Shown piece after piece: positions 1 to 64,000 of a stretch of 64,000 nucleotides of DNA (its first letter is position 1; each line of letters opens with the position of its first letter). The notes beneath the pieces are model-generated. The model had not been told where the DNA came from. It ran no database searches and saw nothing but the letters and a program-made list of their open reading frames with translations. The stretch is from assembly GCF_000170755.1 (NCBI RefSeq), contig NZ_ABCK01000013.1:1-64000 (forward strand), read 5' to 3'. A program made the translations under genes and the position numbers. The DNA comes from Lentisphaera araneosa HTCC2155 (GTDB taxonomy: Bacteria; Verrucomicrobiota; Lentisphaeria; Lentisphaerales; Lentisphaeraceae).

Positions 1-27
1 CAGCTTAAGAGCTGAGGGCTTTTTTGT
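1..27 (+). terminator. Partial rho-independent terminator at window edge
   Basis: CAGCT-TAAG-AGCTG stem-loop followed by AGGG and a T run. The complementary CCCT would lie just left of the window. It would end a + strand gene outside the window. Positions 28-203 show no gene that I recognise. Confidence 0.5.
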
Positions 28-203
28 TATTATGAATAAATTCTATTGAGCAGTTAACGATGAAACTTACATCGCAGAGCGGTGTCACATTAAATAGCCT
101 TCTCAGTTTCGTAGCGATAGGCAGGGCGCATGTTATTTTCTTTATTTGCCTTAGGTCTTTACTCGAAACTATCTAAGCGTTAATGATTTAAGTATAAATT
201 TAT

Positions 204-1550
204 GGTTCTTTCTCATTTTTTGTGGATAGATGCTCCAAGGAGTATTGTTAAGCTTATCAAAATAGGAGCTAATGATGACCGAACAACTTTTTGCAGAAAT
301 GTTAAATCTCGGGGATAAATGGGAAGTTAGTAAACTAGAAGTTTTGGCAGAGCAATCATGTATTGAAGTGACAATTAAAGATACAGCTAAACTTTTAGAA
401 GGTATGGAATGCCCTTGTTGTAAGAGAACCGATTTAATTATAAAAGATCATGCAAATGAAAGGCTATGGGATCATCTACAAATGTGGACTTATAAAACTG
501 TATTAAAATGCCGATTGCCTCGTGCCCTTTGTAAATCCTGTAAAAAAACGTGGACAATTCGAGCTCCTTGGGAAGGTGTCAATAAACATTCCAGTAAAGA
601 CTTTGAGGCATTAGCCTTGACCCTCATGCGTCATATGCCCGTGTCAAAAGTAGGTAAATTAATGAAAGTTGATGATCAAAAATTATGGAGGATTCTAAGA
701 GTATATATTGATAAAGAACGGGCCAAACTTGACTGGAGTGAACTCACGAGAATTGGAGTAGATGAGTTGAGTATCGCAAAAGGTCATCGTTATGTAAGTG
801 TTTTTGTGGATATGGAAAACCATAGTGTTCTATTCGCTGCAGACGGCAAAGATGCACAAGTTTTTGAACAATCACCGAGGAACTTTACTGAAAGACGGTC
901 ACCCTCATGCAATTACTGAAGTTAGCATGGATATGAGTCCCTCTTATAAAAGTGGCGTTGATTCAAATATGCGCAATGCTCGTAAAGTATTTGACTACTT
1001 CCATATTGCACAAAACTTAAACAAAGCAATTGGCAAAGTTTGTTCCAGAGAGCGCCGTACAAAAGGTGATATTCGAAACCTCCTAAAAAAGCCTCGTTTA
1101 TTTCAAAAGAACAGAGACAAACTCAAGGAAAAAGATCAGCAAACTATAGAAAAATTAAAAGAGCTGAACACTGCAACAGCCATGGCATACCAAATGCGCT
1201 TAAGTCTCCAAGATATTTTTAAAACGAAGTCCGAAATCAAAGCTTTGTTAGGGTTAAAAGCATGGATATCTTGGGTTCATAATGAAGCTGAAAAAGAAAT
1301 GTGGAAATACTTTTTAAACCCTCTAAAGAAATTTGCCGAATCTCTTACAAAACATTTTGATGGAATTATTGCTCGATGGAGGCACGGAACAAGTAATGCT
1401 GTATTGGAAGGAATTAATTCCGTTTTCTCAGCAGTTAAAAGACGGGCCAGAGGGTTTAGATCTAAAGAATATCTAAAAATGATGCTCTATTTCACTAAAG
1501 GAAATTTAACTGGGATACCAAACCTCATCCCCTCAAAGTGAGAAAGAACC
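204..1550 (+). mobile_element. ISL3-family insertion sequence
   Basis: The ends are perfect 12-bp inverted repeats, GGTTCTTTCTCA at 204-215 and TGAGAAAGAACC at 1539-1550. They are flanked by the 8-bp direct repeat AAATTTAT at 196-203 and 1551-1558. ISL3-family elements characteristically start GGxTCTTT and make 8-bp target duplications, so boundaries and family agree with the encoded transposase. The intact target repeat suggests a fairly recent insertion upstream of amtB. Confidence 0.93.
272..1541 (+). pseudogene. ISL3-family transposase, frameshifted
   Basis: The reading frame from 272 carries the N-terminal Cys-rich zinc-ribbon part (CPCC, CKSC) and the first part of the DDE catalytic region (IGVDELSIAKGHRY). 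It ends at 919. The rest (LLKDGHPHAITEVSMDMSPSY onward, with a conserved C-terminal NAVLEG) continues in another frame from about 870 to 1541. The break lies near 868-880 and needs a +1 (or -2) shift. I see no slippery heptamer there, and ISL3 transposases are normally one ORF of about 400 residues, so this is most likely an inactivating indel. A sequencing error is the alternative. Confidence 0.85.
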
Positions 1551-1624
1551 AAATTTATTCATGCTATAATGTTTATGAATCCTTAGCAGGGGGAGTCGTG
1601 TTAATAAATAAGACTTCATAATAT

Positions 1625-1638
1625 TACATTTTTTTGTA
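1625..1638. promoter_or_regulatory. TACA-N6-TGTA palindrome upstream of amtB
   Basis: First of three related inverted repeats (1625-1638, 1706-1721, 1854-1865) in the AT-rich 1551-1951 leader. The half-site TACA/TGTA recurs with 4-6 nt spacing. A role as a regulator-binding site is inference. Confidence 0.4.
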
Positions 1639-1705
1639 GATACTAAAAATGTAAAGCTCAGAAAGTATTCAAAAATTACCTTTATGTAATTAAATATATT
1701 AAAAT

Positions 1706-1721
1706 ATTACATATTTGTAAT
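1706..1721. promoter_or_regulatory. ATTACA-N4-TGTAAT palindrome
   Basis: A perfect 6+6 bp inverted repeat with 4-nt spacer, the best of the three TACA/TGTA sites in the amtB leader. It is a candidate operator. Confidence 0.5.
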
Positions 1722-1853
1722 CAAAAACTAAATGTTTCATTTTTTTGATTGTTTATTGCCAAAAAATTAACAGGATGTACTTTTTTATAAGTCATTATTT
1801 ATAAATATTTTATACAGTAAAAATACGAAAAATGGTAAAAAAAAGAATAAAAT

Positions 1854-1865
1854 TACATTTTTGTA
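1854..1865. promoter_or_regulatory. TACA-N4-TGTA palindrome next to the amtB promoter
   Basis: Third member of the set, just upstream of the predicted -35 at 1872. This is a position from which an activator or repressor could act. Confidence 0.45.
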
Positions 1866-1871
1866 TCTAGC

Positions 1872-1899
1872 TTGAAACTTGAATACTTTTTAGTATTAT
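1872..1899 (+). promoter_or_regulatory. Predicted sigma-70-type promoter of amtB-glnK
   Basis: TTGAAA (1872-1877) and TATTAT (1894-1899) are separated by 16 nt. The palindrome AATACT-N4-AGTATT at 1882-1897 overlaps the spacer and -10, so it could be an operator. Called from consensus only. Confidence 0.55.
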
Positions 1900-1951
1900 T
1901 AGCGTACCTAAACAAGATCAATGAAGATCATTAACTAACTAGGAGTAAAAA

Positions 1952-3448
1952 ATGAAAAAACTGATGTTTGCCTTTGTATGCTTATTGGCTACAGGCATTT
2001 TTAGTGTTTCAGCCGGCACAGAGTTGGCACCAGCTGCTGAGGGTGTGACTCTCAAAAGCTTTCAAGAAAAAGTTCAAGTTGATTTCGATAATCAGACTGA
2101 AAAAGCAGAAGTGTCTGCAGCTATTGAAGGTAGTAAAACTGTAGTCGATGATGGCATCAGTGAAACCTACTCAGGTGTGATCACTTACACGATCTCAGCT
2201 GAAGGCGAAGGTAGCTTAAGTTTTGAATCTGATGACAAGTTTTGGACATCCAACGTATTCATGATGATGGCTGCAGTACTCGTCTTTATCATGCACTTAG
2301 GCTTCTGTTGTTTAGAAGTTGGTTTTTCACGTGCGAAAAACTCTGTTAATATTATCTTTAAGAATTTTACTATTGTAGCAATCGCAACTCTTGTTTATGG
2401 TTTGATGGGCTTTAATATCATGTATCCAGGTGAGTTCAGTATTGGTTCTTTCTTTGGTTTTGCCGGTTTTGGTTTAGAAGCTGCTGAAGGTGGATCTGCC
2501 ATGACTTATGCTGGTGGTTATACTTATTGGACTGACTTCCTTTTCCAAGCCATGTTTGCTGCGGCAACGGCTTCAATTGTATCTGGTGCTGTTTGCGAAC
2601 GTATCAAAATTAACTCTTTCCTTATTTTCTGCACAGTTTTCGCAGGTATTATCTACCCAATTATCGGCTCTTGGGGCTGGGGCGGCGGTTTCCTCTCTGA
2701 CTGGGGTTTTGTTGACCTTGCTGGTTCTGGTTTAGTTCACGCTACTGGTGGTGCTGGTGCTCTTGCAGGTGCAATCGTACTCGGTCCACGTATCGGTAAA
2801 TATGTTAATGGTAAAACTTTCGCTATCATGGGCCATAACATGCCTGTAGCTGCTATCGGTGCTTTCCTCCTCTGGTTCGGATGGTTCGGTTTCAATGGCG
2901 GCTCACAATTAGACGCAAATCCAATGGCCGCTTCTGGTATCATGGTTATGACTCTTCTCGCTTCTACAGCAGGTGTTGTTGGCGCAATGATTCTTTCTTG
3001 GATTCTTTCTGGCAAGCCTGACCTCTCTATGGTTCTCAATGGTGCTTTAGCTGGTCTTGTAGGTATTACTGCAGGTGCAGCAAACGTAGGTCCTATGTCA
3101 GCTGTTATTATCGGTGCTATCGCAGGTGTCCTTGTAGTTCTCGCAGTGCTTTTACTCGATAAACTCAAAATTGACGATCCCGTTGGTGCTATCCCAGTTC
3201 ACTTGGTTTGTGGCGCATGGGGTGTTATTGCGACAGGTATCTTCAGTGATGACGCAGACACAATGGTACAAATCAAATCAATTCTTTGCATCGTAGCATT
3301 CGCATTCGTTTGTGCTTTTATTCTCTTCACAATTATCAAAGTGACTATTGGTCTCCGCGTATCTGAAGAAGAAGAACTCGAAGGTCTTGACCTCGGCGAA
3401 CACGGTATGGAAGCTTATAGTGGTTTCCAAATCTTCACCAACCAGTAA
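1952..3448 (+). CDS. amtB: Ammonium transporter (Amt family)
   Basis: An inner-membrane ammonium channel of 498 residues. It begins with a signal peptide (residues 1-21) and a periplasmic stretch to about residue 92, followed by the Amt membrane core. Two histidines fit the family's twin-His pore: HATGGAGALAG near 271 and IPVHLVCGAWG near 415. The family blocks GAVCERIK and GWFGFNGGS are present. It starts at ATG after AGGAG. glnK follows after 18 bp, the classical amtB/PII operon in which PII blocks the channel when nitrogen is plentiful. It is longer than E. coli AmtB because of the extra N-terminal part. Confidence 0.97.
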   Translation: MKKLMFAFVCLLATGIFSVSAGTELAPAAEGVTLKSFQEKVQVDFDNQTEKAEVSAAIEGSKTVVDDGISETYSGVITYTISAEGEGSLSFESDDKFWTSNVFMMMAAVLVFIMHLGFCCLEVGFSRAKNSVNIIFKNFTIVAIATLVYGLMGFNIMYPGEFSIGSFFGFAGFGLEAAEGGSAMTYAGGYTYWTDFLFQAMFAAATASIVSGAVCERIKINSFLIFCTVFAGIIYPIIGSWGWGGGFLSDWGFVDLAGSGLVHATGGAGALAGAIVLGPRIGKYVNGKTFAIMGHNMPVAAIGAFLLWFGWFGFNGGSQLDANPMAASGIMVMTLLASTAGVVGAMILSWILSGKPDLSMVLNGALAGLVGITAGAANVGPMSAVIIGAIAGVLVVLAVLLLDKLKIDDPVGAIPVHLVCGAWGVIATGIFSDDADTMVQIKSILCIVAFAFVCAFILFTIIKVTIGLRVSEEEELEGLDLGEHGMEAYSGFQIFTNQ

Positions 3449-3466
3449 TTTCAGGAGTCTATTACA

Positions 3467-3811
3467 ATGAAATTAATCGTAGCATATATTCAGCCACAAA
3501 GACTTAACGCTGTTAAGCAGGCTCTTTATTCAAAAGAAATTACTCGCATGTCAATCACAAATGCTCTTGGCTGTGGCCAACAGGGCGGTTTCCACGAAAA
3601 TTACCGTGGTGTTGATGTAGAAGTAAATTTACGCAAAAAAGTTCGTGTCGAAGTAGCAATCAACGATGATTATGTCGACAAAACAGTCGAAGCCATTATC
3701 GAAGGTGCTCGCACAGGTAAGATTGGCGATGGTAAGATCTTTGTCTACCCAATTGAAGAATGCATTCGTATTCGTACCGGTGAAAAAGGTACTGACGCAA
3801 TTGGCGGCTAA
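3467..3811 (+). CDS. glnK: PII nitrogen regulatory protein
   Basis: A 114-residue PII signal protein, the family's usual length. The T-loop (about 37-55) carries the Tyr of ENYRGVDVEV at the position uridylylated in proteobacterial PII. The C-terminal signature EGARTGKIGDGKIFV is intact. PII trimers bind ATP/ADP and 2-oxoglutarate. Pairing with amtB, in the same direction and after a short gap, points to the GlnK role of gating the ammonium channel. A terminator follows at 3835. Confidence 0.96.
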   Translation: MKLIVAYIQPQRLNAVKQALYSKEITRMSITNALGCGQQGGFHENYRGVDVEVNLRKKVRVEVAINDDYVDKTVEAIIEGARTGKIGDGKIFVYPIEECIRIRTGEKGTDAIGG

Positions 3812-3834
3812 GTTTTAACTTAGTATATCTTTAA

Positions 3835-3867
3835 ATCCCTCAAGCTTAGGCTTGGGGGATTTTTTTG
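3835..3867 (+). terminator. Rho-independent terminator after glnK
   Basis: CCCTCAAGC and GCTTGGGGG arms around a short loop, followed by ATTTTTTTG. Confidence 0.85.
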
Positions 3868-3947
3868 TTGAGCGTCATAAAGTTTGAACTAAATAGCTTT
3901 GGATGTCATCATGAGTCTTTTGAAATTTATGAAATGAATGAGGAGTA

Positions 3948-4937
3948 ATGATGTATTTAGCAGATGAAAAACGATACGCGCAAATGATTTATAATCGTTG
4001 TGGAAAAAGTGGGCTTAAATTACCAGCAGTTTCATTAGGCTTGTGGCACAATTGGGGCGGTGTAGATACTTATGAAAATGCCAAAGCAATGACTTATCGT
4101 GCATTTGATTTGGGAATTACTCATTTTGATTTAGCCAACAATTATGGTCCACCTGCGGGAAGCGCAGAAAGTAATTTCGGCAAAATTTTGGGTGAAGGCT
4201 TGGGTGCTTACCGTGATGAAATGATTATTTCATCTAAAGCGGGTTATGATATGTGGCCGGGTCCTTATGGTGAATGGGGTTCACGCAAATATCTTATCGC
4301 GAGTTGTGATCAAAGTCTCAAGCGTATGGGATTAGATTACGTCGATATTTTTTACTCTCACCGCTTTGATCCAGACACTCCTTTAGAAGAGACAATGGGC
4401 GCTTTGGATTCTATCGTACGTGCAGGTAAGGCACTTTACGTAGGCATCTCTTCTTATGATGCAGAAAACACAAAAAAGGCGGCTGCGATTTTAAAAGATT
4501 TAGGCACACCTTGTCTCATTCACCAACCTTGTTATAGCATGATGGATCGTTGGGTGGAAGACGGCTTATTAGATGCGGTGGAAGAAGAAGGTATGGGCTG
4601 TATTAGCTTTTCTTCCTTGGCACAAGGGCTTTTAACAGCTAAATACCTTAATGGAATTCCTGAAGATTCACGCGCTGCCAAGAGCACGGGAGCTCTAGAT
4701 GCTTCTCGAATCGATGAAGTCACGCTCAAGAAAATTAAAGCGCTTAACGAAATGGCAGAAGCCAGAGGCCAAAAGTTATCGCAGATGGCGATAGCTTGGG
4801 TACTTCGTCAACCAGCCATGACTTCTGTGATTTTAGGCGCGAGCAAAGTATCGCATATTGAAGATGCTGCTGCGAGTTTAGCAAACCTCAAATTCACTGA
4901 ACAAGAGCTTCAAAAAATCGACCAGATCTTAGCCTAG
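3948..4937 (+). CDS. Aldo/keto reductase, YghZ-like
   Basis: A cytosolic NADPH-dependent aldo/keto reductase of 329 residues. The catalytic tetrad of the superfamily is visible: Asp in THFDLANNYG, Tyr in NNYG, Lys in SSKAGYDMW and His in IFYSHRFDP. The GPYGEWGSRKYL segment and overall pattern match the E. coli YghZ (L-glyceraldehyde 3-phosphate reductase) branch, but the substrate cannot be read from sequence. GAGGAG precedes tandem ATG codons. Monocistronic between a terminator and a repeat region. Confidence 0.92.
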   Translation: MMYLADEKRYAQMIYNRCGKSGLKLPAVSLGLWHNWGGVDTYENAKAMTYRAFDLGITHFDLANNYGPPAGSAESNFGKILGEGLGAYRDEMIISSKAGYDMWPGPYGEWGSRKYLIASCDQSLKRMGLDYVDIFYSHRFDPDTPLEETMGALDSIVRAGKALYVGISSYDAENTKKAAAILKDLGTPCLIHQPCYSMMDRWVEDGLLDAVEEEGMGCISFSSLAQGLLTAKYLNGIPEDSRAAKSTGALDASRIDEVTLKKIKALNEMAEARGQKLSQMAIAWVLRQPAMTSVILGASKVSHIEDAAASLANLKFTEQELQKIDQILA

Positions 4938-4954
4938 TTACTTTAGTATATCTT

Positions 4955-5087
4955 GAGTGCCGAAGGTACGCTAGTGTCTTGGCCAATGACGTGAATCTTG
5001 GGTTTAGACATGCAATACCAATAGTCGAGTGCCGAAGGTATGGTATAGAGCTTTATGCCGTTCCTTCAGAACTCTAAGTACATCTAA
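4955..5087 (+). repeat. Intergenic repeat, copy 1 (about 133 bp)
   Basis: It starts GAGTGCCGAAGGTACGCTAG and ends near GTACATCTAA, and is repeated with few differences at 5119-5252. Inside each copy the motif GAGTGCCGAAGGTA occurs twice. Non-coding spacer between the reductase and ldhA. Confidence 0.85.
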
Positions 5088-5118
5088 TTATTTGCCGAAT
5101 TAATAGTTATTATATATA

Positions 5119-5252
5119 GAGTGCCGAAGGTACGCTAGAATCTAGCCCAATGACGTGAGTCTTGGGTTTAGACATGCAATACCAATAGTCGAGTGCCAAA
5201 GGTATGGTATAGAGCTCTATGCCGTTCTTTCAGAACTCTAAGTACATCTAAT
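5119..5252 (+). repeat. Intergenic repeat, copy 2
   Basis: Second copy of the 4955-5087 unit, ending 11 bp before the ldhA stop codon. Part may be transcribed as the ldhA 3' end. Confidence 0.85.
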
Positions 5253-5262
5253 GACTTGCTTA

Positions 5263-6249
5263 TTACTCAACCAGGTTCAAGCAGAGTCTATCGTATTCCA
5301 GGTCATCGAGGTTTTGAAGAGTTGTTTCTGCAATATTGCTGAGTGCAGTAGAAGTAAAGAAAGCTTGGTGGCCCGTGATGATGACGTTGGGGAATGTGGT
5401 TAAACGCATAAAGTCGTCATCTTGAATAATGGTGTCGGAGCAGTCTTCAAAAAAGAGTTCAGCTTCTTCTTCGTAGACGTCGAGGCCAACGGAGCCGATG
5501 GTCGCACCTTTAAGTCCCTTAATTAAAGCCTTGGTATCAATCAGGGCACCACGGCTGGTGTTGAGAATCATGACTTTATTTTTCATTTTGGCAATGCTCT
5601 CATCGTTAATCAAATGATGAGTTTCGGGCCTAAGAGGACAATGCAGACTAATGATGTCCGATTCTTTAAATAGAGTGTCGAGATCCGTGTATTTACCCAA
5701 TTCTTGGCATTTAGGGTTTTCAAAAGGATCAAAAAAGAGCAGGCGTGTGCCGAAGCCATGCATGATCTTTGCGTAACATTCGCCGATTTTTCCCGTGCCA
5801 ATGATCCCCACAGTTTTTCCGTGGACATCAAAGCCGAGCAGGCCGTCGAGGGCAAAGTTACCTTCTTTGACGCGATTGTAAGCGCGGTAAATTCTTCTAT
5901 TCAAGGTGAGCATGAGTGCGACGGTGTGTTCCGCAACAGCATACGGGGAATAAGCAGGGACGCGGCAAACTTTAATCTGAAATTCTTCACAGGCTTTGAT
6001 ATCAATATTATTAAAACCTGCACAGCGTAGGGCGATATACTTCGTGCCATTTTTTGCGAGGTTCGCAATCATTTCTCGCGTGATTTTATCATTGACGAAG
6101 ACGCATATGGCTTCATAGCCCTTGGCGAGACTCAAAGTTTGCGTGTTCAAGTGAGCAGAAAAATAGGTAATCTGATGATTGAACTTGTTTTCGCGATTGA
6201 AATATTTTTCGTCATAGGGCTTTGAACTAAAAAGAGCAATTTTCATCAT
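5263..6249 (-). CDS. ldhA: Fermentative D-lactate dehydrogenase
   Basis: An NADH-dependent D-2-hydroxyacid dehydrogenase of 328 residues, collinear with E. coli LdhA (329). ALRCAGFNNIDI in the substrate domain, the Rossmann motif GIIGTGKIG, SLHCPLRPETHHL, NTSRGALID and the C-terminal GHQAFFT with the catalytic His are all present. It reduces pyruvate to D-lactate in the cytosol. The start is a tandem ATG after AAGGACC. The unknown gene at 6256-6816 lies 6 bp upstream on the same strand, so the two are probably co-transcribed. Confidence 0.95.
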   Translation of the reverse strand: MMKIALFSSKPYDEKYFNRENKFNHQITYFSAHLNTQTLSLAKGYEAICVFVNDKITREMIANLAKNGTKYIALRCAGFNNIDIKACEEFQIKVCRVPAYSPYAVAEHTVALMLTLNRRIYRAYNRVKEGNFALDGLLGFDVHGKTVGIIGTGKIGECYAKIMHGFGTRLLFFDPFENPKCQELGKYTDLDTLFKESDIISLHCPLRPETHHLINDESIAKMKNKVMILNTSRGALIDTKALIKGLKGATIGSVGLDVYEEEAELFFEDCSDTIIQDDDFMRLTTFPNVIITGHQAFFTSTALSNIAETTLQNLDDLEYDRLCLNLVE

Positions 6250-6255
6250 GGGTCC

Positions 6256-6816
6256 TTATTCTAAATGATTTTTATCAAATCTGATTTCATTGGAGCTGAG
6301 AGGGTTAGAGAGCATGTTTGTTGGGCTCGGACCATAAAGGTCTTCTCTCATTTCAATTCCAGGAGGAAGGCGTTGATTGCTGCAATTCCAACAAACGTGG
6401 AAATGTCCTGGGTTTTCTTCATCACAATAAGTGCAGCTCCATTGCTCGGCAATGATTGTATCGAACTCGAGGCAATGGAGGCTCATTTTTTGTATTTCTT
6501 TATCTAAATCGAGACTTAGGAAACGGTGTTGGTTTTGATGAATAAACTGATTGAGAAGCTTTTTATCGTGAATATCAAGGCTTTGAGCTTTTTTGCAGCT
6601 ATGGCAAATTAAAATCAGGTGGCGCCGACGAAAAAGTAGGGTGCCAAAGCACAGAATGAGAATGCTAAATAAACCAAAATAACCATACATGAATAAGGCG
6701 AGTGTGATAATGATGAGCCCAGCAATATTCGGCCCCATTTGCTCATAGGTAAACTCTTGGGAGTTTTCTTTGAAACATTGAGAGCAGTGAGCTTTGACTG
6801 GAATCTTAACTTTCAT
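6256..6816 (-). CDS. Membrane protein with RanBP2-type zinc finger motif
   Basis: 186 residues with no whole-length family I recognise. It has an N-terminal CxxC (11/14), two adjacent hydrophobic segments (about 31-62), a second CxxC (CHSC), and a C-terminal W-x-C-x2-C-x3-N-x6-C-x2-C pattern (WSCTYCDEENPGHFHVCWNC). That last pattern fits the RanBP2/zinc-ribbon consensus exactly. Likely an inner-membrane protein with cytosolic zinc knuckles. It sits 6 bp upstream of ldhA in the same direction. Confidence 0.8.
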   Translation of the reverse strand: MKVKIPVKAHCSQCFKENSQEFTYEQMGPNIAGLIIITLALFMYGYFGLFSILILCFGTLLFRRRHLILICHSCKKAQSLDIHDKKLLNQFIHQNQHRFLSLDLDKEIQKMSLHCLEFDTIIAEQWSCTYCDEENPGHFHVCWNCSNQRLPPGIEMREDLYGPSPTNMLSNPLSSNEIRFDKNHLE

Positions 6817-6873
6817 ACTAAGAACTTACATTCAATTAATATGTTTACTCGAGCTTTAAGTAAAAAATTATGC

Positions 6874-7344
6874 TTACTTGCTTTCGCTTTCGTGTTTAAA
6901 ATAAATGACGCAAGTTTCAAGCCCTTTTTGTGAACTCACATCGTGCTTGATAATGACGATGTTTTGACCGTTAATTCTGCCATAGCCAGTGCCGTTGCTT
7001 GTGTAAGTGCTTTTGGAACCTGATTCGAACTTTTTAATGATTTCGATTTCATCATTATCATTACTGTGATTATCAAAATCGCTTTCTTTTTCGAGGCAGA
7101 GGTAAATGACTTCTTCGGGGTGCTCTAATTTTTCAATTTTAGCCGCAAAGTCTAGTAGCGAAGTACTGGAAGCGAGTTCTTGATCAATGCTGTTTAAGTA
7201 ATCCTTATACTTTTCATAAAGGAACTCTTTTTTTGCATATTCGGGAAAGTTTTTGTGTGATTTATAAACGCTGTAAGCACATGCCCCGGCCATAATAAAA
7301 AATACGGTCATGGTAATGGCTAAGATTTTGAAAAAGTCTTTCAT
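6874..7344 (-). CDS. Unknown protein with N-terminal membrane anchor
   Basis: 156 residues: one N-terminal hydrophobic helix (about 4-26) and then a charged, Lys/Glu-rich periplasmic domain. There is no recognisable motif. RBS GGAGGAA lies upstream of the ATG. It is probably first in a transcript with the two genes to its left. Confidence 0.75.
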   Translation of the reverse strand: MKDFFKILAITMTVFFIMAGACAYSVYKSHKNFPEYAKKEFLYEKYKDYLNSIDQELASSTSLLDFAAKIEKLEHPEEVIYLCLEKESDFDNHSNDNDEIEIIKKFESGSKSTYTSNGTGYGRINGQNIVIIKHDVSSQKGLETCVIYFKHESESK

Positions 7345-7692
7345 TCTTATTCCTCCAAGTTGATAAAATAGAGTAGTGATTTTTTTTTGATTTTCAATGG
7401 CTCTATCTTCTTGCTCAATTTATCGAATGAGAACTTACTAAAAACAGAAAGTATAGCCTAGTGACGAAGGAGTTGAAATGAGCTTTTGTAACATTTTTCG
7501 GGATTTGTCGCTTTACTTTCTACCTTAAGTTTGGGGACTAAGTCATTGAGCTTTTAATAGGGGAGTTTTCATTGAGTTTTGGCGAAAGCTTAGGGTAATC
7601 TTTGTTAAAACTTCTTTTAGCTTAGCAAAGTACACACACAGGAATTGAATTCTGGATGGCTTTTTCTTATAGTATCTAAGGATTTTGTAAAA
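7345..7692. other. Intergenic region, nothing recognised
   Basis: Spacer between divergently transcribed genes. It must hold promoters for both the 6874-7344 gene and the sigma factor gene. I saw no clear consensus, repeat or RNA. Confidence 0.4.
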
Positions 7693-7700
7693 AAGAAGGA
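7693..7700 (+). promoter_or_regulatory. RBS that decides the sigma factor start
   Basis: AAGAAGGA directly abuts the ATG at 7701 with no spacer, but lies 9 nt before the in-frame TTG at 7710. TTG is therefore the better start. Confidence 0.6.
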
Positions 7701-7709
7701 ATGTTCTCC

Positions 7710-8318
7710 TTGTCGAAAGATTACTCAACCAGATTAACACTCATTCAGCGTCTTCAGAATAATCATGAAGATGAATGTTGCTGGGAAGACTTTGTGGAAA
7801 CGTATAAAAATTACATCTACGTGATTATCCGTAATTTTAATTTAAAAACTGAACTCAATGAGGACCTTTTACAAAACGTACTCTTAAAGCTCTGGAAAGA
7901 TCTTCCTAAATTTGAATATCGCCCAAATAAATGCCGTTTTCGCACTTGGTTGAGTCTCGTCACCTGTAATATCGTAAAAGATTATTTGAAGTCAAAAGCG
8001 GGCAATAATGCCAAGAAAGAAGTTCAGTATGAAGAGGCTTTAGAAAGCATGAGCCGAGTCAGTGAACCAGAGATCGAAAAGATTGCTGAAAAAGAGTGGA
8101 AAGTTTTTATTGCAGAGAAAGCTTATGAGGGTATCAAAGACGATTTATCCGATAAAGTGAGATCGGTGTTTGAGCTTTCTATGCAAGATATTCCTGATGA
8201 AGAAATCGAGCAACGCATCGGGATTGCCTCGAGTTCCGTTCGCGTCTATAAGCAGCGCGCTCGTAATGCCTTAATTAAAGAAATTACCCGTCTCAATAAA
8301 GAGTTGGATTGTCATTAA
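7710..8318 (+). CDS. ECF-type RNA polymerase sigma factor
   Basis: About 202 residues. Region 2 holds DLLQNVLLKLWKDLPKF and FRTWLSLVTCNIVKDYL, and region 4 holds the helix-turn-helix IPDEEIEQRIGIASSSVRVYKQRARNAL. The start chosen is TTG at 7710 because of RBS spacing, and the N-terminus then aligns with the paralogue at 61249. Its stop codon overlaps that of the convergent kinase gene in a shared TTAA. Sigma factors of this type beside a kinase are probably controlled by phosphorylation rather than by a classical anti-sigma factor, which is not seen here. Confidence 0.88.
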   Translation: MSKDYSTRLTLIQRLQNNHEDECCWEDFVETYKNYIYVIIRNFNLKTELNEDLLQNVLLKLWKDLPKFEYRPNKCRFRTWLSLVTCNIVKDYLKSKAGNNAKKEVQYEEALESMSRVSEPEIEKIAEKEWKVFIAEKAYEGIKDDLSDKVRSVFELSMQDIPDEEIEQRIGIASSSVRVYKQRARNALIKEITRLNKELDCH

Positions 8319-10372
8319 TCTTTTTCGATAAGCTTTAAACGTCGAGAAAGTACTTGTTTGACTTCTGGGTCTAATTGATTAGGCGAGGTAATAAGTGTTT
8401 TCAAATAAGACATCTGTAATAACTCACGGTGGTTTAAAATTTTGAGTCCACGAATATCCAGACTTTGCAAGGTACTAGACCTTATTGGAGTAAGGTCACG
8501 TATTTTTGTGTGAGCAATAGAGAGCTCACGAATTGAGTTATGGGGAAAGGTTTCTAGACTGGTAATTTGAGTAGAATTGACATTTAAACTTATTAATGGC
8601 ATTGAACGGAAAGTAATAAAATTGACGATGGAAGTGTTAGAGAAATCGGCTTTTTCCGCGGGGAATTTCTGTAACATATAGGGGAAAACAAGTTGAGGGT
8701 TATTGGAGAGGTCGAGCAACTTGAGTTGAGGGTCGTATTTGAGATCAATTTTTTCGAGCTTGTTGAAAGTGGGAAGTAAGAGGCTCGCTAATTCGAGCCG
8801 TTCTTGATACGTTAAATCAGAGTAAATCTTATAATGAACTAAATCGGATGTCAGTGAGTTGAAAATACCAAAGTTTTCATTGATTTTCAAAATGAGAAGA
8901 TGGAAACTCTTCATAGTTTTTGGAGATTGATTACTCTTTGTATAATCTAAAATAAATTGACTGTAGGAATTTCTTTCGTTTAATTCTTCTAAAAGTCTCA
9001 TGGATTCAGGGAAATTCCCCTGGATGAAAAAAAGTTGCCCCCGCAGTTCTAGTGCAGCGTCATTATCAGTTTTGAGTTGCAGAGAGTAATCGACAAGTTC
9101 GATGGCTTTTTCGAAATTATCTTGCTCAAAGTGTTCAATGGCATCCGTATAAAGTTTTTGCGAGAGTAGGACTCCGCGTTGATCACTTTCTTCGGTTTTT
9201 AAACGGAATTTTTCGGCGAGAGCAAAAGCTTTATTACGAGAATCTTTTAAGTGTGTGGTGAAGAAAAAAGTGGAAAGAGAAATGAAGAGAAAAGCAAGAC
9301 TTATTGTGGCGAATAGGGCTTTGTTGCGCTTCACTAATAAAGAAAAAATTTTGAGGTTTGAGTTCTTCTCTGCGGAGATCGCATAACCATTGCGGAAAGC
9401 GAGGATATCATTTTTTAATTCTTCAACAGATTTATATCTCTGATTAAGGGGGACTTGAAGTGACTTGAGGCAGATGAGTTCAAGTTGAGCAGGTAGATTA
9501 TCGGCTAAGCGGGAAGGAGAAACAAAATCTCCCTCTTTGGTCTTTTGAAGAGTTAATTCAATATTGTCTGCTGTAAATGGTTTTTTATATGTTAAGAGGG
9601 TGTACAAAATGGCACCGAGAGAAAAGATGTCGCTATGCAAGCCCTTTTTTTCTTTCATGAGATGGCTTTGCTCTGGAGCCATATATCCAGGCGTGCCCTT
9701 TAAGTATCCATCTAAGGTTAGTTTATCTTCATGGATAGAATTGAGGGAGTATTTTTCGACTTCGGGAAAGGATTCATCGAGGTGGACTGAGTCATCCAGA
9801 ATAATAGCGAGTCCCCAGTCACAGACATAAACTTCTCCATATTCATCGATACAGATATTTTCAGGCTTTAAATCTAAATGAGCAATGCCCCTAGAGTGAC
9901 AGTAAGAAATAGCGTCACAGACTTTGAGAAAAATATCGATGAGTTCATTTCGGCTATGCCTTGGCTGACTTGACTTTTCTTGCTCCTGAATAAGACTTGC
10001 GAGAGTCTTTCCCTGGATGAATTTCATACTGAAAAACGGCTGATTCTCTCTGTAGCCCATGTCGTAAATAGGAATGATATTCGGGTGTTGTAAGAGTGAG
10101 TTGATTCTTCCTTCACGAAGAAAAAGTTCTTCTTTCTTGTGATCACAGGAATCCCTAGGAAGAGCTAAAGCCACAAGTCGATCGGTGTATTCATCATGAC
10201 ATTTATAGATGATTTTATGACCACCCGTGGCGTGTTTCTCAAGCTGGGTATAGCGATCAGTTTCATTTTTAATGGAATCACTGATCGGAGTCTCACCCTC
10301 TTCACTCTGAAGATAGCTTGCTTCATCAAAAATCTTAGAGAAGTTGCTTTTCGTGATGTCGTTTTTATTCAT
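8315..10372 (-). CDS. Transmembrane Ser/Thr kinase, WNK-like active site
   Basis: A Hanks-type kinase domain (about 45-330), one membrane helix (about 352-375), a coiled/TPR-like part and C-terminal leucine-rich-like repeats. Residues seen: HLDLKPEN with D167 and CDWG (for DFG) with D185. The VAIK lysine is missing (V67-A-L-A70), while K53 lies in the glycine-rich loop (GGHKIIYK). I chose ATG at 10372; a GTG at 10417 would add 15 residues, and neither has a strong RBS. It is convergent with, and overlaps, the sigma factor gene. The signal and substrate are unknown. Confidence 0.88.
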   Translation of the reverse strand: MNKNDITKSNFSKIFDEASYLQSEEGETPISDSIKNETDRYTQLEKHATGGHKIIYKCHDEYTDRLVALALPRDSCDHKKEELFLREGRINSLLQHPNIIPIYDMGYRENQPFFSMKFIQGKTLASLIQEQEKSSQPRHSRNELIDIFLKVCDAISYCHSRGIAHLDLKPENICIDEYGEVYVCDWGLAIILDDSVHLDESFPEVEKYSLNSIHEDKLTLDGYLKGTPGYMAPEQSHLMKEKKGLHSDIFSLGAILYTLLTYKKPFTADNIELTLQKTKEGDFVSPSRLADNLPAQLELICLKSLQVPLNQRYKSVEELKNDILAFRNGYAISAEKNSNLKIFSLLVKRNKALFATISLAFLFISLSTFFFTTHLKDSRNKAFALAEKFRLKTEESDQRGVLLSQKLYTDAIEHFEQDNFEKAIELVDYSLQLKTDNDAALELRGQLFFIQGNFPESMRLLEELNERNSYSQFILDYTKSNQSPKTMKSFHLLILKINENFGIFNSLTSDLVHYKIYSDLTYQERLELASLLLPTFNKLEKIDLKYDPQLKLLDLSNNPQLVFPYMLQKFPAEKADFSNTSIVNFITFRSMPLISLNVNSTQITSLETFPHNSIRELSIAHTKIRDLTPIRSSTLQSLDIRGLKILNHRELLQMSYLKTLITSPNQLDPEVKQVLSRRLKLIEKD

Positions 10373-10615
10373 AAATATCCGCAGGCTTTTGCTATGAGCT
10401 TGTTCACTATAGTACACGAAGCTCAGTTTTTAGTTCTAATAGCTACTGAGCTCAATGAGTTTCTTACATGTTTACGGAGATTATAAGCGAGATAAAAAGA
10501 GAAAAGTTTCATTCTTCATGAAATTGTTTTATAATAATTTAAAATATTAGCAGATTTCTGTAACATGCCTTTTTTAATCTCGCTTGACGTGTTAATAACT
10601 CAAGGACTTGGAATA

Positions 10616-11449
10616 ATGAATAACGCAGTATTAAACAAAGCAAGCAGACAATCGTTTACCTTAATAGAACTCCTGGTAGTAGTCGCTATAATAGGTGTTT
10701 TAGCCTCATTATTATTGCCCGTTTTATCTAAAGCACGTGAATCTGCTAGAAGAGCCACTTGTATCAATAATCAGATGCAAATTTCTCATTCACTACTGAT
10801 GTATGCCGATGATAACGCTAGTCATTACCCAGCAATGACTAACGATGGTTCATCGAGTGTTAGAGGCTGGTCTTGGGACGATCAATTAAGTTCTTACGAT
10901 GGACGTCAATTAAGTGAGCCAGATATGGACGCCTTTGGTTATGCAGCAGGTCATGCTCAACAGTCGGCGGGAAAAGTTTATCGTTGCTCAGCAGATAAAA
11001 GAGGAGAAACAACAAATAACGGTGGCAATGAAATGGCCGTGCGTTCCTACTCCTTAACGAGAGGTAAACTTTCTTCTGATGATGCAGATACAGGTGCGGG
11101 CTTAGTTTATCGTGGTATCACAAGTGATCCTTGGTCAGGCGACAGTACAGAGATGGAGTCTTTACAAGTCAGTCAAATCACGGATCCTGATGATAGTATT
11201 GCCTTAATGGAAAATCAGATACAAGAAAATACTTTAGGCCATTATAGCTATGCAGTGGCAACTGCTTGGACGATTTTGAATCAGCAAAGCAATACAGATT
11301 TCTGGGCTCATGGTTTATGGAAAATGAATTTTCTTTATGCGGATGGTCATGTGGAATACAGAACTTATACTTCGACTTATGAAGGTTCTGGTTTTGATCC
11401 TTGGTCACAGTCAAATACTCGTAATACTCAATGGGACAGCAGAAAATAG
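10616..11449 (+). CDS. Type II secretion/pseudopilin-like protein (H-X9-DG)
   Basis: 277 residues with a prepilin N-terminus ([20 protein letters not shown], Glu at position 5 of the mature form) and a C-terminal H-X9-DG motif ([17 protein letters not shown]). This architecture is greatly expanded in PVC bacteria. It is processed by prepilin peptidase and likely cell-surface or periplasmic. I chose ATG at 10616 (AAGGA upstream) over 10565, because the earlier start adds 17 residues in front of the prepilin leader. The SGNH hydrolase gene follows after 26 bp. Confidence 0.9.
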
Positions 11450-11475
11450 CTAAAGAAGCTATTTGAGGATTTTTT

Positions 11476-12258
11476 ATGAACTTATTTTACCGTATTCTGA
11501 TTGTTTTTACTTTGAGCTTTACAGCTTTTTCTGTCGAACCAGGTTCTTTTGAAGAGAAGGCAAAAGCCTATAAATGGCAGCTTGTACCAGATCCGAGTTT
11601 ACCTAATGTTCTTATCTTAGGTGATTCTATTTCAATTGGCTATACACTTTACGTCCGCGAGATGTTAAAAGGGAAAGCCAATGTTTATCGCCCGGTTGCG
11701 AATGATAAACCCTTGAACTGCGGTGATACCGCAAGCGGCCTCCGCAATCTTGAGGCATGGTTAAAAACTCAAGATGTTAAAAAATGGGACTTGATTCATT
11801 TTAACTGGGGACTTCATGATTTAAAAAGAATCCAACCAGGAACTCATTACAAAGAGGCAAGAGATCCTTCCGCAGCACCGGTGCGTAGTGTAGAGGATTA
11901 TGAAATGAATCTTCAAAAATTAGTGACCTCATTAAAAGCGACTAAAGCTAAACTTATTTTTGCCACAACAACAGATTATCCAAAGGGAGTGGTGCCATGT
12001 CGACTTCCCGTTGATGCCCAACGCTACAATGACGCAGCTGAAAAAGTCATGATGACCAACAAAATAGAAATTAACGATTTATATAAATTTACACAGCCCC
12101 GTTTAAAAGAATTACAGATGCCCGTAAATGTCCATTTTTCCCTCAAGGGTTCTTACATCATCGCCAAAGAAGTGAGTGACCACATTGCAGATAAACTTAA
12201 TATCAAAGACCTTAAGTTTGATTCTTTTTCTAAAATGAATCAAGCAATGAGAAAATGA
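11476..12258 (+). CDS. Secreted SGNH/GDSL-family hydrolase
   Basis: 260 residues with a signal peptide (1-19). Block I is GDSISIG with the nucleophilic Ser, Gly is in NCGDTASG, the Asn block is FNWGLHDL, and the C-terminal His is in VHFSLKG. The usual Asp of the DxxH block is Asn here (NVHF). The family contains esterases and deacetylases of carbohydrates. A role in trimming acyl groups from polysaccharide is inference from the nearby glycan genes. Likely co-transcribed with the pseudopilin-like gene. Confidence 0.88.
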   Translation: MNLFYRILIVFTLSFTAFSVEPGSFEEKAKAYKWQLVPDPSLPNVLILGDSISIGYTLYVREMLKGKANVYRPVANDKPLNCGDTASGLRNLEAWLKTQDVKKWDLIHFNWGLHDLKRIQPGTHYKEARDPSAAPVRSVEDYEMNLQKLVTSLKATKAKLIFATTTDYPKGVVPCRLPVDAQRYNDAAEKVMMTNKIEINDLYKFTQPRLKELQMPVNVHFSLKGSYIIAKEVSDHIADKLNIKDLKFDSFSKMNQAMRK

Positions 12259-12387
12259 TTTAGTAAGCGCCTATTTACAGGAAAGATAAGTGCCATAAGC
12301 TTAAAAGATCTTCTGGTAGTTTTTGGTGAATTTTATCCTGACTCCGTGAACTCAGTAGTTCATGGATTCAGCTTAATACTTTATTTT

Positions 12388-12720
12388 GTAAGGACTCTTC
12401 CCCAGAGAGGGAGAATGTTAATAGCCTTAGGTTCATAGGCTCACAAAGGACTATTCAAAGTTTATCGCCTTCGTCGACAATTGAGCTTTATATAGCAAGG
12501 ACTCTTCCCCGGAGGGGGAGAATACTATTAGCCCTAGGTGAATGAAATGAACCTAGGGAACTCTATAAATAAGAAGCTCGTCCTCGAAGAGGGCGTACAG
12601 TCCTTTCCATTTTGTGCTTGGCTCCCTTCAAGGATCGAATATTATATTTCTAATAAGTAGCCTTAGATAGGCTCACAGAGGGCTAGTAAAATTTATCGCC
12701 TTCGTCGATAATTGAGCTAA
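12388..12720 (+). repeat. Degenerate intergenic repeats
   Basis: AAGGACTCTTCCCC(A/G)GAG(A/G)GGGAGAAT occurs at about 12389 and 12496. The pair GGCTCACA(A/G)AGG... and TTTATCGCCTTCGTCGA(C/T)AATTGAGCT occurs at about 12437-12486 and 12669-12716. The stretch 12259-12771 has no gene. It reads as decayed copies of a lineage-specific repeat, comparable in style to 4955-5252. Confidence 0.7.
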
Positions 12721-12771
12721 GTAATGCTTGTTCAAAGGGCGATTCAAAGATTTTGGAAAAGCGCTAGGAGT

Positions 12772-12811
12772 CAAAAAAAAACTCCAGTTCATTAGTGAAA
12801 GTGAACGGGAG
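12772..12811 (-). terminator. Terminator of the polysaccharide cluster
   Basis: On the - strand a CTCC.GTTCA / TGAAC.GGAG hairpin is followed by nine T residues, downstream of the gene ending at 12833. Confidence 0.8.
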
Positions 12812-12832
12812 CTTAACTCATGGATTCAGGTG

Positions 12833-14989
12833 TTAGTGAACGCGTTTTATTTTATTGACGTAGTAGTAATAGTCGCCTTGCATATCATTCCATTTAACGG
12901 GTAAGCTTGAACCCTGGCGCTTGAGCCAAGGATCATCAGTCGTGCCAATGTTGAGGAACTGTGATTTAGTGATAGGACGAATGCCGATTTCTGAAGCAGG
13001 AGAGTTCTCTGCAAAAGAAAGTTCTCCCGCTGGAAGATCTATAAATTGCGGATCTGCCATGAGGCTACGGCTATCCTGGCCTTTGAGATGCACTTTATCT
13101 AAGAAATTATCGGCCTGTTTGTTATGATTAGAATAATAAATATTATCATTGAGCATCGGGCCCATCATAAAAGTTTTGTAATGAAAATCATTGATGTTTC
13201 CCGTCGAGTAGAAAACATTCTTGCGAAAGCTCGATGAGTACTCCGCTCTATTTCCGGCCATGCCTGTGGTAAAACGCGTATTGAAGAAAAAGTTATTCTC
13301 GAAAGTGTTCTGCCCCTTCATACACAGGCCATCTTTTCCTGTTGTGCCCAATAAAATATTGAAGCTCAATAAAGAATAATGTGAGTCATCATCCGTCCGA
13401 ATCATCGAACCCTTGGGGTGATTATAAACTAAATTATAGCGAACTAAATTATCATTACCATGAGCAGATAAGTAAATGCCATTGCCATCGTGCAAGCGCT
13501 TCATGCAATCGTGAACTTCATTGAACTCAATAATATTATGTCGAGCATGCATGTAGGGCTCGTAGGCTTTCCAATCTAAAGGATCTTTGATATATTTGAT
13601 CTCATCCCAGCGAATAGAAGGCAAGTGTTCCCTTGTGCCCTTTGGGAACTGCCAAAACTTAAAGGGGTTTTTATCAGCTCGTTGATCTTTGGGGAATTTT
13701 TGAGAGAAAAAACGACGTCTAACGCCAGCGACAATAATGCCGCTATAACCTTGATCGTAAATATGATTCTTGGCAATCAAGTTATGACCACTCTGCCAAA
13801 CAAAGATGCCTGGCGAATGCCAGTAGAGTGAGCCAATTTCGCTTAAGCTATTATTGATAATGGTATTGTGGTGATTGACGTCTTTCTTTCCTGGGCCATA
13901 CCCCGCTAAAAGTATGGCGGTACCACCGAGTTTACTAAAACGATTATTGGCGATTGTAATATTTTGGCAATAAAGATCGAGTCGAACTCCATCACTCGCA
14001 GAATTGATGAAATTGCAATTGTGGACTTCGCAATCTTGGGCACCCCGAAAACGAATGAGTCCATTAGCTTTATCCCACATGTTCCAGTCGTGCTGAAGAC
14101 CAATATCATTTTTAGTCCAGCGTTGACGATCGGCGTGACTAAAGCTGAGGTTTTCAAAAATAAAATTCTTTGCAGGTCGTTCCCCTTTTCCTTCTAAACT
14201 CGAATCAGTTTTTCCTTCAATGCGAATGAGTTCATTGAGGTAGGGTGCAAAAATATCTTTGACTTGATCATCTTTTGGCCAGTAGTAGAGAGTGCCGTTG
14301 TTCAAACACCATTCGCCAGCCTCATCGAGATGTTGCAGGGAGTTTTCTATCTGCCATTCACCACTCATGATATAGGTCGCAGGGATCTTGAGTTTCGTTT
14401 TTTTGGCACCCACACGCTCAAGGGGTAAATAGTTTACCAACCATTTACGAGTTGGTTGACCAAAGAGCTCGATATCTTTAATATTCTCTAGCTTAGCTAT
14501 TTCGGGGTGCGTATTGAACTCGAAACGACTCTGCATATCGTTACAATAGAATTTACTGGGAGCCTCATTACTGAGTTCAATGATTTCTGAGCTCGCTCGT
14601 TTTAACATTTGATTTCCCTTGAAAAGCGCATGGAAATAATGCTCTCCTTCAGCCCAAGGAACTGGCGCGGACCAGATTTTGCCATTCATTAGTTCAGTTC
14701 GAGTCCAGCCTTCAATTTTGCGAGCTCCGCTAATAGTTGCTGATTCACCTGTTGCAGAACGAATAAGCGTTTTGGCATCAGAGCCACGCTCATCAAAAAT
14801 CAAACTTTGATTTAGGTGATGAGTGCCTTCGTGGATGATAATCTCAATAGTGTCTTGATAATTGTTTTGTCGAAGTTCTTGCCACTCTTTATGGGCAGAA
14901 CTGAGGTTGTTCTGATCTTTGTAGACGTGTATTTGCTTGGCATTTGCTAAGGAACTCAAGCAAATGACGAGAAGTAAAAATTTTTTCAT
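12833..14989 (-). CDS. Secreted right-handed parallel beta-helix protein
   Basis: 718 residues with a signal peptide (MKKFLLLVICLSSLANA). Many beta-helix coils follow, with repeated short N-rich turns (NCNFINSASDG, ITIANNRFSKLGGTA, HNTIINNSLSEIG). The fold is that of pectate-lyase-like and other polysaccharide-active enzymes; the substrate is unknown. I chose ATG at 14989 rather than 15016: the longer form overlaps the upstream gene and pushes the signal peptide inward. It is last of a three-gene set with 15003-17438 and the GH29 fucosidase. Confidence 0.86.
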   Translation of the reverse strand: MKKFLLLVICLSSLANAKQIHVYKDQNNLSSAHKEWQELRQNNYQDTIEIIIHEGTHHLNQSLIFDERGSDAKTLIRSATGESATISGARKIEGWTRTELMNGKIWSAPVPWAEGEHYFHALFKGNQMLKRASSEIIELSNEAPSKFYCNDMQSRFEFNTHPEIAKLENIKDIELFGQPTRKWLVNYLPLERVGAKKTKLKIPATYIMSGEWQIENSLQHLDEAGEWCLNNGTLYYWPKDDQVKDIFAPYLNELIRIEGKTDSSLEGKGERPAKNFIFENLSFSHADRQRWTKNDIGLQHDWNMWDKANGLIRFRGAQDCEVHNCNFINSASDGVRLDLYCQNITIANNRFSKLGGTAILLAGYGPGKKDVNHHNTIINNSLSEIGSLYWHSPGIFVWQSGHNLIAKNHIYDQGYSGIIVAGVRRRFFSQKFPKDQRADKNPFKFWQFPKGTREHLPSIRWDEIKYIKDPLDWKAYEPYMHARHNIIEFNEVHDCMKRLHDGNGIYLSAHGNDNLVRYNLVYNHPKGSMIRTDDDSHYSLLSFNILLGTTGKDGLCMKGQNTFENNFFFNTRFTTGMAGNRAEYSSSFRKNVFYSTGNINDFHYKTFMMGPMLNDNIYYSNHNKQADNFLDKVHLKGQDSRSLMADPQFIDLPAGELSFAENSPASEIGIRPITKSQFLNIGTTDDPWLKRQGSSLPVKWNDMQGDYYYYVNKIKRVH

Positions 14990-15002
14990 GTTGGGATCTT
15001 TT

Positions 15003-17438
15003 TTAATTATGGACAAGTTGGGAAGTGGGGGCTTTTACGGTGAAACTCCAGGTTTCACCTGAACTGACTCCATCGGGATAAATAGCATCGACTCGCCAAA
15101 AGTATTTTTTTCCTGCTTCGAGCTGTGGGCTCGGGCAAATATTGCTCTTCTTCAATTCTTTAAGCAATTGAAGTTTCTTGGGGTCTGTGCCAAAATAAAC
15201 TTTATGATCAGAGGCTTTGTAGGACTCGAGGAAAATGAGATCGACTTTGCTCTGATTGACTACACCTTCATCGAGTGGGATTGCTTGGCTAGGCTGCCAT
15301 GCTTTATAACCTGGGATCCAGTAATGATCACTAGCGGCACTTTGATAAGCACCTATATCTATGCCCTGTTTTAATTCCTGGAAATTCTTTAGTGAAGTGT
15401 ATTGATTGGGGTTCTCGGAAGCGAGTATGGTTCTACCAGAAGCAATTAGCGGACTATTGATTTTTGGTCGGAAATCTAGGTTTTGCGGATCACGCAAATA
15501 CTTATAGGCTGCGCCAGCTTCTCTCATATTATGGTCGTGCTTACCTGGTAGCACATTGTAATTGAGGTCTTTGAAAAAGCGTGCGCCATTTTGGTAGTTG
15601 GCCTTACGTTTCTCGGTGATGCGCAAATCCCAACTGCGATGACTAATGTTCGCTAGGTTATTGCGAATAATTGATTTATCGTTGCCCATGATGCCGTGCA
15701 TAGCTTTAAAGCCCTGGATACTGAAGTTGAAAGGCTCATTTTCTGGGTCGGGGAAATAATTACAGCTAATGACAGTATTATTAAAAATGAGGTGGCGGTC
15801 ACCTTTAATTTGACTGGGTTGAGTATTCCAAATGACATTGAAAGCATAAAGGCCATCTCCATAAACGGATCCATCACTCTGATGAACGTCCATGCCATGG
15901 TAATCAAAGCGCACGCCTTGACGATTACAGTCATGTACCCAGTTATGACTTACCGTAGCGCCTTTTTGAACTTTAGTCCCCACATTAATTCCCGAGCCAT
16001 CGTGTTGGAGGTTTCCTGCATCAAAAATTCGATTATACTTAATTGTACAAGAGTCTTCTATGGCGCGTATGCCTTCCGAGTTGCCGGTCCTAGAGAGGGT
16101 GCAGTTGCGGATGGTGCTACCTTTGCCAATCATAACAGAACCTGTACCACCATTCGTGTTCACATCCCATTCAATATCTTCGAAAAGGCAATTCTGGACA
16201 AGAGTGTTATCACCTTTAAAAATGATGGGAGCATTTGAGCGTGAAAAGATGCAATTGGTCAATTGGTTATCCTTACCGTCAAAAAAGGCCGACATCTGAT
16301 TATTGCTGTTGCCATTAAAGGCATTGAACCAATCGAATTGCCCTAGGACATATTTATTATCGCTTAAATAATCAAAACGGCAGTCATTAAAACGAATGTT
16401 TTCAGAAAAACGTACATTGTAACCAGCAGCAAAAAAATCAAGATTTTCAAAGCTAAGATTTTTTACCTTAGTGAGCTCTAGCATGAAGTCATTTTTACGA
16501 CTAGAAAATTTTAACTTATTTAAAGATTGTTGGTCCTCAGCCCTGTAATAGAGGTATTGGCTTTCTTTGTCATACCACCATTCATTATTTTGATCAAGGG
16601 CAGCGAGGCCATAAATATAATAGGCTGTATGCTGATGGAGTTCTCTTAATTTAATACCATCTTTTGCATAGGAAAAATGATCTGAACCGGCTTTGTGTTC
16701 TGTGATGGGGCGCGCCCATGTCATCCAGTGACCAATATTTAGAACGGCAATGGCTCCGGTAAAATCTAAAGCTGAATCAGCGAGGCTCTGAGTTTTGGCA
16801 AGACCAGAATAGCGACTATCTCCCTCATTAAAGCCATCTTTACTATGAGCTTTAAAGGCATCATCATAGGCGAGTCCTAAGCGGCTTTTTCCCGTAGGCT
16901 GACTCGATTTATAACCTCCATCGAGACTGCGCATGCCCTGAGTCATACGCCAGATTTTTCCATCTTCAAAAGTTGCGTTAGGCCAGCGCGCTAAGTAAGA
17001 ATACTTATTATCTGCAAAGAGTTGCCATATGGCTAAATTCACTTTACTGCGATAGATCTTGTTTTGATAAAGTTCCCACTTGAGTTCAAGTTCTTGGGTG
17101 CCATCGATGACAACTTTTTCACCAGGGTAGGCGGCTATCTTAAGTTTCTTTTCAAAATTTTTGAGTTCGATAACTTCTTTGTAGCGACCTTCGCGTAAAT
17201 AGATGGTGTAAGCGTCTGGAGCCTGTTGGATCGCAGTCATGATCGAAGCGTAGGGCTTTTCGAGTGAGCCATCTCCACTGGCCTTGGCATTGCTTTGGAC
17301 ATAGATGGCTTGTTGATCTAACTTTTGCGTTGGGACGTAAATTGATTTGGCGGGGGTACTCACATCTTCATGAATTGGAGAAGGTGTTTTCTGACATGAA
17401 CATAAAAACGCGCTTAGAAGGCAGAGATATTTAATCAT
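15003..17438 (-). CDS. Beta-helix lipoprotein with DUF1565-like start and fibronectin-like tail
   Basis: 811 residues with a lipoprotein signal (LLSAFLCSC). A DUF1565-like segment (SGDGSLEKPYASIMTAIQQA, YLREGRYKEVIEL) opens a long right-handed beta-helix (about 50-680). A C-terminal domain (about 720-805, AGKKYFWRVDAIYPDG) looks like the sugar-enzyme-associated fibronectin/Ig module. Probably a surface-anchored polysaccharide lyase or binding protein; catalytic residues cannot be assigned. It lies 10 bp after the fucosidase and 13 bp before the next beta-helix gene, so an operon is likely. Confidence 0.86.
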   Translation of the reverse strand: MIKYLCLLSAFLCSCQKTPSPIHEDVSTPAKSIYVPTQKLDQQAIYVQSNAKASGDGSLEKPYASIMTAIQQAPDAYTIYLREGRYKEVIELKNFEKKLKIAAYPGEKVVIDGTQELELKWELYQNKIYRSKVNLAIWQLFADNKYSYLARWPNATFEDGKIWRMTQGMRSLDGGYKSSQPTGKSRLGLAYDDAFKAHSKDGFNEGDSRYSGLAKTQSLADSALDFTGAIAVLNIGHWMTWARPITEHKAGSDHFSYAKDGIKLRELHQHTAYYIYGLAALDQNNEWWYDKESQYLYYRAEDQQSLNKLKFSSRKNDFMLELTKVKNLSFENLDFFAAGYNVRFSENIRFNDCRFDYLSDNKYVLGQFDWFNAFNGNSNNQMSAFFDGKDNQLTNCIFSRSNAPIIFKGDNTLVQNCLFEDIEWDVNTNGGTGSVMIGKGSTIRNCTLSRTGNSEGIRAIEDSCTIKYNRIFDAGNLQHDGSGINVGTKVQKGATVSHNWVHDCNRQGVRFDYHGMDVHQSDGSVYGDGLYAFNVIWNTQPSQIKGDRHLIFNNTVISCNYFPDPENEPFNFSIQGFKAMHGIMGNDKSIIRNNLANISHRSWDLRITEKRKANYQNGARFFKDLNYNVLPGKHDHNMREAGAAYKYLRDPQNLDFRPKINSPLIASGRTILASENPNQYTSLKNFQELKQGIDIGAYQSAASDHYWIPGYKAWQPSQAIPLDEGVVNQSKVDLIFLESYKASDHKVYFGTDPKKLQLLKELKKSNICPSPQLEAGKKYFWRVDAIYPDGVSSGETWSFTVKAPTSQLVHN

Positions 17439-17448
17439 ATGGGTGATC

Positions 17449-19197
17449 CTATTGAATGGGACGAAGACGAATGGATTTTAATTTAAAGAGTGATTGATGG
17501 TTTTTTGAAGTTTTTCTAAGAGAAATGCTATAATTTCCTATTTGATCAAGTTCGACTTCTCCGAGAGATAGCTCCTCAAACTTGGCCCATTTACCAGTGT
17601 TTTTCGCTTTACCTTTGAGGACTTTGTTGTTCAATTTGACCTCAAATGAATTTTCTTTGCCATTGAGTGCGGTGTCGAGCAAGACTTCATATTTTCCTGG
17701 GATCACAATTTCTTGTTTCCAGTTAGCGCTATCTTTATTGGAGTTAAATGAACGCAAGGTTTGCGTGTTCTTCTCATAGACAATGCTTTTTCCTTGGATA
17801 GTTGCCGCAGTCAAAGCTAAGCTTATGTCATTAGTGGATTGCTTTTCTGCATTTGCCGTCTTCGCAAAAGAGAGCGTCTCTGGAGAAAATTCGAGTACGA
17901 CAACGGATGAATTTTCATCATAGGCTTCCTTAGGGATTTTAATCGTGAAGTTTTGATCATCAATCTCGAATTGAAGGGCTTCATTTGCTTGCTTAAATAC
18001 ATAAGCTTTTTGCAATGATCCTGCGAGGCCTTCAACTTTGAGCTGCTGGTTCTGAGGCCAGTCAAAAACATGTAGAAAGAGTGAGTTACCTTTTTTCAGT
18101 ACGCGGCCCCAAGAAGGTCTTTTGACGGGAGCGTACTCAGTACCATAAAGAACTTCTCCGTGCATTTTTGTCCATTGCCCCATTTGCGCTAAACGATCAA
18201 TGCATCCGTCCGGAAAGGTTCCCTCTGGTGTGGGACCCACATTGAGTAATAAATTGCCGCCTTTTGAATTGATATCGAGCAATTTTTGAATGAGCACTTG
18301 GCTACTTTTCCATTTCTTGTCGTGTGCTTTGTAGCCCCATGAGTGATTGATCGTCCAGCAGGCTTCCCAGTAATAATCGAGTTTTTCTCCCGGCGTTTGG
18401 TTCTCAGGTGTGCCAAAATCATATTTAAATTCTTTTCTTTTGGCGACGCGATTATTGATAATGGCATTGGGCTGAATTTTGCGTAAGAAACGATAAAGAT
18501 CTTCGCCATCTTCCATGGTCCAAAAGTCATTCCAGTCGCCATCAAACCAAAAGATTTGTGTATCGTAGCGATCCACGAGTTCTTGTAGCTGATTTTTCAT
18601 GTACTGAACATATTCTTTCTTTTTCTGTGGGGAAACCATCTCGATTTTCGCCCATTTATTCCAATGCCCCTTGGCGCCTTCTACAGGTTTTTGTGAATCG
18701 TGATGCCAATCAATCGTTGAATAATAAGTTCCAAACTTGAGTCCATATTTTTTACAAGCTGCACTGAGTTCACCTAATAGGTCACGGTCAATTCCAGCTG
18801 TATCTTTAATATCGTACTTTGTGTATTGGCTATCCCAAAGGCAAAAACCTTCGTGGTGCTTGGTGGTGATAACCATGTATTTCATGCCAGCTTCATAAGC
18901 GGCTTTGGCCCAAGCATCGGCATCAAATTGTTCGGGATTGAAACGTTCGGCCACTTTTACATATTGCTCTTTTGGGATATCCGCTTTCGCCTGAATCCAT
19001 TCCGCGTAAAACTCCATTTCCTTACCCTGCCAAGAGCCTTTCAATACAGAGTAGGCTCCCCAGTGAATGAACATGCCAAACTTGGCGTCGTTAAACCATT
19101 CCATTCTTTGATCGAGATCTTTTTGATTCGTCGCTTGATCCAAGGCTTGGATATTAAATGTCATTAAACAGCTAATGGCTAAAAGGAAGTGCTTCAT
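17449..19197 (-). CDS. Alpha-L-fucosidase (GH29), secreted
   Basis: 582 residues with a signal peptide (1-18). The GH29 barrel shows MEWFNDAKFGMFIHWGAYS, YMVITTKHHEGFCLWDS and IFWFDGDWNDFW, where the Asp of WFDGDW is the expected nucleophile. A C-terminal beta-rich part (about 440-580) resembles the family's accessory domain. It releases fucose from fucosylated glycans outside the cytosol. First gene of the cluster with the two beta-helix proteins, which suggests use of a fucose-containing, possibly algal, polysaccharide. No sulfatase is visible in the window. Confidence 0.94.
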   Translation of the reverse strand: MKHFLLAISCLMTFNIQALDQATNQKDLDQRMEWFNDAKFGMFIHWGAYSVLKGSWQGKEMEFYAEWIQAKADIPKEQYVKVAERFNPEQFDADAWAKAAYEAGMKYMVITTKHHEGFCLWDSQYTKYDIKDTAGIDRDLLGELSAACKKYGLKFGTYYSTIDWHHDSQKPVEGAKGHWNKWAKIEMVSPQKKKEYVQYMKNQLQELVDRYDTQIFWFDGDWNDFWTMEDGEDLYRFLRKIQPNAIINNRVAKRKEFKYDFGTPENQTPGEKLDYYWEACWTINHSWGYKAHDKKWKSSQVLIQKLLDINSKGGNLLLNVGPTPEGTFPDGCIDRLAQMGQWTKMHGEVLYGTEYAPVKRPSWGRVLKKGNSLFLHVFDWPQNQQLKVEGLAGSLQKAYVFKQANEALQFEIDDQNFTIKIPKEAYDENSSVVVLEFSPETLSFAKTANAEKQSTNDISLALTAATIQGKSIVYEKNTQTLRSFNSNKDSANWKQEIVIPGKYEVLLDTALNGKENSFEVKLNNKVLKGKAKNTGKWAKFEELSLGEVELDQIGNYSISLRKTSKNHQSLFKLKSIRLRPIQ

Positions 19198-19339
19198 ATT
19201 ATTCTCTTACTTTACTTATTATTAATCTAAGCAGATAAGCGAAGCTCTTTCGGGAATGTTACTAAGCTGGAAAATAAATGATGTAATTTGTCGATTTTTT
19301 TCTTAGAACGTTAAAAAATAAGATCACGAGCTCAAACTT

Positions 19340-19378
19340 CACATAAAAAAAGGCGCCCCGATTGGGACGCCTTTTTTA
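19340..19378 (-). terminator. Bidirectional-looking terminator after groL
   Basis: GGCGCCCC-gatt-GGGACGCC stem with A and T runs on either side, 18 bp beyond the groL stop. Confidence 0.88.
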
Positions 19379-19396
19379 TGAATCAGTTAAAACTGA

Positions 19397-21061
<1,665 letters not shown>

Positions 21062-21067
21062 CTAAAA

Positions 21068-21355
21068 TTATTTTACGATTGCGAGGATATCGTTTTGGTT
21101 GAGGATTTTGTATTCCTGACCGTCAGCTTTCACTTCAGTACCACCATATTTAGAGACAATCACTGTGTCGCCTTCGGCAACGTGGAAAGTGATTTCTTTA
21201 CCATTAGCGTCAATACCACCAGTTCCGAGGGCAATAACTTTGGCTTCTTGTGGCTTTTCTTTAGCTGAGTCGGGGAGGATAATTCCGCCAACGCTTACTT
21301 CTTTTACTTCGATCTCTTGAACGAGAACGCGATCACCTAGAGGCTGAATGCTCAT
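21068..21355 (-). CDS. groS: Co-chaperonin GroES
   Basis: 95 residues with PLGDRVLVQ at the start, the mobile loop [19 protein letters not shown] and the C-terminal [14 protein letters not shown]. It caps the GroEL ring. The order groS-groL is conserved. I found no CIRCE (HrcA) operator in the 80 bp before it. Confidence 0.97.
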
Positions 21356-21397
21356 AGTTGGTTTTCTCCGTATTAGGTTTTTGTTAGGATATAAGGA

Positions 21398-21428
21398 AAG
21401 CTGACTCCCAAGAGGGGAGTCAGCAGAT
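21398..21428 (-). terminator. Hairpin between dnaK and groS
   Basis: GCTGACTCCC / GGGAGTCAGC perfect 10-bp stem, then TTTCCTTAT on the - strand. It would separate dnaK and groSL transcripts. The T tract is weak in that direction and better on the + strand. Confidence 0.65.
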
Positions 21429-21436
21429 TTTTTAGC

Positions 21437-23356
21437 TTAAACGAAGTCGGCGTCGATGATGTCGTCGTCTTCTTTCTTCTTTTCAGAATCAGCAGCGCCC
21501 GCAGCACCTGCACCAGCAGCTCCTGCCGCACCGGCTGCGCCAGCGCCAGCGCCATCAGCACCTGGAGCACCCATGTACTGACCGAGTTCTTGAAGGCGAG
21601 CTTCGAACTTCTCTGTGAGCTCTTTGATCTCAGCATAGTTGTTCGCTTCGCAAGCTTCTTTGATTTTTGCGATGTCCGCATCGAAAGACTCTTTTACGTC
21701 AGCAGGAACTTTGTCGCCGATTTCACCGAGTTGCTTCTCAACTTGGAAGACGAGGCCTTCTGCTTTGTTTTTAGTTTCGATGTTTTCACGTAGCTCTTTG
21801 TCGGCAGCTTCGTTATCTTTGGCATCGTTAACCATGCGTTCGATTTCGTCTTCGCTTAGACCTGAGTCAGGCTGAATAGTGATGTGCTGTTCTTTGCCAG
21901 TCTCTTTATCTTTAGCAGAAACTTTGAGGATACCATTGGCATCGATGTCGAAAGTTACTTCGATCTGTGGCGTGCCACGAGGAGCCGATTTAATTTCGTC
22001 GAGACGGAAGTCACCAATTTTCTTGTTTTGTTGAGCCATGGGACGCTCACCCTGGTAAACAACGATGTCTACAGCAGTTTGGTTATCAGCAGCCGTTGAG
22101 AAAGTCTCAGACTTCTTAGTTGGGATCGTTGTGTTACGCTCGATAAGTGCAGTGAAAACACCACCCATAGTTTCGATACCGAGTGAAAGAGGCGTTACGT
22201 CGAGAAGAAGAACGTCGTTCACGTCACCAGTGAGTACACCACCTTGAATTGCAGCACCAAGAGCTACACATTCGTCAGGGTTAACACCGCGGTGAAGGTC
22301 TTTGCCAAAGCGTGCTTTTACAGCTTCGATAACTTTAGGCATACGAGTTTGACCACCAACCATGATGATTTCGTCGATGTCACCAACGCTCGCGCCGGCA
22401 TCTTTTAAACAAGCATCTACAGGAAGGATTGAACGAGTTACGAGGCTATCAGTAACTTCTTCAAGTTTCGCACGTGAAAGTGTGAACTGTAAGTGTTTTG
22501 GGCCAGTTGCATCAGCAGTGATGAACGGAAGGTTGATATCAGTAGACTGAGCAGTTGAGAGTTCGCATTTTGCTTTCTCGCCTTCTTCTTTTAGACGTTG
22601 AAGAGCGAAAGCATCTTGACGAAGGTCAATGCCGTTTTCTTTTTTGAATTCTTCTACGAGGAGGTTGATGATTGATTCGTCAAAGTCATCGCCACCGAGG
22701 TGAGTATCACCATTAGTTGCTTCTACTTCGAAAACACCATCACCGAGTTCGAGTACAGTCACGTCGAAAGTACCGCCACCGAGGTCATAGACACAAATTC
22801 TTTGTTCGTTATCTTTTTCAAGACCGTAAGAAAGTGCCGCTGCAGTAGGCTCGTTGATGATACGCTTTACGTCAACACCAGCAATACGGCCAGCATCTTT
22901 AGTTGCCTGACGCTGAGCATCGTTAAAGTAAGCAGGTACAGTGATTACGGCTTCAGTGAGAGTTTCACCGAGGTAAGCTTCTGCGTCGCGCTTGAGCTTA
23001 GCAATGATTTTTGCAGAAATTTCGGGTGGTGAGTAAACTTTGTCACCAACTTTAATGTGCGCATCGCCATTCTTTGCTTCGACAACTTCGTAAGGAACGA
23101 GGTCAATTTCGTGCTTAACTTCAGCAAACTTACGACCCATGAAACGCTTCGCAGAGAAGATTGTGTTCGTGGGGTTAGTTACTGCCTGACGTTTTGCTGT
23201 TTGACCAACGAGTTCTTCGTCGTTCTTTGCAAAAGCAACTACTGAAGGTGTAGTTCTGTGACCTTCTGCGTTAGGGATTACTGTGGCTTCGCCATTTTCC
23301 ATGACGGCCATACATGAGTTCGTTGTACCGAGGTCGATACCGAGGATCTTAGCCAT
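21437..23356 (-). CDS. dnaK: Chaperone DnaK (Hsp70)
   Basis: 639 residues from ATG at 23356 (GGAGA upstream). An in-frame ATG at 23401 gives 15 extra residues before the conserved [15 protein letters not shown] and is not used. The ATPase domain ([27 protein letters not shown]) and substrate domain are complete, and the Gly/Ala-rich linker ends in the [10 protein letters not shown]-type tail. Cytosolic Hsp70 next to groSL; dnaJ and grpE are not in the window. Confidence 0.98.
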
Positions 23357-23567
23357 TTTTGTTTCTCCGTTAGTTTTAAATTTATTGGAAGTTGTGCCCA
23401 ATAAAGGAGAAGCTATGCCAAGTTTATTTATCAGTTCTTAAGTCTTTGTTTTTTATGTGTTTATAAAAAACTGAAATTATTGATTGTGAGAGCGAATGAA
23501 ATGAGCGTGCCAGCTTGGCGCACTGTGCCAAGGCTGTGCCTAGGCATTTTGCCACAGCTGACCTGAT

Positions 23568-24407
23568 TCATTGATCTCTTAAATGAGGGAAACTCGTATA
23601 AAGAGCGGGGACCGTTTCTCTGGTTTGTTGAATGATTTGTTTGTTGAGAACAAAACTTTGACTGGCAATGCTTTCGCCAAGATCGCCCAAGACCTCTCCC
23701 CAAGGATCAATTACAATGGAGTGCCCATAGGCAGAGATACCGCTGAGCTCGTTACGACCACATTGCGCTGAACCAATCACATAGCTTTGATTCTCTACGG
23801 CGCGGGCTCGCATGAGAACTTCCCAATGAGCTTTTCCAGTGGCTTTGGTAAAGGCAGCGGAATTAATCATCAGGTCACAGCCAGCATAGTTTCGTAAAAA
23901 CTCCGGGAAACGCAGATCATAACAAATACTAATGCCGATTGACCAATCATTAATTTTGACAACGCATGGCCCCGTATCACCGTGTTCGTAGGTCTCGGTC
24001 TCATCAATGGCTTTCTTGCCCGGAGTGAAAATTTGGAAGAGGTGAGTCTTTCTATATACATCTAACAAATGACCATCTGCATCAAATATGAATGAGCTAT
24101 TGAAGACTTTGTTTTCCTGACGCTCGGCAAGACCACCCCAGACGATAGCAATCTTGTAGGTTTTGGAAAGTGGAGAGAGTAAATCAGTCCATTGCTCACG
24201 AGTCTTGGCGTTTTGATGGGTGATGTCAGTTTTCGCCCAGAGCAGGGCGCATTCGGGGAAAATGATCAGTTCATCTCTGTTCTGCGAAGCTTGCTCAATG
24301 ATTGATTTTGCATGCGCTAAATTTTCTTCGAAATCAGGGCTCGAAGACATTTGTACGAGGCAAACTCGTAAATCATCTGTATTAACTTCATTCATCATTC
24401 TACTCAT
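23568..24407 (-). CDS. Nitrilase-superfamily carbon-nitrogen hydrolase (Nit/amidase)
   Basis: About 279 residues. The Glu-Lys-Cys catalytic triad of the superfamily is visible: Glu in IIFPECALLW, Lys in VYRKTHLF and Cys in SICYDLRFPE. The pattern is closest to the Nit1/YafV-like branch (deaminated-glutathione or omega-amidase type), but the substrate is not certain. I chose ATG at 24407 (GAAGAAG upstream) over 24446. Monocistronic. Confidence 0.88.
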   Translation of the reverse strand: MSRMMNEVNTDDLRVCLVQMSSSPDFEENLAHAKSIIEQASQNRDELIIFPECALLWAKTDITHQNAKTREQWTDLLSPLSKTYKIAIVWGGLAERQENKVFNSSFIFDADGHLLDVYRKTHLFQIFTPGKKAIDETETYEHGDTGPCVVKINDWSIGISICYDLRFPEFLRNYAGCDLMINSAAFTKATGKAHWEVLMRARAVENQSYVIGSAQCGRNELSGISAYGHSIVIDPWGEVLGDLGESIASQSFVLNKQIIQQTRETVPALYTSFPHLRDQ

Positions 24408-24548
24408 TTTGCTTCTTCTATCGTCTGTGCCAAGGGCACCTAACATAACTCAGCCTTTGGTTTTAACCATAGGGACCTAAAGTTGCTACCAGATTAGGTT
24501 CTGTAGGAATCTCGCATAAACAGCCCAAACGACATGAAATCAGGGCAC

Positions 24549-24574
24549 AAAAAAAGCGGGCATAAAGCCCGCTT
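24549..24574 (-). terminator. Terminator downstream of the tRNA-Pro 3' fragment
   Basis: GCGGGC-tttat-GCCCGC followed by seven T on the - strand, as expected after a tRNA gene. Confidence 0.8.
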
Positions 24575-24577
24575 GAG

Positions 24578-24622
24578 TCGGAACGACAGGATTTGAACCT
24601 GCGACACCATGTCCCCCAGACA
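24578..24622 (-). tRNA. Truncated tRNA-Pro(GGG), 3' half only
   Basis: On the - strand the sequence reads from the anticodon stem (TGT, loop CTGGGGG with anticodon GGG, ACATG) through variable loop, T arm (GCAGG TTCAAAT CCTGT) and acceptor strand to the discriminator A, then a terminator. The 5' half is replaced by unrelated sequence (ATCATCTAAGC on the + strand). It is not a working tRNA; it looks like the displaced 3' end of a tRNA gene used as an attachment site. Confidence 0.82.
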
Positions 24623-24674
24623 ATCATCTAAGCATAAAGAAGAGCCCTTTAAGATGTAGTTTTGAAACCTTTTT
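24582..24674 (+). repeat. Direct repeat with tRNA-Pro fragment, copy 1
   Basis: About 92 bp, from AACGACAGGATTT through the tRNA fragment to GAAACCTTTTT. It recurs with a few differences at 25808-25899, and the two bracket the toxin-like gene pair. A candidate att site. Confidence 0.8.
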
Positions 24675-24726
24675 TTGGTCTTATTTACCAATTTACGGTT
24701 TGATACTAAAAGTACAGAATCTAGAG

Positions 24727-24924
24727 TTATTCTTTGGAAATGAATGGACTGTTTTGAGTAATTTCTCCAGAAGGTAATTTGTAGTAAATTTCCCCATCTT
24801 TAGAGAATACAGAGGCAATATTTTTCTTTTCATTATTTCGTATAGCTTCTTTTACAGCTTCATTACCAATTTTTTGAAATAAGAAGGCTTCTTGGTATAG
24901 CTCTAGGTCATTTATTTTATTCAT
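24727..24924 (-). CDS. Small protein, partner of zeta-like gene
   Basis: 65 residues, charged, with no recognised family. It starts 2 bp after the stop of the zeta-toxin-like gene, so it is translated from the same mRNA. It could be the antitoxin or an accessory protein; classical epsilon antitoxins lie upstream of zeta, so the order is unusual. Confidence 0.65.
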   Translation of the reverse strand: MNKINDLELYQEAFLFQKIGNEAVKEAIRNNEKKNIASVFSKDGEIYYKLPSGEITQNSPFISKE

Positions 24925-24926
24925 AA

Positions 24927-25493
24927 TTATAACTCCACGTCTTTCATAAAATCATTAAAAATTGAGTTGTCGTTGATTGTGTAATTATCTTTAGATCCTA
25001 TACAAAACTCTTTAAATGTTAATTCAGAATTATAAATTAGGAACCACCTGTCACAAACATTTTTATATATGTTCCAAAAGTTGTTTTTACTTCGATAAAA
25101 TCTTCTTACTACAGCTTCATCAGGGACGTGATGTCCTCCATTAAGAACTCGTTCCTTAATTCGTTCGATACAAACTGTCGGGTTTTCTAAAAAAATGTAA
25201 ATTAATTCAATTGAATAACCATTCTCTTTTGCCTGAGAGATGATTTTTTTTAGATATTTCCCAGATAGTGTAGATTCTAAAACAAAAGATTTATTATCTT
25301 TAAGCAGTTTTCGTAGTCTTTTAAAAAATATTTTACCTGCCGCTACTTCCCCACCAGTAGTGTTGTGGGGGTCTATTTCTTTTGCTATTTCGTCTGCATT
25401 TAAAAAATAGATATTTAACTCTTGTGTAAGCTTTTTTGAAAAAGTAGTTTTTCCAGAACCGTTAGCACCCGAAACAATATATAATTTACTCAT
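24927..25493 (-). CDS. Zeta-toxin-like P-loop kinase
   Basis: 188 residues. Walker A is GANGSGKTTFSKKL (about 9-22), NADEIAKEIDP follows, then ESTLSGKYL and the zeta-type RIKERVLNGGHHVPDEAVVRRF. Zeta toxins phosphorylate UDP-N-acetylglucosamine and block wall synthesis, and related chromosomal proteins share this signature. The toxin role is inference from the fold and the small partner gene behind it. The pair is flanked by the tRNA-Pro-derived repeats. Confidence 0.8.
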   Translation of the reverse strand: MSKLYIVSGANGSGKTTFSKKLTQELNIYFLNADEIAKEIDPHNTTGGEVAAGKIFFKRLRKLLKDNKSFVLESTLSGKYLKKIISQAKENGYSIELIYIFLENPTVCIERIKERVLNGGHHVPDEAVVRRFYRSKNNFWNIYKNVCDRWFLIYNSELTFKEFCIGSKDNYTINDNSIFNDFMKDVEL

Positions 25494-26065
25494 TATTAAA
25501 TTCTATCTTTGATTTTTTGATTTACATTACACTAATTTTAAAGAAAATATAGATCTGCTTATTTTTTAGTCTAAGGCATAGTCAGTATGGTTTTATAGCT
25601 AAGGAAGCGACACTCTACTCCACCTAATTAATTTCAAGCTATGTAACTAAAGCGTATCCAGTTTTAGTGGGTAAATCTTACGGCGAATAAAATTATTCAA
25701 TTGATAATTGTTTTTATTTGAGACCAAGCTTAATTTTGAGTTTTGCAACCTTTTTTCAGCAAAAAAAAGTACTTTCATTTATTTAAGTCCTTGATTGTCA
25801 TAGCATTAACGACAGGATTTTAATCTGCGACACCATGTCCCCCAGACAATCATCTAAGCATAAAGAAGAGCCCTTTAAGAGTAGTTTTGCAACCTTTTTA
25901 AGCGTTTTTTCTAGCTTGCCAATTTTGTGTTATATCAAAATTCAGGTGTGGCTTTTCTGGATCTGTCTAGATGGAAGTTTTTTCTTTTTTAGAAATCATT
26001 TCTTCATATGCGTCGATATGAAATAAGAAAGTAATTAGTAAATCGTTTATATATTCTTTGTTCTT
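25494..26065. other. Non-coding junction between the tRNA-repeat module and the cassette array
   Basis: No supported gene. It contains repeat copy 2 (25808-25899) and a third short echo, GTTTTGCAACCTTTTTT, near 25740. The ORF-sized open stretch at 25835-26026 lies over the repeat and has no coding features. Confidence 0.5.
25808..25899 (+). repeat. Direct repeat with tRNA-Pro fragment, copy 2
   Basis: It matches 24582-24674 from AACGACAGGATTT to GCAACCTTTTT with scattered changes (for example TTTAATCTG for TTGAACCTG), and lacks the tRNA acceptor end and terminator. This is what an internal junction between stacked integrated elements would look like. Confidence 0.78.
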
Positions 26066-26130
26066 ATCTAACGACTGGGCTTACTTGCGTTTGGACGAAG
26101 CGAAACATCATCTACAACCCGTGGTTAGGG
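26066..26130 (-). other. attC 1 (distal end of array), atypical
   Basis: ATCTAAC ... GTTAGGG ends with the pairing arms GACTGGGCTT / CAACCCGTGG. It contains the stop of the SMI1-like gene. Confidence 0.7.
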
Positions 26131-27045
26131 TTTTTGAATTTCTTTAATACTTTTTTGTACTAGTTGTAAATTTTCCTTTAATTGGGAAAAAATCTCTAGA
26201 TATGCAATTTCACTAGAGGGTTCATTAATGAACATACCATTACTTAACACTAAAGAACTTTTTATCTTTATTTGTATTTTTTTAGACTCTAAAGTTAGTT
26301 TATATATTTTGGTTTTACTATTTTCACATAATGAGATAAAACAACTTGATGTGATGAGATCATTTTTTTGTATTATTTCTTCATTAATCCAATTTTTCCA
26401 TGAACGGTTTTCTTCGGTGATAACCCTATAATAATCATTGTGATCATATACTTGAGAATTAATTGTAAATGTATTATTATAGTCATCAATAGATGATATT
26501 TCATCTTTGAAAATTAGTGTTTCGCCCGTTTTTTTATTTTTTGAAAAACTTAATTTAGATCCATGAAATTGAAGATTTAAGAAATCTTCAAAATTATTTG
26601 CGATAACTTTTTTCTGGTTGAAAGATGATGCTCCAACTTTGAACCAGATGACTTCAGGTTCTTGATTATTATTATAATCTAATGCATAAAAGTTATCATA
26701 ATCGGTGTAAAAAATTAGTATTTTGTTTGGATCTAAATTTTCCTTTTTAAATTTAGATCTTGTAAAATATAAACTGTATTTTTCGTCATGATATAAATTT
26801 ACATTTGTAAGTACATATTCAGATTTAGATTCATTGATCCCATATATAGAATCGATATGATGTTTTTTTGATTTTAATTTAAAAATTGGAATTTCTACTG
26901 TTCCACCATTTTGAATCAAAAGGATTTCTTTATATTTCTTAGGTAGTTTTATGTTATATTTCTTTTCAAAAACACTTATATCTTTCTGTGTAACTATTGG
27001 GTTTTCGTATTCTTTAAATGCGTGATTTTTTCTATATATATTCAT
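26125..27045 (-). CDS. SMI1/KNR4-family (SUKH) protein, cassette gene
   Basis: 306 residues. The N-terminal half has the SUKH fold signature: VFEKKYNIKLPKKYKEILLIQNGG, then IDSIYGINES and ILIFYTDYDNFYALDYNN. SUKH proteins are widespread immunity proteins against contact-delivered toxins, and others are regulatory. The C-terminal half (about 165-306) is unrecognised. No matching toxin gene is visible. The stop codon lies within attC 1. Last cassette of the array. Confidence 0.8.
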   Translation of the reverse strand: MNIYRKNHAFKEYENPIVTQKDISVFEKKYNIKLPKKYKEILLIQNGGTVEIPIFKLKSKKHHIDSIYGINESKSEYVLTNVNLYHDEKYSLYFTRSKFKKENLDPNKILIFYTDYDNFYALDYNNNQEPEVIWFKVGASSFNQKKVIANNFEDFLNLQFHGSKLSFSKNKKTGETLIFKDEISSIDDYNNTFTINSQVYDHNDYYRVITEENRSWKNWINEEIIQKNDLITSSCFISLCENSKTKIYKLTLESKKIQIKIKSSLVLSNGMFINEPSSEIAYLEIFSQLKENLQLVQKSIKEIQKP

Positions 27046-27052
27046 ATTTTTA

Positions 27053-27135
27053 CCCTAACGTCTAAACTGAGTTCGTACTTTCTATCTAAAATTGTGACTC
27101 ACAACGAAAGTATCAACTCCAGTTTCTTGTTCGAT
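27053..27135 (-). other. attC 2, type 1
   Basis: Outer arms AACGTC / GTTCGAT and type 1 inner stem GTACTTTC / GAAAGTATC. 3' end of the 27142-27672 cassette. Confidence 0.88.
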
Positions 27136-27141
27136 TTTTTT

Positions 27142-27672
27142 CTATTTAATTTCTTTTGATATTTCTACATGTCCGTCAAGAAAGAGAATATGTCTATTTC
27201 CATGTTCGTCAGCTTTCTTTTCATAAACAAGAATTATGTTGTTAGAATCGTTAGAATCGTTAGAATCAATAGATAATCCACCAATATAATTAACTGTATT
27301 TAGGTCAATTCTTGAATAAATTTTCTCATGATCCAGTGTAGCAGGAAGAGTTTTATTATCATCTGCAGTTCTTTTGATTCCGTGATATAGCATTTTAAAG
27401 AATGCAATTTTTCTTTTTTTGTATAAATCAGTTTGTTTTTGCTGATTTTCTTTCATTAGTTTTTCTAGCTTAAGATTAAAAGCTGCTTTTTCTTCATCTG
27501 TTTTTGCAGCTTCACGTTCTTTCATTAAAGCTTGAACTTGAGCTATCACCTTTTGACTTTCTTGTTCGGCATAATCACGAGCCTCTGCCATTAATTGTTC
27601 TTTACTCTTTTTACTTTGTGAGTGCAGAGTAAATGAGAGTATTAGGGTGATAATTATTAATGTGAATTTCAT
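27142..27672 (-). CDS. Secreted coiled-coil protein with H-X9-DG-like C-terminus, cassette gene
   Basis: 176 residues: signal peptide (1-18), a long Lys/Glu coiled coil (about 20-95), and a C-terminal HGNRHILFLDGHVEI. That tail matches the H-X9-DG motif of the PVC pseudopilin-like proteins in this window, but here it has no prepilin leader. A 9-bp unit (TTAGAATCG) repeated about three times at 27240-27267 encodes tandem Ser-Asn-Asp. Function unknown. Confidence 0.75.
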   Translation of the reverse strand: MKFTLIIITLILSFTLHSQSKKSKEQLMAEARDYAEQESQKVIAQVQALMKEREAAKTDEEKAAFNLKLEKLMKENQQKQTDLYKKRKIAFFKMLYHGIKRTADDNKTLPATLDHEKIYSRIDLNTVNYIGGLSIDSNDSNDSNNIILVYEKKADEHGNRHILFLDGHVEISKEIK

Positions 27673-27685
27673 ATTTTTATTTCCT

Positions 27686-27749
27686 ATCGAACGTCTGGAT
27701 TGAGTTGGATTCGAGGTACGAGAATCTCAACTCCGATCCTTGGTTCTGT
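27686..27749 (-). other. attC 3, type 3
   Basis: ATCGAAC ... GTTCTGT ends, arms GGATTGAGTT / AACTCCGATCC, CGAGGTACGAG at the loop. Confidence 0.87.
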
Positions 27750-27753
27750 CTGT

Positions 27754-28161
27754 TTATTTTTCTATTTTTGTCATTGGGATTTCTACATCACTGTATATAA
27801 AAGAAATACTATCTTTTGTAAATTTAATATTCTCTTCTTTTTCTTTGTTTCTATAGTTTACAATCAATGTTAGTATGTCTTTTTTTATGTGTTTAATCAC
27901 ATACTTTTTTCTCTCTTCTTCTTTCCCTTTCATTTTTATAACAAATTCTGAATCTGTGAATGTAAAAGTAATTTGAGTCATCATTTTTTTCTGATGATCA
28001 TTCCATTTCGAATTGTTATTAACATTAGTAACTGTCCATATTCCAATAAGTTTTTTAGCTGCCTCTTTCTGTGTTATATCTATGTTTTGATGAACTTCAG
28101 ATTCTGCATGAATTTGAGGGATAGTTATTAGGGAAATTATTAATATAAAAATAGTTTTCAT
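27754..28161 (-). CDS. Secreted lipocalin-like small protein, cassette gene
   Basis: 135 residues with a signal peptide (1-19). KKLIGIWTVTNVNNN followed by alternating beta-strand-like segments resembles lipocalin-like/LIGW proteins. Function unknown. The cassette gene at 48679 has a similar layout (GHWKMN...). Confidence 0.68.
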   Translation of the reverse strand: MKTIFILIISLITIPQIHAESEVHQNIDITQKEAAKKLIGIWTVTNVNNNSKWNDHQKKMMTQITFTFTDSEFVIKMKGKEEERKKYVIKHIKKDILTLIVNYRNKEKEENIKFTKDSISFIYSDVEIPMTKIEK

Positions 28162-28196
28162 GATTTATTACTCTTGGTTTGAATCATTATTTTTTG

Positions 28197-28277
28197 ACAG
28201 AACGTCTGAACTGAGTAGTACTTTCTATTTAAAATTTGACTCCAAACGAAAGTATCTACTCCAGTGATTTGTTAGAT
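28197..28277 (-). other. attC 4, type 2
   Basis: AACGTCTGAACTGAGTAG / CTACTCCAGTGATTTGTTAG arms. Belongs to ORF-poor cassette A1. Confidence 0.88.
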
Positions 28278-28489
28278 CTTTTCTTTTTTACTGTTGATAA
28301 TTAGATTTTTATTTCTTTTTATTTGCTGATTCCGCATATACTTGGAATCGTATTCGATGCACAGTTTGCGTTTACTTCTGGTGAATTGCTGAGTTCGCAT
28401 TTACTCAGCTTAATTTTGTGATTCCAAGAATAAAGTGAGTTGCTAAGTAGATGACGTAATAAGATAAAATATATTTTAAATTTATTCTG
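28278..28489 (-). repeat. Repeated ORF-poor cassette body, family A copy 1
   Basis: 212 bp. It has an AT-rich end, then two copies of a TTGCTGAnnYCGCAT motif and a GATTCC/GGAATC inverted repeat. A 42-codon frame (28272-28400, - strand) ends inside attC 4. Variant of copies 3, 4 and 7. Confidence 0.85.
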
Positions 28490-28553
28490 ATCTAACGTCT
28501 GGATTGAGTTGGATTCGAGGTACGAGAATCTCAACTCCGATCCTTGGTTCTGC
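28490..28553 (-). other. attC 5, type 3
   Basis: ATCTAAC ... GTTCTGC with GGATTGAGTT / AACTCCGATCC. 3' end of the 28576 cassette. Confidence 0.87.
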
Positions 28554-28575
28554 TTATTTCGTTTAATTATTTTAA

Positions 28576-28998
28576 TTAAGTTCGTATCTGAGAATACATA
28601 TAATTACCTGTTACATCTAGTTTTGTACTGATAATAATAAATTCAGTAAATTTCAGGCTAATTGTTAAATAATCTTCACAAATAAAGATGCTATCTAGTT
28701 TCGATTCATTGCGTAATCTATCTATTGAATACTTTGATTTTTTCTTCGTAAAAAAACTAAATAGATTAGGTGCCCATTCTTCATTTATTTCATCGATTAC
28801 TTCTGAAAATGCGAGTTCTCTTAAATGATAATAATTAGATTCAATGTTAGGTATTATATCGTCAAGACTTAATTTAGATTTAAAAAATTCAGGCTCTACA
28901 TTTAAATGAGTTTGAATCCCATGTATGTCGATATTCCCCACATAGCTTCGTCTGAATTTTTTAAGTTTTCCAAAATTTGTGTTTATATATTCGTCCAT
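28576..28998 (-). CDS. Unknown protein, cassette gene
   Basis: 140 residues, no signal or membrane segment. The opening KKFRRSYVGNIDIHGIQTHLNV and the general pattern recall DUF2262/DUF6985-like small cytosolic proteins, but I cannot assign it. Confidence 0.68.
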   Translation of the reverse strand: MDEYINTNFGKLKKFRRSYVGNIDIHGIQTHLNVEPEFFKSKLSLDDIIPNIESNYYHLRELAFSEVIDEINEEWAPNLFSFFTKKKSKYSIDRLRNESKLDSIFICEDYLTISLKFTEFIIISTKLDVTGNYMYSQIRT

Positions 28999-29031
28999 AA
29001 TTTAGATATGTAAGGTTATAATTTTTTTGTA

Positions 29032-29113
29032 GCAGAACGTCTAAACTGAGTTCGTACTTTCTATCTAAAATTTGACTCATAACGAAAGTATCAACTCCAG
29101 TTTCTTGTTAGTA
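29032..29113 (-). other. attC 6, type 1
   Basis: 82 bp, TAAACTGAG / CTCCAGTTT arms. Belongs to ORF-less cassette B1. Confidence 0.9.
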
Positions 29114-29268
29114 TTTTGTCTTTTTCTTGTTTTTTATTTCAAAATTCTGATCATTATCAGATCATTATTTCGGATTCAATTTAGCTCTAAAATCATAGGT
29201 TCAGATAATTCTAAATTCGTGCATCCGCGATTCTGGGATTCTCGTTTCTATCATCTAAATTTATTATA
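29114..29268 (-). repeat. Repeated ORF-less cassette body, family B copy 1
   Basis: 155 bp with conserved blocks TGCATCCGCGATT and ATCGTTTCTATCATC-like. It appears identical to copy 5 (51413-51567), including both flanking attC sites. No frame over 20 codons is conserved on the array strand. Confidence 0.85.
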
Positions 29269-29350
29269 TACTAACGTCTAAACTGAGTTCGTACTTTCTA
29301 TCTAAAATTTGATTCACAACGAAAGTATCAACTCCAGTTTCTTGTTATAC
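29269..29350 (-). other. attC 7, type 1
   Basis: 82 bp; the C-terminus of the split 29328-31315 gene reads into it. Confidence 0.9.
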
Positions 29351-29879
29351 ATTTTTCTTTAATATTTCTTATATCTGAGAATATGGCTTCAAGTTTTTCT
29401 TTATTAGCTCCTGCATATATAACTTGTCTTTTATTGTTAGTTAATATTTGTAGCTGATAAACTTTGGTGTTTAACACTGTTTCCTCATTTTCATAAAATC
29501 CTCCAGGAACAATTTCTAGTTCCGAGTTCACTAATTTGACTTTCCAATAATTCTTTAATCTTTTTATTGTTAATTCTCCTTTTCTCGTGTCTATGGATAG
29601 ATGACCATAAGTCTCAAATCCACAAAAGGAAATAAATGCTAATACCAGTAAAATTATTGAAGTTAATGTAGTACTAATAACCACTTCGATTGGCAGTGTG
29701 GATTTAAATAAAACAAAAGAGATAACACCTAAAATTATTGAAGTAGGAAAACAAAATTTATATAAACCATGAAGAGATGGAACATATTCAATTGTTGCGC
29801 TTCAGTTGAAATAGGACACATCCCTTTTTTTCTTAGTTGAGTTACTTTAAAATCGTAACCCTCCGAAAAGGAAAAAATT

Positions 29880-30188
29880 ATGTCTAAGAAACGCCGTTAT
29901 TTTAGTGCAGAACAGAAAGTTATTGCCATTCGTAAACACCTACTTGAGCAAACCCCAGTATCTGATATTTGTGATGAACTGAATATTACAACGACTCTAT
30001 TTTATCGTTGGCAAAAAGAGTTCTTTGAAAATGGTTCTCGAGCATTCACCAAGGATGGTGATAGTAATTTAAAGAAGGCAGAAAAAGAGAACAGTCAACT
30101 CAAGGCGACAACTTCACAGAAAAATGATGTTATAGCTGAACTCGTGGCGGAGAATCTAAACTTAAAAAAGAAACGTGGCCTGATCTAA
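29880..30188 (+). CDS. IS3 OrfA, DNA-binding part of transposase
   Basis: 102 residues. Helix-turn-helix of the HTH_Tnp_1 type (RRYFSAEQKVIAIRKHLLEQ, VSDICDELNITTTLFYRWQK), then a leucine-zipper-like coiled coil (LKKAEKENSQLKATTSQKND). It ends just after the slippery site at 30164. Confidence 0.93.
   Translation: MSKKRRYFSAEQKVIAIRKHLLEQTPVSDICDELNITTTLFYRWQKEFFENGSRAFTKDGDSNLKKAEKENSQLKATTSQKNDVIAELVAENLNLKKKRGLI
30164..30170 (+). promoter_or_regulatory. Programmed -1 frameshift heptamer
   Basis: A-AAA-AAG in the orfA frame. A -1 slip continues as KKETWPDLNGTWVSKEV and leads without a stop into orfB. This is the standard route to the OrfAB transposase in IS3 elements. Confidence 0.85.
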
Positions 30189-31144
30189 ATGGAACTTGGG
30201 TTAGTAAAGAAGTTCGAGATCAGGTCGTTAAATATCTGTATAAGTGGCATGAACGGACGCAAATCGACCTGCGCAGCATGCTCAAAAGTTTAGCTCTTCA
30301 CCCGAGCAAATTCTATCAATGGAAAAAACGAAAAGGTAAGGCCAATCAGCATAATGGTAAACAGCCCAAAGATTTTTGGATTACTGAAGATGAAAGACGT
30401 GCTGTCATTGAATATTATCAGTCTCATCGTCAAGAAGGCTACCGAGCAGTGACATATATGATGATTGATGAAAATGTTGCGTATATGAGCTCTTCCTCTG
30501 TTTATCGTATTTTATCAGATGCAGAACTCATGCGTACTAAAGCTACAAAGAAATCCACTAAAGGAAATGGATTTGAGCAACCATTACAAGCTCATGAACA
30601 CTGGCATACAGATATTTCGTATGTGAAGATCAATAAGAGATTCTACTTCTTCATTGGTGTTTTAGATGGTTATAGTCGTTGTTTACTTCACTGGGAAATC
30701 AGAGAATCGATGAATGAGCAAGATGCTGAAATAGTTGTAAAACGAGCTTTAGAAAAGTTCCCAGAAGCAAGGCCTAGGATTATTACTGACAATGGTTCTC
30801 AGTATACAGGACAGGAATTTAAAAAATTCATTGCCTGTCATGGTCTTACTCATGTTCGAACCTCACCATATTATCCCCAGAGTAATGGAAAAATAGAACG
30901 TTTTCATTTTACTTTGAAGAATGGATCTATAAGACCTTTAACGCCTCTGAGTGTAGAAGATGCCAGGAGAGTTGTCGATCAGTATGTTGACTATTACAAT
31001 AACACACGCCTGCATAGCGCTATTGGTTTCATCGCTCCAAAGGATAAGCTCAATGGGAAGGATGTGAGCATTATACAAGAAAGACGCAGAAAACTTGCTG
31101 ATGCAAAAATTCGTAGATTAGAATTCTTTGCAGAAGCTTCATAA
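30170..31144 (+). CDS. IS3 OrfB, DDE integrase part of transposase
   Basis: Made by frameshift from orfA; the first internal ATG is at 30278. The rve core shows the DDE residues in HWHTDISYVKI, RPRIITDNGSQY and SPYYPQSNGKIERFH. It catalyses cut and joining of the IS ends. It looks intact, so the element may be active. Confidence 0.93.
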   Translation, partial: ETWPDLNGTWVSKEVRDQVVKYLYKWHERTQIDLRSMLKSLALHPSKFYQWKKRKGKANQHNGKQPKDFWITEDERRAVIEYYQSHRQEGYRAVTYMMIDENVAYMSSSSVYRILSDAELMRTKATKKSTKGNGFEQPLQAHEHWHTDISYVKINKRFYFFIGVLDGYSRCLLHWEIRESMNEQDAEIVVKRALEKFPEARPRIITDNGSQYTGQEFKKFIACHGLTHVRTSPYYPQSNGKIERFHFTLKNGSIRPLTPLSVEDARRVVDQYVDYYNNTRLHSAIGFIAPKDKLNGKDVSIIQERRRKLADAKIRRLEFFAEAS

Positions 31145-31324
31145 GCCACTAATGTGAGTAATCTCAACTAAGAGAAAGTGGGCAACTGTCTAATTCCCGC
31201 TGAAGCAGCACACAATTGTGTTAATCTCTGTTTTTCTGTGAACTACTGGACCACCATCGACCTTTTTCCAAGATTGGTCTGTTCGTTCATCTATATTTTC
31301 TGAATATTTGATCATATAATTATT

Positions 31325-31405
31325 GTATAACGTCTGAACTGAGTAGTACTTTCTATTTAAAATTTGACTCCAAACGAAAGTATCTACTCCAGTGATTTGT
31401 TAGAT
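31325..31405 (-). other. attC 8, type 2
   Basis: Belongs to cassette A2; CTGAGTAG / CTACTCCAG arms. Confidence 0.88.
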
Positions 31406-31616
31406 CTTTTCTTTTTTACTGTTGATAATTAGACTTTTATTTCTTTTTATTTGCTGATTCCGCATATACTTGGAATCGTATTCGATGCATAGTTTGCGTT
31501 TACTTCTGGTGAATTGTTGACTTCGCATTTATGCAGCTTAATTCTGTGATTCCAAGAATAAAGTGAGTCGCTTTTTAAGATGCGAATTTCTATCAATTCT
31601 TATGAATTTTATTCTG
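31406..31616 (-). repeat. Repeated ORF-poor cassette body, family A copy 2
   Basis: 211 bp variant; its 3'-proximal part ends CTTTTTAAGATGCG rather than the usual sequence. The 42-codon frame is 31400-31528. Confidence 0.83.
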
Positions 31617-31680
31617 ATCTAACGTCTGGATTGAGTGATACTCGAGGTACGAGAGTATTCACTCCGATCCTTGGTTAGAC
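31617..31680 (-). other. attC 9, type 3
   Basis: ATCTAAC ... GTTAGAC, CGAGGTACGAG loop. The 31619-31993 frame reads right through it. Confidence 0.87.
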
Positions 31681-31993
31681 TATTTTTGTTTCTTAATTTC
31701 TTCATTCTTCCCATATGAAAAATTATATCTACATGTGTAAATACTTGTTCAATTGGAATTTCGTTTTTGTCAATTGAATTATCTTTCATCATTCTAGAAC
31801 ACTGAATTCCTAATTCATAGAGTAGGGCTGCTAGCTCTATATCAATTTGGTCTGAACTTTGTGTATGAATTTGAATTATATTTAAGGATTCTAGCATTAA
31901 ATCACTGTTGTTGTGGAGATTACTTTTTAAGTCTCCATTACCGTCCATTGCTAGATAGGTTCTTAAGTTTTCAGTTGCTTGTTCAATTGTCAT
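31619..31993 (-). CDS. Unknown small helical protein, cassette gene
   Basis: 124 residues, of which about the last 20 (from about SLTKDRSEYS) are encoded by the attC site. The stop TAG lies at the far attC edge. The rest is predicted helical and soluble, with no known family. Confidence 0.62.
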   Translation of the reverse strand: MTIEQATENLRTYLAMDGNGDLKSNLHNNSDLMLESLNIIQIHTQSSDQIDIELAALLYELGIQCSRMMKDNSIDKNEIPIEQVFTHVDIIFHMGRMKKLRNKNSLTKDRSEYSRTSSITQSRR

Positions 31994-32003
31994 ATTTATG
32001 TAT

Positions 32004-32084
32004 GTCTAACGTCTAAACTGAGTTGTACTTTCTATCTAAAATTTGACTCATAACGAAAGTATCAACTCCAGTTTCTGGTTAGTT
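32004..32084 (-). other. attC 10, type 1
   Basis: GTCTAAC ... GTTAGTT, 81 bp. Confidence 0.88.
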
Positions 32085-32087
32085 TTT

Positions 32088-32348
32088 TTATTTTTTATTT
32101 TCATTTTTAACTTTATTGATAACATATGTGACTACAAAAAATATGATTATTGATATGACAATATGGAATAAATAAATTTGATTGATCTTTAGTATGAGGG
32201 TTCTTGATAATTGATTCAATTTTTCATTATCATCTTTAATAACTCTCAATAATCCCATTTGTTGCATATTTAATCTCATTATACCAAATGTTGCCCACAC
32301 ATATAATGCGATTAAGATAAATAAAATTTTATTGAAGTGTTTGATCAT
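32088..32348 (-). CDS. Small two-helix membrane protein, cassette gene
   Basis: 86 residues with TM helices at about 7-25 and 57-77 separated by a charged helix. Function unknown. Confidence 0.62.
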   Translation of the reverse strand: MIKHFNKILFILIALYVWATFGIMRLNMQQMGLLRVIKDDNEKLNQLSRTLILKINQIYLFHIVISIIIFFVVTYVINKVKNENKK

Positions 32349-32357
32349 TTTATGTTA

Positions 32358-32438
32358 AACTAACGCCTGAACTGAGTAGTACTTTCTATTTAAAATTTGA
32401 CTCCAAACGAAAGTATCTACTCCAGTGATTTGTTAGAT
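32358..32438 (-). other. attC 11, type 2
   Basis: AACGCCTGAACTGAGTAG left arm. Belongs to cassette A3. Confidence 0.88.
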
Positions 32439-32650
32439 CTTTTCTCTTTTATTGTTGATAATTAGACTTTTATTTTTTTTCATTTGCTGATTCCGCATAT
32501 ACTTGGAATCGTATTTGATGCACAATTTGCGTTCACTTTTGGTGAATTGCTGACTTCGCATTTACTCAGCTTAATTCTGTGATTCCAAGAATAAAGTGAG
32601 TCGCTAAGTAGATGACGTAATAAGATAAAATATATTTAAAATTTATTCTG
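32439..32650 (-). repeat. Repeated ORF-poor cassette body, family A copy 3
   Basis: 212 bp, reads identical to copies 4 (34586) and 7 (53202). The 42-codon frame is 32433-32561. Confidence 0.88.
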
Positions 32651-32732
32651 ATCTAACGTCTAAACTGAGTTCGTACTTTCTATTTAAATTGTGACTCACA
32701 ACGAAAGTATCAACTCCAGTTTCTTGTTAGCT
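32651..32732 (-). other. attC 12, type 1
   Basis: ATCTAAC ... GTTAGCT. 3' end of the 32727 gene's cassette. Confidence 0.9.
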
Positions 32733-33179
32733 ATTTCCCTCTTCAATTTCTATATTTTTAGGTTCTTTATATGTTTTTAATGAGAAAGCATAAATGAGTG
32801 TTAAGATTACTAGAGAATGTAAGTAAATTAAGTTTCTATGAATCAGCCTGTAAAGATTCAATTCTCCGATGATATAATCTGGTGGAGTGGAGTTTGTTTT
32901 TGTGATTTTATATCTTTTTTCAATTTCTATTTTATCATATTCTTTTGGAGACAAATACTCATGAATGTAAGGAAGTTTTTTGAATTTCCATTCAACAATT
33001 TCATCTTTATGTTTGATTGGTAAATAAGTAACCTGGTAAAAATATCTACTCCAATTTTTACTGACAACTAATCCCCATGTTTCCTCACCTTTATTTTCAG
33101 CAATCTTCAAATCAATAACTCGATAGAAAATAAGAAGGAGGTTCAAAATTATTGTAAAGAGTAAAATTTTTCTTTTCAT
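32727..33179 (-). CDS. Membrane protein, DUF3592-like layout, cassette gene
   Basis: 150 residues. TM helix at about 5-22, a central extracytoplasmic part, and a second TM helix at about 113-132. The layout resembles small two-TM proteins such as DUF3592, but there is no firm match. Stop in attC 12. Confidence 0.62.
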   Translation of the reverse strand: MKRKILLFTIILNLLLIFYRVIDLKIAENKGEETWGLVVSKNWSRYFYQVTYLPIKHKDEIVEWKFKKLPYIHEYLSPKEYDKIEIEKRYKITKTNSTPPDYIIGELNLYRLIHRNLIYLHSLVILTLIYAFSLKTYKEPKNIEIEEGNS

Positions 33180-33186
33180 TATTGTT

Positions 33187-33267
33187 AGCTAACGTCTAGG
33201 ATGATTTGTACTTTCTATCTAAATTGTGATTCACAACGAAAGTATCAGATCGATCCGTTTGTTAGAC
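33187..33267 (-). other. attC 13, type 1b
   Basis: AGCTAAC ... GTTAGAC with AGGATGAT / ATCGATCC arms. Confidence 0.88.
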
Positions 33268-33585
33268 TTTTTTCTTATCTCGTTTCTTTAAAATTATATA
33301 TGTTAGACTCAATATAATTGTGATGAATAATTGAAAGAATATAATTGATTCAATGATAGATGAAGAAACAAAATTATCTTTCGATATTTTAATATGTGTG
33401 TTAATTATGTCTTCACGATTTTGTTTTATTTCTTCTTGTTTAAATGTCTTATTTTTCTCTTCAAACAACTCATTCATTCTATTAACAGAGTTTTCCTTAG
33501 AGCCTCTAGTTAATAAGAATACTAGAGAATTACTGATTATAGATAAACAGATGAATGTCCACAATAGATGTTTATATATTTTCAT
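33262..33585 (-). CDS. Small two-helix membrane protein, cassette gene
   Basis: 107 residues; TM at about 8-25 and 78-99, charged helix between, Lys-rich end. Unknown. Confidence 0.62.
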   Translation of the reverse strand: MKIYKHLLWTFICLSIISNSLVFLLTRGSKENSVNRMNELFEEKNKTFKQEEIKQNREDIINTHIKISKDNFVSSSIIESIIFFQLFITIILSLTYIILKKRDKKKV

Positions 33586-33596
33586 TTTTTATGCTA

Positions 33597-33660
33597 GTCT
33601 AACGTCTGGGTTTAGTGATACTCGAGGAACGAGAGTATTCACTGCGACCCTTGGTTCTGT
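33597..33660 (-). other. attC 14, type 3
   Basis: GTCTAAC ... GTTCTGT. Confidence 0.87.
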
Positions 33661-33681
33661 ATTTTTAATTCCATTTTCTAT

Positions 33682-33867
33682 TTATACAGGTGTAGTAACC
33701 ATTTTAAATATGAGGATCATTACAATTGAGAATAACCAACTAGAAACAAGTTTGATTCTCCATTTAGTTGTCTGTTTTTCTTTTTCGGATTTCAAGTACT
33801 TATGCGTGTCTCGCATTGTTGGATAAAACAGCATGAATACGAATGCAAATGTAAGGATATATCTCAT
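33682..33867 (-). CDS. Very small membrane protein, cassette gene
   Basis: 61 residues with hydrophobic segments at about 3-17 and 41-57. It is the only sensible frame in this cassette. Confidence 0.5.
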   Translation of the reverse strand: MRYILTFAFVFMLFYPTMRDTHKYLKSEKEKQTTKWRIKLVSSWLFSIVMILIFKMVTTPV

Positions 33868-33889
33868 GAAAATTATTTATTTTATTCCT

Positions 33890-33971
33890 ACAGAACGTCT
33901 AAACTGAGTTCGTACTTTCTATCTAAATTTTGACTCACAACGAAAGTGTCAACTCCAGTTTCTTGTTAGCT
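33890..33971 (-). other. attC 15, type 1
   Basis: ACAGAAC ... GTTAGCT. Confidence 0.9.
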
Positions 33972-34493
33972 TTTTGATTGTTTAGTTAAGATATATTTTA
34001 TTTCTGTAATTTGTTCTTGTGTAAGAACTTCCTTTGGTATTGATCCAGAAATTTCTCCATTTAATAATAGTATCAAGTAATGGCTATCTTCTACTATATT
34101 TGAGCTCGCACTACTTGTGAACCTTGTTGACTGTCCATTTTTATTGATCATTATATATTCTTCGTCAATTTGGATTTCAATAGTATCGCCAAGTCTCTTT
34201 ATTAATTGTTTTCGAGTAAGTTTTTTTATTGCTTTAATTTGACTTGATTCATAAGTTTTGTAAAAGAAGATGAAACTTAATATACCCAACATTATATATG
34301 GAATCATAAAAGGATCATTTGGGTTCGCTGTTACATTTATTCCTAATAGGAATAGTGTTACAAATTGGCTTTGGACCAAGCTAATTATCAAGTGTTGTTT
34401 TTTTGAATAGAAGATTTTATGAACAATAGGTATAGCTACTTCAAGGTAGTGGTTTACCATATTTTCTTTGTATGTGTATTTTATGCTATTCAT
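33966..34493 (-). CDS. YcxB-like membrane protein, cassette gene
   Basis: 175 residues: two TM helices (about 35-55, 62-80) and a C-terminal beta-rich domain (EIQIDEEYIMINKNGQSTRFTSSASSNIVEDSHYLILLL). This is the layout of YcxB-like proteins, whose function is unknown. Stop in attC 15. Confidence 0.7.
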   Translation of the reverse strand: MNSIKYTYKENMVNHYLEVAIPIVHKIFYSKKQHLIISLVQSQFVTLFLLGINVTANPNDPFMIPYIMLGILSFIFFYKTYESSQIKAIKKLTRKQLIKRLGDTIEIQIDEEYIMINKNGQSTRFTSSASSNIVEDSHYLILLLNGEISGSIPKEVLTQEQITEIKYILTKQSKS

Positions 34494-34504
34494 ATTTTAT
34501 TCTA

Positions 34505-34585
34505 AGCTAACGTCTGAACTGAGTAGTACTTTCTATTTAAAATTTGACTCCAAACGAAAGTATCTACTCCAGTGATTTGTTAGAT
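34505..34585 (-). other. attC 16, type 2
   Basis: AGCTAAC ... GTTAGAT. Belongs to cassette A4. Confidence 0.88.
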
Positions 34586-34797
34586 CTTTTCTCTTTTATT
34601 GTTGATAATTAGACTTTTATTTTTTTTCATTTGCTGATTCCGCATATACTTGGAATCGTATTTGATGCACAATTTGCGTTCACTTTTGGTGAATTGCTGA
34701 CTTCGCATTTACTCAGCTTAATTCTGTGATTCCAAGAATAAAGTGAGTCGCTAAGTAGATGACGTAATAAGATAAAATATATTTAAAATTTATTCTG
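34586..34797 (-). repeat. Repeated ORF-poor cassette body, family A copy 4
   Basis: 212 bp, same sequence as 32439-32650 by eye. The 42-codon frame is 34580-34708. Confidence 0.88.
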
Positions 34798-34915
34798 ATC
34801 TAACATCCAGAATGAGCTGGTACCTGTTTGGCGTGAAACATGTTTCACGTCAAGAGATGATACCGTAACATGTTGCATGACATACATAGGTATCAGCTCG
34901 ATTCGTTGGTTAGTC
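34798..34915 (-). other. attC 17, type 5 (long)
   Basis: 118 bp. Outer arms GAATGAGCT / AGCTCGATTC; inside lie a perfect GTGAAACATGTTTCAC palindrome and ACATGTTGCATGA. Nearly the same as attC 39. Confidence 0.82.
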
Positions 34916-35377
34916 GTTTATTATTTCTTCAACTTCTTTTTTATATGATTCATTTCCAAGTCCTACTTGTGCCCAAATAACTCTTGATTCATTTTCGTAT
35001 CTATCATATTGTTCTTGAGCATCCCATAAAGTAATTATTTGATCAGGGAACATAAATTCATAATCATTATAAGGTTTTAATTCTGATTCGTTTTGGTTGA
35101 TTAATTCGAATAATTCAGTTGCTTTTGTGTTAAAAACGTTTACATCATTATAAATGACTGTGAAGTGATTAGGTTCACATGATGTACCTATAAATTCTAC
35201 AATTCCTGTTTTTGAATATTCTATTTGAATACCAGAATTACAGAAATAATCCATTACGTCTATGGAGTGTTCTAATTCAAATCCAATTTGTGATAATGCA
35301 GTACGTGCTTCTTCTTTTGTAGATCCTAAGAGAATAGGTCCTATTCCAATATGTGGTTTTATTTCTAATCTAATCAT
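34910..35377 (-). CDS. Unknown soluble protein, cassette gene
   Basis: 155 residues. It opens RLEIKPHIGIGPILLGSTKEEARTAL, a pattern shared by small stand-alone proteins often found beside toxin/immunity genes, and has FEFIGTS-like strands. No function assigned. Confidence 0.7.
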   Translation of the reverse strand: MIRLEIKPHIGIGPILLGSTKEEARTALSQIGFELEHSIDVMDYFCNSGIQIEYSKTGIVEFIGTSCEPNHFTVIYNDVNVFNTKATELFELINQNESELKPYNDYEFMFPDQIITLWDAQEQYDRYENESRVIWAQVGLGNESYKKEVEEIIND

Positions 35378-35388
35378 TTCTTATTACC

Positions 35389-35469
35389 GACTAACGTCGA
35401 GGATGATCTGTACTTTCTATCTAAATTTTGACTCACAACGAAAGTATCAGATCGATCCGTTTGTTAGGT
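35389..35469 (-). other. attC 18, type 1b
   Basis: GACTAAC ... GTTAGGT. Confidence 0.88.
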
Positions 35470-36762
35470 TTAGTTGCGGATAAGTTGGAAAAATTCTTCA
35501 TCTCTTGTTTCATCACACAACGATTCAATAAATTGTTTATTGTGAAATGATTCTGAAATCTTTTCAAAAACTATGTTTGCAAGCACTCTTAACCTTCTTA
35601 GTTTTGCCGGTTCTTTAATACGTCGAATCAGTAATTCACTGTTTTTAATTCCATCTATAAAGTGGTTAGCAGCATGATCGTCAAATGATTTGAACATCTC
35701 GGGTATATACAATGCTGCACCATCTGCGTAAAAATCTGTTCTGCTATATCTTGCACTTGATCCCATTCGTCCTACATATGTTTTTGTTAAAGATAAAACA
35801 TACTCAGCCATTAATTCTTCTGGTATTAAGCTAGCGTATGGAACTAATGCTTTTACTGCTTCATTTTCCCTTGGGAAATCATCGAATGCTTTAGTCAATG
35901 CGTGTACTAAAGGTTCCGTTTGGTATCTTCTAGATACAACAGATAAGTAACCCTGATTTTGTACTAATTCTATGAAACTAAAAGCTGTTTGAGTTATTTC
36001 TGAGTTTCCTTTTTGGATCTCCTGATCAACTCTTCGAGCTATTTGAACTTTTATTGTTTTTGGTAGCACTCGCCATAAAATAGGTGCGACAAACTCAATG
36101 TTTGATCTGAGAATACTAGTTGACTGGGGATGTAGGTAAGATGTATATAAACGATTAGCCAATTCATTTTTATATATTTCTGGCAAGTCACCGAGAGCAC
36201 TTTCTATAGAAACAACATTTCTATCAAATGATTGTTCAGCTAGGTTTGCGACATATTGCTTTACATCTATTATTTGTGCTGGATACTCTGCGTTTAGCAC
36301 ATATTTGATGCAATCATCCATCATTGCTAACACTTTTATAATGGAGGGATCGCTACTTTTAGGGTGGCCAGAAAATATATGTCGTGTTTCTTTCGCGTGT
36401 TTTAATACTTTACTTGCCTCCCACCCAATAACTCCAATTTTATATGCGCCTTCAATAAGGTGGTCGTCATTAACATAGTTTTGAAAATCTTCGTATGTTT
36501 TAATTTCTCTAGTAAGATCAATTGATTTATTAAAAAGGCTTATACTTCTAAATAATATTTTATTTCGCAAGTCATCTACTACAGCATTCCAAAATGAGCC
36601 AATTGAACTTCTGTAGCCTCCAACTTGAAGTACTTTTACAGCTTCAAGAATATATGGGTCATCTCTTAACTCTTCTCGAACAGATAAAAGAGCTCTTTCC
36701 ATAATTGGAATAATTTCACTATTTTCGTTTGTTGTTATTACAGTAAGTTGTCTGTCATTCAT
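35470..36762 (-). CDS. Large unknown helical protein, biggest cassette gene
   Basis: 430 residues, almost entirely helical, no signal or TM. GGYRSSIGSFWNAVVDDLRNKI near 49-70 looks like the start of a HEPN-like helical domain, and TRHIFSGHPKSSDPS near 127-141 is striking. HEPN proteins are often RNases in phage defence; that link is a guess. It ends immediately before attC 18. By far the longest cassette product in the array. Confidence 0.75.
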   Translation of the reverse strand: MNDRQLTVITTNENSEIIPIMERALLSVREELRDDPYILEAVKVLQVGGYRSSIGSFWNAVVDDLRNKILFRSISLFNKSIDLTREIKTYEDFQNYVNDDHLIEGAYKIGVIGWEASKVLKHAKETRHIFSGHPKSSDPSIIKVLAMMDDCIKYVLNAEYPAQIIDVKQYVANLAEQSFDRNVVSIESALGDLPEIYKNELANRLYTSYLHPQSTSILRSNIEFVAPILWRVLPKTIKVQIARRVDQEIQKGNSEITQTAFSFIELVQNQGYLSVVSRRYQTEPLVHALTKAFDDFPRENEAVKALVPYASLIPEELMAEYVLSLTKTYVGRMGSSARYSRTDFYADGAALYIPEMFKSFDDHAANHFIDGIKNSELLIRRIKEPAKLRRLRVLANIVFEKISESFHNKQFIESLCDETRDEEFFQLIRN

Positions 36763-36781
36763 TATGTGCTCTTATTTTTTA

Positions 36782-36857
36782 ACCTAACGTCCAGGATAAC
36801 CTATAGCAGTAGAGAGCGCAGCGAATGGATGCTATTGGGTTGATCAGTTTGTTAGGT
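36782..36857 (-). other. attC 19, type 7
   Basis: ACCTAAC ... GTTAGGT, inner arms CCTATAGCA / TGCTATTGGG. Confidence 0.85.
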
Positions 36858-37329
36858 CTTTTGTTTTAAATGTTTGTAAAGGGCCTTTAGGAGAAGAGCC
36901 TGACCACTTTTCTTCATAATCACCATTAGTATATGATGAAATAACTTTCCTCCAGAATCTTTGTGCAGGAATATTTTCTTCAATTTGTGCTACATGCCAC
37001 AAACCATCATGTTTATTGAAAATTTCTTTTGCAGCAGTTATACCGTAACCTTTACTTCTTGCGTGTTTGATGATGAAAAATTCTGCTATGGAAAATGAGT
37101 TTAGATCCAGTTCTCTAACAAGTGCAAACCCTATAGGTTTTTGGTTTTCTAGAATAATATATGGGAAGCGATCTGAATCAGTCCAATATAAATCAAGATA
37201 CTTACTTACATATAAACCACTTTCATTAGGAGCCTCGTTTGTGAATTCAGACATATCATGAAGGTATAATTGCATGAGGTTAGATATGATCTTTTTAGTA
37301 TTTTTCTTTGATAAATTAATGTAAATCAT
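36844..37329 (-). CDS. GNAT-family N-acetyltransferase, cassette gene
   Basis: 161 residues. The acetyl-CoA site is in IAEFFIIKHARSKGYGITAAKEIF (the family's R/Q-x-x-G-x-G/A has HARSKGYG here), followed by the NIPAQRFWRKVI motif. It acetylates an unknown small molecule or protein. Stop in attC 19. Confidence 0.85.
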   Translation of the reverse strand: MIYINLSKKNTKKIISNLMQLYLHDMSEFTNEAPNESGLYVSKYLDLYWTDSDRFPYIILENQKPIGFALVRELDLNSFSIAEFFIIKHARSKGYGITAAKEIFNKHDGLWHVAQIEENIPAQRFWRKVISSYTNGDYEEKWSGSSPKGPLQTFKTKDLTN

Positions 37330-37339
37330 TTTTTCTTTG

Positions 37340-37406
37340 ACCTAACGTCTGAGTTGAGGGATTTCTGAGCGAAGCGAAGAAATTCCTCTCCAGCGCCTGG
37401 TTGAAC
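37340..37406 (-). other. attC 20, type 4
   Basis: ACCTAAC ... GTTGAAC, arms AGGGATTTCT / AAATTCCTCT with GCGAAGC. It abuts the left end of the IS91-type unit. Confidence 0.85.
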
Positions 37407-37541
37407 GAAGCCGCCCTGCGGCAGGCTGTGCTTGTGTAAGTCATTTTCTCCTCTTGTCAAAACTTTCCTCGGTGCCTTTTAATTTGTAGTTTGGTCTTCT
37501 TTTACGGTAGTTTTTCTCTGTAGCTTATCAAGGACACAGTT

Positions 37542-38459
37542 TTGTGTTCTGGCTTAATTAAACGGAGAAAAATGATGAATGATTCATTCCAAAAATATTA
37601 TAGAGCGATGCAATTGGAGCTTAAGCTCCAAGCTAAGGCAAAGAGTACAGTGGACAACTACTTGCGAGCTTTGCGTCGCGTCAATGATTTGATTGCTTCG
37701 CCTCTTGATCAACTTAAAGAAGAGGAGCTCAAGCTCTACTTTTCTGAATTGGTGGATACTTATTCCTGGAGCACGGTGAAGATGGATCGCTGTGCCCTAA
37801 GTTTTTTTTATCAATACGTGCTCAAGCGCGAGTGGAAATGGCTCGAAATTGTTCGTATCCCCCGAGTAAAATCCTTACCCGATATCCTCAGCCAAGATGA
37901 AACTTTACTGATTTTGTCTCATTTGGAAAAAGCTCGCTATCGAACTTGTCTCACAGCAATTTATTCCATGGGTCTACGCATCAGCGAGGGTGTGAGAATT
38001 CAAACAGGCGACATTTGCAAGGATCGCATGCGTTTACATGTGCGCAATTCCAAGGGCTACAAAGACCGTCTCGTTCCCTTGCCCCAAGTGACTTACCAGA
38101 TGCTAAGGGATTACTGGGTGATGCACCGCAATCCGCTACTGCTATTTCCGCGTTATGCCGGGAAAAGTCGTAGCAATTCCAAAACGACTTTGCACATGGA
38201 TAAGGGCGGGGTGCAGTCGGCCTTTAAAGCGGCTTTGGCTGATAGTGGCCTCGCCAAACAGGTGTCGGTGCATTCCCTGCGTCATTCCTATGCAACACAT
38301 TTGGTGGAAGCGGGAGTGAACTTGCGAGTAATTCAAGAAATCCTCGGTCATAGTTCTCCGGCAACCACGGCGATTTACTCTCATTTATCAAAACCCGTGA
38401 TACAGGACTCCGATGGCATGATCAACAAATTGATGCAGCGCCTAGGAGCTCTGCGATGA
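37542..38459 (+). CDS. Tyrosine recombinase of IS91-type unit
   Basis: 305 residues. N-terminal SAM-like core-binding domain; catalytic R in YSMGLRISEGVRI, HSLRHSYATHLVEAG, LGHSSPATTAIYSH with the nucleophilic Tyr. It lacks the IntI-specific insert, so it is not an integron integrase. The start may be ATG at 37572 (GGAGAAAA upstream). It overlaps the transposase start by ATGA. Confidence 0.88.
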   Translation: MCSGLIKRRKMMNDSFQKYYRAMQLELKLQAKAKSTVDNYLRALRRVNDLIASPLDQLKEEELKLYFSELVDTYSWSTVKMDRCALSFFYQYVLKREWKWLEIVRIPRVKSLPDILSQDETLLILSHLEKARYRTCLTAIYSMGLRISEGVRIQTGDICKDRMRLHVRNSKGYKDRLVPLPQVTYQMLRDYWVMHRNPLLLFPRYAGKSRSNSKTTLHMDKGGVQSAFKAALADSGLAKQVSVHSLRHSYATHLVEAGVNLRVIQEILGHSSPATTAIYSHLSKPVIQDSDGMINKLMQRLGALR

Positions 38460-39544
38460 TGGATTTAGTCGAGCTCAGCGAAAGATATTGGGACGAGCTG
38501 AGTTCGACACTTGATCAGGATCAGAGACGCGCTTTTAAGGCTATGATGAATTGCCGTCAGCAGAGTGCAGGTGGATCTTACTATGCCTGCACGAGTTGTG
38601 GACATGTTCATTATCACTGCCGATCTTGCGGAAACCGCTTCTGCAGCCGTTGCCAAAACCATCGGGCGAGCCAGTGGCTTCATCGACAAAAACAGCGTCT
38701 CTTGCCATGTCCTTACTTCATGGTGACCTTTACTCTGTCGAGCTCTTTGCGTGCCATTCCAAGATGGCGACGAAAAGAGATGTTTGATGCCTTGTTCATG
38801 GCCTCAAGTCAAGCTCTCAAAGAAATGTGTAAAGATCGTCTTGGTGGTGAATGTGGCATGATTGGCGTTCTGCATACCCATGGGCGAGACTTGTGCTATC
38901 ATCCTCATATTCACTACATCGTTCCCGGGCTCGTACTCAATAGTCAGGAAAAGCTCTTACGAGTGATCAAGAAAAATTATCTCGTCAACAATAAAGCTTT
39001 AGGCGCATTGTATCGTGGTAAATTTCTCGCAGCCTTAACTGAGCACAAAATTGGCTTCCAATCCTCGCTTTATGCAAAAAAGTGGAATGTGGATTGCCGA
39101 AGTGTAGGCCAAGGGCTTCATGCCCTCGAATACCTTAGTCGCTACCTCATGCGAGGTGTAGTTTCAGAGCAATCCTTGTCCGAAAAAGAGGATAAAGTTC
39201 GACTGCGGTATAAGGATTCGCAGACCAAGCGGATGGACTCCAAAGATTTTGGACCCGTGGAGTTTTTACAGCGCCTCGCTCAGCACGTCTTGCCAAGGGG
39301 CTTCCATCGCGTGCGGGAATACGGTTTTCTCGCTCCTGCAGCCAAGAAAAAACTCTTTCTTATGCAGAACTTACTGGAAGTCAAAATTCCCAATGATCCT
39401 CCGCCAAAATTACCTGCGCTACGCTGCAGTCTTTGTCAGGGCATTATGCTGCCCATTGGCCGAGTCATTAGTGAAGGACGTCTCAAGCAAGAATCTTTAG
39501 TGTCAGTAGGGGCACGCTCGCCGCCTATAGTTTCAATCTCCTAA
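38456..39544 (+). CDS. IS91-family rolling-circle transposase
   Basis: 362 residues. The N-terminal zinc-ribbon is CTSCGHVHYHCRSCGNRFCSRCQ, the HUH motif is CYHPHIHYIV, and the tyrosine motif is ALEYLSRYLMRG. HUH transposases nick one strand and move by rolling circle. Translationally coupled to the recombinase gene. Confidence 0.92.
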   Translation: MMDLVELSERYWDELSSTLDQDQRRAFKAMMNCRQQSAGGSYYACTSCGHVHYHCRSCGNRFCSRCQNHRASQWLHRQKQRLLPCPYFMVTFTLSSSLRAIPRWRRKEMFDALFMASSQALKEMCKDRLGGECGMIGVLHTHGRDLCYHPHIHYIVPGLVLNSQEKLLRVIKKNYLVNNKALGALYRGKFLAALTEHKIGFQSSLYAKKWNVDCRSVGQGLHALEYLSRYLMRGVVSEQSLSEKEDKVRLRYKDSQTKRMDSKDFGPVEFLQRLAQHVLPRGFHRVREYGFLAPAAKKKLFLMQNLLEVKIPNDPPPKLPALRCSLCQGIMLPIGRVISEGRLKQESLVSVGARSPPIVSIS

Positions 39545-39804
39545 GTTTATTCATTAATTTTTTCAGTACAAAACTTTGGGTCATAGATCCCCTATGCCCA
39601 AATTTGAGGAATTTCAGTATAAATGCCCTTCAAAAAATCTTTCGATTGCGATTAATCCTAGGAAAAGACTCGACCTTCACAAAAGTAGTGAGTCCATCTA
39701 GTCAAACAGGCGTATCCATTGCCTTTTTTGGGGCAAAATTGACCCCTTCATCTCCCTCAGGCTAAAAAGCTAAATACATAGGGGGGGGTCCGAGCATGGG
39801 GCTC
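39545..39804. other. Non-coding 3' part of the IS91-type unit
   Basis: No gene. It contains a run of nine G and the terminal hairpin at about 39791-39805. Probably the element's right end, where its replication origin would lie. Confidence 0.5.
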
Positions 39805-39880
39805 GTCCAACCATTGATTAAGATTCCGGCTACTTTGGGTTCCATTTAATATCAGCGAAATCTAATCTTATTCGTTAGAG
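39805..39880 (-). other. attC 21, atypical
   Basis: GTCCAAC ... GTTAGAG with ATTAAGATT / AATCTAATCTT arms. It is less regular than its neighbours and starts right at the IS91-type end. Confidence 0.6.
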
Positions 39881-40210
39881 TTTTCTTCTATATTCAGTTC
39901 GATTTTTAAAATATGTAAACTTCCACTCTTCATTTTCTATTTGTATGAAGGAGGAAACATAAGGTGCAAAATAATATCCATATTCATATTGTTTATCTCT
40001 TTTTGTGACAACACATATGTTGGTTGAGTGATTATAGATTTCAATAGATGGGATTTTATATAAAAGATTATCTGGGTTTTCTAGATAGAAATTGTTTACA
40101 GCACTTTGTATTTGTTCTGATGAATACGTATCAAAGAAAGATTGCTCATGGTTACTTTTGCATGCCGTTAAGATGATAAATATTATGAGTGTTATTATTG
40201 TTGTTTTCAT
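39875..40210 (-). CDS. Small lipoprotein, cassette gene
   Basis: 111 residues with a lipobox (IILTAC at residue 17). The remaining part is short and Tyr-rich. Unknown. Confidence 0.65.
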   Translation of the reverse strand: MKTTIITLIIFIILTACKSNHEQSFFDTYSSEQIQSAVNNFYLENPDNLLYKIPSIEIYNHSTNICVVTKRDKQYEYGYYFAPYVSSFIQIENEEWKFTYFKNRTEYRRKL

Positions 40211-40217
40211 TTTATTA

Positions 40218-40281
40218 CTCTAACGTTCAGGTTCACTTAAATCTGAGGTACGAAGATTTTAAGTGCAACCGTTGGTTCTGT
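40218..40281 (-). other. attC 22, type 3
   Basis: CTCTAAC ... GTTCTGT, CTGAGGTACGAAG loop. Confidence 0.83.
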
Positions 40282-40481
40282 ATTTTTATTATTTGATTTA
40301 AAGTTTATCATTTATACAGTTTGTTCTAATTAATACTATTTGCTGATTTAGCAATTTTATAAATTGATTCAATGATGGTTCGTGCATCTGCGATTTATTT
40401 GTTTTTGCAGATCATGCAAATTTAAAATCGTATCTAATTTTTTATTTTTCAGAGATCATGCATCTGCGATTTTTTATTACT
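40282..40481 (-). repeat. ORF-less cassette body, family B-related
   Basis: 200 bp with two copies of TGCATCTGCGATTT and a TGCAGATCATGCA palindrome. The longest - strand frame is only 29 codons. Confidence 0.7.
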
Positions 40482-40548
40482 ACAGAACGACCGGGTTTAG
40501 GGATTTCTGAGCGAAGCGAAGAAATTCCTCTGCAACCCATGGTTCGGT
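40482..40548 (-). other. attC 23, type 4
   Basis: ACAGAAC ... GTTCGGT with GCGAAGC. Confidence 0.85.
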
Positions 40549-41061
40549 TTATTCTTTTTGTTGAGTTATAATTTTCCTGAATTTAGATAAGTCAATTTTT
40601 TTATATTCTTCTGGAGTTATTAATCCTGTATACCCGTCATTGTAGGCAACTACATGGTACTTTGGTCCGTTATATATCCGACTTCCTTCTTGTTTTGAAA
40701 AAGCCTTTTCACAAACTATAAAAATTTCTTTTTTTGTTTTATCTAAGTTAATAATATCTTCTTTGATGTAATAATTAAATTGCCCATAACCATGGTGATA
40801 ATCATCTAGTATTTCAAGGATTTCTTGGTGAGTTTTAGGCTTTAGTTGATTAATGGACGATAATTCATGTTGTTTTTGTGACTCTATACGAAGTAATAAA
40901 ATATATGATTTACAGACACCTTTACTACTACCCATACCATGGTTGGATCTTGTGTCATGGAAATTATATATAACAAAACTAGCAATGAAGTAGATTGATA
41001 TTACAACATAAATGAATTTTCTTATCCATGGCTTTTTTAGTGTCATTATAAATTTATTCAT
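40549..41061 (-). CDS. Unknown protein with N-terminal membrane anchor, cassette gene
   Basis: 170 residues; one TM helix at about 15-33, then a soluble domain with KYHVVAYNDGYTGLITPEEYKKID. Unknown. It ends immediately before attC 23. Confidence 0.66.
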   Translation of the reverse strand: MNKFIMTLKKPWIRKFIYVVISIYFIASFVIYNFHDTRSNHGMGSSKGVCKSYILLLRIESQKQHELSSINQLKPKTHQEILEILDDYHHGYGQFNYYIKEDIINLDKTKKEIFIVCEKAFSKQEGSRIYNGPKYHVVAYNDGYTGLITPEEYKKIDLSKFRKIITQQKE

Positions 41062-41072
41062 TTTTTATTCTT

Positions 41073-41148
41073 ACCGAACGTCTTAGATAACCTATAGCTG
41101 TAGCGAGCGAAGCGAGTGGAAGCTATTAGGTTGATCTTTTTGTTCTGC
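41073..41148 (-). other. attC 24, type 7
   Basis: ACCGAAC ... GTTCTGC, CCTATAGCT / AGCTATTAGG arms. Confidence 0.85.
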
Positions 41149-41154
41149 TTTGAC

Positions 41155-41685
41155 TTAGAATAGATAGCCGAGTAAATCAACAGGTTCATCTGGCCATGCT
41201 TTGCTTCCGATTTGTTTTATCATAAGCTCATTTTCAATACGTTCGACCGCAACTCCATAATTTTTATGATCGCTAATTCGTAACCAACTCAAGAAAGTTG
41301 AAATCATTAAAAAGCCGTTTTTCTCGTATAATTTATGATTATCTGCAACTAAAAATAGGAAATCGATTCCCTTTTTGGTAGCTAAACTAGAGACTTTACA
41401 TAACATTTTAGATGCTATGCCTCTTCTCTCATATTGACTAGAAACACATAAATCGATTACTCCAAAAATTGTAAAAATTGATTCTCCCACAGATATAACT
41501 CTGTGGTCGACCCCCATATGACCAACTAATTTATCATCTTCGTATGCTAAAAATCTAAAATGAGGTAGTTGTTTGAAGTATGACCTTGGTTTTGAGTGTT
41601 CGGGAAAACAATCATTTTTTAATCTTGTTATCTCGCCATGCAAGATAGGTGTAATATTGTATTCTATTTTTTTTATTATTTTCAT
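41155..41685 (-). CDS. GNAT-family N-acetyltransferase, cassette gene
   Basis: 176 residues. LVGHMGVDHRVISV and GVIDLCVSSQYERRGIASKML hold the acetyl-CoA-binding RRGIAS motif, and DFLFLVADNHKLYEKNGF is the usual C-terminal block. Substrate unknown. It differs clearly from the GNAT at 36844. Confidence 0.88.
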   Translation of the reverse strand: MKIIKKIEYNITPILHGEITRLKNDCFPEHSKPRSYFKQLPHFRFLAYEDDKLVGHMGVDHRVISVGESIFTIFGVIDLCVSSQYERRGIASKMLCKVSSLATKKGIDFLFLVADNHKLYEKNGFLMISTFLSWLRISDHKNYGVAVERIENELMIKQIGSKAWPDEPVDLLGYLF

Positions 41686-41695
41686 TTTTTATTTT

Positions 41696-41776
41696 GCAGA
41701 ACGTCGAGGATGATCTGTACTTTCTATCTAAAATTTGACTCATAACGAAAGTATCAGATCGATCCGTTGGTTATGA
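41696..41776 (-). other. attC 25, type 1b
   Basis: GCAGAAC ... GTTATGA. Confidence 0.88.
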
Positions 41777-41784
41777 GTTTTCTA

Positions 41785-42309
41785 TTATGCTAACCCAACA
41801 TTCATTATTTCTTTATTTACATTCAAAGAAACAGTTATTGAGTGTTCAGTAAATAGATCATTGACCGTGTTTATATATACCTGTACTGGGTGCTCATATG
41901 GATCATCTTCGTTGTAATCAAAAACTATACTTTTGTAATATAACCTTTTAATAAATTCTTTTTCGTTTAATTCAGGTAACCTTTCTCGAGTTTCTATTAT
42001 CTCTATTTCGTTTCCTGTGTCTCCAGGGTACTTTGCATAGAATTCTGAAATGGTTAATCCATTCCAATAAACTTCGTCAAATCTCCAACCTTCATTATAT
42101 GTATTTAAAAGTTTATCTGATGCACTTTTAAAAATAACATCCAAGTTACTTTCTACATATTTTATTATGTCTTCAATTTCATCAAATGAGTATTCATTTA
42201 TAAAGTCTTCATAAATTGAATAATCACATTTATCGTTTTTTAAAAAGTACTTTTCGTCCTCTTCATTGAAGACAAAAATTCCATATGTATTTTCAAGACT
42301 TTCTTTCAT
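41785..42309 (-). CDS. DUF2262-like protein, cassette gene
   Basis: 174 residues, acidic, soluble. It shares order and motifs with the cassette protein at 53511: INEYSFDEIEDIIKYVESN, the NTYNEGWR / DIYNDDWR block, KEFIKRLYYKSIVFDYNEDDPYEHPVQVYI, and the LFTEHSITVSL ending. The paralogy is clear; the DUF2262 label rests on the C-terminal pattern only. Confidence 0.75.
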   Translation of the reverse strand: MKESLENTYGIFVFNEEDEKYFLKNDKCDYSIYEDFINEYSFDEIEDIIKYVESNLDVIFKSASDKLLNTYNEGWRFDEVYWNGLTISEFYAKYPGDTGNEIEIIETRERLPELNEKEFIKRLYYKSIVFDYNEDDPYEHPVQVYINTVNDLFTEHSITVSLNVNKEIMNVGLA

Positions 42310-42320
42310 ATTTTATTATC

Positions 42321-42402
42321 TCATAACGTCTAAACTGAGTTTGTACTTTCTATCTAAATTGTGACTCACAACGAAAGTATCAACTCCAGTTTCTTGTTAT
42401 GT
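42321..42402 (-). other. attC 26, type 1
   Basis: TCATAAC ... GTTATGT. Confidence 0.9.
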
Positions 42403-42918
42403 GTTGTCTCTTCGTTTTTTCCATAATTCATCCCACCATTTATCAAATTCAATTTCTACAATATTTGAGCCATGTTTTTTATTTAAATATGCAATAACTT
42501 GAGAGTTATATGTTTCAGCTATTTTATGTGACAATTCTTGGGAATGAGATGTTGCTATATGAGAATTAAAAATACGAATTTTATGCTTTTGAAACATGAG
42601 ATCCCTGAATGCATCCATGTCAGGAAATATACCACTACCATGGAAAATAATATAATTTACTCTACCATATTCTAAATCTTCTTTAGCACCTTTTTCATAT
42701 GTTAAATGCCCATCTGCTCCACTGACTTGAGGGTATAGTGAAATTAGTCTTTTATCATACTCTCTAAGAGTTTGAATTAAATATTCATGACCCATTAAAT
42801 CTAATGCAGTATTAGTTCTTATTTCTCGTAAATTTCTTTTGTTCTGTAGTGCATTCTCATAATTATTTGATGAACATGATATTAAAATTGTGATTAATAT
42901 GAGTGATATATATTTCAT
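42397..42918 (-). CDS. Lipoprotein of unknown function, cassette gene
   Basis: 173 residues with a lipobox (ILISC, Cys15). The soluble part has VNYIIFHGSGIFPDMDAFRD and a Trp-rich end (WWDELW). Stop in attC 26. Confidence 0.68.
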   Translation of the reverse strand: MKYISLILITILISCSSNNYENALQNKRNLREIRTNTALDLMGHEYLIQTLREYDKRLISLYPQVSGADGHLTYEKGAKEDLEYGRVNYIIFHGSGIFPDMDAFRDLMFQKHKIRIFNSHIATSHSQELSHKIAETYNSQVIAYLNKKHGSNIVEIEFDKWWDELWKKRRDNT

Positions 42919-42927
42919 TTTATTTCC

Positions 42928-42991
42928 ACATAACGTCTGGGTTTAGTGATGCTCGAGGAACGAGAGTATTCACTGCGACCCTTTGTTAGTC
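42928..42991 (-). other. attC 27, type 3
   Basis: ACATAAC ... GTTAGTC. Confidence 0.86.
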
Positions 42992-43381
42992 TTTTTCTTT
43001 ATAGATTGTGTATTTAGGTAATTTAGAATGTGAGAATTCAAAATACATATTTTCCCAATTTATGTATCCATTTTCAACTTTTATATCAAATGTTATGGGT
43101 ACACCAATACTCATATCGTGATTAAAGAAGTAAAAACCTAACAATTGGTCTGGTCTATTTGGTAAAAATACCATTTCTTCATCAATACTGAATGAGAACC
43201 ATTTTTCATTATGTTTTATAAAATAATTATCACTTTTAAATAATTGTCTATAAACGGTAATATTTGGTTCTTTCGAGAAATATGAGTTCGTTTTGATAAG
43301 TGGATTTTTCAAACCAAATACAAGAACGAGTCCAAATAATGAAATTATAACTGGTGCAATATATTTTTTGATTTTATTCAT
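42986..43381 (-). CDS. Membrane-anchored unknown protein, cassette gene
   Basis: 131 residues from ATG at 43381. A longer frame to 43447 is only attC sequence. One TM helix (about 7-25) and a beta-rich periplasmic domain. Unknown. Confidence 0.65.
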   Translation of the reverse strand: MNKIKKYIAPVIISLFGLVLVFGLKNPLIKTNSYFSKEPNITVYRQLFKSDNYFIKHNEKWFSFSIDEEMVFLPNRPDQLLGFYFFNHDMSIGVPITFDIKVENGYINWENMYFEFSHSKLPKYTIYKEKD

Positions 43382-43445
43382 GACTAACGTCTGGATTGAG
43401 TTGGATTCGAGGAACGAGAATCTCAACTCCGATCCTTGGTTAGAC
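43382..43445 (-). other. attC 28, type 3
   Basis: GACTAAC ... GTTAGAC. It ends one base from the ATG of the next gene. Confidence 0.87.
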
Positions 43446-43451
43446 ATGGGT

Positions 43452-44321
43452 TTATTTTTGGATTATCACTGGAGTAGATGAGGTTTTTATTTTGAGTTTC
43501 TTTAAGAACTGTCTGATTTTTTGAGAGTAAACCAGTTTACTATAATAAATAGTTTCTCCAAAAGTTTCACAACTTCTTGCTACATCTTGTGTTCCGATAA
43601 AATTATCTAAGTTTTTGTAATTAAGTTGTGGGTTAATTTTATACCCGTCAATGATTGTTGGATGAGTGTTTTTCTTTTTATTATATGGATTTGTAAATAT
43701 TTTTGTTCTGTGATTAACTGGTGGTAATAGACAATCACTCCATATGAGAAATAATTGTTCAATTTCCTTGGGCCACAGACCGTTGTCCAGTGTGGTACTT
43801 AATGGTATGAGTTTTAACCCATTAAAATTTTCTTTCTCGATTGCTTCCTTGATAGATCCCCTGACTGTGATTAGATGCCAAAGATTACAAACTGAAATAC
43901 ACTCTTGCTTACTTCTCTTAATAGGACCTTTTATATTAACGTTAAAACCTACCGGTGATTCTAGATCAGGACTAATATCAAGTGTGCATGGTTTATTCAA
44001 TTTTAATTGAACAAATTCAGAGTTGTCTGAATCTTTTTCATCAAACTCTAATAGATCATTTACGGAAATTTGAATAGGTCTTTCGGAACTATCTTTGGGT
44101 ACATCTAATCCATATTCTCTAGCGTCATTTAAAAAATCGACTAAATCTTGATCATCTGGATCACCTTCTAAATATAGAGCTTTTTGGTATTTTATATATT
44201 TCTTATATTTAGCAGCCAGCTTCTCAAAGATTTCTTCAGGTACATCCTGATTATTAGGTCGTCCAAGTGTTCTGTGCTCTGAATGTTGTTTTGAGGCTCT
44301 GATTCTTCGAATAGTTTTCAT
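43452..44321 (-). CDS. Unknown soluble protein, possibly immunity-type
   Basis: 289 residues. The middle segment (VCNLWHLITVRGSIKEAIEKE, then LIPLSTTLDNGLWPKEIEQLFLIWSDCLLP) loosely recalls Imm11/DUF1629-type proteins, but I would not assign it. The first 25 residues are Arg-rich. Second largest unknown in the array. Confidence 0.7.
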   Translation of the reverse strand: MKTIRRIRASKQHSEHRTLGRPNNQDVPEEIFEKLAAKYKKYIKYQKALYLEGDPDDQDLVDFLNDAREYGLDVPKDSSERPIQISVNDLLEFDEKDSDNSEFVQLKLNKPCTLDISPDLESPVGFNVNIKGPIKRSKQECISVCNLWHLITVRGSIKEAIEKENFNGLKLIPLSTTLDNGLWPKEIEQLFLIWSDCLLPPVNHRTKIFTNPYNKKKNTHPTIIDGYKINPQLNYKNLDNFIGTQDVARSCETFGETIYYSKLVYSQKIRQFLKKLKIKTSSTPVIIQK

Positions 44322-44331
44322 TTTATTTATT

Positions 44332-44413
44332 GTCTAACGTCTAAACTGAGTTCGTACTTTCTATCTAAATTGTGACTCACAACGAAAGTATCAACTCCAG
44401 TTTCTTGTTAGTA
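44332..44413 (-). other. attC 29, type 1
   Basis: GTCTAAC ... GTTAGTA. Belongs to cassette B2. Confidence 0.9.
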
Positions 44414-44568
44414 TTTTTTCTTTTTCTTGTTTTTTATTTAAAAATTCTGATCATTATCAGATCATTATTTCTGATTCAATTTAGCTCTAAAATTATAGGT
44501 TCAGATAATTCTAAATTCGTGCATCCGCGATTCTGGGATAATCGTTTCTATCATCTAATTTTATTATA
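44414..44568 (-). repeat. Repeated ORF-less cassette body, family B copy 2
   Basis: 155 bp, almost the same as copy 4 (49210). An AATTAT/ATAATT inverted repeat around CTGAACCT is present on the array strand. Confidence 0.86.
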
Positions 44569-44649
44569 TACTAACGTCCAGGATGATTTGTACTTTCTAT
44601 CTAAATTGTGACTCACAACGAAAGTATCAGATCGATCCGTTTGTTAGAT
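44569..44649 (-). other. attC 30, type 1b
   Basis: ATACTAAC ... GTTAGAT. Confidence 0.88.
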
Positions 44650-44657
44650 TTAGTTTT

Positions 44658-45140
44658 CTATTTTGGATCTTCTAAGGTGAAATACCATTTATTGTTTTCT
44701 TTAAATATAGCAAATTTAATACTCAAATTTGTTTGATTTTCAGTCTCTAATTTAAAGTTTATTTGATGAAAATAACTTGGTTTATTAAAGTGTTTTGGTT
44801 CTCCAAAAATTTTTATAAATTCTTTTTCTTTTTCATCATTTATAAATTCATCATATGTCCATAATTTATATGAAACAACTTCCTTATTTTTAAAGTGATT
44901 TAAGAACTTTATTAATTTAGGAGTTAATTCATCTAAGTCGATTTTTGATTTATCTACATAGCAATAAGACAATAATTGTTTATGATCTCCATTTGACTGA
45001 ATTTGTTTAGAAATTTCAATTAATTCTTCAAGAGAGTTGGCCCCAATACTGGTAGGTATATTGGGGTCTGTAGCTTTATTTTCATTACATGAAATAAGTA
45101 ATGTAAGTACTATAAATATTTGTATGATTTTCATATTCAT
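44658..45140 (-). CDS. Lipoprotein of unknown function, cassette gene
   Basis: 160 residues, lipobox LLISC (Cys18). The C-terminal KWYFTLEDP is typical of small DUF4878/NTF2-like lipoproteins that ride with a helical N-terminal part. Tentative. Confidence 0.7.
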   Translation of the reverse strand: MNMKIIQIFIVLTLLISCNENKATDPNIPTSIGANSLEELIEISKQIQSNGDHKQLLSYCYVDKSKIDLDELTPKLIKFLNHFKNKEVVSYKLWTYDEFINDEKEKEFIKIFGEPKHFNKPSYFHQINFKLETENQTNLSIKFAIFKENNKWYFTLEDPK

Positions 45141-45146
45141 TTATTA

Positions 45147-45228
45147 ATCTAACGTCTAAACTGAGTTCGTACTTTCTATCTAAATTGTGACTCACAACGA
45201 AAGTATCAACTCCAGTTTCTTGTTAGTA
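45147..45228 (-). other. attC 31, type 1
   Basis: ATCTAAC ... GTTAGTA. Belongs to cassette B3. Confidence 0.9.
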
Positions 45229-45384
45229 TTTTTTCTAATTATTGTTTTTTTATTTATAAAATTCTATTATTTGAGATAATTAATTCAGATTTAATTTTGC
45301 TCTAAAATCATAGGTTCAGATAATTCTAACTTCGTGCATCTGCGATTTATGAGATAATCGTTTCTATCATCTAAATTTATTATA
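45229..45384 (-). repeat. ORF-less cassette body, family B copy 3 (diverged)
   Basis: 156 bp; keeps AATCGCAGATGCACGAA and GAAACGATTATC (- strand) but differs in the AT-rich part. Confidence 0.78.
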
Positions 45385-45465
45385 TACTAACGTCTGAACT
45401 GAGTAGTACTTTCTATTTAAAATTTGACTCGAAACGAAAGTATCTACTCCAGTGATTTGTTATGT
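45385..45465 (-). other. attC 32, type 2
   Basis: ATACTAAC ... GTTATGT. Confidence 0.88.
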
Positions 45466-45718
45466 ATTAGTCTCTTTATTTTTTTATAAGTGTTGATTCA
45501 ATATTTGCGGATATAAAATCTATTTAATTGTGGATAAAATCTACTTCGTTTGATAATACCTTGATAAGATACAGTCTAGTTTTCCTGGGTTAGCAGTATG
45601 ACCTCCCAGATTATTTGATAAAACTTCTTAGTTGAACATTTGGTTTGGAAACTTGTTTACGTTTGTTGTGATAATTACTAGCCAAATTCTGTGTTCATTT
45701 TTCGTTTTTTATTTTCCT
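45466..45718 (-). other. ORF-less cassette body C (single copy)
   Basis: 253 bp between attC 32 and 33. No - strand frame beyond a few codons. It contains CTGGG..CCCAG-like pairing near 45578-45600. Not related to families A or B. Confidence 0.6.
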
Positions 45719-45782
45719 ACATAACGACCTAGATCACCTGTGCTCGAGGTACGAGAGTATCAGGTGGATCTAATGGTTATAA
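45719..45782 (-). other. attC 33, type 3
   Basis: ACATAAC ... GTTATAA, AGATCACCTG / CAGGTGGATCT arms. Confidence 0.86.
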
Positions 45783-46116
45783 GATTTTTTGTTTTTCGAT
45801 ATAAACTTGGTATTTCATCTTGAGTTGATCTCCATACAATTCCAAAATCTATTTTTTCATGATTTAGAGCAAGTACTTCACCAAATTTAATGAGTCTTTC
45901 TAATTCTTCTTTTTCCAGTATTTGAATAATGAGATCTTTATTTACTTTTTTTAAATTAGATACCGAATTTGCTAATAAAATTATCTGTTTTGTTAGATCA
46001 GTTCTTAATGGCTTATTTCTTCGTATTTTATATTCTCTCATGTCTTCAACCAATGAGAAAACTGACTCACATATTGTGATCAATTCATTTAATTTTGTTC
46101 TTTCAAATGGAGTCAT
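45760..46116 (-). CDS. Unknown helical protein, cassette gene
   Basis: 118 residues, helical, soluble; the last few residues come from attC 33. Unknown. Confidence 0.62.
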   Translation of the reverse strand: MTPFERTKLNELITICESVFSLVEDMREYKIRRNKPLRTDLTKQIILLANSVSNLKKVNKDLIIQILEKEELERLIKFGEVLALNHEKIDFGIVWRSTQDEIPSLYRKTKNLITIRST

Positions 46117-46127
46117 TTTTTATTCAC

Positions 46128-46208
46128 TTATAACGTCGAGGATGATCTGTGCTTTCTATCTAAAATTTGACTCATAACGAAAGTATCAGATCGATCCGTT
46201 TGTTAGGT
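46128..46208 (-). other. attC 34, type 1b
   Basis: AACGTCGAGGATGATC ... GTTAGGT. Confidence 0.88.
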
Positions 46209-46217
46209 GATTGTGAT

Positions 46218-46496
46218 TTAATTGATTGATGTCCAAATAAGAATTACAGATGTGATAAAAAGAAGCCATAATCCAATGAGAACATTTGATGTGAGAACAA
46301 AATAATAGAATTTAGATTTCTGTTTTTTGTTTTTTATGATGAAGTAAGTACCTACAAAAAAAGATATGATACAAGCCAATAATTGTGACTTATGAAATAC
46401 TGATTGTTTAATACTGATAATTTGATTTTCAGATAAAAAAATCATTGGTATGCAGCCAAGTATGAAGGAGTTTAGTACAATGATGATTTTATTCAT
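46218..46496 (-). CDS. Small three-helix membrane protein, cassette gene
   Basis: 92 residues with TM segments at about 4-21, 37-54 and 66-88. Unknown. Confidence 0.62.
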   Translation of the reverse strand: MNKIIIVLNSFILGCIPMIFLSENQIISIKQSVFHKSQLLACIISFFVGTYFIIKNKKQKSKFYYFVLTSNVLIGLWLLFITSVILIWTSIN

Positions 46497-46506
46497 TTTT
46501 ATTACA

Positions 46507-46573
46507 ACCTAACGTCTAAGCTGAGGGAGATTTGAGCCTAAGCGAAAATCTTCCTTCCAGCTTTTGGTTCTGT
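46507..46573 (-). other. attC 35, type 8
   Basis: ACCTAAC ... GTTCTGT, GCCTAAGCGA loop. Confidence 0.84.
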
Positions 46574-46738
46574 ATTTGTTTCTTTTCATTTTTTTATTTC
46601 TATAAGACTATTGCTGACTTCGCATAATTCTAAATTGAGGATTCGACTTTTGCTCTAGAATTTTCAGGTTCAGATAAGATTAAATATGTGCATCCGCGAT
46701 TCATTGGATCGTCGTTTCTTTCATTATTATTTATTCCT
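46574..46738 (-). repeat. ORF-less cassette body, B-related with an A motif
   Basis: 165 bp. It has TTGCTGACTTCGCAT as in family A and TGCATCCGCGATTCAT as in family B in one body. No frame of note. Confidence 0.72.
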
Positions 46739-46820
46739 ACAGAACGTCTAAACTGAGTTCGTACTTTCTATCTAAATTGTGACTCACAACGAAAGTATCA
46801 ACTCCAGTTTCTTGTTATGC
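46739..46820 (-). other. attC 36, type 1
   Basis: ACAGAAC ... GTTATGC. Confidence 0.9.
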
Positions 46821-46822
46821 TT

Positions 46823-47146
46823 TTATTGATTCAATTTCTTCTTTAGTTCATTAAAGCTTTGTTGCATCATAGAATCTTTATTAGACGTGGTGATTGCTGA
46901 TGTTAAAAAAAATAATGTAAAAATACCTGGAATGATTGACCATCCGAATCCAAATTTACTTAAAACAAAATAGCTCACAATTCCTAAGATTAATGTTAGT
47001 GTTCCGAATGTTCCCATTACGCCTTTGTTTGCTTTGGTATGCAAATTAACTCTTTCTTCTACACAATAATATAATGATTCATCATTATTATTTTTTGCTT
47101 CATTTATCAAATTTAAAGTTTGTTGTTCATAATTAGTCCACTGCAT
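46823..47146 (-). CDS. Small membrane protein, second gene of a two-gene cassette
   Basis: 107 residues: a helical N-terminus, two TM helices (about 45-63, 67-85) and a helical end. Between this gene and 47305-47706 there is no attC, so the two genes share a cassette. Confidence 0.65.
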   Translation of the reverse strand: MQWTNYEQQTLNLINEAKNNNDESLYYCVEERVNLHTKANKGVMGTFGTLTLILGIVSYFVLSKFGFGWSIIPGIFTLFFLTSAITTSNKDSMMQQSFNELKKKLNQ

Positions 47147-47304
47147 ATTAACTCCTTGTTTAATAATTTTTACTTGCCCATCATTAAGTATGACTGAGTA
47201 AGTAATTATTATAATTGATAATGGATTTATTTTTAATTTTATTTATATAAGTTTAATTAATGGAGAGATTGGTAGTTGACTTTTATTGAGCTCAATTGAT
47301 TCAA

Positions 47305-47706
47305 CTAATGATCATCGTTTTGGATGTTGATACCCGTTGCTTTTTCAAATTTATCTATATCCATAATACTTGCATTGTTTTTAATGTAGTCGTTAATGTT
47401 ATTTTGATTTGCTCCCAATTGGCTTAAGCCTTTTAGAAATACAATCCCTACTCCAATACAGTATGGAATAATTTGATTTGGAAACCATGTGAGTACTCCA
47501 AAGCTAAAACCTGTAAATATACCGGTGAGGACAATTAGAGAAAAGAAGTATACCCCTAAAGGAGAAGTCGTTTTAAAAACGTTTGCCGCCTTCAACTTAA
47601 GTGTAAAGGGGATACCAAAAAAAAGAACAATCATTGGTTGGATAAGAAAGAATGAACCTATAAATATACCTGCAGTCCATGCGATGATGAAAAATATAAA
47701 AGACAT
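47305..47706 (-). CDS. Three-helix membrane protein, first gene of a two-gene cassette
   Basis: 133 residues; TM helices at about 3-33, 48-68 and 74-92, then a soluble tail. Followed by a 158-bp AT-rich gap before 46823-47146. Function unknown. Confidence 0.68.
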   Translation of the reverse strand: MSFIFFIIAWTAGIFIGSFFLIQPMIVLFFGIPFTLKLKAANVFKTTSPLGVYFFSLIVLTGIFTGFSFGVLTWFPNQIIPYCIGVGIVFLKGLSQLGANQNNINDYIKNNASIMDIDKFEKATGINIQNDDH

Positions 47707-47737
47707 TGTTTTAATTCCTTTTTGTTTAATTATTACT

Positions 47738-47801
47738 GCATAACGTCCTAGATCACCTGTGCTCGAGGTACGAGAGTATCAGGTGGATCTAATGGTTCTG
47801 T
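47738..47801 (-). other. attC 37, type 3
   Basis: GCATAAC ... GTTCTGT, arms as attC 33. Confidence 0.86.
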
Positions 47802-47814
47802 GTTTTATTTCTGT

Positions 47815-48027
47815 TCAATTTTTTGATAATAGTGTAATTATAATGGAACTAGTTATCATGAAAAAACCCGTTATTTGAATTGTTTTTTCTTTCCATAACC
47901 AATTATTTCTGTCTACTTTCATTCCAAACAGTGAGTACCACTTGGAGTATATATTAATAACTATTACTGGCTTAATTATGAATAATAAGCTAGGGATGAT
48001 TATGATTAATAGAGGAATGAATTTCAT
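47815..48027 (-). CDS. Very small membrane protein, cassette gene
   Basis: 70 residues, TM at about 2-27 and 50-68 with a Trp-rich loop. Unknown. Confidence 0.55.
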   Translation of the reverse strand: MKFIPLLIIIIPSLLFIIKPVIVINIYSKWYSLFGMKVDRNNWLWKEKTIQITGFFMITSSIIITLLSKN

Positions 48028-48042
48028 TTATTTATTATTACC

Positions 48043-48109
48043 ACAGAACGTCTAAGCTGAGGGAGATTTGAGCCTTAGCGAAAATCTTCCTTCCAGCTTT
48101 TTGTTCTGT
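48043..48109 (-). other. attC 38, type 8
   Basis: ACAGAAC ... GTTCTGT, GCCTTAGCGA loop. Confidence 0.84.
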
Positions 48110-48116
48110 ATGCTTC

Positions 48117-48539
48117 TTATTTGAATCGCTCTTTATTAGATTCGATCCACTTTAATAAAAGTTTATGATCATCATCTGACCATTTTTCCCAATCTTCAGA
48201 GTCGTTGTAATTTTCAGTTTCTATCCAACCATCTTCATCTATTTCTACTTTGGTTAAAGATCCCTTTAGAACTTCGTAGTTTGGAGAGTTAATTGTCTGT
48301 AGAGTTCTTAAAGCTTGCTCAACCATAAATAACTCTTCCATATGATCTAAATATGTACTTATTCCGTTTGGTCCTATGTGAGATTTAAGATGATGAAGGT
48401 CATGTGCTAATCCTTGAATTACCCCACTATTTGTGAAGTTCAATTTATATTCATAACTCAAATCATTACACATTGAATAATCGTCATATTCATGTGTTAA
48501 TACTTCTTCTACAGAATTTAATTCTACTGTTTTACTCAT
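48117..48539 (-). CDS. Unknown acidic soluble protein, cassette gene
   Basis: 140 residues with HDLHHLKSHIGPNGISTYLDHMEELF and a strongly acidic Trp-containing end. Unknown. Confidence 0.66.
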   Translation of the reverse strand: MSKTVELNSVEEVLTHEYDDYSMCNDLSYEYKLNFTNSGVIQGLAHDLHHLKSHIGPNGISTYLDHMEELFMVEQALRTLQTINSPNYEVLKGSLTKVEIDEDGWIETENYNDSEDWEKWSDDDHKLLLKWIESNKERFK

Positions 48540-48564
48540 TAGGTATTCTCCTTTTTATTTTATT

Positions 48565-48684
48565 ACAGAACGTTGAGGATGAGCTTGTACCCGTTTGGCG
48601 TGAAACATGTTTCACGTTTTAAGAGATGATACCTTAACATGTTTCATGACATACATAGGTATCAGCTCGATCCGTTGGTTAGCT
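48565..48684 (-). other. attC 39, type 5 (long)
   Basis: 120 bp, near-copy of attC 17 with the same GTGAAACATGTTTCAC palindrome and ACATGTTTCATGA. Confidence 0.82.
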
Positions 48685-49104
48685 TTTTTCTTTCATTCTG
48701 TCAAATTTGCTGATTCTTGGACGATTTTCTTCTTTAATGACTAATTGATTATTTACTATTTTTAGAATGATTTTAGTAGGTTTTTTATCGTTATATTCAA
48801 TGACAGTTTTGTTGTCTGAAGATTCTACAATTGTATATTTAAACTGATTAGATTTACCCATGACTTCAATTGTAATAGTCTCATTATCAAACGATATAAT
48901 AGTACTTTCTGAAATTAGTTTTGTGTTTTTGATAATATCTTTTTTTATTTCCTCATTAACTATTTCAGGTGTTTTAAGTTGTTGTTCATCTTGCTGTACT
49001 GCGTGTTCAACATTCATTTTCCAATGCCCTAGATAAGTGTCTTTTGGTGTTTGAGAAAGACATGATGCTAAAAATAGTACAAATAGTGAGAGTGAAAATT
49101 TCAT
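48679..49104 (-). CDS. Lipocalin-like lipoprotein, cassette gene
   Basis: 141 residues, lipobox FLASC. YLGHWKMNVEHAVQQ and alternating strands look lipocalin-like, similar in layout to 27754. Stop in attC 39. Confidence 0.68.
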   Translation of the reverse strand: MKFSLSLFVLFLASCLSQTPKDTYLGHWKMNVEHAVQQDEQQLKTPEIVNEEIKKDIIKNTKLISESTIISFDNETITIEVMGKSNQFKYTIVESSDNKTVIEYNDKKPTKIILKIVNNQLVIKEENRPRISKFDRMKEKS

Positions 49105-49127
49105 TTCGTTTTTCCTGTTTTATATAT

Positions 49128-49209
49128 AGCTAACGTCTAAACTGAGTTCGTACTTTCTATCTAAATTGTGACTCACAACGAAAGTATCAACTCCAGTTTC
49201 TTGTTAGTA
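49128..49209 (-). other. attC 40, type 1
   Basis: AGCTAAC ... GTTAGTA. Belongs to cassette B4. Confidence 0.9.
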
Positions 49210-49364
49210 TTTTTTCTTTTTCTTGTTTTTTATTTAAAAATTCTGATCATTATCGGATCATTATTTCTGATTCAATTTAGCTCTAAAATTATAGGTTCAG
49301 ATAATTCTAAATTCGTGCATCCGCGATTCTGGGATAATCGTTTCTATCATCTAAATTTATTATA
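49210..49364 (-). repeat. Repeated ORF-less cassette body, family B copy 4
   Basis: 155 bp, differs from 44414-44568 at only one or two positions (for example TCGGATCA for TCAGATCA). Confidence 0.86.
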
Positions 49365-49431
49365 TACTAACGACCGAGATCAGGGATTTCTGAGCGAAGC
49401 GAAGAAATTCCTCTGCAGCTCATGGTTAGAG
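49365..49431 (-). other. attC 41, type 4
   Basis: ATACTAAC ... GTTAGAG with GCGAAGC. Confidence 0.85.
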
Positions 49432-49902
49432 TTGGTTTTTTATTGTGTATTCCATTAATTCGTCTAGTGAAAGTTGGTGTTCAATTTTCTTTTGTATTGT
49501 GCCATTAAAATCATGATTACCTTCAACTAGAGTACTTAAATCATATTTGATTGGGAAAATATCATCTATATCCATATTCATTTTTTTACTTAATTCTAAA
49601 GCATCATTTTCTTCGTATTCTGCATCAAAGTATCTATGTAATTCAATCCATTTATTATTGACTTCAAAGTAGATTGAAATCATATGTTTGTTATAGGCTG
49701 TGTTACAAACATCAAAGTTTAGAATCATTGTCTTGATTGTTATACCACAGGACAATGTGACATTGGTGCCAAATACTCTGTTTTCTCGATTATTATATGG
49801 TGATTTTTTTAGTGGTGTAAGATCACAACCATTTTTCAAGAACTCCCACACTGGGAATTTCTCGAAGTCAGATGGTTTTAATTTATTAAAGTGTTTTTTC
49901 AT
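49426..49902 (-). CDS. Unknown soluble protein, cassette gene
   Basis: 158 residues: SDFEKFPVWEFL at the start, then beta strands (IKTMILNFDVCNT, MISIYFEVNNKWIELHRYFD) and an acidic stretch. Layout of small immunity-like proteins; not assignable. Confidence 0.68.
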   Translation of the reverse strand: MKKHFNKLKPSDFEKFPVWEFLKNGCDLTPLKKSPYNNRENRVFGTNVTLSCGITIKTMILNFDVCNTAYNKHMISIYFEVNNKWIELHRYFDAEYEENDALELSKKMNMDIDDIFPIKYDLSTLVEGNHDFNGTIQKKIEHQLSLDELMEYTIKNQL

Positions 49903-49913
49903 TTTTTATGATA

Positions 49914-50009
49914 CTCTAACGACCTGAATGAGCTGTACTAGATTGGTGTGAAAAATGCTTCGCATTTTGAGTGCCAAGCTTTAGTATCAGTTCCATTTAT
50001 TGGTTCTAC
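49914..50009 (-). other. attC 42, type 6
   Basis: CTCTAAC ... GTTCTAC, 96 bp with ATGCTTCGCAT inner hairpin and TTGGTGTG / AGTGCCAA. Confidence 0.82.
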
Positions 50010-50254
50010 GTTTCTTTTTAATTGTTTTATTTCTGTTTTCTATAAAAGTGCTATTTGGCGAAAAAAATTTCCTTTTTTTTATAAAATTGAATTTCATAAA
50101 AAAAATCGATCTCTATCGAGATCTGAATTCGCTCACAACTGAATAACTAAAAAACGTTATTAAGCTTGTTCGAGTTCTTTGAGTCAGATAAAAAATCTAT
50201 TATCAGAATAAATCTGATAACCATCCACTAGTTGATTCAATATTATTGTTGACC
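50010..50254 (-). other. ORF-poor cassette body D (single copy)
   Basis: 245 bp with a perfect GATCTC-TATC-GAGATC hairpin. A 36-codon Lys-rich frame on the - strand starts beside the hairpin and runs into attC 42; too weak to call a gene. Confidence 0.55.
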
Positions 50255-50318
50255 GTAGAACGTCTGAGTTTACCTGTATTCGAGGTACGAGAATATCAGG
50301 TGCGACTCTTTGTTAGTA
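50255..50318 (-). other. attC 43, type 3
   Basis: GTAGAAC ... GTTAGTA. Confidence 0.86.
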
Positions 50319-50560
50319 TTTTGTCTATATTTGAGTTCATATTAATTTATAAAATTCTATCATTTGAGATAATTATTTCTATTCTTGTTTTTGCTCTAAA
50401 ATTATCTCAATTCTGATCAATCTTATTTCGTGCATCTGCGATTTATTGACTGTCATTTCTATCATGTTTTTGATCAAGAATTATCTTGGTTTAGATATGA
50501 GTTCTAAATATGTGCATCTGCGATTTATTGACTATCGTTTCTATCATTAAATTTATTATA
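50319..50560 (-). repeat. ORF-less cassette body, family B-related with doubled core
   Basis: 242 bp. The block TGCATCTGCGATTTATTGAC followed by a TTTCTATCAT end occurs twice, about 75 bp apart. Confidence 0.75.
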
Positions 50561-50641
50561 TACTAACGTCTGAACTGAGTAGTACTTTCTATTTAAAATT
50601 TGACTCCAAACGAAAGTATCTACTCCAGTGATTTGTTAGAT
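50561..50641 (-). other. attC 44, type 2
   Basis: TACTAAC ... GTTAGAT. Belongs to cassette A5. Confidence 0.88.
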
Positions 50642-50837
50642 CTTTTCTCTTTTATTGTTGATAATTAGACTTATTTTTCTTTTTATTTGCTGACTTCGCA
50701 TCTACTAGGAATTGTGATTGATGCATAGTTTGCGTTCACTTTTGGTGAATTGCTGAGATCGCATTTACTCAGCTTAATTCTGTGATTTGCTAAGTAGATG
50801 GCGTATTAAGACAAAATATATTTTAAATTTTATTCTG
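50642..50837 (-). repeat. ORF-poor cassette body, family A copy 5 (shortened)
   Basis: 196 bp. The 42-codon frame is broken by a stop after 19 codons, and the GGAATC arm is lost. Confidence 0.82.
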
Positions 50838-50933
50838 ATCTAACGTCGAGGATGAGCTGTACCAGATTGGCGTGAAAAATGCTTCGCATTTTGAGTGCCA
50901 AGCTAAGGTATCAGTTCGATCCGTTTGTTATGA
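50838..50933 (-). other. attC 45, type 6
   Basis: ATCTAAC ... GTTATGA with ATGCTTCGCAT hairpin. Confidence 0.83.
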
Positions 50934-50947
50934 GTTTGGTTTCTGAT

Positions 50948-51313
50948 TCAGTTTTTTAACTGTGATTCAAGTTCTTTTATGAATTTATCTGGATCACTAG
51001 AAATTTTAAATTTCACTTCGTCTTTATTTAAAAGCTCTTTTTGCCTTTTTTGGAATTCGATTAATAAATTAACTTGATTGACTATCTCGTCATTTTGGAT
51101 ATTTAATTTTTCAAAACTTTTTAAAAGTTGTTCACCAGTATCTATTGATTTAAGAATGGAAATTTCGTAAGTTTTGTATATATCAAATTTTTGCTTAAAA
51201 AGCTCAATCTTGTGGTTGTTTTCTTTCGCTCTAGAATCTTTGCTATTTTTATTCATAACAAATAAAAGTAGTAAGTTACAAATTATTGAAAGAGCTAAAA
51301 ATGTGTTTTTCAT
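50948..51313 (-). CDS. Coiled-coil protein with N-terminal anchor, cassette gene
   Basis: 121 residues; TM/signal at about 2-20, then Lys/Glu coiled coil. Unknown. Confidence 0.65.
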   Translation of the reverse strand: MKNTFLALSIICNLLLLFVMNKNSKDSRAKENNHKIELFKQKFDIYKTYEISILKSIDTGEQLLKSFEKLNIQNDEIVNQVNLLIEFQKRQKELLNKDEVKFKISSDPDKFIKELESQLKN

Positions 51314-51330
51314 AAGTTCCTTTTTTTATC

Positions 51331-51412
51331 TCATAACGTCTAAACTGAGTTCGTACTTTCTATCTAAAATTTGACTCATAACGAAAGTATCAACTCCAGT
51401 TTCTTGTTAGTA
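51331..51412 (-). other. attC 46, type 1
   Basis: TCATAAC ... GTTAGTA. Belongs to cassette B5. Confidence 0.9.
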
Positions 51413-51567
51413 TTTTGTCTTTTTCTTGTTTTTTATTTCAAAATTCTGATCATTATCAGATCATTATTTCGGATTCAATTTAGCTCTAAAATCATAGGTT
51501 CAGATAATTCTAAATTCGTGCATCCGCGATTCTGGGATTCTCGTTTCTATCATCTAAATTTATTATA
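51413..51567 (-). repeat. Repeated ORF-less cassette body, family B copy 5
   Basis: 155 bp, reads identical to 29114-29268, as do the attC sites on both sides (over 300 bp in total). Confidence 0.88.
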
Positions 51568-51649
51568 TACTAACGTCTAAACTGAGTTCGTACTTTCTAT
51601 CTAAAATTTGATTCACAACGAAAGTATCAACTCCAGTTTCTTGTTATGT
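51568..51649 (-). other. attC 47, type 1
   Basis: ATACTAAC ... GTTATGT. Confidence 0.9.
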
Positions 51650-52291
51650 GCTTTTCTTAATATAGTCGTGTGATTCTTTGAGAGATAAGTTCAATTTTTC
51701 TTTGCATAATTTAAGAGCATTTAAAGTGTCTCCTGATTCTACTAATTGTTTAATTTCAGGATCCATTTCATTTTGTATACTAGATTTATGATCATTGGTC
51801 CAAAATTTAAGGATGTTATCTATTGTTTCTTCTGGATTATCATCTTTAAACGTAAATGTATTTTCACTTATATATTTTGCATGTTCATGCATGAACATGC
51901 CATGTTCAAAAAGGTCATTAGTTAACTTTATAACTATTGCAGGACTGTATTTAGGGTCGTTAATCTTACCTCCTGTTTGTATTTGGCCTTTGGATATGTC
52001 AGCTATTTGTTCCCAAGTGAAAAATTGTTTATTCTTACCAATATTTATTCCCTTATAATTACACGACATAAAATGATAAGGTTTTATAAAAATTTTAATT
52101 CCATTTAATATACCAAACAGACAAAATAGAAGTATGAAATTTTCTATTATAAAATAGTCTGAAATTTTTTGAATTTCACTGTTTTTTTCTATCAGTTCTC
52201 CATCGTGTGTTAATGGGCCCAAAAATATGGTTGCAACTATAATTGGAATCCAACCTCTAGTTCTATTTTCGTGTTTTATGAGTGTATACAT
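51644..52291 (-). CDS. Membrane protein with L7/L12 C-terminal-like domain, cassette gene
   Basis: 215 residues: TM at about 14-25 and 49-68, a PH/STM3941-like beta domain (NKQFFTWEQIADISKGQIQ), and a C-terminal helix-turn (SGDTLNALKLCKEKLNLSLKESHDYI) like the ribosomal L7/L12 C-terminal fold found in many unrelated membrane proteins. Function unknown. Confidence 0.72.
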   Translation of the reverse strand: MYTLIKHENRTRGWIPIIVATIFLGPLTHDGELIEKNSEIQKISDYFIIENFILLFCLFGILNGIKIFIKPYHFMSCNYKGINIGKNKQFFTWEQIADISKGQIQTGGKINDPKYSPAIVIKLTNDLFEHGMFMHEHAKYISENTFTFKDDNPEETIDNILKFWTNDHKSSIQNEMDPEIKQLVESGDTLNALKLCKEKLNLSLKESHDYIKKST

Positions 52292-52306
52292 TGTTTATTT
52301 GTTGTC

Positions 52307-52388
52307 ACATAACGTCTAAACTGAGTTCGTACTTTCTATCTAAAATTTGATTCACAACGAAAGTATCAACTCCAGTTTCTGGTTAGTA
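52307..52388 (-). other. attC 48, type 1
   Basis: ACATAAC ... GTTAGTA. Belongs to cassette B6. Confidence 0.9.
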
Positions 52389-52523
52389 TTTTTTTTCTAT
52401 TTCTTGTTTTTTATTTAAAACTTCAGATTCAATTTGTTCTAACAAATTCTTGGTTCAGATAATTCTAAATTCATGCATCCGCGATTTATTGGATAATCGT
52501 TTCTACCATTAAAATTTATTCTA
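52389..52523 (-). repeat. ORF-less cassette body, family B copy 6 (shortened)
   Basis: 135 bp; keeps TGCATCCGCGATTTATTGGA and GGTTCAGATAATTCTAAATTC, but lacks part of the AT-rich segment. Confidence 0.8.
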
Positions 52524-52604
52524 TACTAACGTCTGAACTGAGTAGTACTTTCTATTTAAATTTTGACTCCAAACGAAAGTATCTACTCCAGTGATTTGTT
52601 AGGT
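52524..52604 (-). other. attC 49, type 2
   Basis: ATACTAAC ... GTTAGGT. Confidence 0.88.
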
Positions 52605-52610
52605 GTGTTT

Positions 52611-53108
52611 CTACCCAATAATTGTTTTTATTATTTTAGTTTTAGAATTAAACCTTTTAGTTATCGATTCCATTGTTTCTTCAAGGTTTAAAAAACTTTC
52701 TTTAGATCCAATTATATATCTCTTATTTTCTGTGTTAGAAATTATTAATGTGGGATAAATATTGATATGGTTTTTACGATAATGATTGAGATTTATGATA
52801 TAAACTAGATTGGGTTTACCAATTAGTTGAGGTTTTATCAAATGATGAAAATATGATTGTTTATAAAGATTATTTTCTTTTTCAATTATCCTGAAAGGTA
52901 GAACTGCATATGATAAGCTAAAATAAGAAATACCTAAGGGAATGAGTGACCATATAAACAAAAAAGTTAACAAACCTAGATGAAACTCTTCAATGTTTTC
53001 TTCAGACAGAATTTTCAAAGGTATGAATAAAAAAAGTAGAGCAATTATAGAAAAAAATAAATATCCTATTCTTAATTTCTTCTTTCTTAATATTTTAATT
53101 TCATTCAT
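52611..53108 (-). CDS. Two-helix membrane protein with PH-like domain, cassette gene
   Basis: 165 residues; TM at about 14-33 and 45-70, then a beta-rich domain with YIIGSKESFLNLEETMESITKRF. Layout as in other PH-like two-TM cassette proteins. Unknown. Confidence 0.66.
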   Translation of the reverse strand: MNEIKILRKKKLRIGYLFFSIIALLFLFIPLKILSEENIEEFHLGLLTFLFIWSLIPLGISYFSLSYAVLPFRIIEKENNLYKQSYFHHLIKPQLIGKPNLVYIINLNHYRKNHINIYPTLIISNTENKRYIIGSKESFLNLEETMESITKRFNSKTKIIKTIIG

Positions 53109-53120
53109 TTATTATTGATC

Positions 53121-53201
53121 ACCTAACGTCTGAACTGAGTAGTACTTTCTATTTAAAATTTGACTCCAAACGAAAGTATCTACTCCAGTGATTTGTTAGA
53201 T
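53121..53201 (-). other. attC 50, type 2
   Basis: ACCTAAC ... GTTAGAT. Belongs to cassette A6. Confidence 0.88.
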
Positions 53202-53413
53202 CTTTTCTCTTTTATTGTTGATAATTAGACTTTTATTTTTTTTCATTTGCTGATTCCGCATATACTTGGAATCGTATTTGATGCACAATTTGCGTTCACT
53301 TTTGGTGAATTGCTGACTTCGCATTTACTCAGCTTAATTCTGTGATTCCAAGAATAAAGTGAGTCGCTAAGTAGATGACGTAATAAGATAAAATATATTT
53401 AAAATTTATTCTG
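53202..53413 (-). repeat. Repeated ORF-poor cassette body, family A copy 6
   Basis: 212 bp, same as the bodies at 32439 and 34586. The 42-codon frame is 53196-53324. Confidence 0.88.
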
Positions 53414-53504
53414 ATCTAACGCTGAGGATGAGCTGTGATCTTAGTACGGATCGGAGTGATGAGTTTCGCGTAGCGAAACCATCAGTTCGATCCGTTGGTT
53501 ATGA
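53414..53504 (-). other. attC 51, type 6 variant
   Basis: ATCTAAC ... GTTATGA, inner GTTTCGCGTAGCGAAAC hairpin and GAGGATGAGCTG / CAGTTCGATCC arms. Confidence 0.8.
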
Positions 53505-53510
53505 GTTGAA

Positions 53511-54017
53511 TTATAGTCCTACATATTTTATTGTTTTATTTATATCCATATGCGCTATCAAACTGTGATCTGTAAATAAATCACCTTTTGCTTTGATATA
53601 GATATTTACTGGTTCTGAAAAGTCATCATCTTCATCATGATCAAAAGCAATATCAAAAATACTTAACCTTTCAATGAATTCACTTTTTGATAAAATAGGT
53701 GAGTCTTTTGTAGTTATTTCTGCATCAAGACTTGTCTGATCACCTGTCCATTCATACTCGGGTATTCCATTAATAAATACATCAACACTTCTCCAATCAT
53801 CATTATAAATATCGAGCATTTCATCAGCGACTTTTGCATAAATGACATCTTTATTTTGAAGAATATAATCAATGATTTCTGTAGATTGTTCAAATGAATA
53901 TTCTTTAATAAATGTCTCAGATACACTTATATCTTCATTTGGTCTTTTGGTTTCAAACCATTTGTAGCTTTTTGAGTACTTAAATGTACCGTGTTTAGTT
54001 TCTATCGTCTGTTTCAT
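53511..54017 (-). CDS. DUF2262-like protein, cassette gene
   Basis: 168 residues; paralogue of the 41785 protein, with KEYSFEQSTEIIDYILQN, DIYNDDWRSVDVFINGI, IAFDHDEDDDFSEPVNIYI and LFTDHSLIAHMDINKTI in the same order. Soluble, acidic, function unknown. Confidence 0.77.
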   Translation of the reverse strand: MKQTIETKHGTFKYSKSYKWFETKRPNEDISVSETFIKEYSFEQSTEIIDYILQNKDVIYAKVADEMLDIYNDDWRSVDVFINGIPEYEWTGDQTSLDAEITTKDSPILSKSEFIERLSIFDIAFDHDEDDDFSEPVNIYIKAKGDLFTDHSLIAHMDINKTIKYVGL

Positions 54018-54026
54018 TTTATTTTC

Positions 54027-54108
54027 TCATAACGTCTAAACTGAGTTTGTACTTTCTATCTAAATTGTGACTCACAACGAAAGTATCAACTCCAGTTTCT
54101 TGTTATAT
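54027..54108 (-). other. attC 52, type 1
   Basis: CTCATAAC ... GTTATAT. Confidence 0.9.
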
Positions 54109-54360
54109 GTCTTTCGATTTCTTATTTGATTTTGTTACTAAGATTATGAATAAAATGATTAATGCATAGACCGAATTGGATAGGGCTATTTCAAAGATTC
54201 CATATGAACTTTTTTTCGCTATACTATGCATTACTTCTAAAGTAGTTGTTTCTGAATGGATATGATCAAACCTTCTAGTTATTGCAATACAAGATAAAAA
54301 ATTGTACCCAATTATCCAAAGTGTTCCAAGGAGTGAAATTACTTTTAAATATTTATTCAT
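54103..54360 (-). CDS. Small two-helix membrane protein, cassette gene
   Basis: 85 residues; TM at about 7-29 and 58-77. Stop in attC 52. Unknown. Confidence 0.6.
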   Translation of the reverse strand: MNKYLKVISLLGTLWIIGYNFLSCIAITRRFDHIHSETTTLEVMHSIAKKSSYGIFEIALSNSVYALIILFIILVTKSNKKSKDI

Positions 54361-54368
54361 TTGTATCC

Positions 54369-54449
54369 ATATAACGTCTGAACTGAGTAGTACTTTCTAT
54401 TTGAATTTTGACTCCAAACGAAAGTATCTACTCCAGTGATTTGTTAGAT
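54369..54449 (-). other. attC 53, type 2
   Basis: ATATAAC ... GTTAGAT. Belongs to cassette A7. Confidence 0.87.
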
Positions 54450-54707
54450 TTTGTGTTTTTTTTTAATTGCTGATAATTAGATTTATTTTGATTCAAATTC
54501 TGATTCGATTAATTGCTGATTCCGCATTTACTCGGAATCATATTTGATGCACTGTTTGCGTTTATTTCTGGTAAATTGCTGACTTCGCATTTACACAGAT
54601 TAAGACTGTGTGTTATAGATTGTGTTTAAAAACATGACTCTGAGCTTAGTGATACTTGCGTTGTAGATGACGTATTTAGACAAAATATATTTTTAATTTT
54701 ATTACAA
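54450..54707 (-). repeat. ORF-poor cassette body, family A copy 7 (diverged, longer)
   Basis: 258 bp. It keeps two TTGCTGAnnYCGCAT motifs and the GATTCC/GGAATC repeat, but the 42-codon frame is stopped after 20 codons. Confidence 0.78.
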
Positions 54708-54802
54708 TCTAACGACCTAGATCACCTGTACTCTGATGGCATGAAAAATGCTCCGCATTTTGAGTGCCAGAGGAAAGTATCAGGTGGATCTAATGGTTAG
54801 TC
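54708..54802 (-). other. attC 54, type 6
   Basis: ATCTAAC ... GTTAGTC with ATGCTCCGCAT hairpin and AGATCACCTG / CAGGTGGATCT arms. Confidence 0.82.
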
Positions 54803-55071
54803 TTTTGTTTTTTTCTAATTTTTGATTCAATTAATTGCTGAGTTTGCATATACTCGGAATAATTATTGAGGAATGAATTGCGTTTAATTCTGGTGAAATG
54901 CTAATTCCGCATTTACTCAGATTAAAACTGTGGTTCATAGATTCGTTTATTCACTTTGATGAGGTTGATTTATATTTCGTAGTTTCTTGAATTGATTGGG
55001 TAATTATTGAGACTTTGGAGGTTTGTATTTTTGGTGCGTTTTACCACGAAATATTTTTTCTTTTTATTCTA
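54803..55071 (-). repeat. ORF-less cassette body, family A-related
   Basis: 269 bp with degenerate TTGCTGAGTTTGCAT and TGCTAATTCCGCAT motifs in family A order; otherwise unrelated sequence. Confidence 0.65.
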
Positions 55072-55138
55072 GACTAACGTTCGAGTTGAGCTGTGTTCGA
55101 GCCTAAGCGAGAACCTCAGTTCCAACGATTTGTTGTAC
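55072..55138 (-). other. attC 55 (proximal to intI), type 8
   Basis: GACTAAC ... GTTGTAC, GAGCCTAAGCGAGAACC hairpin. The attC nearest to intI that I can find. Confidence 0.82.
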
Positions 55139-55394
55139 TTTATTTCAATTATTGATGATCCCATATTTCCTTTCCCTATGGTGCTAAACTAACTGTTTTT
55201 GTTTTGTTGAACAAGTTAATATGGGTGTAGTTGATGCTGTGATCAGGTGCTTTTTACTGTCTAGGCGGGCTTCGAAACTATGTGGCTCTAAATTTTCATC
55301 TATTAGAGGCTTCATTACCTTATAAAGAGCTCTTTTTATCGACTTCGGCATCAAGTACTTCTTGTCAGGGATTGTTGACTCTCTGATTCGTTTC

Positions 55395-56564
55395 TTATGC
55401 ATGTAACCTTCTCCCCTGATAGTGAAAGAGTATTGGAGGAGGTCTCTCATTCTGGATATCCTGGCCGCGTTTAAAATCACTGTAGCCACAGCAATCACAG
55501 ACTTTGGGTTGCCAAGCATCTTCTTTGAATCGTTCGCTACCGGTGAATTCTTTGAGTAGTTCAGCAAAGAGTATCTTACAGTATTCCTTACTTGTGGTTC
55601 GTTGAGCTCCTGCAAAAAGGCCATAAAACCTTGATCTTCGAAATCCTTTGGGTAGTACATGCTGCATAAATCTTCTGATGAATTCCTGAGGTTTCATTCT
55701 GATATCTTTATGTCGAGGAATTCCTTTCTCGTCCAAATCTTTATAATCTTTGATATCAAAACTTATGAATGAATTTTCAACTGCTGTAATTCTACCATTA
55801 GCGATGGCACTTCGATAAACATAACGACTCAAGTATTCGACAACAACTTCAGCACCTGAAAAGGGTTTTTGAATATTCACGACCCAGGGTTTCTCTTCGA
55901 TGATTTTATATATTTCAGGGAAGCCTTGCGCATTCACTAACTTCTTATGTTTGTTGAGATTTTTGAGTTTTCGGAGAAACCTTTTTTTGAATTCTTCTGA
56001 GGCTTCAAAAACGTCAAATAAGTAGTCGTTTCTTCCAGCTTTCCATGTCCCATCTTTTTTCATTCCCCCACTTGTGACCAGAATATGTACATGAGGGTGG
56101 AGACATAAATCTTGACCCCAAGTATGAAGTGTGGCGATAATTGCGGGAGTCGCATCATGATATTTTTGACTCAGATAAAGCAGTGTGTCTGCGGCAGTTC
56201 TGAAGAGTAAGTTATAAATCTCTCTTTGGTTAAATCTTGCTATCGGGTTCAGATCATGAGGCAGGGTGAAAATACTATGGAAATAAGATACGGGTAATAA
56301 TTCATCTAATCGGTCTTTTAACCATCTTCTTCGGCGTATACCCTGACACATTGGACAGTTGGTGTTTCCGCATGAATTATAGACTGGCCGTTCATTTCCG
56401 CATTTACAGCATATTTCCTTATGTCCTCCAAGGTAGGCAGTTCGGCACATAGCTATATCTTGTAATGTTTTTCGTTGCTCTTTTTGCAATCCGTGTGTGG
56501 CTTCGTAAGCTTGACCAAATCGTCGAAAAACCTCTCCTACACTATGCTCTGTCCTTTGTTTCAT
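55395..56564 (-). CDS. IS91-family rolling-circle transposase (second type)
   Basis: 389 residues. Zinc ribbon CCKCGNERPVYNSCGNTNCPMCQG, HUH motif LCLHPHVHILVTSGG, tyrosine motif VEYLSRYVYRS. It lies in array orientation between attC 55 and intI, so it is either an insertion beside attI or the first cassette. It differs from the 38456 transposase and has no recombinase gene attached. A TACCT...AGGTA inverted repeat sits just upstream (about 56571-56586) and could be an operator. Confidence 0.92.
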   Translation of the reverse strand: MKQRTEHSVGEVFRRFGQAYEATHGLQKEQRKTLQDIAMCRTAYLGGHKEICCKCGNERPVYNSCGNTNCPMCQGIRRRRWLKDRLDELLPVSYFHSIFTLPHDLNPIARFNQREIYNLLFRTAADTLLYLSQKYHDATPAIIATLHTWGQDLCLHPHVHILVTSGGMKKDGTWKAGRNDYLFDVFEASEEFKKRFLRKLKNLNKHKKLVNAQGFPEIYKIIEEKPWVVNIQKPFSGAEVVVEYLSRYVYRSAIANGRITAVENSFISFDIKDYKDLDEKGIPRHKDIRMKPQEFIRRFMQHVLPKGFRRSRFYGLFAGAQRTTSKEYCKILFAELLKEFTGSERFKEDAWQPKVCDCCGYSDFKRGQDIQNERPPPILFHYQGRRLHA

Positions 56565-56795
56565 ACCTTTTACCTACCTTATTTAGGTAAATAATACATG
56601 TGAGCTTAGCTTACAATTCTTAGTATGTTTTTTTAATTGTTTTTTAGTACAACATGGTTTTATGAGCCTGTCGTTTTTTTCTGAAGGCTCGTGTTTTTGT
56701 GAAGTTTCATTGTTGTTAAATGTAGGGGTGGTTTAACTATTATAAACTTAAAACCTACTTTTTTATTTGTTGTGAGTATTTGTTATTGCTGTTAA

Positions 56796-56819
56796 TAATG
56801 TCGTAAATCAGGGGTTATG
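56796..56819 (+). repeat. Direct repeat upstream of intI, copy 1
   Basis: TAATGTCGTAAATCAGGGG plus TTATG. Repeated exactly 100 bp away, with further weaker similarity (GAATAA...CGGTA/CCGTT, ATTATTTA, GATCAA/GTCAA) over about 70 bp. It could be integrase accessory sites of attI or the left end of the IS91-type element. Confidence 0.8.
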
Positions 56820-56895
56820 TGACAGGTGAATAACTCGGTAGTTTTATTATTTAGAGTCAATATTTCAAGTTTTATTACTTTTTTGTAATGTCATA

Positions 56896-56919
56896 TAATG
56901 TCGTAAATCAGGGGTTATG
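56896..56919 (+). repeat. Direct repeat upstream of intI, copy 2
   Basis: Same 24 bp as 56796-56819, ending 124 bp before the intI start. Confidence 0.8.
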
Positions 56920-57043
56920 CATGTCATGAATAATACCGTTATTCGGGTATTATTTAATAATTAGGATCAAATTAAAGCTAGTAAATACTTGTGCTTATTG
57001 AGTTTTAGTTATTTAGTTCTTTAACGGAAAGCAAGAGGAATGA

Positions 57044-58321
57044 ATGATGTCTAATATGCAAGTTTTCAAGGTGTTTTTACTTAATCAAAAAGGTGTCTAT
57101 GAAAAGAACGTGGAGTATTATCTCAAGCGAGTCGTTCAGTATGGTATGTTCTGTAGAAGAAATGGTAGTGAACCTTATGATAAGGTGAGCCTAGATGCTT
57201 ATTTACGGAGTTTGTTTGGGCGTGCTGAAGAGTGGCAAATTCAACAAGCGGAAGAAGCGGTGAAGTTTTATTGGTATTGGCGCTCGGAAGGAAAATCTGA
57301 ATTAAATGTTTGGCAAAGTGATGAAGAAATTCGTGTAGAGAAGCTTTCAGTAGCTTTTGATGTAGAAAAAGTAGAGTATTTAAAAAAGTTTGAGGGAGCT
57401 TTGCGACTCCAGCAAAAATCTTTAAGAACGATAAGATCATATGTTTCTTGGGCGGAACGTTACTTGGCACATAGTGATAATAAATGTCAAGAAACAGAAA
57501 AAGTACGAGATTTCCTATCTTATTTAGCGCTGAGACATAATGTTGCGGCATCGACTCAGAATCAGGCCTTATGTGCTTTGGTGTCATTATTTAAATGTGT
57601 TTTCCAAAAGGACTTAGGGGATATTAGTGGAAGTTTACGCTCAAAAAAGAGTGAGCGCTTACCCGTCGTATTAGATGTTGAAGAAGTGAGGTCTTTGATT
57701 GATGTGACTCTCGGGCAGGAAAAATTAATGATGAAATTGATTTATGGAGGCGGATTAAGAAAAAATGAATGTCTGCGTTTAAGGATAAAAGATTTGGACT
57801 TCAAAAGGGGAGCACTGAACATACGAGCAGGTAAGGGGGATAAAGATCGACAAACTTTGTTAAGCCCAAAGTTAGAGGGTGAAGTTAACGCTCATATATG
57901 TGAAATAAAAAAACTTTATGATAAAGATCGAACTGAAGGGGTTGAAGGGGTTTACTTACCGAATGCCCTAGTGAGAAAATATCCATCAGCGAGTAAGGAC
58001 TGGAACTGGTTTTGGTTGTTCCCGTCACCAGCATTGAGTATCGACCCCATGTGTAAAGTAAAAACTATTAGAAGACATCATTTATCTGGAACGGGATTGA
58101 GTCGTGTATTAAAAGAAAAATGTAAAGAAGTTGGAATTAAGAAACGGTGTACGGTGCATACTTTGAGGCATAGTTTTGCGACGCATTTGTTGGAGCGGGG
58201 AACTGACTTGCGGACGATCCAGGAATTGTTGGGGCATGAAGATATAAGTACGACGCAGATTTATACCCATGTGCTGAGTTTGAACCAATCGGGGACACGC
58301 AGCCCTTTGGATGATTTGTAG
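57044..58321 (+). CDS. intI: Integron integrase IntI with N-terminal extension
   Basis: 425 residues. Catalytic residues of tyrosine recombinases: R239 (YGGGLRKNE), H372 and R375 (HTLRHSF), H398 (LGHEDIS), Y407 (QIYTHV). The IntI-only insert is present at about 300-348 ([26 protein letters not shown]), which separates it from XerC/D. It recombines attI with attC and attC with attC. About 90 extra residues at the N-terminus (usual IntI about 320-340) look like an additional helical SAM-like domain. Transcribed away from the array. AAGAGGA precedes tandem ATG codons. Confidence 0.96.
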
Positions 58322-58798
58322 TTGAGGAATTAGGAATCAGGAATTAAAAATTAAAAATTAAAAGACAGGCAGGCTCCGCATCAAAAGTGGCCAAAGCACT
58401 TTTGTGTAAAAGGGGGATACTGTAATGTGTGAGTGACTCCTACCTCCAAGTAAATATCAATTACCTAATAGAATGTGACTTTGCGAACTTCGCAAAAGCA
58501 ATGGAGTGCTGAGGACTAAGAAAAGATACAAGTTTCAAAGTGTTTAGTGCAAGGACTGCAGGATGGTATTCGTTTGCTGCTGTGTTATTTCGATTAGGGA
58601 TATCTTTCGCTTGACAGCGGGTTGCGGCTGCCACCGCGGGCGGAAAAGGGTGAGGAAGTTTTTTCTAGAGTTGATGCCGAGCAGGGGCTCAGCGGTACGC
58701 TTGTGACGATAGGAGAATAGAAGGGAGATTATAATAAACATTTAGGTCCACGTGAACTACTGGCTCAAAAGATTGCTTTTGATCGCTATTTTAAAGCT
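58322..58798. other. Intergenic region after intI
   Basis: Short tandem AATTAAAA motifs just after intI (about 58344-58362). The end near 58725-58800 looks like a decayed reading frame on the + strand, but I recognise no family. No attC. Confidence 0.4.
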
Positions 58799-59476
58799 TT
58801 AAAACAAGTCGACTTGAAAGCCCATGGGGTTTTGACTGGGTTCCATGAGGGACGGGAAGTTATTGTCGGGCTTGCCAACTTCGGGGGTGACTTGGTGATA
58901 ATCGAGTTTGTGAACTGATCGGCCAATATAATCCTCTCGTTCAATGGAGCCTCGCAGCCAAGAGTCGGCATTATCCAATGAATAGATTAGTGGCATGCGA
59001 TGATGAATGAATTCAATACGTCGATCGGCAGGGCGGGTAATGATGGCAAAGGTTTCGATCTCTGAGCCATTGGCAAGGAGTATGGTGTTCCAAATTCCGG
59101 CCATAAGTAATAATTGATCGGGCTGATATAAATAAAAGGGAACCTTGTTTTTATCCTGAGTTAACCATTCGTAATAGCCACTCGCAGGAATGAGGCAGGG
59201 CTGACGTTTTAGGTAGGATTTAAAAGCGGCTTTTTCGTGTAGGGTTTCCACACGAGCATTGATGTAGCCGGGGATCTCTTGAGATTCCCAAGGAGGGATG
59301 AGTCCCCAACGTTTTGCGTTCAGTTGCCAATTATAATCATCACTAGTCATAACTGGAAGCCAGCTACCTGGACAGGCATTATAAACTGGCCCTGCAGGAT
59401 TTGGTCTCTCCCACATGGCTTGGAGTTCTTCTTCCAGCTGAGCAGCAGAAGCAGCTACGGCAAAACGACCACACAT
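58799..59476 (-). CDS. SRAP (SOS response-associated peptidase) protein, YedK/HMCES type
   Basis: 225 residues. MCGRFA exposes the catalytic Cys2 after Met removal. INARVETL, LIPASGYYEW (catalytic Glu) and EFIHHRMPLI (His) are the family's other signature blocks. SRAP proteins crosslink to abasic sites in single-stranded DNA and protect them. It is convergent with intI. Because integron recombination passes through folded single-stranded attC, this neighbour is interesting, but it may be chance. Confidence 0.94.
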   Translation of the reverse strand: MCGRFAVAASAAQLEEELQAMWERPNPAGPVYNACPGSWLPVMTSDDYNWQLNAKRWGLIPPWESQEIPGYINARVETLHEKAAFKSYLKRQPCLIPASGYYEWLTQDKNKVPFYLYQPDQLLLMAGIWNTILLANGSEIETFAIITRPADRRIEFIHHRMPLIYSLDNADSWLRGSIEREDYIGRSVHKLDYHQVTPEVGKPDNNFPSLMEPSQNPMGFQVDLF

Positions 59477-59776
59477 GATGTGTTCCTAGGTTTTTGCCTA
59501 AGCTTACTTTTATTGATGAATAAAAGCAAATAGGAATTATTACTTAACTAAAGTCCGGCAGGCTGCTAGCTTTATCCTGAGGACAAGTCGATAATATCTT
59601 CAATTGAATCATGATTAAACTCGTCAGTTTTTGGAAAAAATTGTAAGTTTCGTGGGGTGTCACTGCTATGGGTGTATGACGAGTTGAGTAATATATTTGC
59701 TCGAAGATTTCATTGTGACCTTAGGGATGAATTATGTGAGAAGTTATTCATTAAATAATTAGAGATTTGAGGGCAC
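59477..59776. other. Intergenic region, nothing recognised
   Basis: About 300 bp between two - strand genes. It should hold the SRAP promoter. No repeat, RNA or LexA-like palindrome that I can support. Confidence 0.4.
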
Positions 59777-60505
59777 TTAATTATAATTTGCAGTATTTTT
59801 TCCTTGTATACGATGAACTTCGAAACCCTCTACATGACCATCAGTAATTAATACATTGGCTTTTTTATCACCTAAATGTCGAAAACGAGGGCCAGTGAAT
59901 TGATCTATATCTATGAAAGGAGGATGATAATCTTCGGGGCCAACTGCAGCCGTATCGGGATCAAGATTACCCCACATACCTACCCAGGCCCAACCAGGAG
60001 AATCAAGAAAGGGATATGAAGTACCATAATTGTTCCAGTTTTTAGCATCTATCAGCATGAAAGCATCAGATGGGAATCTGAGTTCATTGTACCGAAGTAA
60101 GTCGCCGTATGAACGATTGCCATCACCATCTACTGAGCCAGTATCAACTTGGTGTTTCATAATAGGTTTATTCGAGCTGTAACTGCGTTCGAGGCCATTA
60201 AATTCGCTAAAAGTTGGACAATGATTCATTCCAGCTGAAGCCGTGTCTGAGTAATCTCTTTTAAACATAGCATCCCATGAAGTCCAAGTATTGTCATATG
60301 ATGGGGGGATACCACCATTATTATCATCTGCAAAAATATGCGATAGTACGCCCCATTGTTTTAAGTTGTTTTTACAAGTAGCATCTCGTGCAGATTCACG
60401 AGCTCTTGCAAGCGTGGGAAGGAGGAGGGAAGCAAGAATTCCAATAATGGCAATAACCACAAGTACTTCGATAAGACTCAAGTTTCTTCTTTTTGGAGTA
60501 ATCAT
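59777..60505 (-). CDS. Pseudopilin-like protein (H-X9-DG)
   Basis: 242 residues: prepilin leader MITPKRRNL then [19 protein letters not shown], and near the C-terminus [20 protein letters not shown] (H-X9-DG). Same family type as 10616. Exported and probably surface-associated; exact role unknown. Confidence 0.9.
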
Positions 60506-60685
60506 TATTTCGACCTAGTTTAACTATCAATGTATCTATTATAGTACTAGTATGTTTTAATAGCAAGTCCTGGACTTATTTTTTTTTAAGTATGTATTGA
60601 CCTATAAAAATAATTTTTGAAATTTTGTTAAGCTTGATTGGGATGACTTTGTTTCATTAATCAAACTCAAACCAAAGGATTGATC

Positions 60686-61105
60686 ATGAACAAATATTTT
60701 CTCTTGACTCTAACACTTTTTCTTACTCAACTTCATGCCGCTGATTTCAGCAATAAAGCGGACTGGGCTCTTACCACTGAGGCGTGGAAAGCTTTTGTAA
60801 AAAAGGATCATGCGGAAGTTTTAGCCTATACAAATAAGTGTATTGAATTGTATGCGAAAAAAGCTGATAAGCACCAAGCGGCGATTTTGGCGGGCAATTT
60901 TGAAAATGAGCAGTCACAAGCGGTTAACTTTGTGGCGACCTGCATGCTTATTCAAGCTCAGTCATGTACTCAGCAAGGTGAAAAGGAAAAGGCTAAGGTA
61001 CTCTATAAACAAATTATTGAAAAGTACCCTGCTGCAATTGTCAGTGATAAAAATGGCACTTGGAGTGTTCATAAAGCTGCGAAGAAAAAGCTCGGCGAAC
61101 TCTAA
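60686..61105 (+). CDS. Small secreted helical protein
   Basis: 139 residues: signal peptide (NKYFLLTLTLFLTQLHA) and a TPR-like helical part (CTQQGEKEKAKVLYKQIIEKYPAA). I chose ATG at 60686, 6 nt after AAGGA; an upstream TTG at 60680 is less likely. Similar proteins are often labelled beta-glucanase precursor without evidence. Function unknown. Confidence 0.78.
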   Translation: MNKYFLLTLTLFLTQLHAADFSNKADWALTTEAWKAFVKKDHAEVLAYTNKCIELYAKKADKHQAAILAGNFENEQSQAVNFVATCMLIQAQSCTQQGEKEKAKVLYKQIIEKYPAAIVSDKNGTWSVHKAAKKKLGEL

Positions 61106-61114
61106 GTAATTTTT

Positions 61115-61146
61115 GCACAGCTCTATAATGAGCTGTGCATTTTTTG
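61115..61146 (+). terminator. Rho-independent terminator
   Basis: GCACAGCTC-tataat-GAGCTGTGC perfect 9-bp stem followed by ATTTTTTG. Confidence 0.9.
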
Positions 61147-61248
61147 ATTTTCTTGTAAAGAAAATGGCACTTGTTGGAGGATAAGTCTGGAGTTGAGGGT
61201 GAGAAGGTTTTATACTGAAAGTATGTAAAACACTGTGGAGTTAAAATT

Positions 61249-61854
61249 ATGTCAGAAGATCGCTATGTTACGAGTCAAACCTTATTGATGCGAGCAAAAA
61301 ATCCTGATGATCACCAAGCTTGGAATGATTTTGTAGATTTTTATAAACGTTTTATATACCACATTCTCCATAAAATGAGTATTAATTTTAATGATTTTGA
61401 CGACCTAGTTCAGGTCGTCTTGTTGCGTTTATGGGAGAGTCTAAAAAATTACGAAAAGCAGGACTGTAAATTCCGTTCTTGGTTGAGTCAAGTGACACGT
61501 AATACAGTCTTGAACTACCTCGATAAGCAACAGCGTCAGAATAAACGCCAAGAACAAATGGGCGAGCTTCAAGATATGCAGTTAAAACTTAATTCCTATG
61601 GTGATGGCGAACTGGAACGCATGATTGAAAATGAATGGCGAGCTTATGTAAGCACGATGGCCCTAGAAAATATTAAAAAGCTTTTTTCAGGTGTGGCAGT
61701 AGAGGCTTTTTTGATGAGTCAAAAAGAAGTGCCTGGAGATAAGATTGGGGAAGAACTTGGCATCAAAAAAGAATCAGCCTATGTTCTAATTTCGAGAGTG
61801 AAATCAAAATTTGTTGCCGAGATGAAACGTTTGATTCACGAAATGGAAATTTAA
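61249..61854 (+). CDS. ECF-type RNA polymerase sigma factor
   Basis: 201 residues. Region 2: DFDDLVQVVLLRLWESLKNY, FRSWLSQVTRNTVLNYL; region 4: VPGDKIGEELGIKKESAYVLISRVKSKF. Paralogue of the sigma factor at 7710. Its stop is 2 bp before the TTG start of the kinase gene, so the two are translated together. Confidence 0.92.
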   Translation: MSEDRYVTSQTLLMRAKNPDDHQAWNDFVDFYKRFIYHILHKMSINFNDFDDLVQVVLLRLWESLKNYEKQDCKFRSWLSQVTRNTVLNYLDKQQRQNKRQEQMGELQDMQLKLNSYGDGELERMIENEWRAYVSTMALENIKKLFSGVAVEAFLMSQKEVPGDKIGEELGIKKESAYVLISRVKSKFVAEMKRLIHEMEI

Positions 61855-61856
61855 CT

Positions 61857-63902
61857 TTGCCTGATGACGAAAAGCTTGATTTAGTTTACGGCCTTGAAGG
61901 TCTTTACGACCTTATGGAAGATGGCGAAGACGAATTGCAAAGTGAGCGTCCAGTTTGTGACGAACTCAAAGAAGTGACAAAACAATACGATGGGGAAGAG
62001 CACATTGCCGAAGGTGGCATGAAGCGCATTTATAAAGTTTTTGATAATAAACTTAAGCGTCATGTGGCGCTGGCTCGACTTCAAAATAATATGCCTCGCG
62101 CAGCGCACGATTCATTTATACGGGAAGCTCGTTTAACGGCTTTGCTTGAACACCCGGGGATTATTTCTGTCTATAATATTGGTATCGACGGCGAAGATAT
62201 GCCTTTTTTTACCATGGAACTCAAAGTGGGTAAAAACTTAAATGAGATTGTTAGTGATTCATCAGGTACTTCACTTAATCATTTATTAGAGTCTTTTGTA
62301 CGTGTTTGTGATGCTATTTCATATGCGCATTCAAAAAATGTTTTACACCTCGATATCAAACCCGATAATATCCAAATGGGTCAGTTTGGTGAAGTGAAAG
62401 TCTGCGATTGGGGATTAGGAAAGATTATTGGTGAGGAGGATGGCGCGGAATTTGATCAGCTCTTATTTAATCCAGATTTACTCAATAACATGACTTTGAG
62501 CGGTGAGATAAAGGGTACGCCTGGTTATATGGCACCTGAACAAATAAGAGGAGAGGACAAAACACAACAAACTGACATTTTTTCATTGGGCTGTGTGCTT
62601 TATTATATTTTGTGTGGGAAGCCTGCCTTTGCAGGAGGCGTCCAAGATATGCTAGCCAGAACTCTTGTGGGAGATTTTCTCGAGCCTTCTCTACGCAGTG
62701 ATTTATGGTTGGTTCCAGAAAGTCTAAATGCAGTCGTTAATAAGGCGATGTCATCGGAAATTGATGGACGTTATAACTCGGTTGAAGAACTAAAAAATGA
62801 AGTGCACAATTATTTGGCAGGACGCTCCACTCATGCGGAAAAAGCGGGGCCTTTAAAAGAACTGAAGTTATTTTGGAAAAGGAACAAGACTTTATGTACA
62901 TTGACTTCCTTGTTCGTTGTTATCTTAATTACTGGCGCAATCGTTTTTACTTTTCAACTGCAGCAGAAAAATACTGAGCTCAAAAAGGAAAGTGAGCGTG
63001 CCGAGCAGAGTCGGCTAGCCGCCGAAAAAGAAAAGGATCTAGCTCAAGCCGCACTCAAGAGAACTGAGAATGAACGCAGTTTGGTTAAGGCCTTGGTAGA
63101 TAAGCGTAGCATTGATGTGGTGAAGGTTTACAACTTTACAGATCGAATGGTTTTCCATAATCCAAAATTGTATTTAAATCAGGCGCAGGGGCTCTTGGAG
63201 AAAATTGAACCCCTAGACAGCGAGTATGCCTGGGCAACTATGCAGTTAGGCTATGTACATTTTTTAAAGCAGCAATTTCGTGAAGCCAAAGCCTTGTTTG
63301 AAATAAGTGATAATGACCCAGAACTCCACGCACTAGCTTTGCGTTACACTCAAACTAGTCAGCCGGGACAACTTCTCGAAGTTTCAGTTTTACAGAATTT
63401 GCTGGATGACTTATTAGAAAATGAATATCGCTTGGCGGATGTCTTGAAAATAGTCCTTTATGACTCGACTCAAAGGGAAGATGCTGAGGAACGAGCTAGT
63501 TTGGCAAAGTTTCTTTTACAAAAGATTAATCTCGCATGGAATCAGCCAAGTATGATCTATGATGAGAAGGAGAAATCTCTAAAGCTTTCAGGTCAAGGTC
63601 TTGTTCGATTAGCAGTAGAAAGTAAACAACTCCATCAAACCGGGCCTTCGCCTGATCGACGCATATTTGTGACTGGTGGCTTAAGATTTCAAACATTAGA
63701 CTTAAGTGAAAGTTCTTTTAAACACTTAGAGTTGCTAGAAGGTTTGAAATTGAAAGAATTGAATATCTGTCAAAGTGAAGTGCAAGATTTGAGCGCTTTG
63801 GAAAACTTTGATAAGTTAGAAATTTTACGTATTTCTAAGGGGGCTTTTAATCAGGAACAGCTTGCACTTATTCCTGATTATATTGAAGTGTTTGAGCAGT
63901 GA
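61857..63902 (+). CDS. Transmembrane Ser/Thr kinase, WNK-like active site
   Basis: 681 residues from a TTG start. Kinase domain about 45-325: K56 in the glycine-rich loop (EGGMKRIYK), V70-A-L-A73 where VAIK is expected, E90, D166 (HLDIKPDN), D184 (CDWG). Then a TM helix (about 345-368), a charged coiled coil (about 370-405), a TPR-like part and leucine-rich-like segments (LRFQTLDLSESSFKHLELLEGL). Domain order equals that of the kinase at 8315. Operon with the sigma factor suggests that the kinase controls it or acts on the same pathway. Confidence 0.9.
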   Translation: MPDDEKLDLVYGLEGLYDLMEDGEDELQSERPVCDELKEVTKQYDGEEHIAEGGMKRIYKVFDNKLKRHVALARLQNNMPRAAHDSFIREARLTALLEHPGIISVYNIGIDGEDMPFFTMELKVGKNLNEIVSDSSGTSLNHLLESFVRVCDAISYAHSKNVLHLDIKPDNIQMGQFGEVKVCDWGLGKIIGEEDGAEFDQLLFNPDLLNNMTLSGEIKGTPGYMAPEQIRGEDKTQQTDIFSLGCVLYYILCGKPAFAGGVQDMLARTLVGDFLEPSLRSDLWLVPESLNAVVNKAMSSEIDGRYNSVEELKNEVHNYLAGRSTHAEKAGPLKELKLFWKRNKTLCTLTSLFVVILITGAIVFTFQLQQKNTELKKESERAEQSRLAAEKEKDLAQAALKRTENERSLVKALVDKRSIDVVKVYNFTDRMVFHNPKLYLNQAQGLLEKIEPLDSEYAWATMQLGYVHFLKQQFREAKALFEISDNDPELHALALRYTQTSQPGQLLEVSVLQNLLDDLLENEYRLADVLKIVLYDSTQREDAEERASLAKFLLQKINLAWNQPSMIYDEKEKSLKLSGQGLVRLAVESKQLHQTGPSPDRRIFVTGGLRFQTLDLSESSFKHLELLEGLKLKELNICQSEVQDLSALENFDKLEILRISKGAFNQEQLALIPDYIEVFEQ

Positions 63903-63905
63903 AAT

Positions 63906-64000
63906 TTATTTATCCCACCAAACTTCTTCAAGAGTTGGAAAGATGCAGTTTTTAAGTTCTTTCTCCCACTTTTTCCATTCCTCAAACATACCTTTAGCGA
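63906..64000 (-). CDS. C-terminal end of an unidentified gene
   Basis: An open - strand frame runs from the window edge to TAA at 63906-63908 and ends KNCIFPTLEEVWWDK. It is 31 codons without a stop, with sensible codon use. It is convergent with the kinase gene and truncated by the window. Family not recognisable. Confidence 0.6.
   Translation of the reverse strand, partial: AKGMFEEWKKWEKELKNCIFPTLEEVWWDK

Follow-up and report, generated by a model that had tools for sequence, protein, structure and literature searches.

The two identical 25-bp direct repeats that lie between the integrase gene and the first gene cassette of an integron in Lentisphaera araneosa HTCC2155 are, to judge from sequence comparison, probably accessory elements of the attI region, most likely additional sites at which the integrase binds double-stranded DNA. 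The direct basis for this reading is the position of the attI|cassette junction, the conservation of both the repeats and their spacing, their independence from a neighboring IS91-type transposase gene, their persistence beside an attI site that has no intI, and the platform-specific sequences of the corresponding elements elsewhere. From these observations we infer that the units may bind the integrase, help synapsis, and take part in autoregulation.

The DNA analysed, hereafter the window, comprises 64,000 nucleotides (positions 1 to 64,000 of contig NZ_ABCK01000013.1), and its relevant features are collected in Table 1. The repeat, ATAATGTCGTAAATCAGGGGTTATG, is exact in its two copies, which are spaced 100 bp apart, and when the sequence 56654-57043 was shuffled 1000 times with its dinucleotides preserved, no exact repeat was longer than 14. 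An earlier note on this DNA had described an exact repeat of 24 bp at this spacing, with weaker similarity beyond it. The repeat and its spacing stand, with the length extended to 25 bp; the further similarity is marginal on the 3′ side, where the flanks of both units have TGAATAA and TATTATTTA in common (a score reached by 75 of 1000 shuffle pairs), but is at the level of chance on the 5′ side, where 553 of 1000 shuffle pairs reach the observed score. When up to three mismatches are allowed, the 25-mer has only these two occurrences in its own 6.02-Mb, 81-contig genome.

Table 1. Features of the window and of related platforms (positions refer to the window unless a contig is named; distances are from unit start to crossover).
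Feature	Position	Strand	Remarks
Attachment site (attC) of transposase cassette	55075..55138	-	outer arm GTACAAC, complementary to cassette start GTTGTAC
First gene cassette, IS91-family transposase gene	55078..56652	-	ORF 55395-56564
attI|cassette crossover	56652..56653	-	G (56653) | TT (56652-56651); from congener alignment and cassette ends
attI core flank GACAGGCTCATAAAACCATG	56653..56672	-	alignable with G001a
GTTAAAC/GTTTAAC string	56731..56737	-	not the junction
Proximal 25-bp unit	56795..56819	-	minus strand CATAACCCCTGATTTACGACATTAT; start 167 bp from crossover
Distal 25-bp unit	56895..56919	-	identical to proximal unit; start 267 bp from crossover
Palindromic arm pair AATAATACC-GTTATTCG-GGTATTATT	56929..56954		adjoins distal unit; 21/26 bases kept in congener
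intI, 425 aa	57044..58321	+	TIGR02249, E 4.9e-109; N-terminus (residues ~1-88) forms a second SAM-like domain
Unit distances, window			167/267 bp
Unit distances, G001a			167/267 bp
Unit distances, G002 orphan			168/278 bp
Unit distances, G001b			168/280 bp, plus extra unit at 315
Unit distances, C33 and C25			179/291 bp each; near-identical copies
Tandem integrase locus	G000:C10:162584-165241		
Tandem integrase locus	G000:C47:7615-10089		
Tandem integrase locus	G001:C1:1889559-1892034		

The attI junction and the adjoining transposase cassette

The attI interval sits between intI, on the 5′ side of that gene, and the first cassette. A congener, G001, carries an orthologous platform with an integrase 88% identical to that of the window and a different first cassette; between AACATGG (56651 onward) and intI the two platforms can be aligned, with 78% identity, and outside this stretch they cannot. 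Because the congener homology stops exactly at this point, and the cassette ends agree with it, the crossover is placed at 56653|56652. In two comparisons, the window with G001a and C33 with C25, the same platform DNA meets different first cassettes at a single point, and the junctions elsewhere read alike (G002, C33, C25, C10, C47 and its G001 counterpart, G001b, C21, and the G002 orphan sites). Each of the 12 junctions that were read by eye has G|TT, and three of them (G001a, C33, and the G002 orphan) have the strict GTTRRRY, the window having GTTGTAC; contig C26 ends 6 bp short of its crossover. The GTTAAAC string that had been put forward as a candidate core is present where it was reported, but it lies about 80 bp from the junction, and both the cassette boundaries and the end of the G001 homology rule it out as the core. 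An inverted sequence, GAGCCT...AGGCTC at 56664-56692, adjoins the crossover of the window and is kept just partly in the congener.

An IS91-type transposase gene had been recognized between the repeats and the next attC, correctly so (NF033538, E 4.6e-111), and two readings of the repeats had been offered, as direct repeats of attI or as the terminus of one or two insertions of IS91 type by which attI may have been displaced. There are four further near-identical copies of the transposase in the same genome, five in all, and their alignment defines a common unit, about 1.58 kb in length, which begins with GTTGTAC, ends with an attC (...CGAACGTT), and is followed by a different sequence in each case; identity among four of the copies is 100% over 1578-1580 bp, and the fifth (L005) carries an indel of 1 bp. 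Upstream of the five copies lies an attC in three cases, the attI of the window in one, and another attI, on contig C10, in one. G001 has six copies of an orthologous transposase cassette with 83% DNA identity and the same ends (L163-L168). In both genomes these cassettes start at G|TT, end in an attC at G|TT, and have unrelated cassettes adjoining.

By its sequence limits the window transposase is therefore a cassette gene and not an intruding insertion, because its ends are exact cassette ends and the outer arm of its attC is complementary to its start. Since all five copies are bounded as cassettes, attI has not been displaced. That the repeats might be the end of an IS91-type element, for which the proximity of the transposase gene speaks, now has a negligible probability: comparison of the copies, the check that the earlier note had proposed, finds the repeat beside none of the four others, the copies stop exactly at cassette boundaries, and the repeat is present in G001, whose attI has no such gene adjoining. 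The alternative that the note had offered, that of attI direct repeats, is supported in a modified form, as G001 has the repeat next to intI with no transposase gene there, and another congener, G002, has a related pair next to an intI-less attI. Transposase genes within gene cassettes have been reported before (PMC1382264, PMC12444791) and resemble the present case in that a transposase ORF is contained in one attC-bounded cassette; here, the gene is of the IS91 family and is found in five copies in one genome, with six orthologous copies in a congener. Elsewhere in the window, at about 37401-39890, there is a multi-copy element of about 2.5 kb (L006, L007, L009, and L011) that has a tyrosine recombinase together with another transposase of IS91 type, which shares 33% identity with the one described above.

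Conservation and sequence diversity of the units

Between the window and G001 the bases of the units are identical at 49 of 50 positions, and those of the remaining interval at 242 of 337 (Fisher p 6e-6), and the units of G001 keep the 100-bp spacing. Among 59 relatives, the 25-mer (up to three mismatches) is found only in three members of the genus, at two places in each: beside intI in G000 and G001, and in G002 beside one attI that lacks intI, the two G002 places being on near-identical contigs, so that the second may be an assembly duplicate. The G002 matches are not at the intI of that genome but at a junction of attI with a cassette (C1:2717800) where no intI could be detected; one unit of this orphan site matches at 23 of 25 positions and the second is visibly diverged (AATAATATCCGAATAACGACATTAT). 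Three platforms in G002 have attI and cassettes and no intI (L070 on C1, L169 on C2, and L170 on C3), and are possibly served in trans.

The distance from the crossover to the start of the nearer unit is 167-179 bp in six related platforms, among them the near-identical pair C33 and C25 (Table 1), and steps of about 11 bp among the unit-crossover distances hint at helical phasing. The distances from the units to the start of intI, 124-134 and 224-246 bp, are almost as constant, and geometry alone therefore cannot tell a role in attI from a role in a promoter.

The units of other platforms have other sequences, also within one genome. In a second platform type, represented by C26, by C25 and C33 as decayed copies of it, and by G001b, the units have the form CATAACNCC...CGACTTAT; in C25 and C33 only the last ~50 codons of intI are left. 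Both of these decayed loci (G000:C25 ~13380-13860 and G000:C33 ~53010-53490) retain attI and the units, and a short match to TATGCCTC is found at the point of deletion. A third type (C21 and C10b) has palindromes around GGACATGTCC that are 143-144 bp apart; C21 has two copies of a perfect palindrome and a third that extends over the crossover, and two intI-less attI sites of this type in G002, distinct from the orphan site described above, keep the core and one of the two palindromes. With up to two mismatches, the unit motifs are confined to integron platforms, apart from one two-mismatch match in G001 and one remnant at C5. Another sequence, CACTTTTGATGCGGAGCCTG, is dispersed, with one copy at 58370-58389 of the window and 26 other places in three genomes, repeatedly beside integrase genes or inside attI intervals.

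The binding of integrase to the units is suggested by their similarity to the core in three of 11 intervals. When the crossover-proximal 34 nt were compared with the rest of each interval against 200 shuffles, the score was reached by none of the shuffles in G001a, G001b, and C21. The remaining eight intervals fell short of significance: 12 of 200 shuffles reached the score in the window, where the best match is an A-rich stretch outside the units, and the counts were 25 in C33, 16 in C25, 177 in C10b, 69 in C47a, 23 in G001d, 153 in G002, and 30 in the G002 orphan. With a core of 26 nt, G001a alone of nine intervals was significant. A permutation of own core against own spacer, in which the segments were picked by hand, gave 5/720.

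If the units are accessory sites, they would load integrase near the core, as DR1 and DR2 do at attI1, and integrase so loaded would help the synapse of attI and attC; since the units lie upstream of intI, integrase bound to them may also repress its own promoter. Several points weigh against the accessory-site reading, namely the failure of the 34-nt test in eight of 11 intervals, that of the window included, the retention of no more than one of two palindromes on the intI-less third-type (type C) platforms of G002, the restriction of strong repeats to 17 of the 98 intI upstream regions surveyed (see below), and the nearly constant distances to intI, which would suit a promoter role.

The main rival reading holds that the units are operators for a host regulator, of the LexA, CRP, or other type, at the promoter of intI and/or the cassettes, with no role in recombination. 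Their location upstream of intI at a nearly constant distance from its start, and their dyad form, which is common in operators, are compatible with this, as is the overlap of the integrase and cassette promoters of Vibrio cholerae, which have a CRP site in common within the corresponding interval (PMC3948777). It is, however, weakened to an unlikely explanation, chiefly by the platform-specific sequences of the units, which differ among platforms of one genome and which one host regulator would not explain; moreover, the 25-mer has no other genomic site at up to three mismatches, a related pair persists at an attI that has no intI, and in three platforms the flank of the crossover is matched by the units. 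A promoter scan gave one sigma-70-like match, a smaller number than the shuffles gave on average.

It is less likely still that the units are functionless relics of old attI duplications, that is, copies of the part adjacent to the core. The similarity between core and units in G001a, G001b, and C21 would fit such an origin, as would the marginal similarity past the 25 bp on one side, but relics would hardly account for units conserved at 49 of 50 positions amid an interval conserved at 242 of 337, nor for the conserved spacing, and the units of the window lack G|TT.

The integrase and its second N-terminal domain

The integrase of the window carries an N-terminal stretch of about 90 residues that hhalign relates to the SAM-like core-binding domain as a homologue (probability 96, P 3.8e-9) and that is predicted to form four helices (mean pLDDT 81). 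The best solved structural neighbor of the intI model is the integron integrase of V. cholerae (2a3v), with 320 of 425 positions aligned, and structures of lambda integrase are among its neighbors as well. The extension, encoded at 57044-57310 in the window, is also carried by the integrases of the congeners and is frequent among those of the class; a few integrases on contigs labelled Nitrospira, Eisenbacteria, and Thermodesulfovibrionales (L074, L075, L076, and L083) have it as well. A scan of named genomes with intI as the sole query found no relative, and a literature search for an N-terminal extension of integron integrases in connection with attI found nothing.

The extension was considered as the binder of the repeats and set aside, as its presence does not predict them. 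Across 98 intI upstream regions, 29 of them belonging to extended and 69 to non-extended integrases, no association was found (Mann-Whitney p 0.32); the regions were drawn from 116 ORFs after those shorter than 250 aa and starts with less than 260 nt of upstream DNA had been dropped, and two genes, one on C10 and one on C47, are counted twice through overlapping loci. Upstream repeats with z above 3 were found at six extended loci, five of which are of this genus, and at 11 non-extended loci. The duplicated SAM-like domain is therefore not relied on here as the binder of the units. Near intI, at 58799-59476 on the minus strand, the window encodes a protein starting MCGRF, which we take to be a peptidase of the YedK/SOS-response-associated type.

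Relation to known attachment sites

Attachment sites of the attI kind have, to our knowledge, been dissected mainly in mobile integrons and in Vibrio. In lambda attP, remote repeated arm-type sites flank the core, and lambda integrase has an additional N-terminal domain. The present system shares both features, but its additional domain is a further copy of the SAM-like four-helix type, a homologue of the core-binding domain, and across integrases the repeats do not go together with it. L. araneosa is among the taxa included in the integron trees of PMC3108266. In attI1 of class 1 integrons, DR1 and DR2 are described as supplementary integrase-binding sites that favor attI1 x attC recombination (PMC8946536), and the site totals about 65 bp (PMC4792948). 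The attI of the window resembles attI1 in being double-stranded, in its extra repeats on the intI side, in its G|TT crossover, and in having intI on one side and cassettes on the other. It differs in that the repeats are 25 bp long, identical, and start beyond the extent of a ~65-bp site, and in that the DR sequences are described binding sites whereas integrase binding is here proposed by inference. The attIA of the V. cholerae superintegron is likewise the attI of a chromosomal integron but is stated to be without such repeats (PMC8946536), and remote repeats of this type are not described in those parts of the integron literature that were surveyed.

A broader and rather doubtful extension of the accessory-site reading is that attI in this genus is a composite site of about 170-290 bp, in which integrase would loop together the core and remote platform-specific units, privately for each integrase. 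Such a site would consist of the core and two or more units at fixed distances, would be longer in other platform types, and would hold a looped integrase complex reminiscent of that at phage attP. On each platform the integrase would recognize the units of that platform, with the duplicated SAM-like domain as a possible reader, and private attI sites could allow several integrons to coexist in a cell, with the intI-less platforms served in trans.

Comparison alone has sufficed to locate, with single-base precision, the attI of an integron in a distant phylum, and to tell it apart from a transposase cassette that could pass for an insertion; it also indicates remote accessory elements of platform-specific sequence. 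If the integrase does bind the units, attI in these bacteria would be a larger, multi-site complex than attI1, and a single genome with several integron types offers a ready test of the co-evolution of integrase and attI specificity. At three loci (Table 1), two different integron integrase genes stand in tandem, in the same orientation, before one attI.
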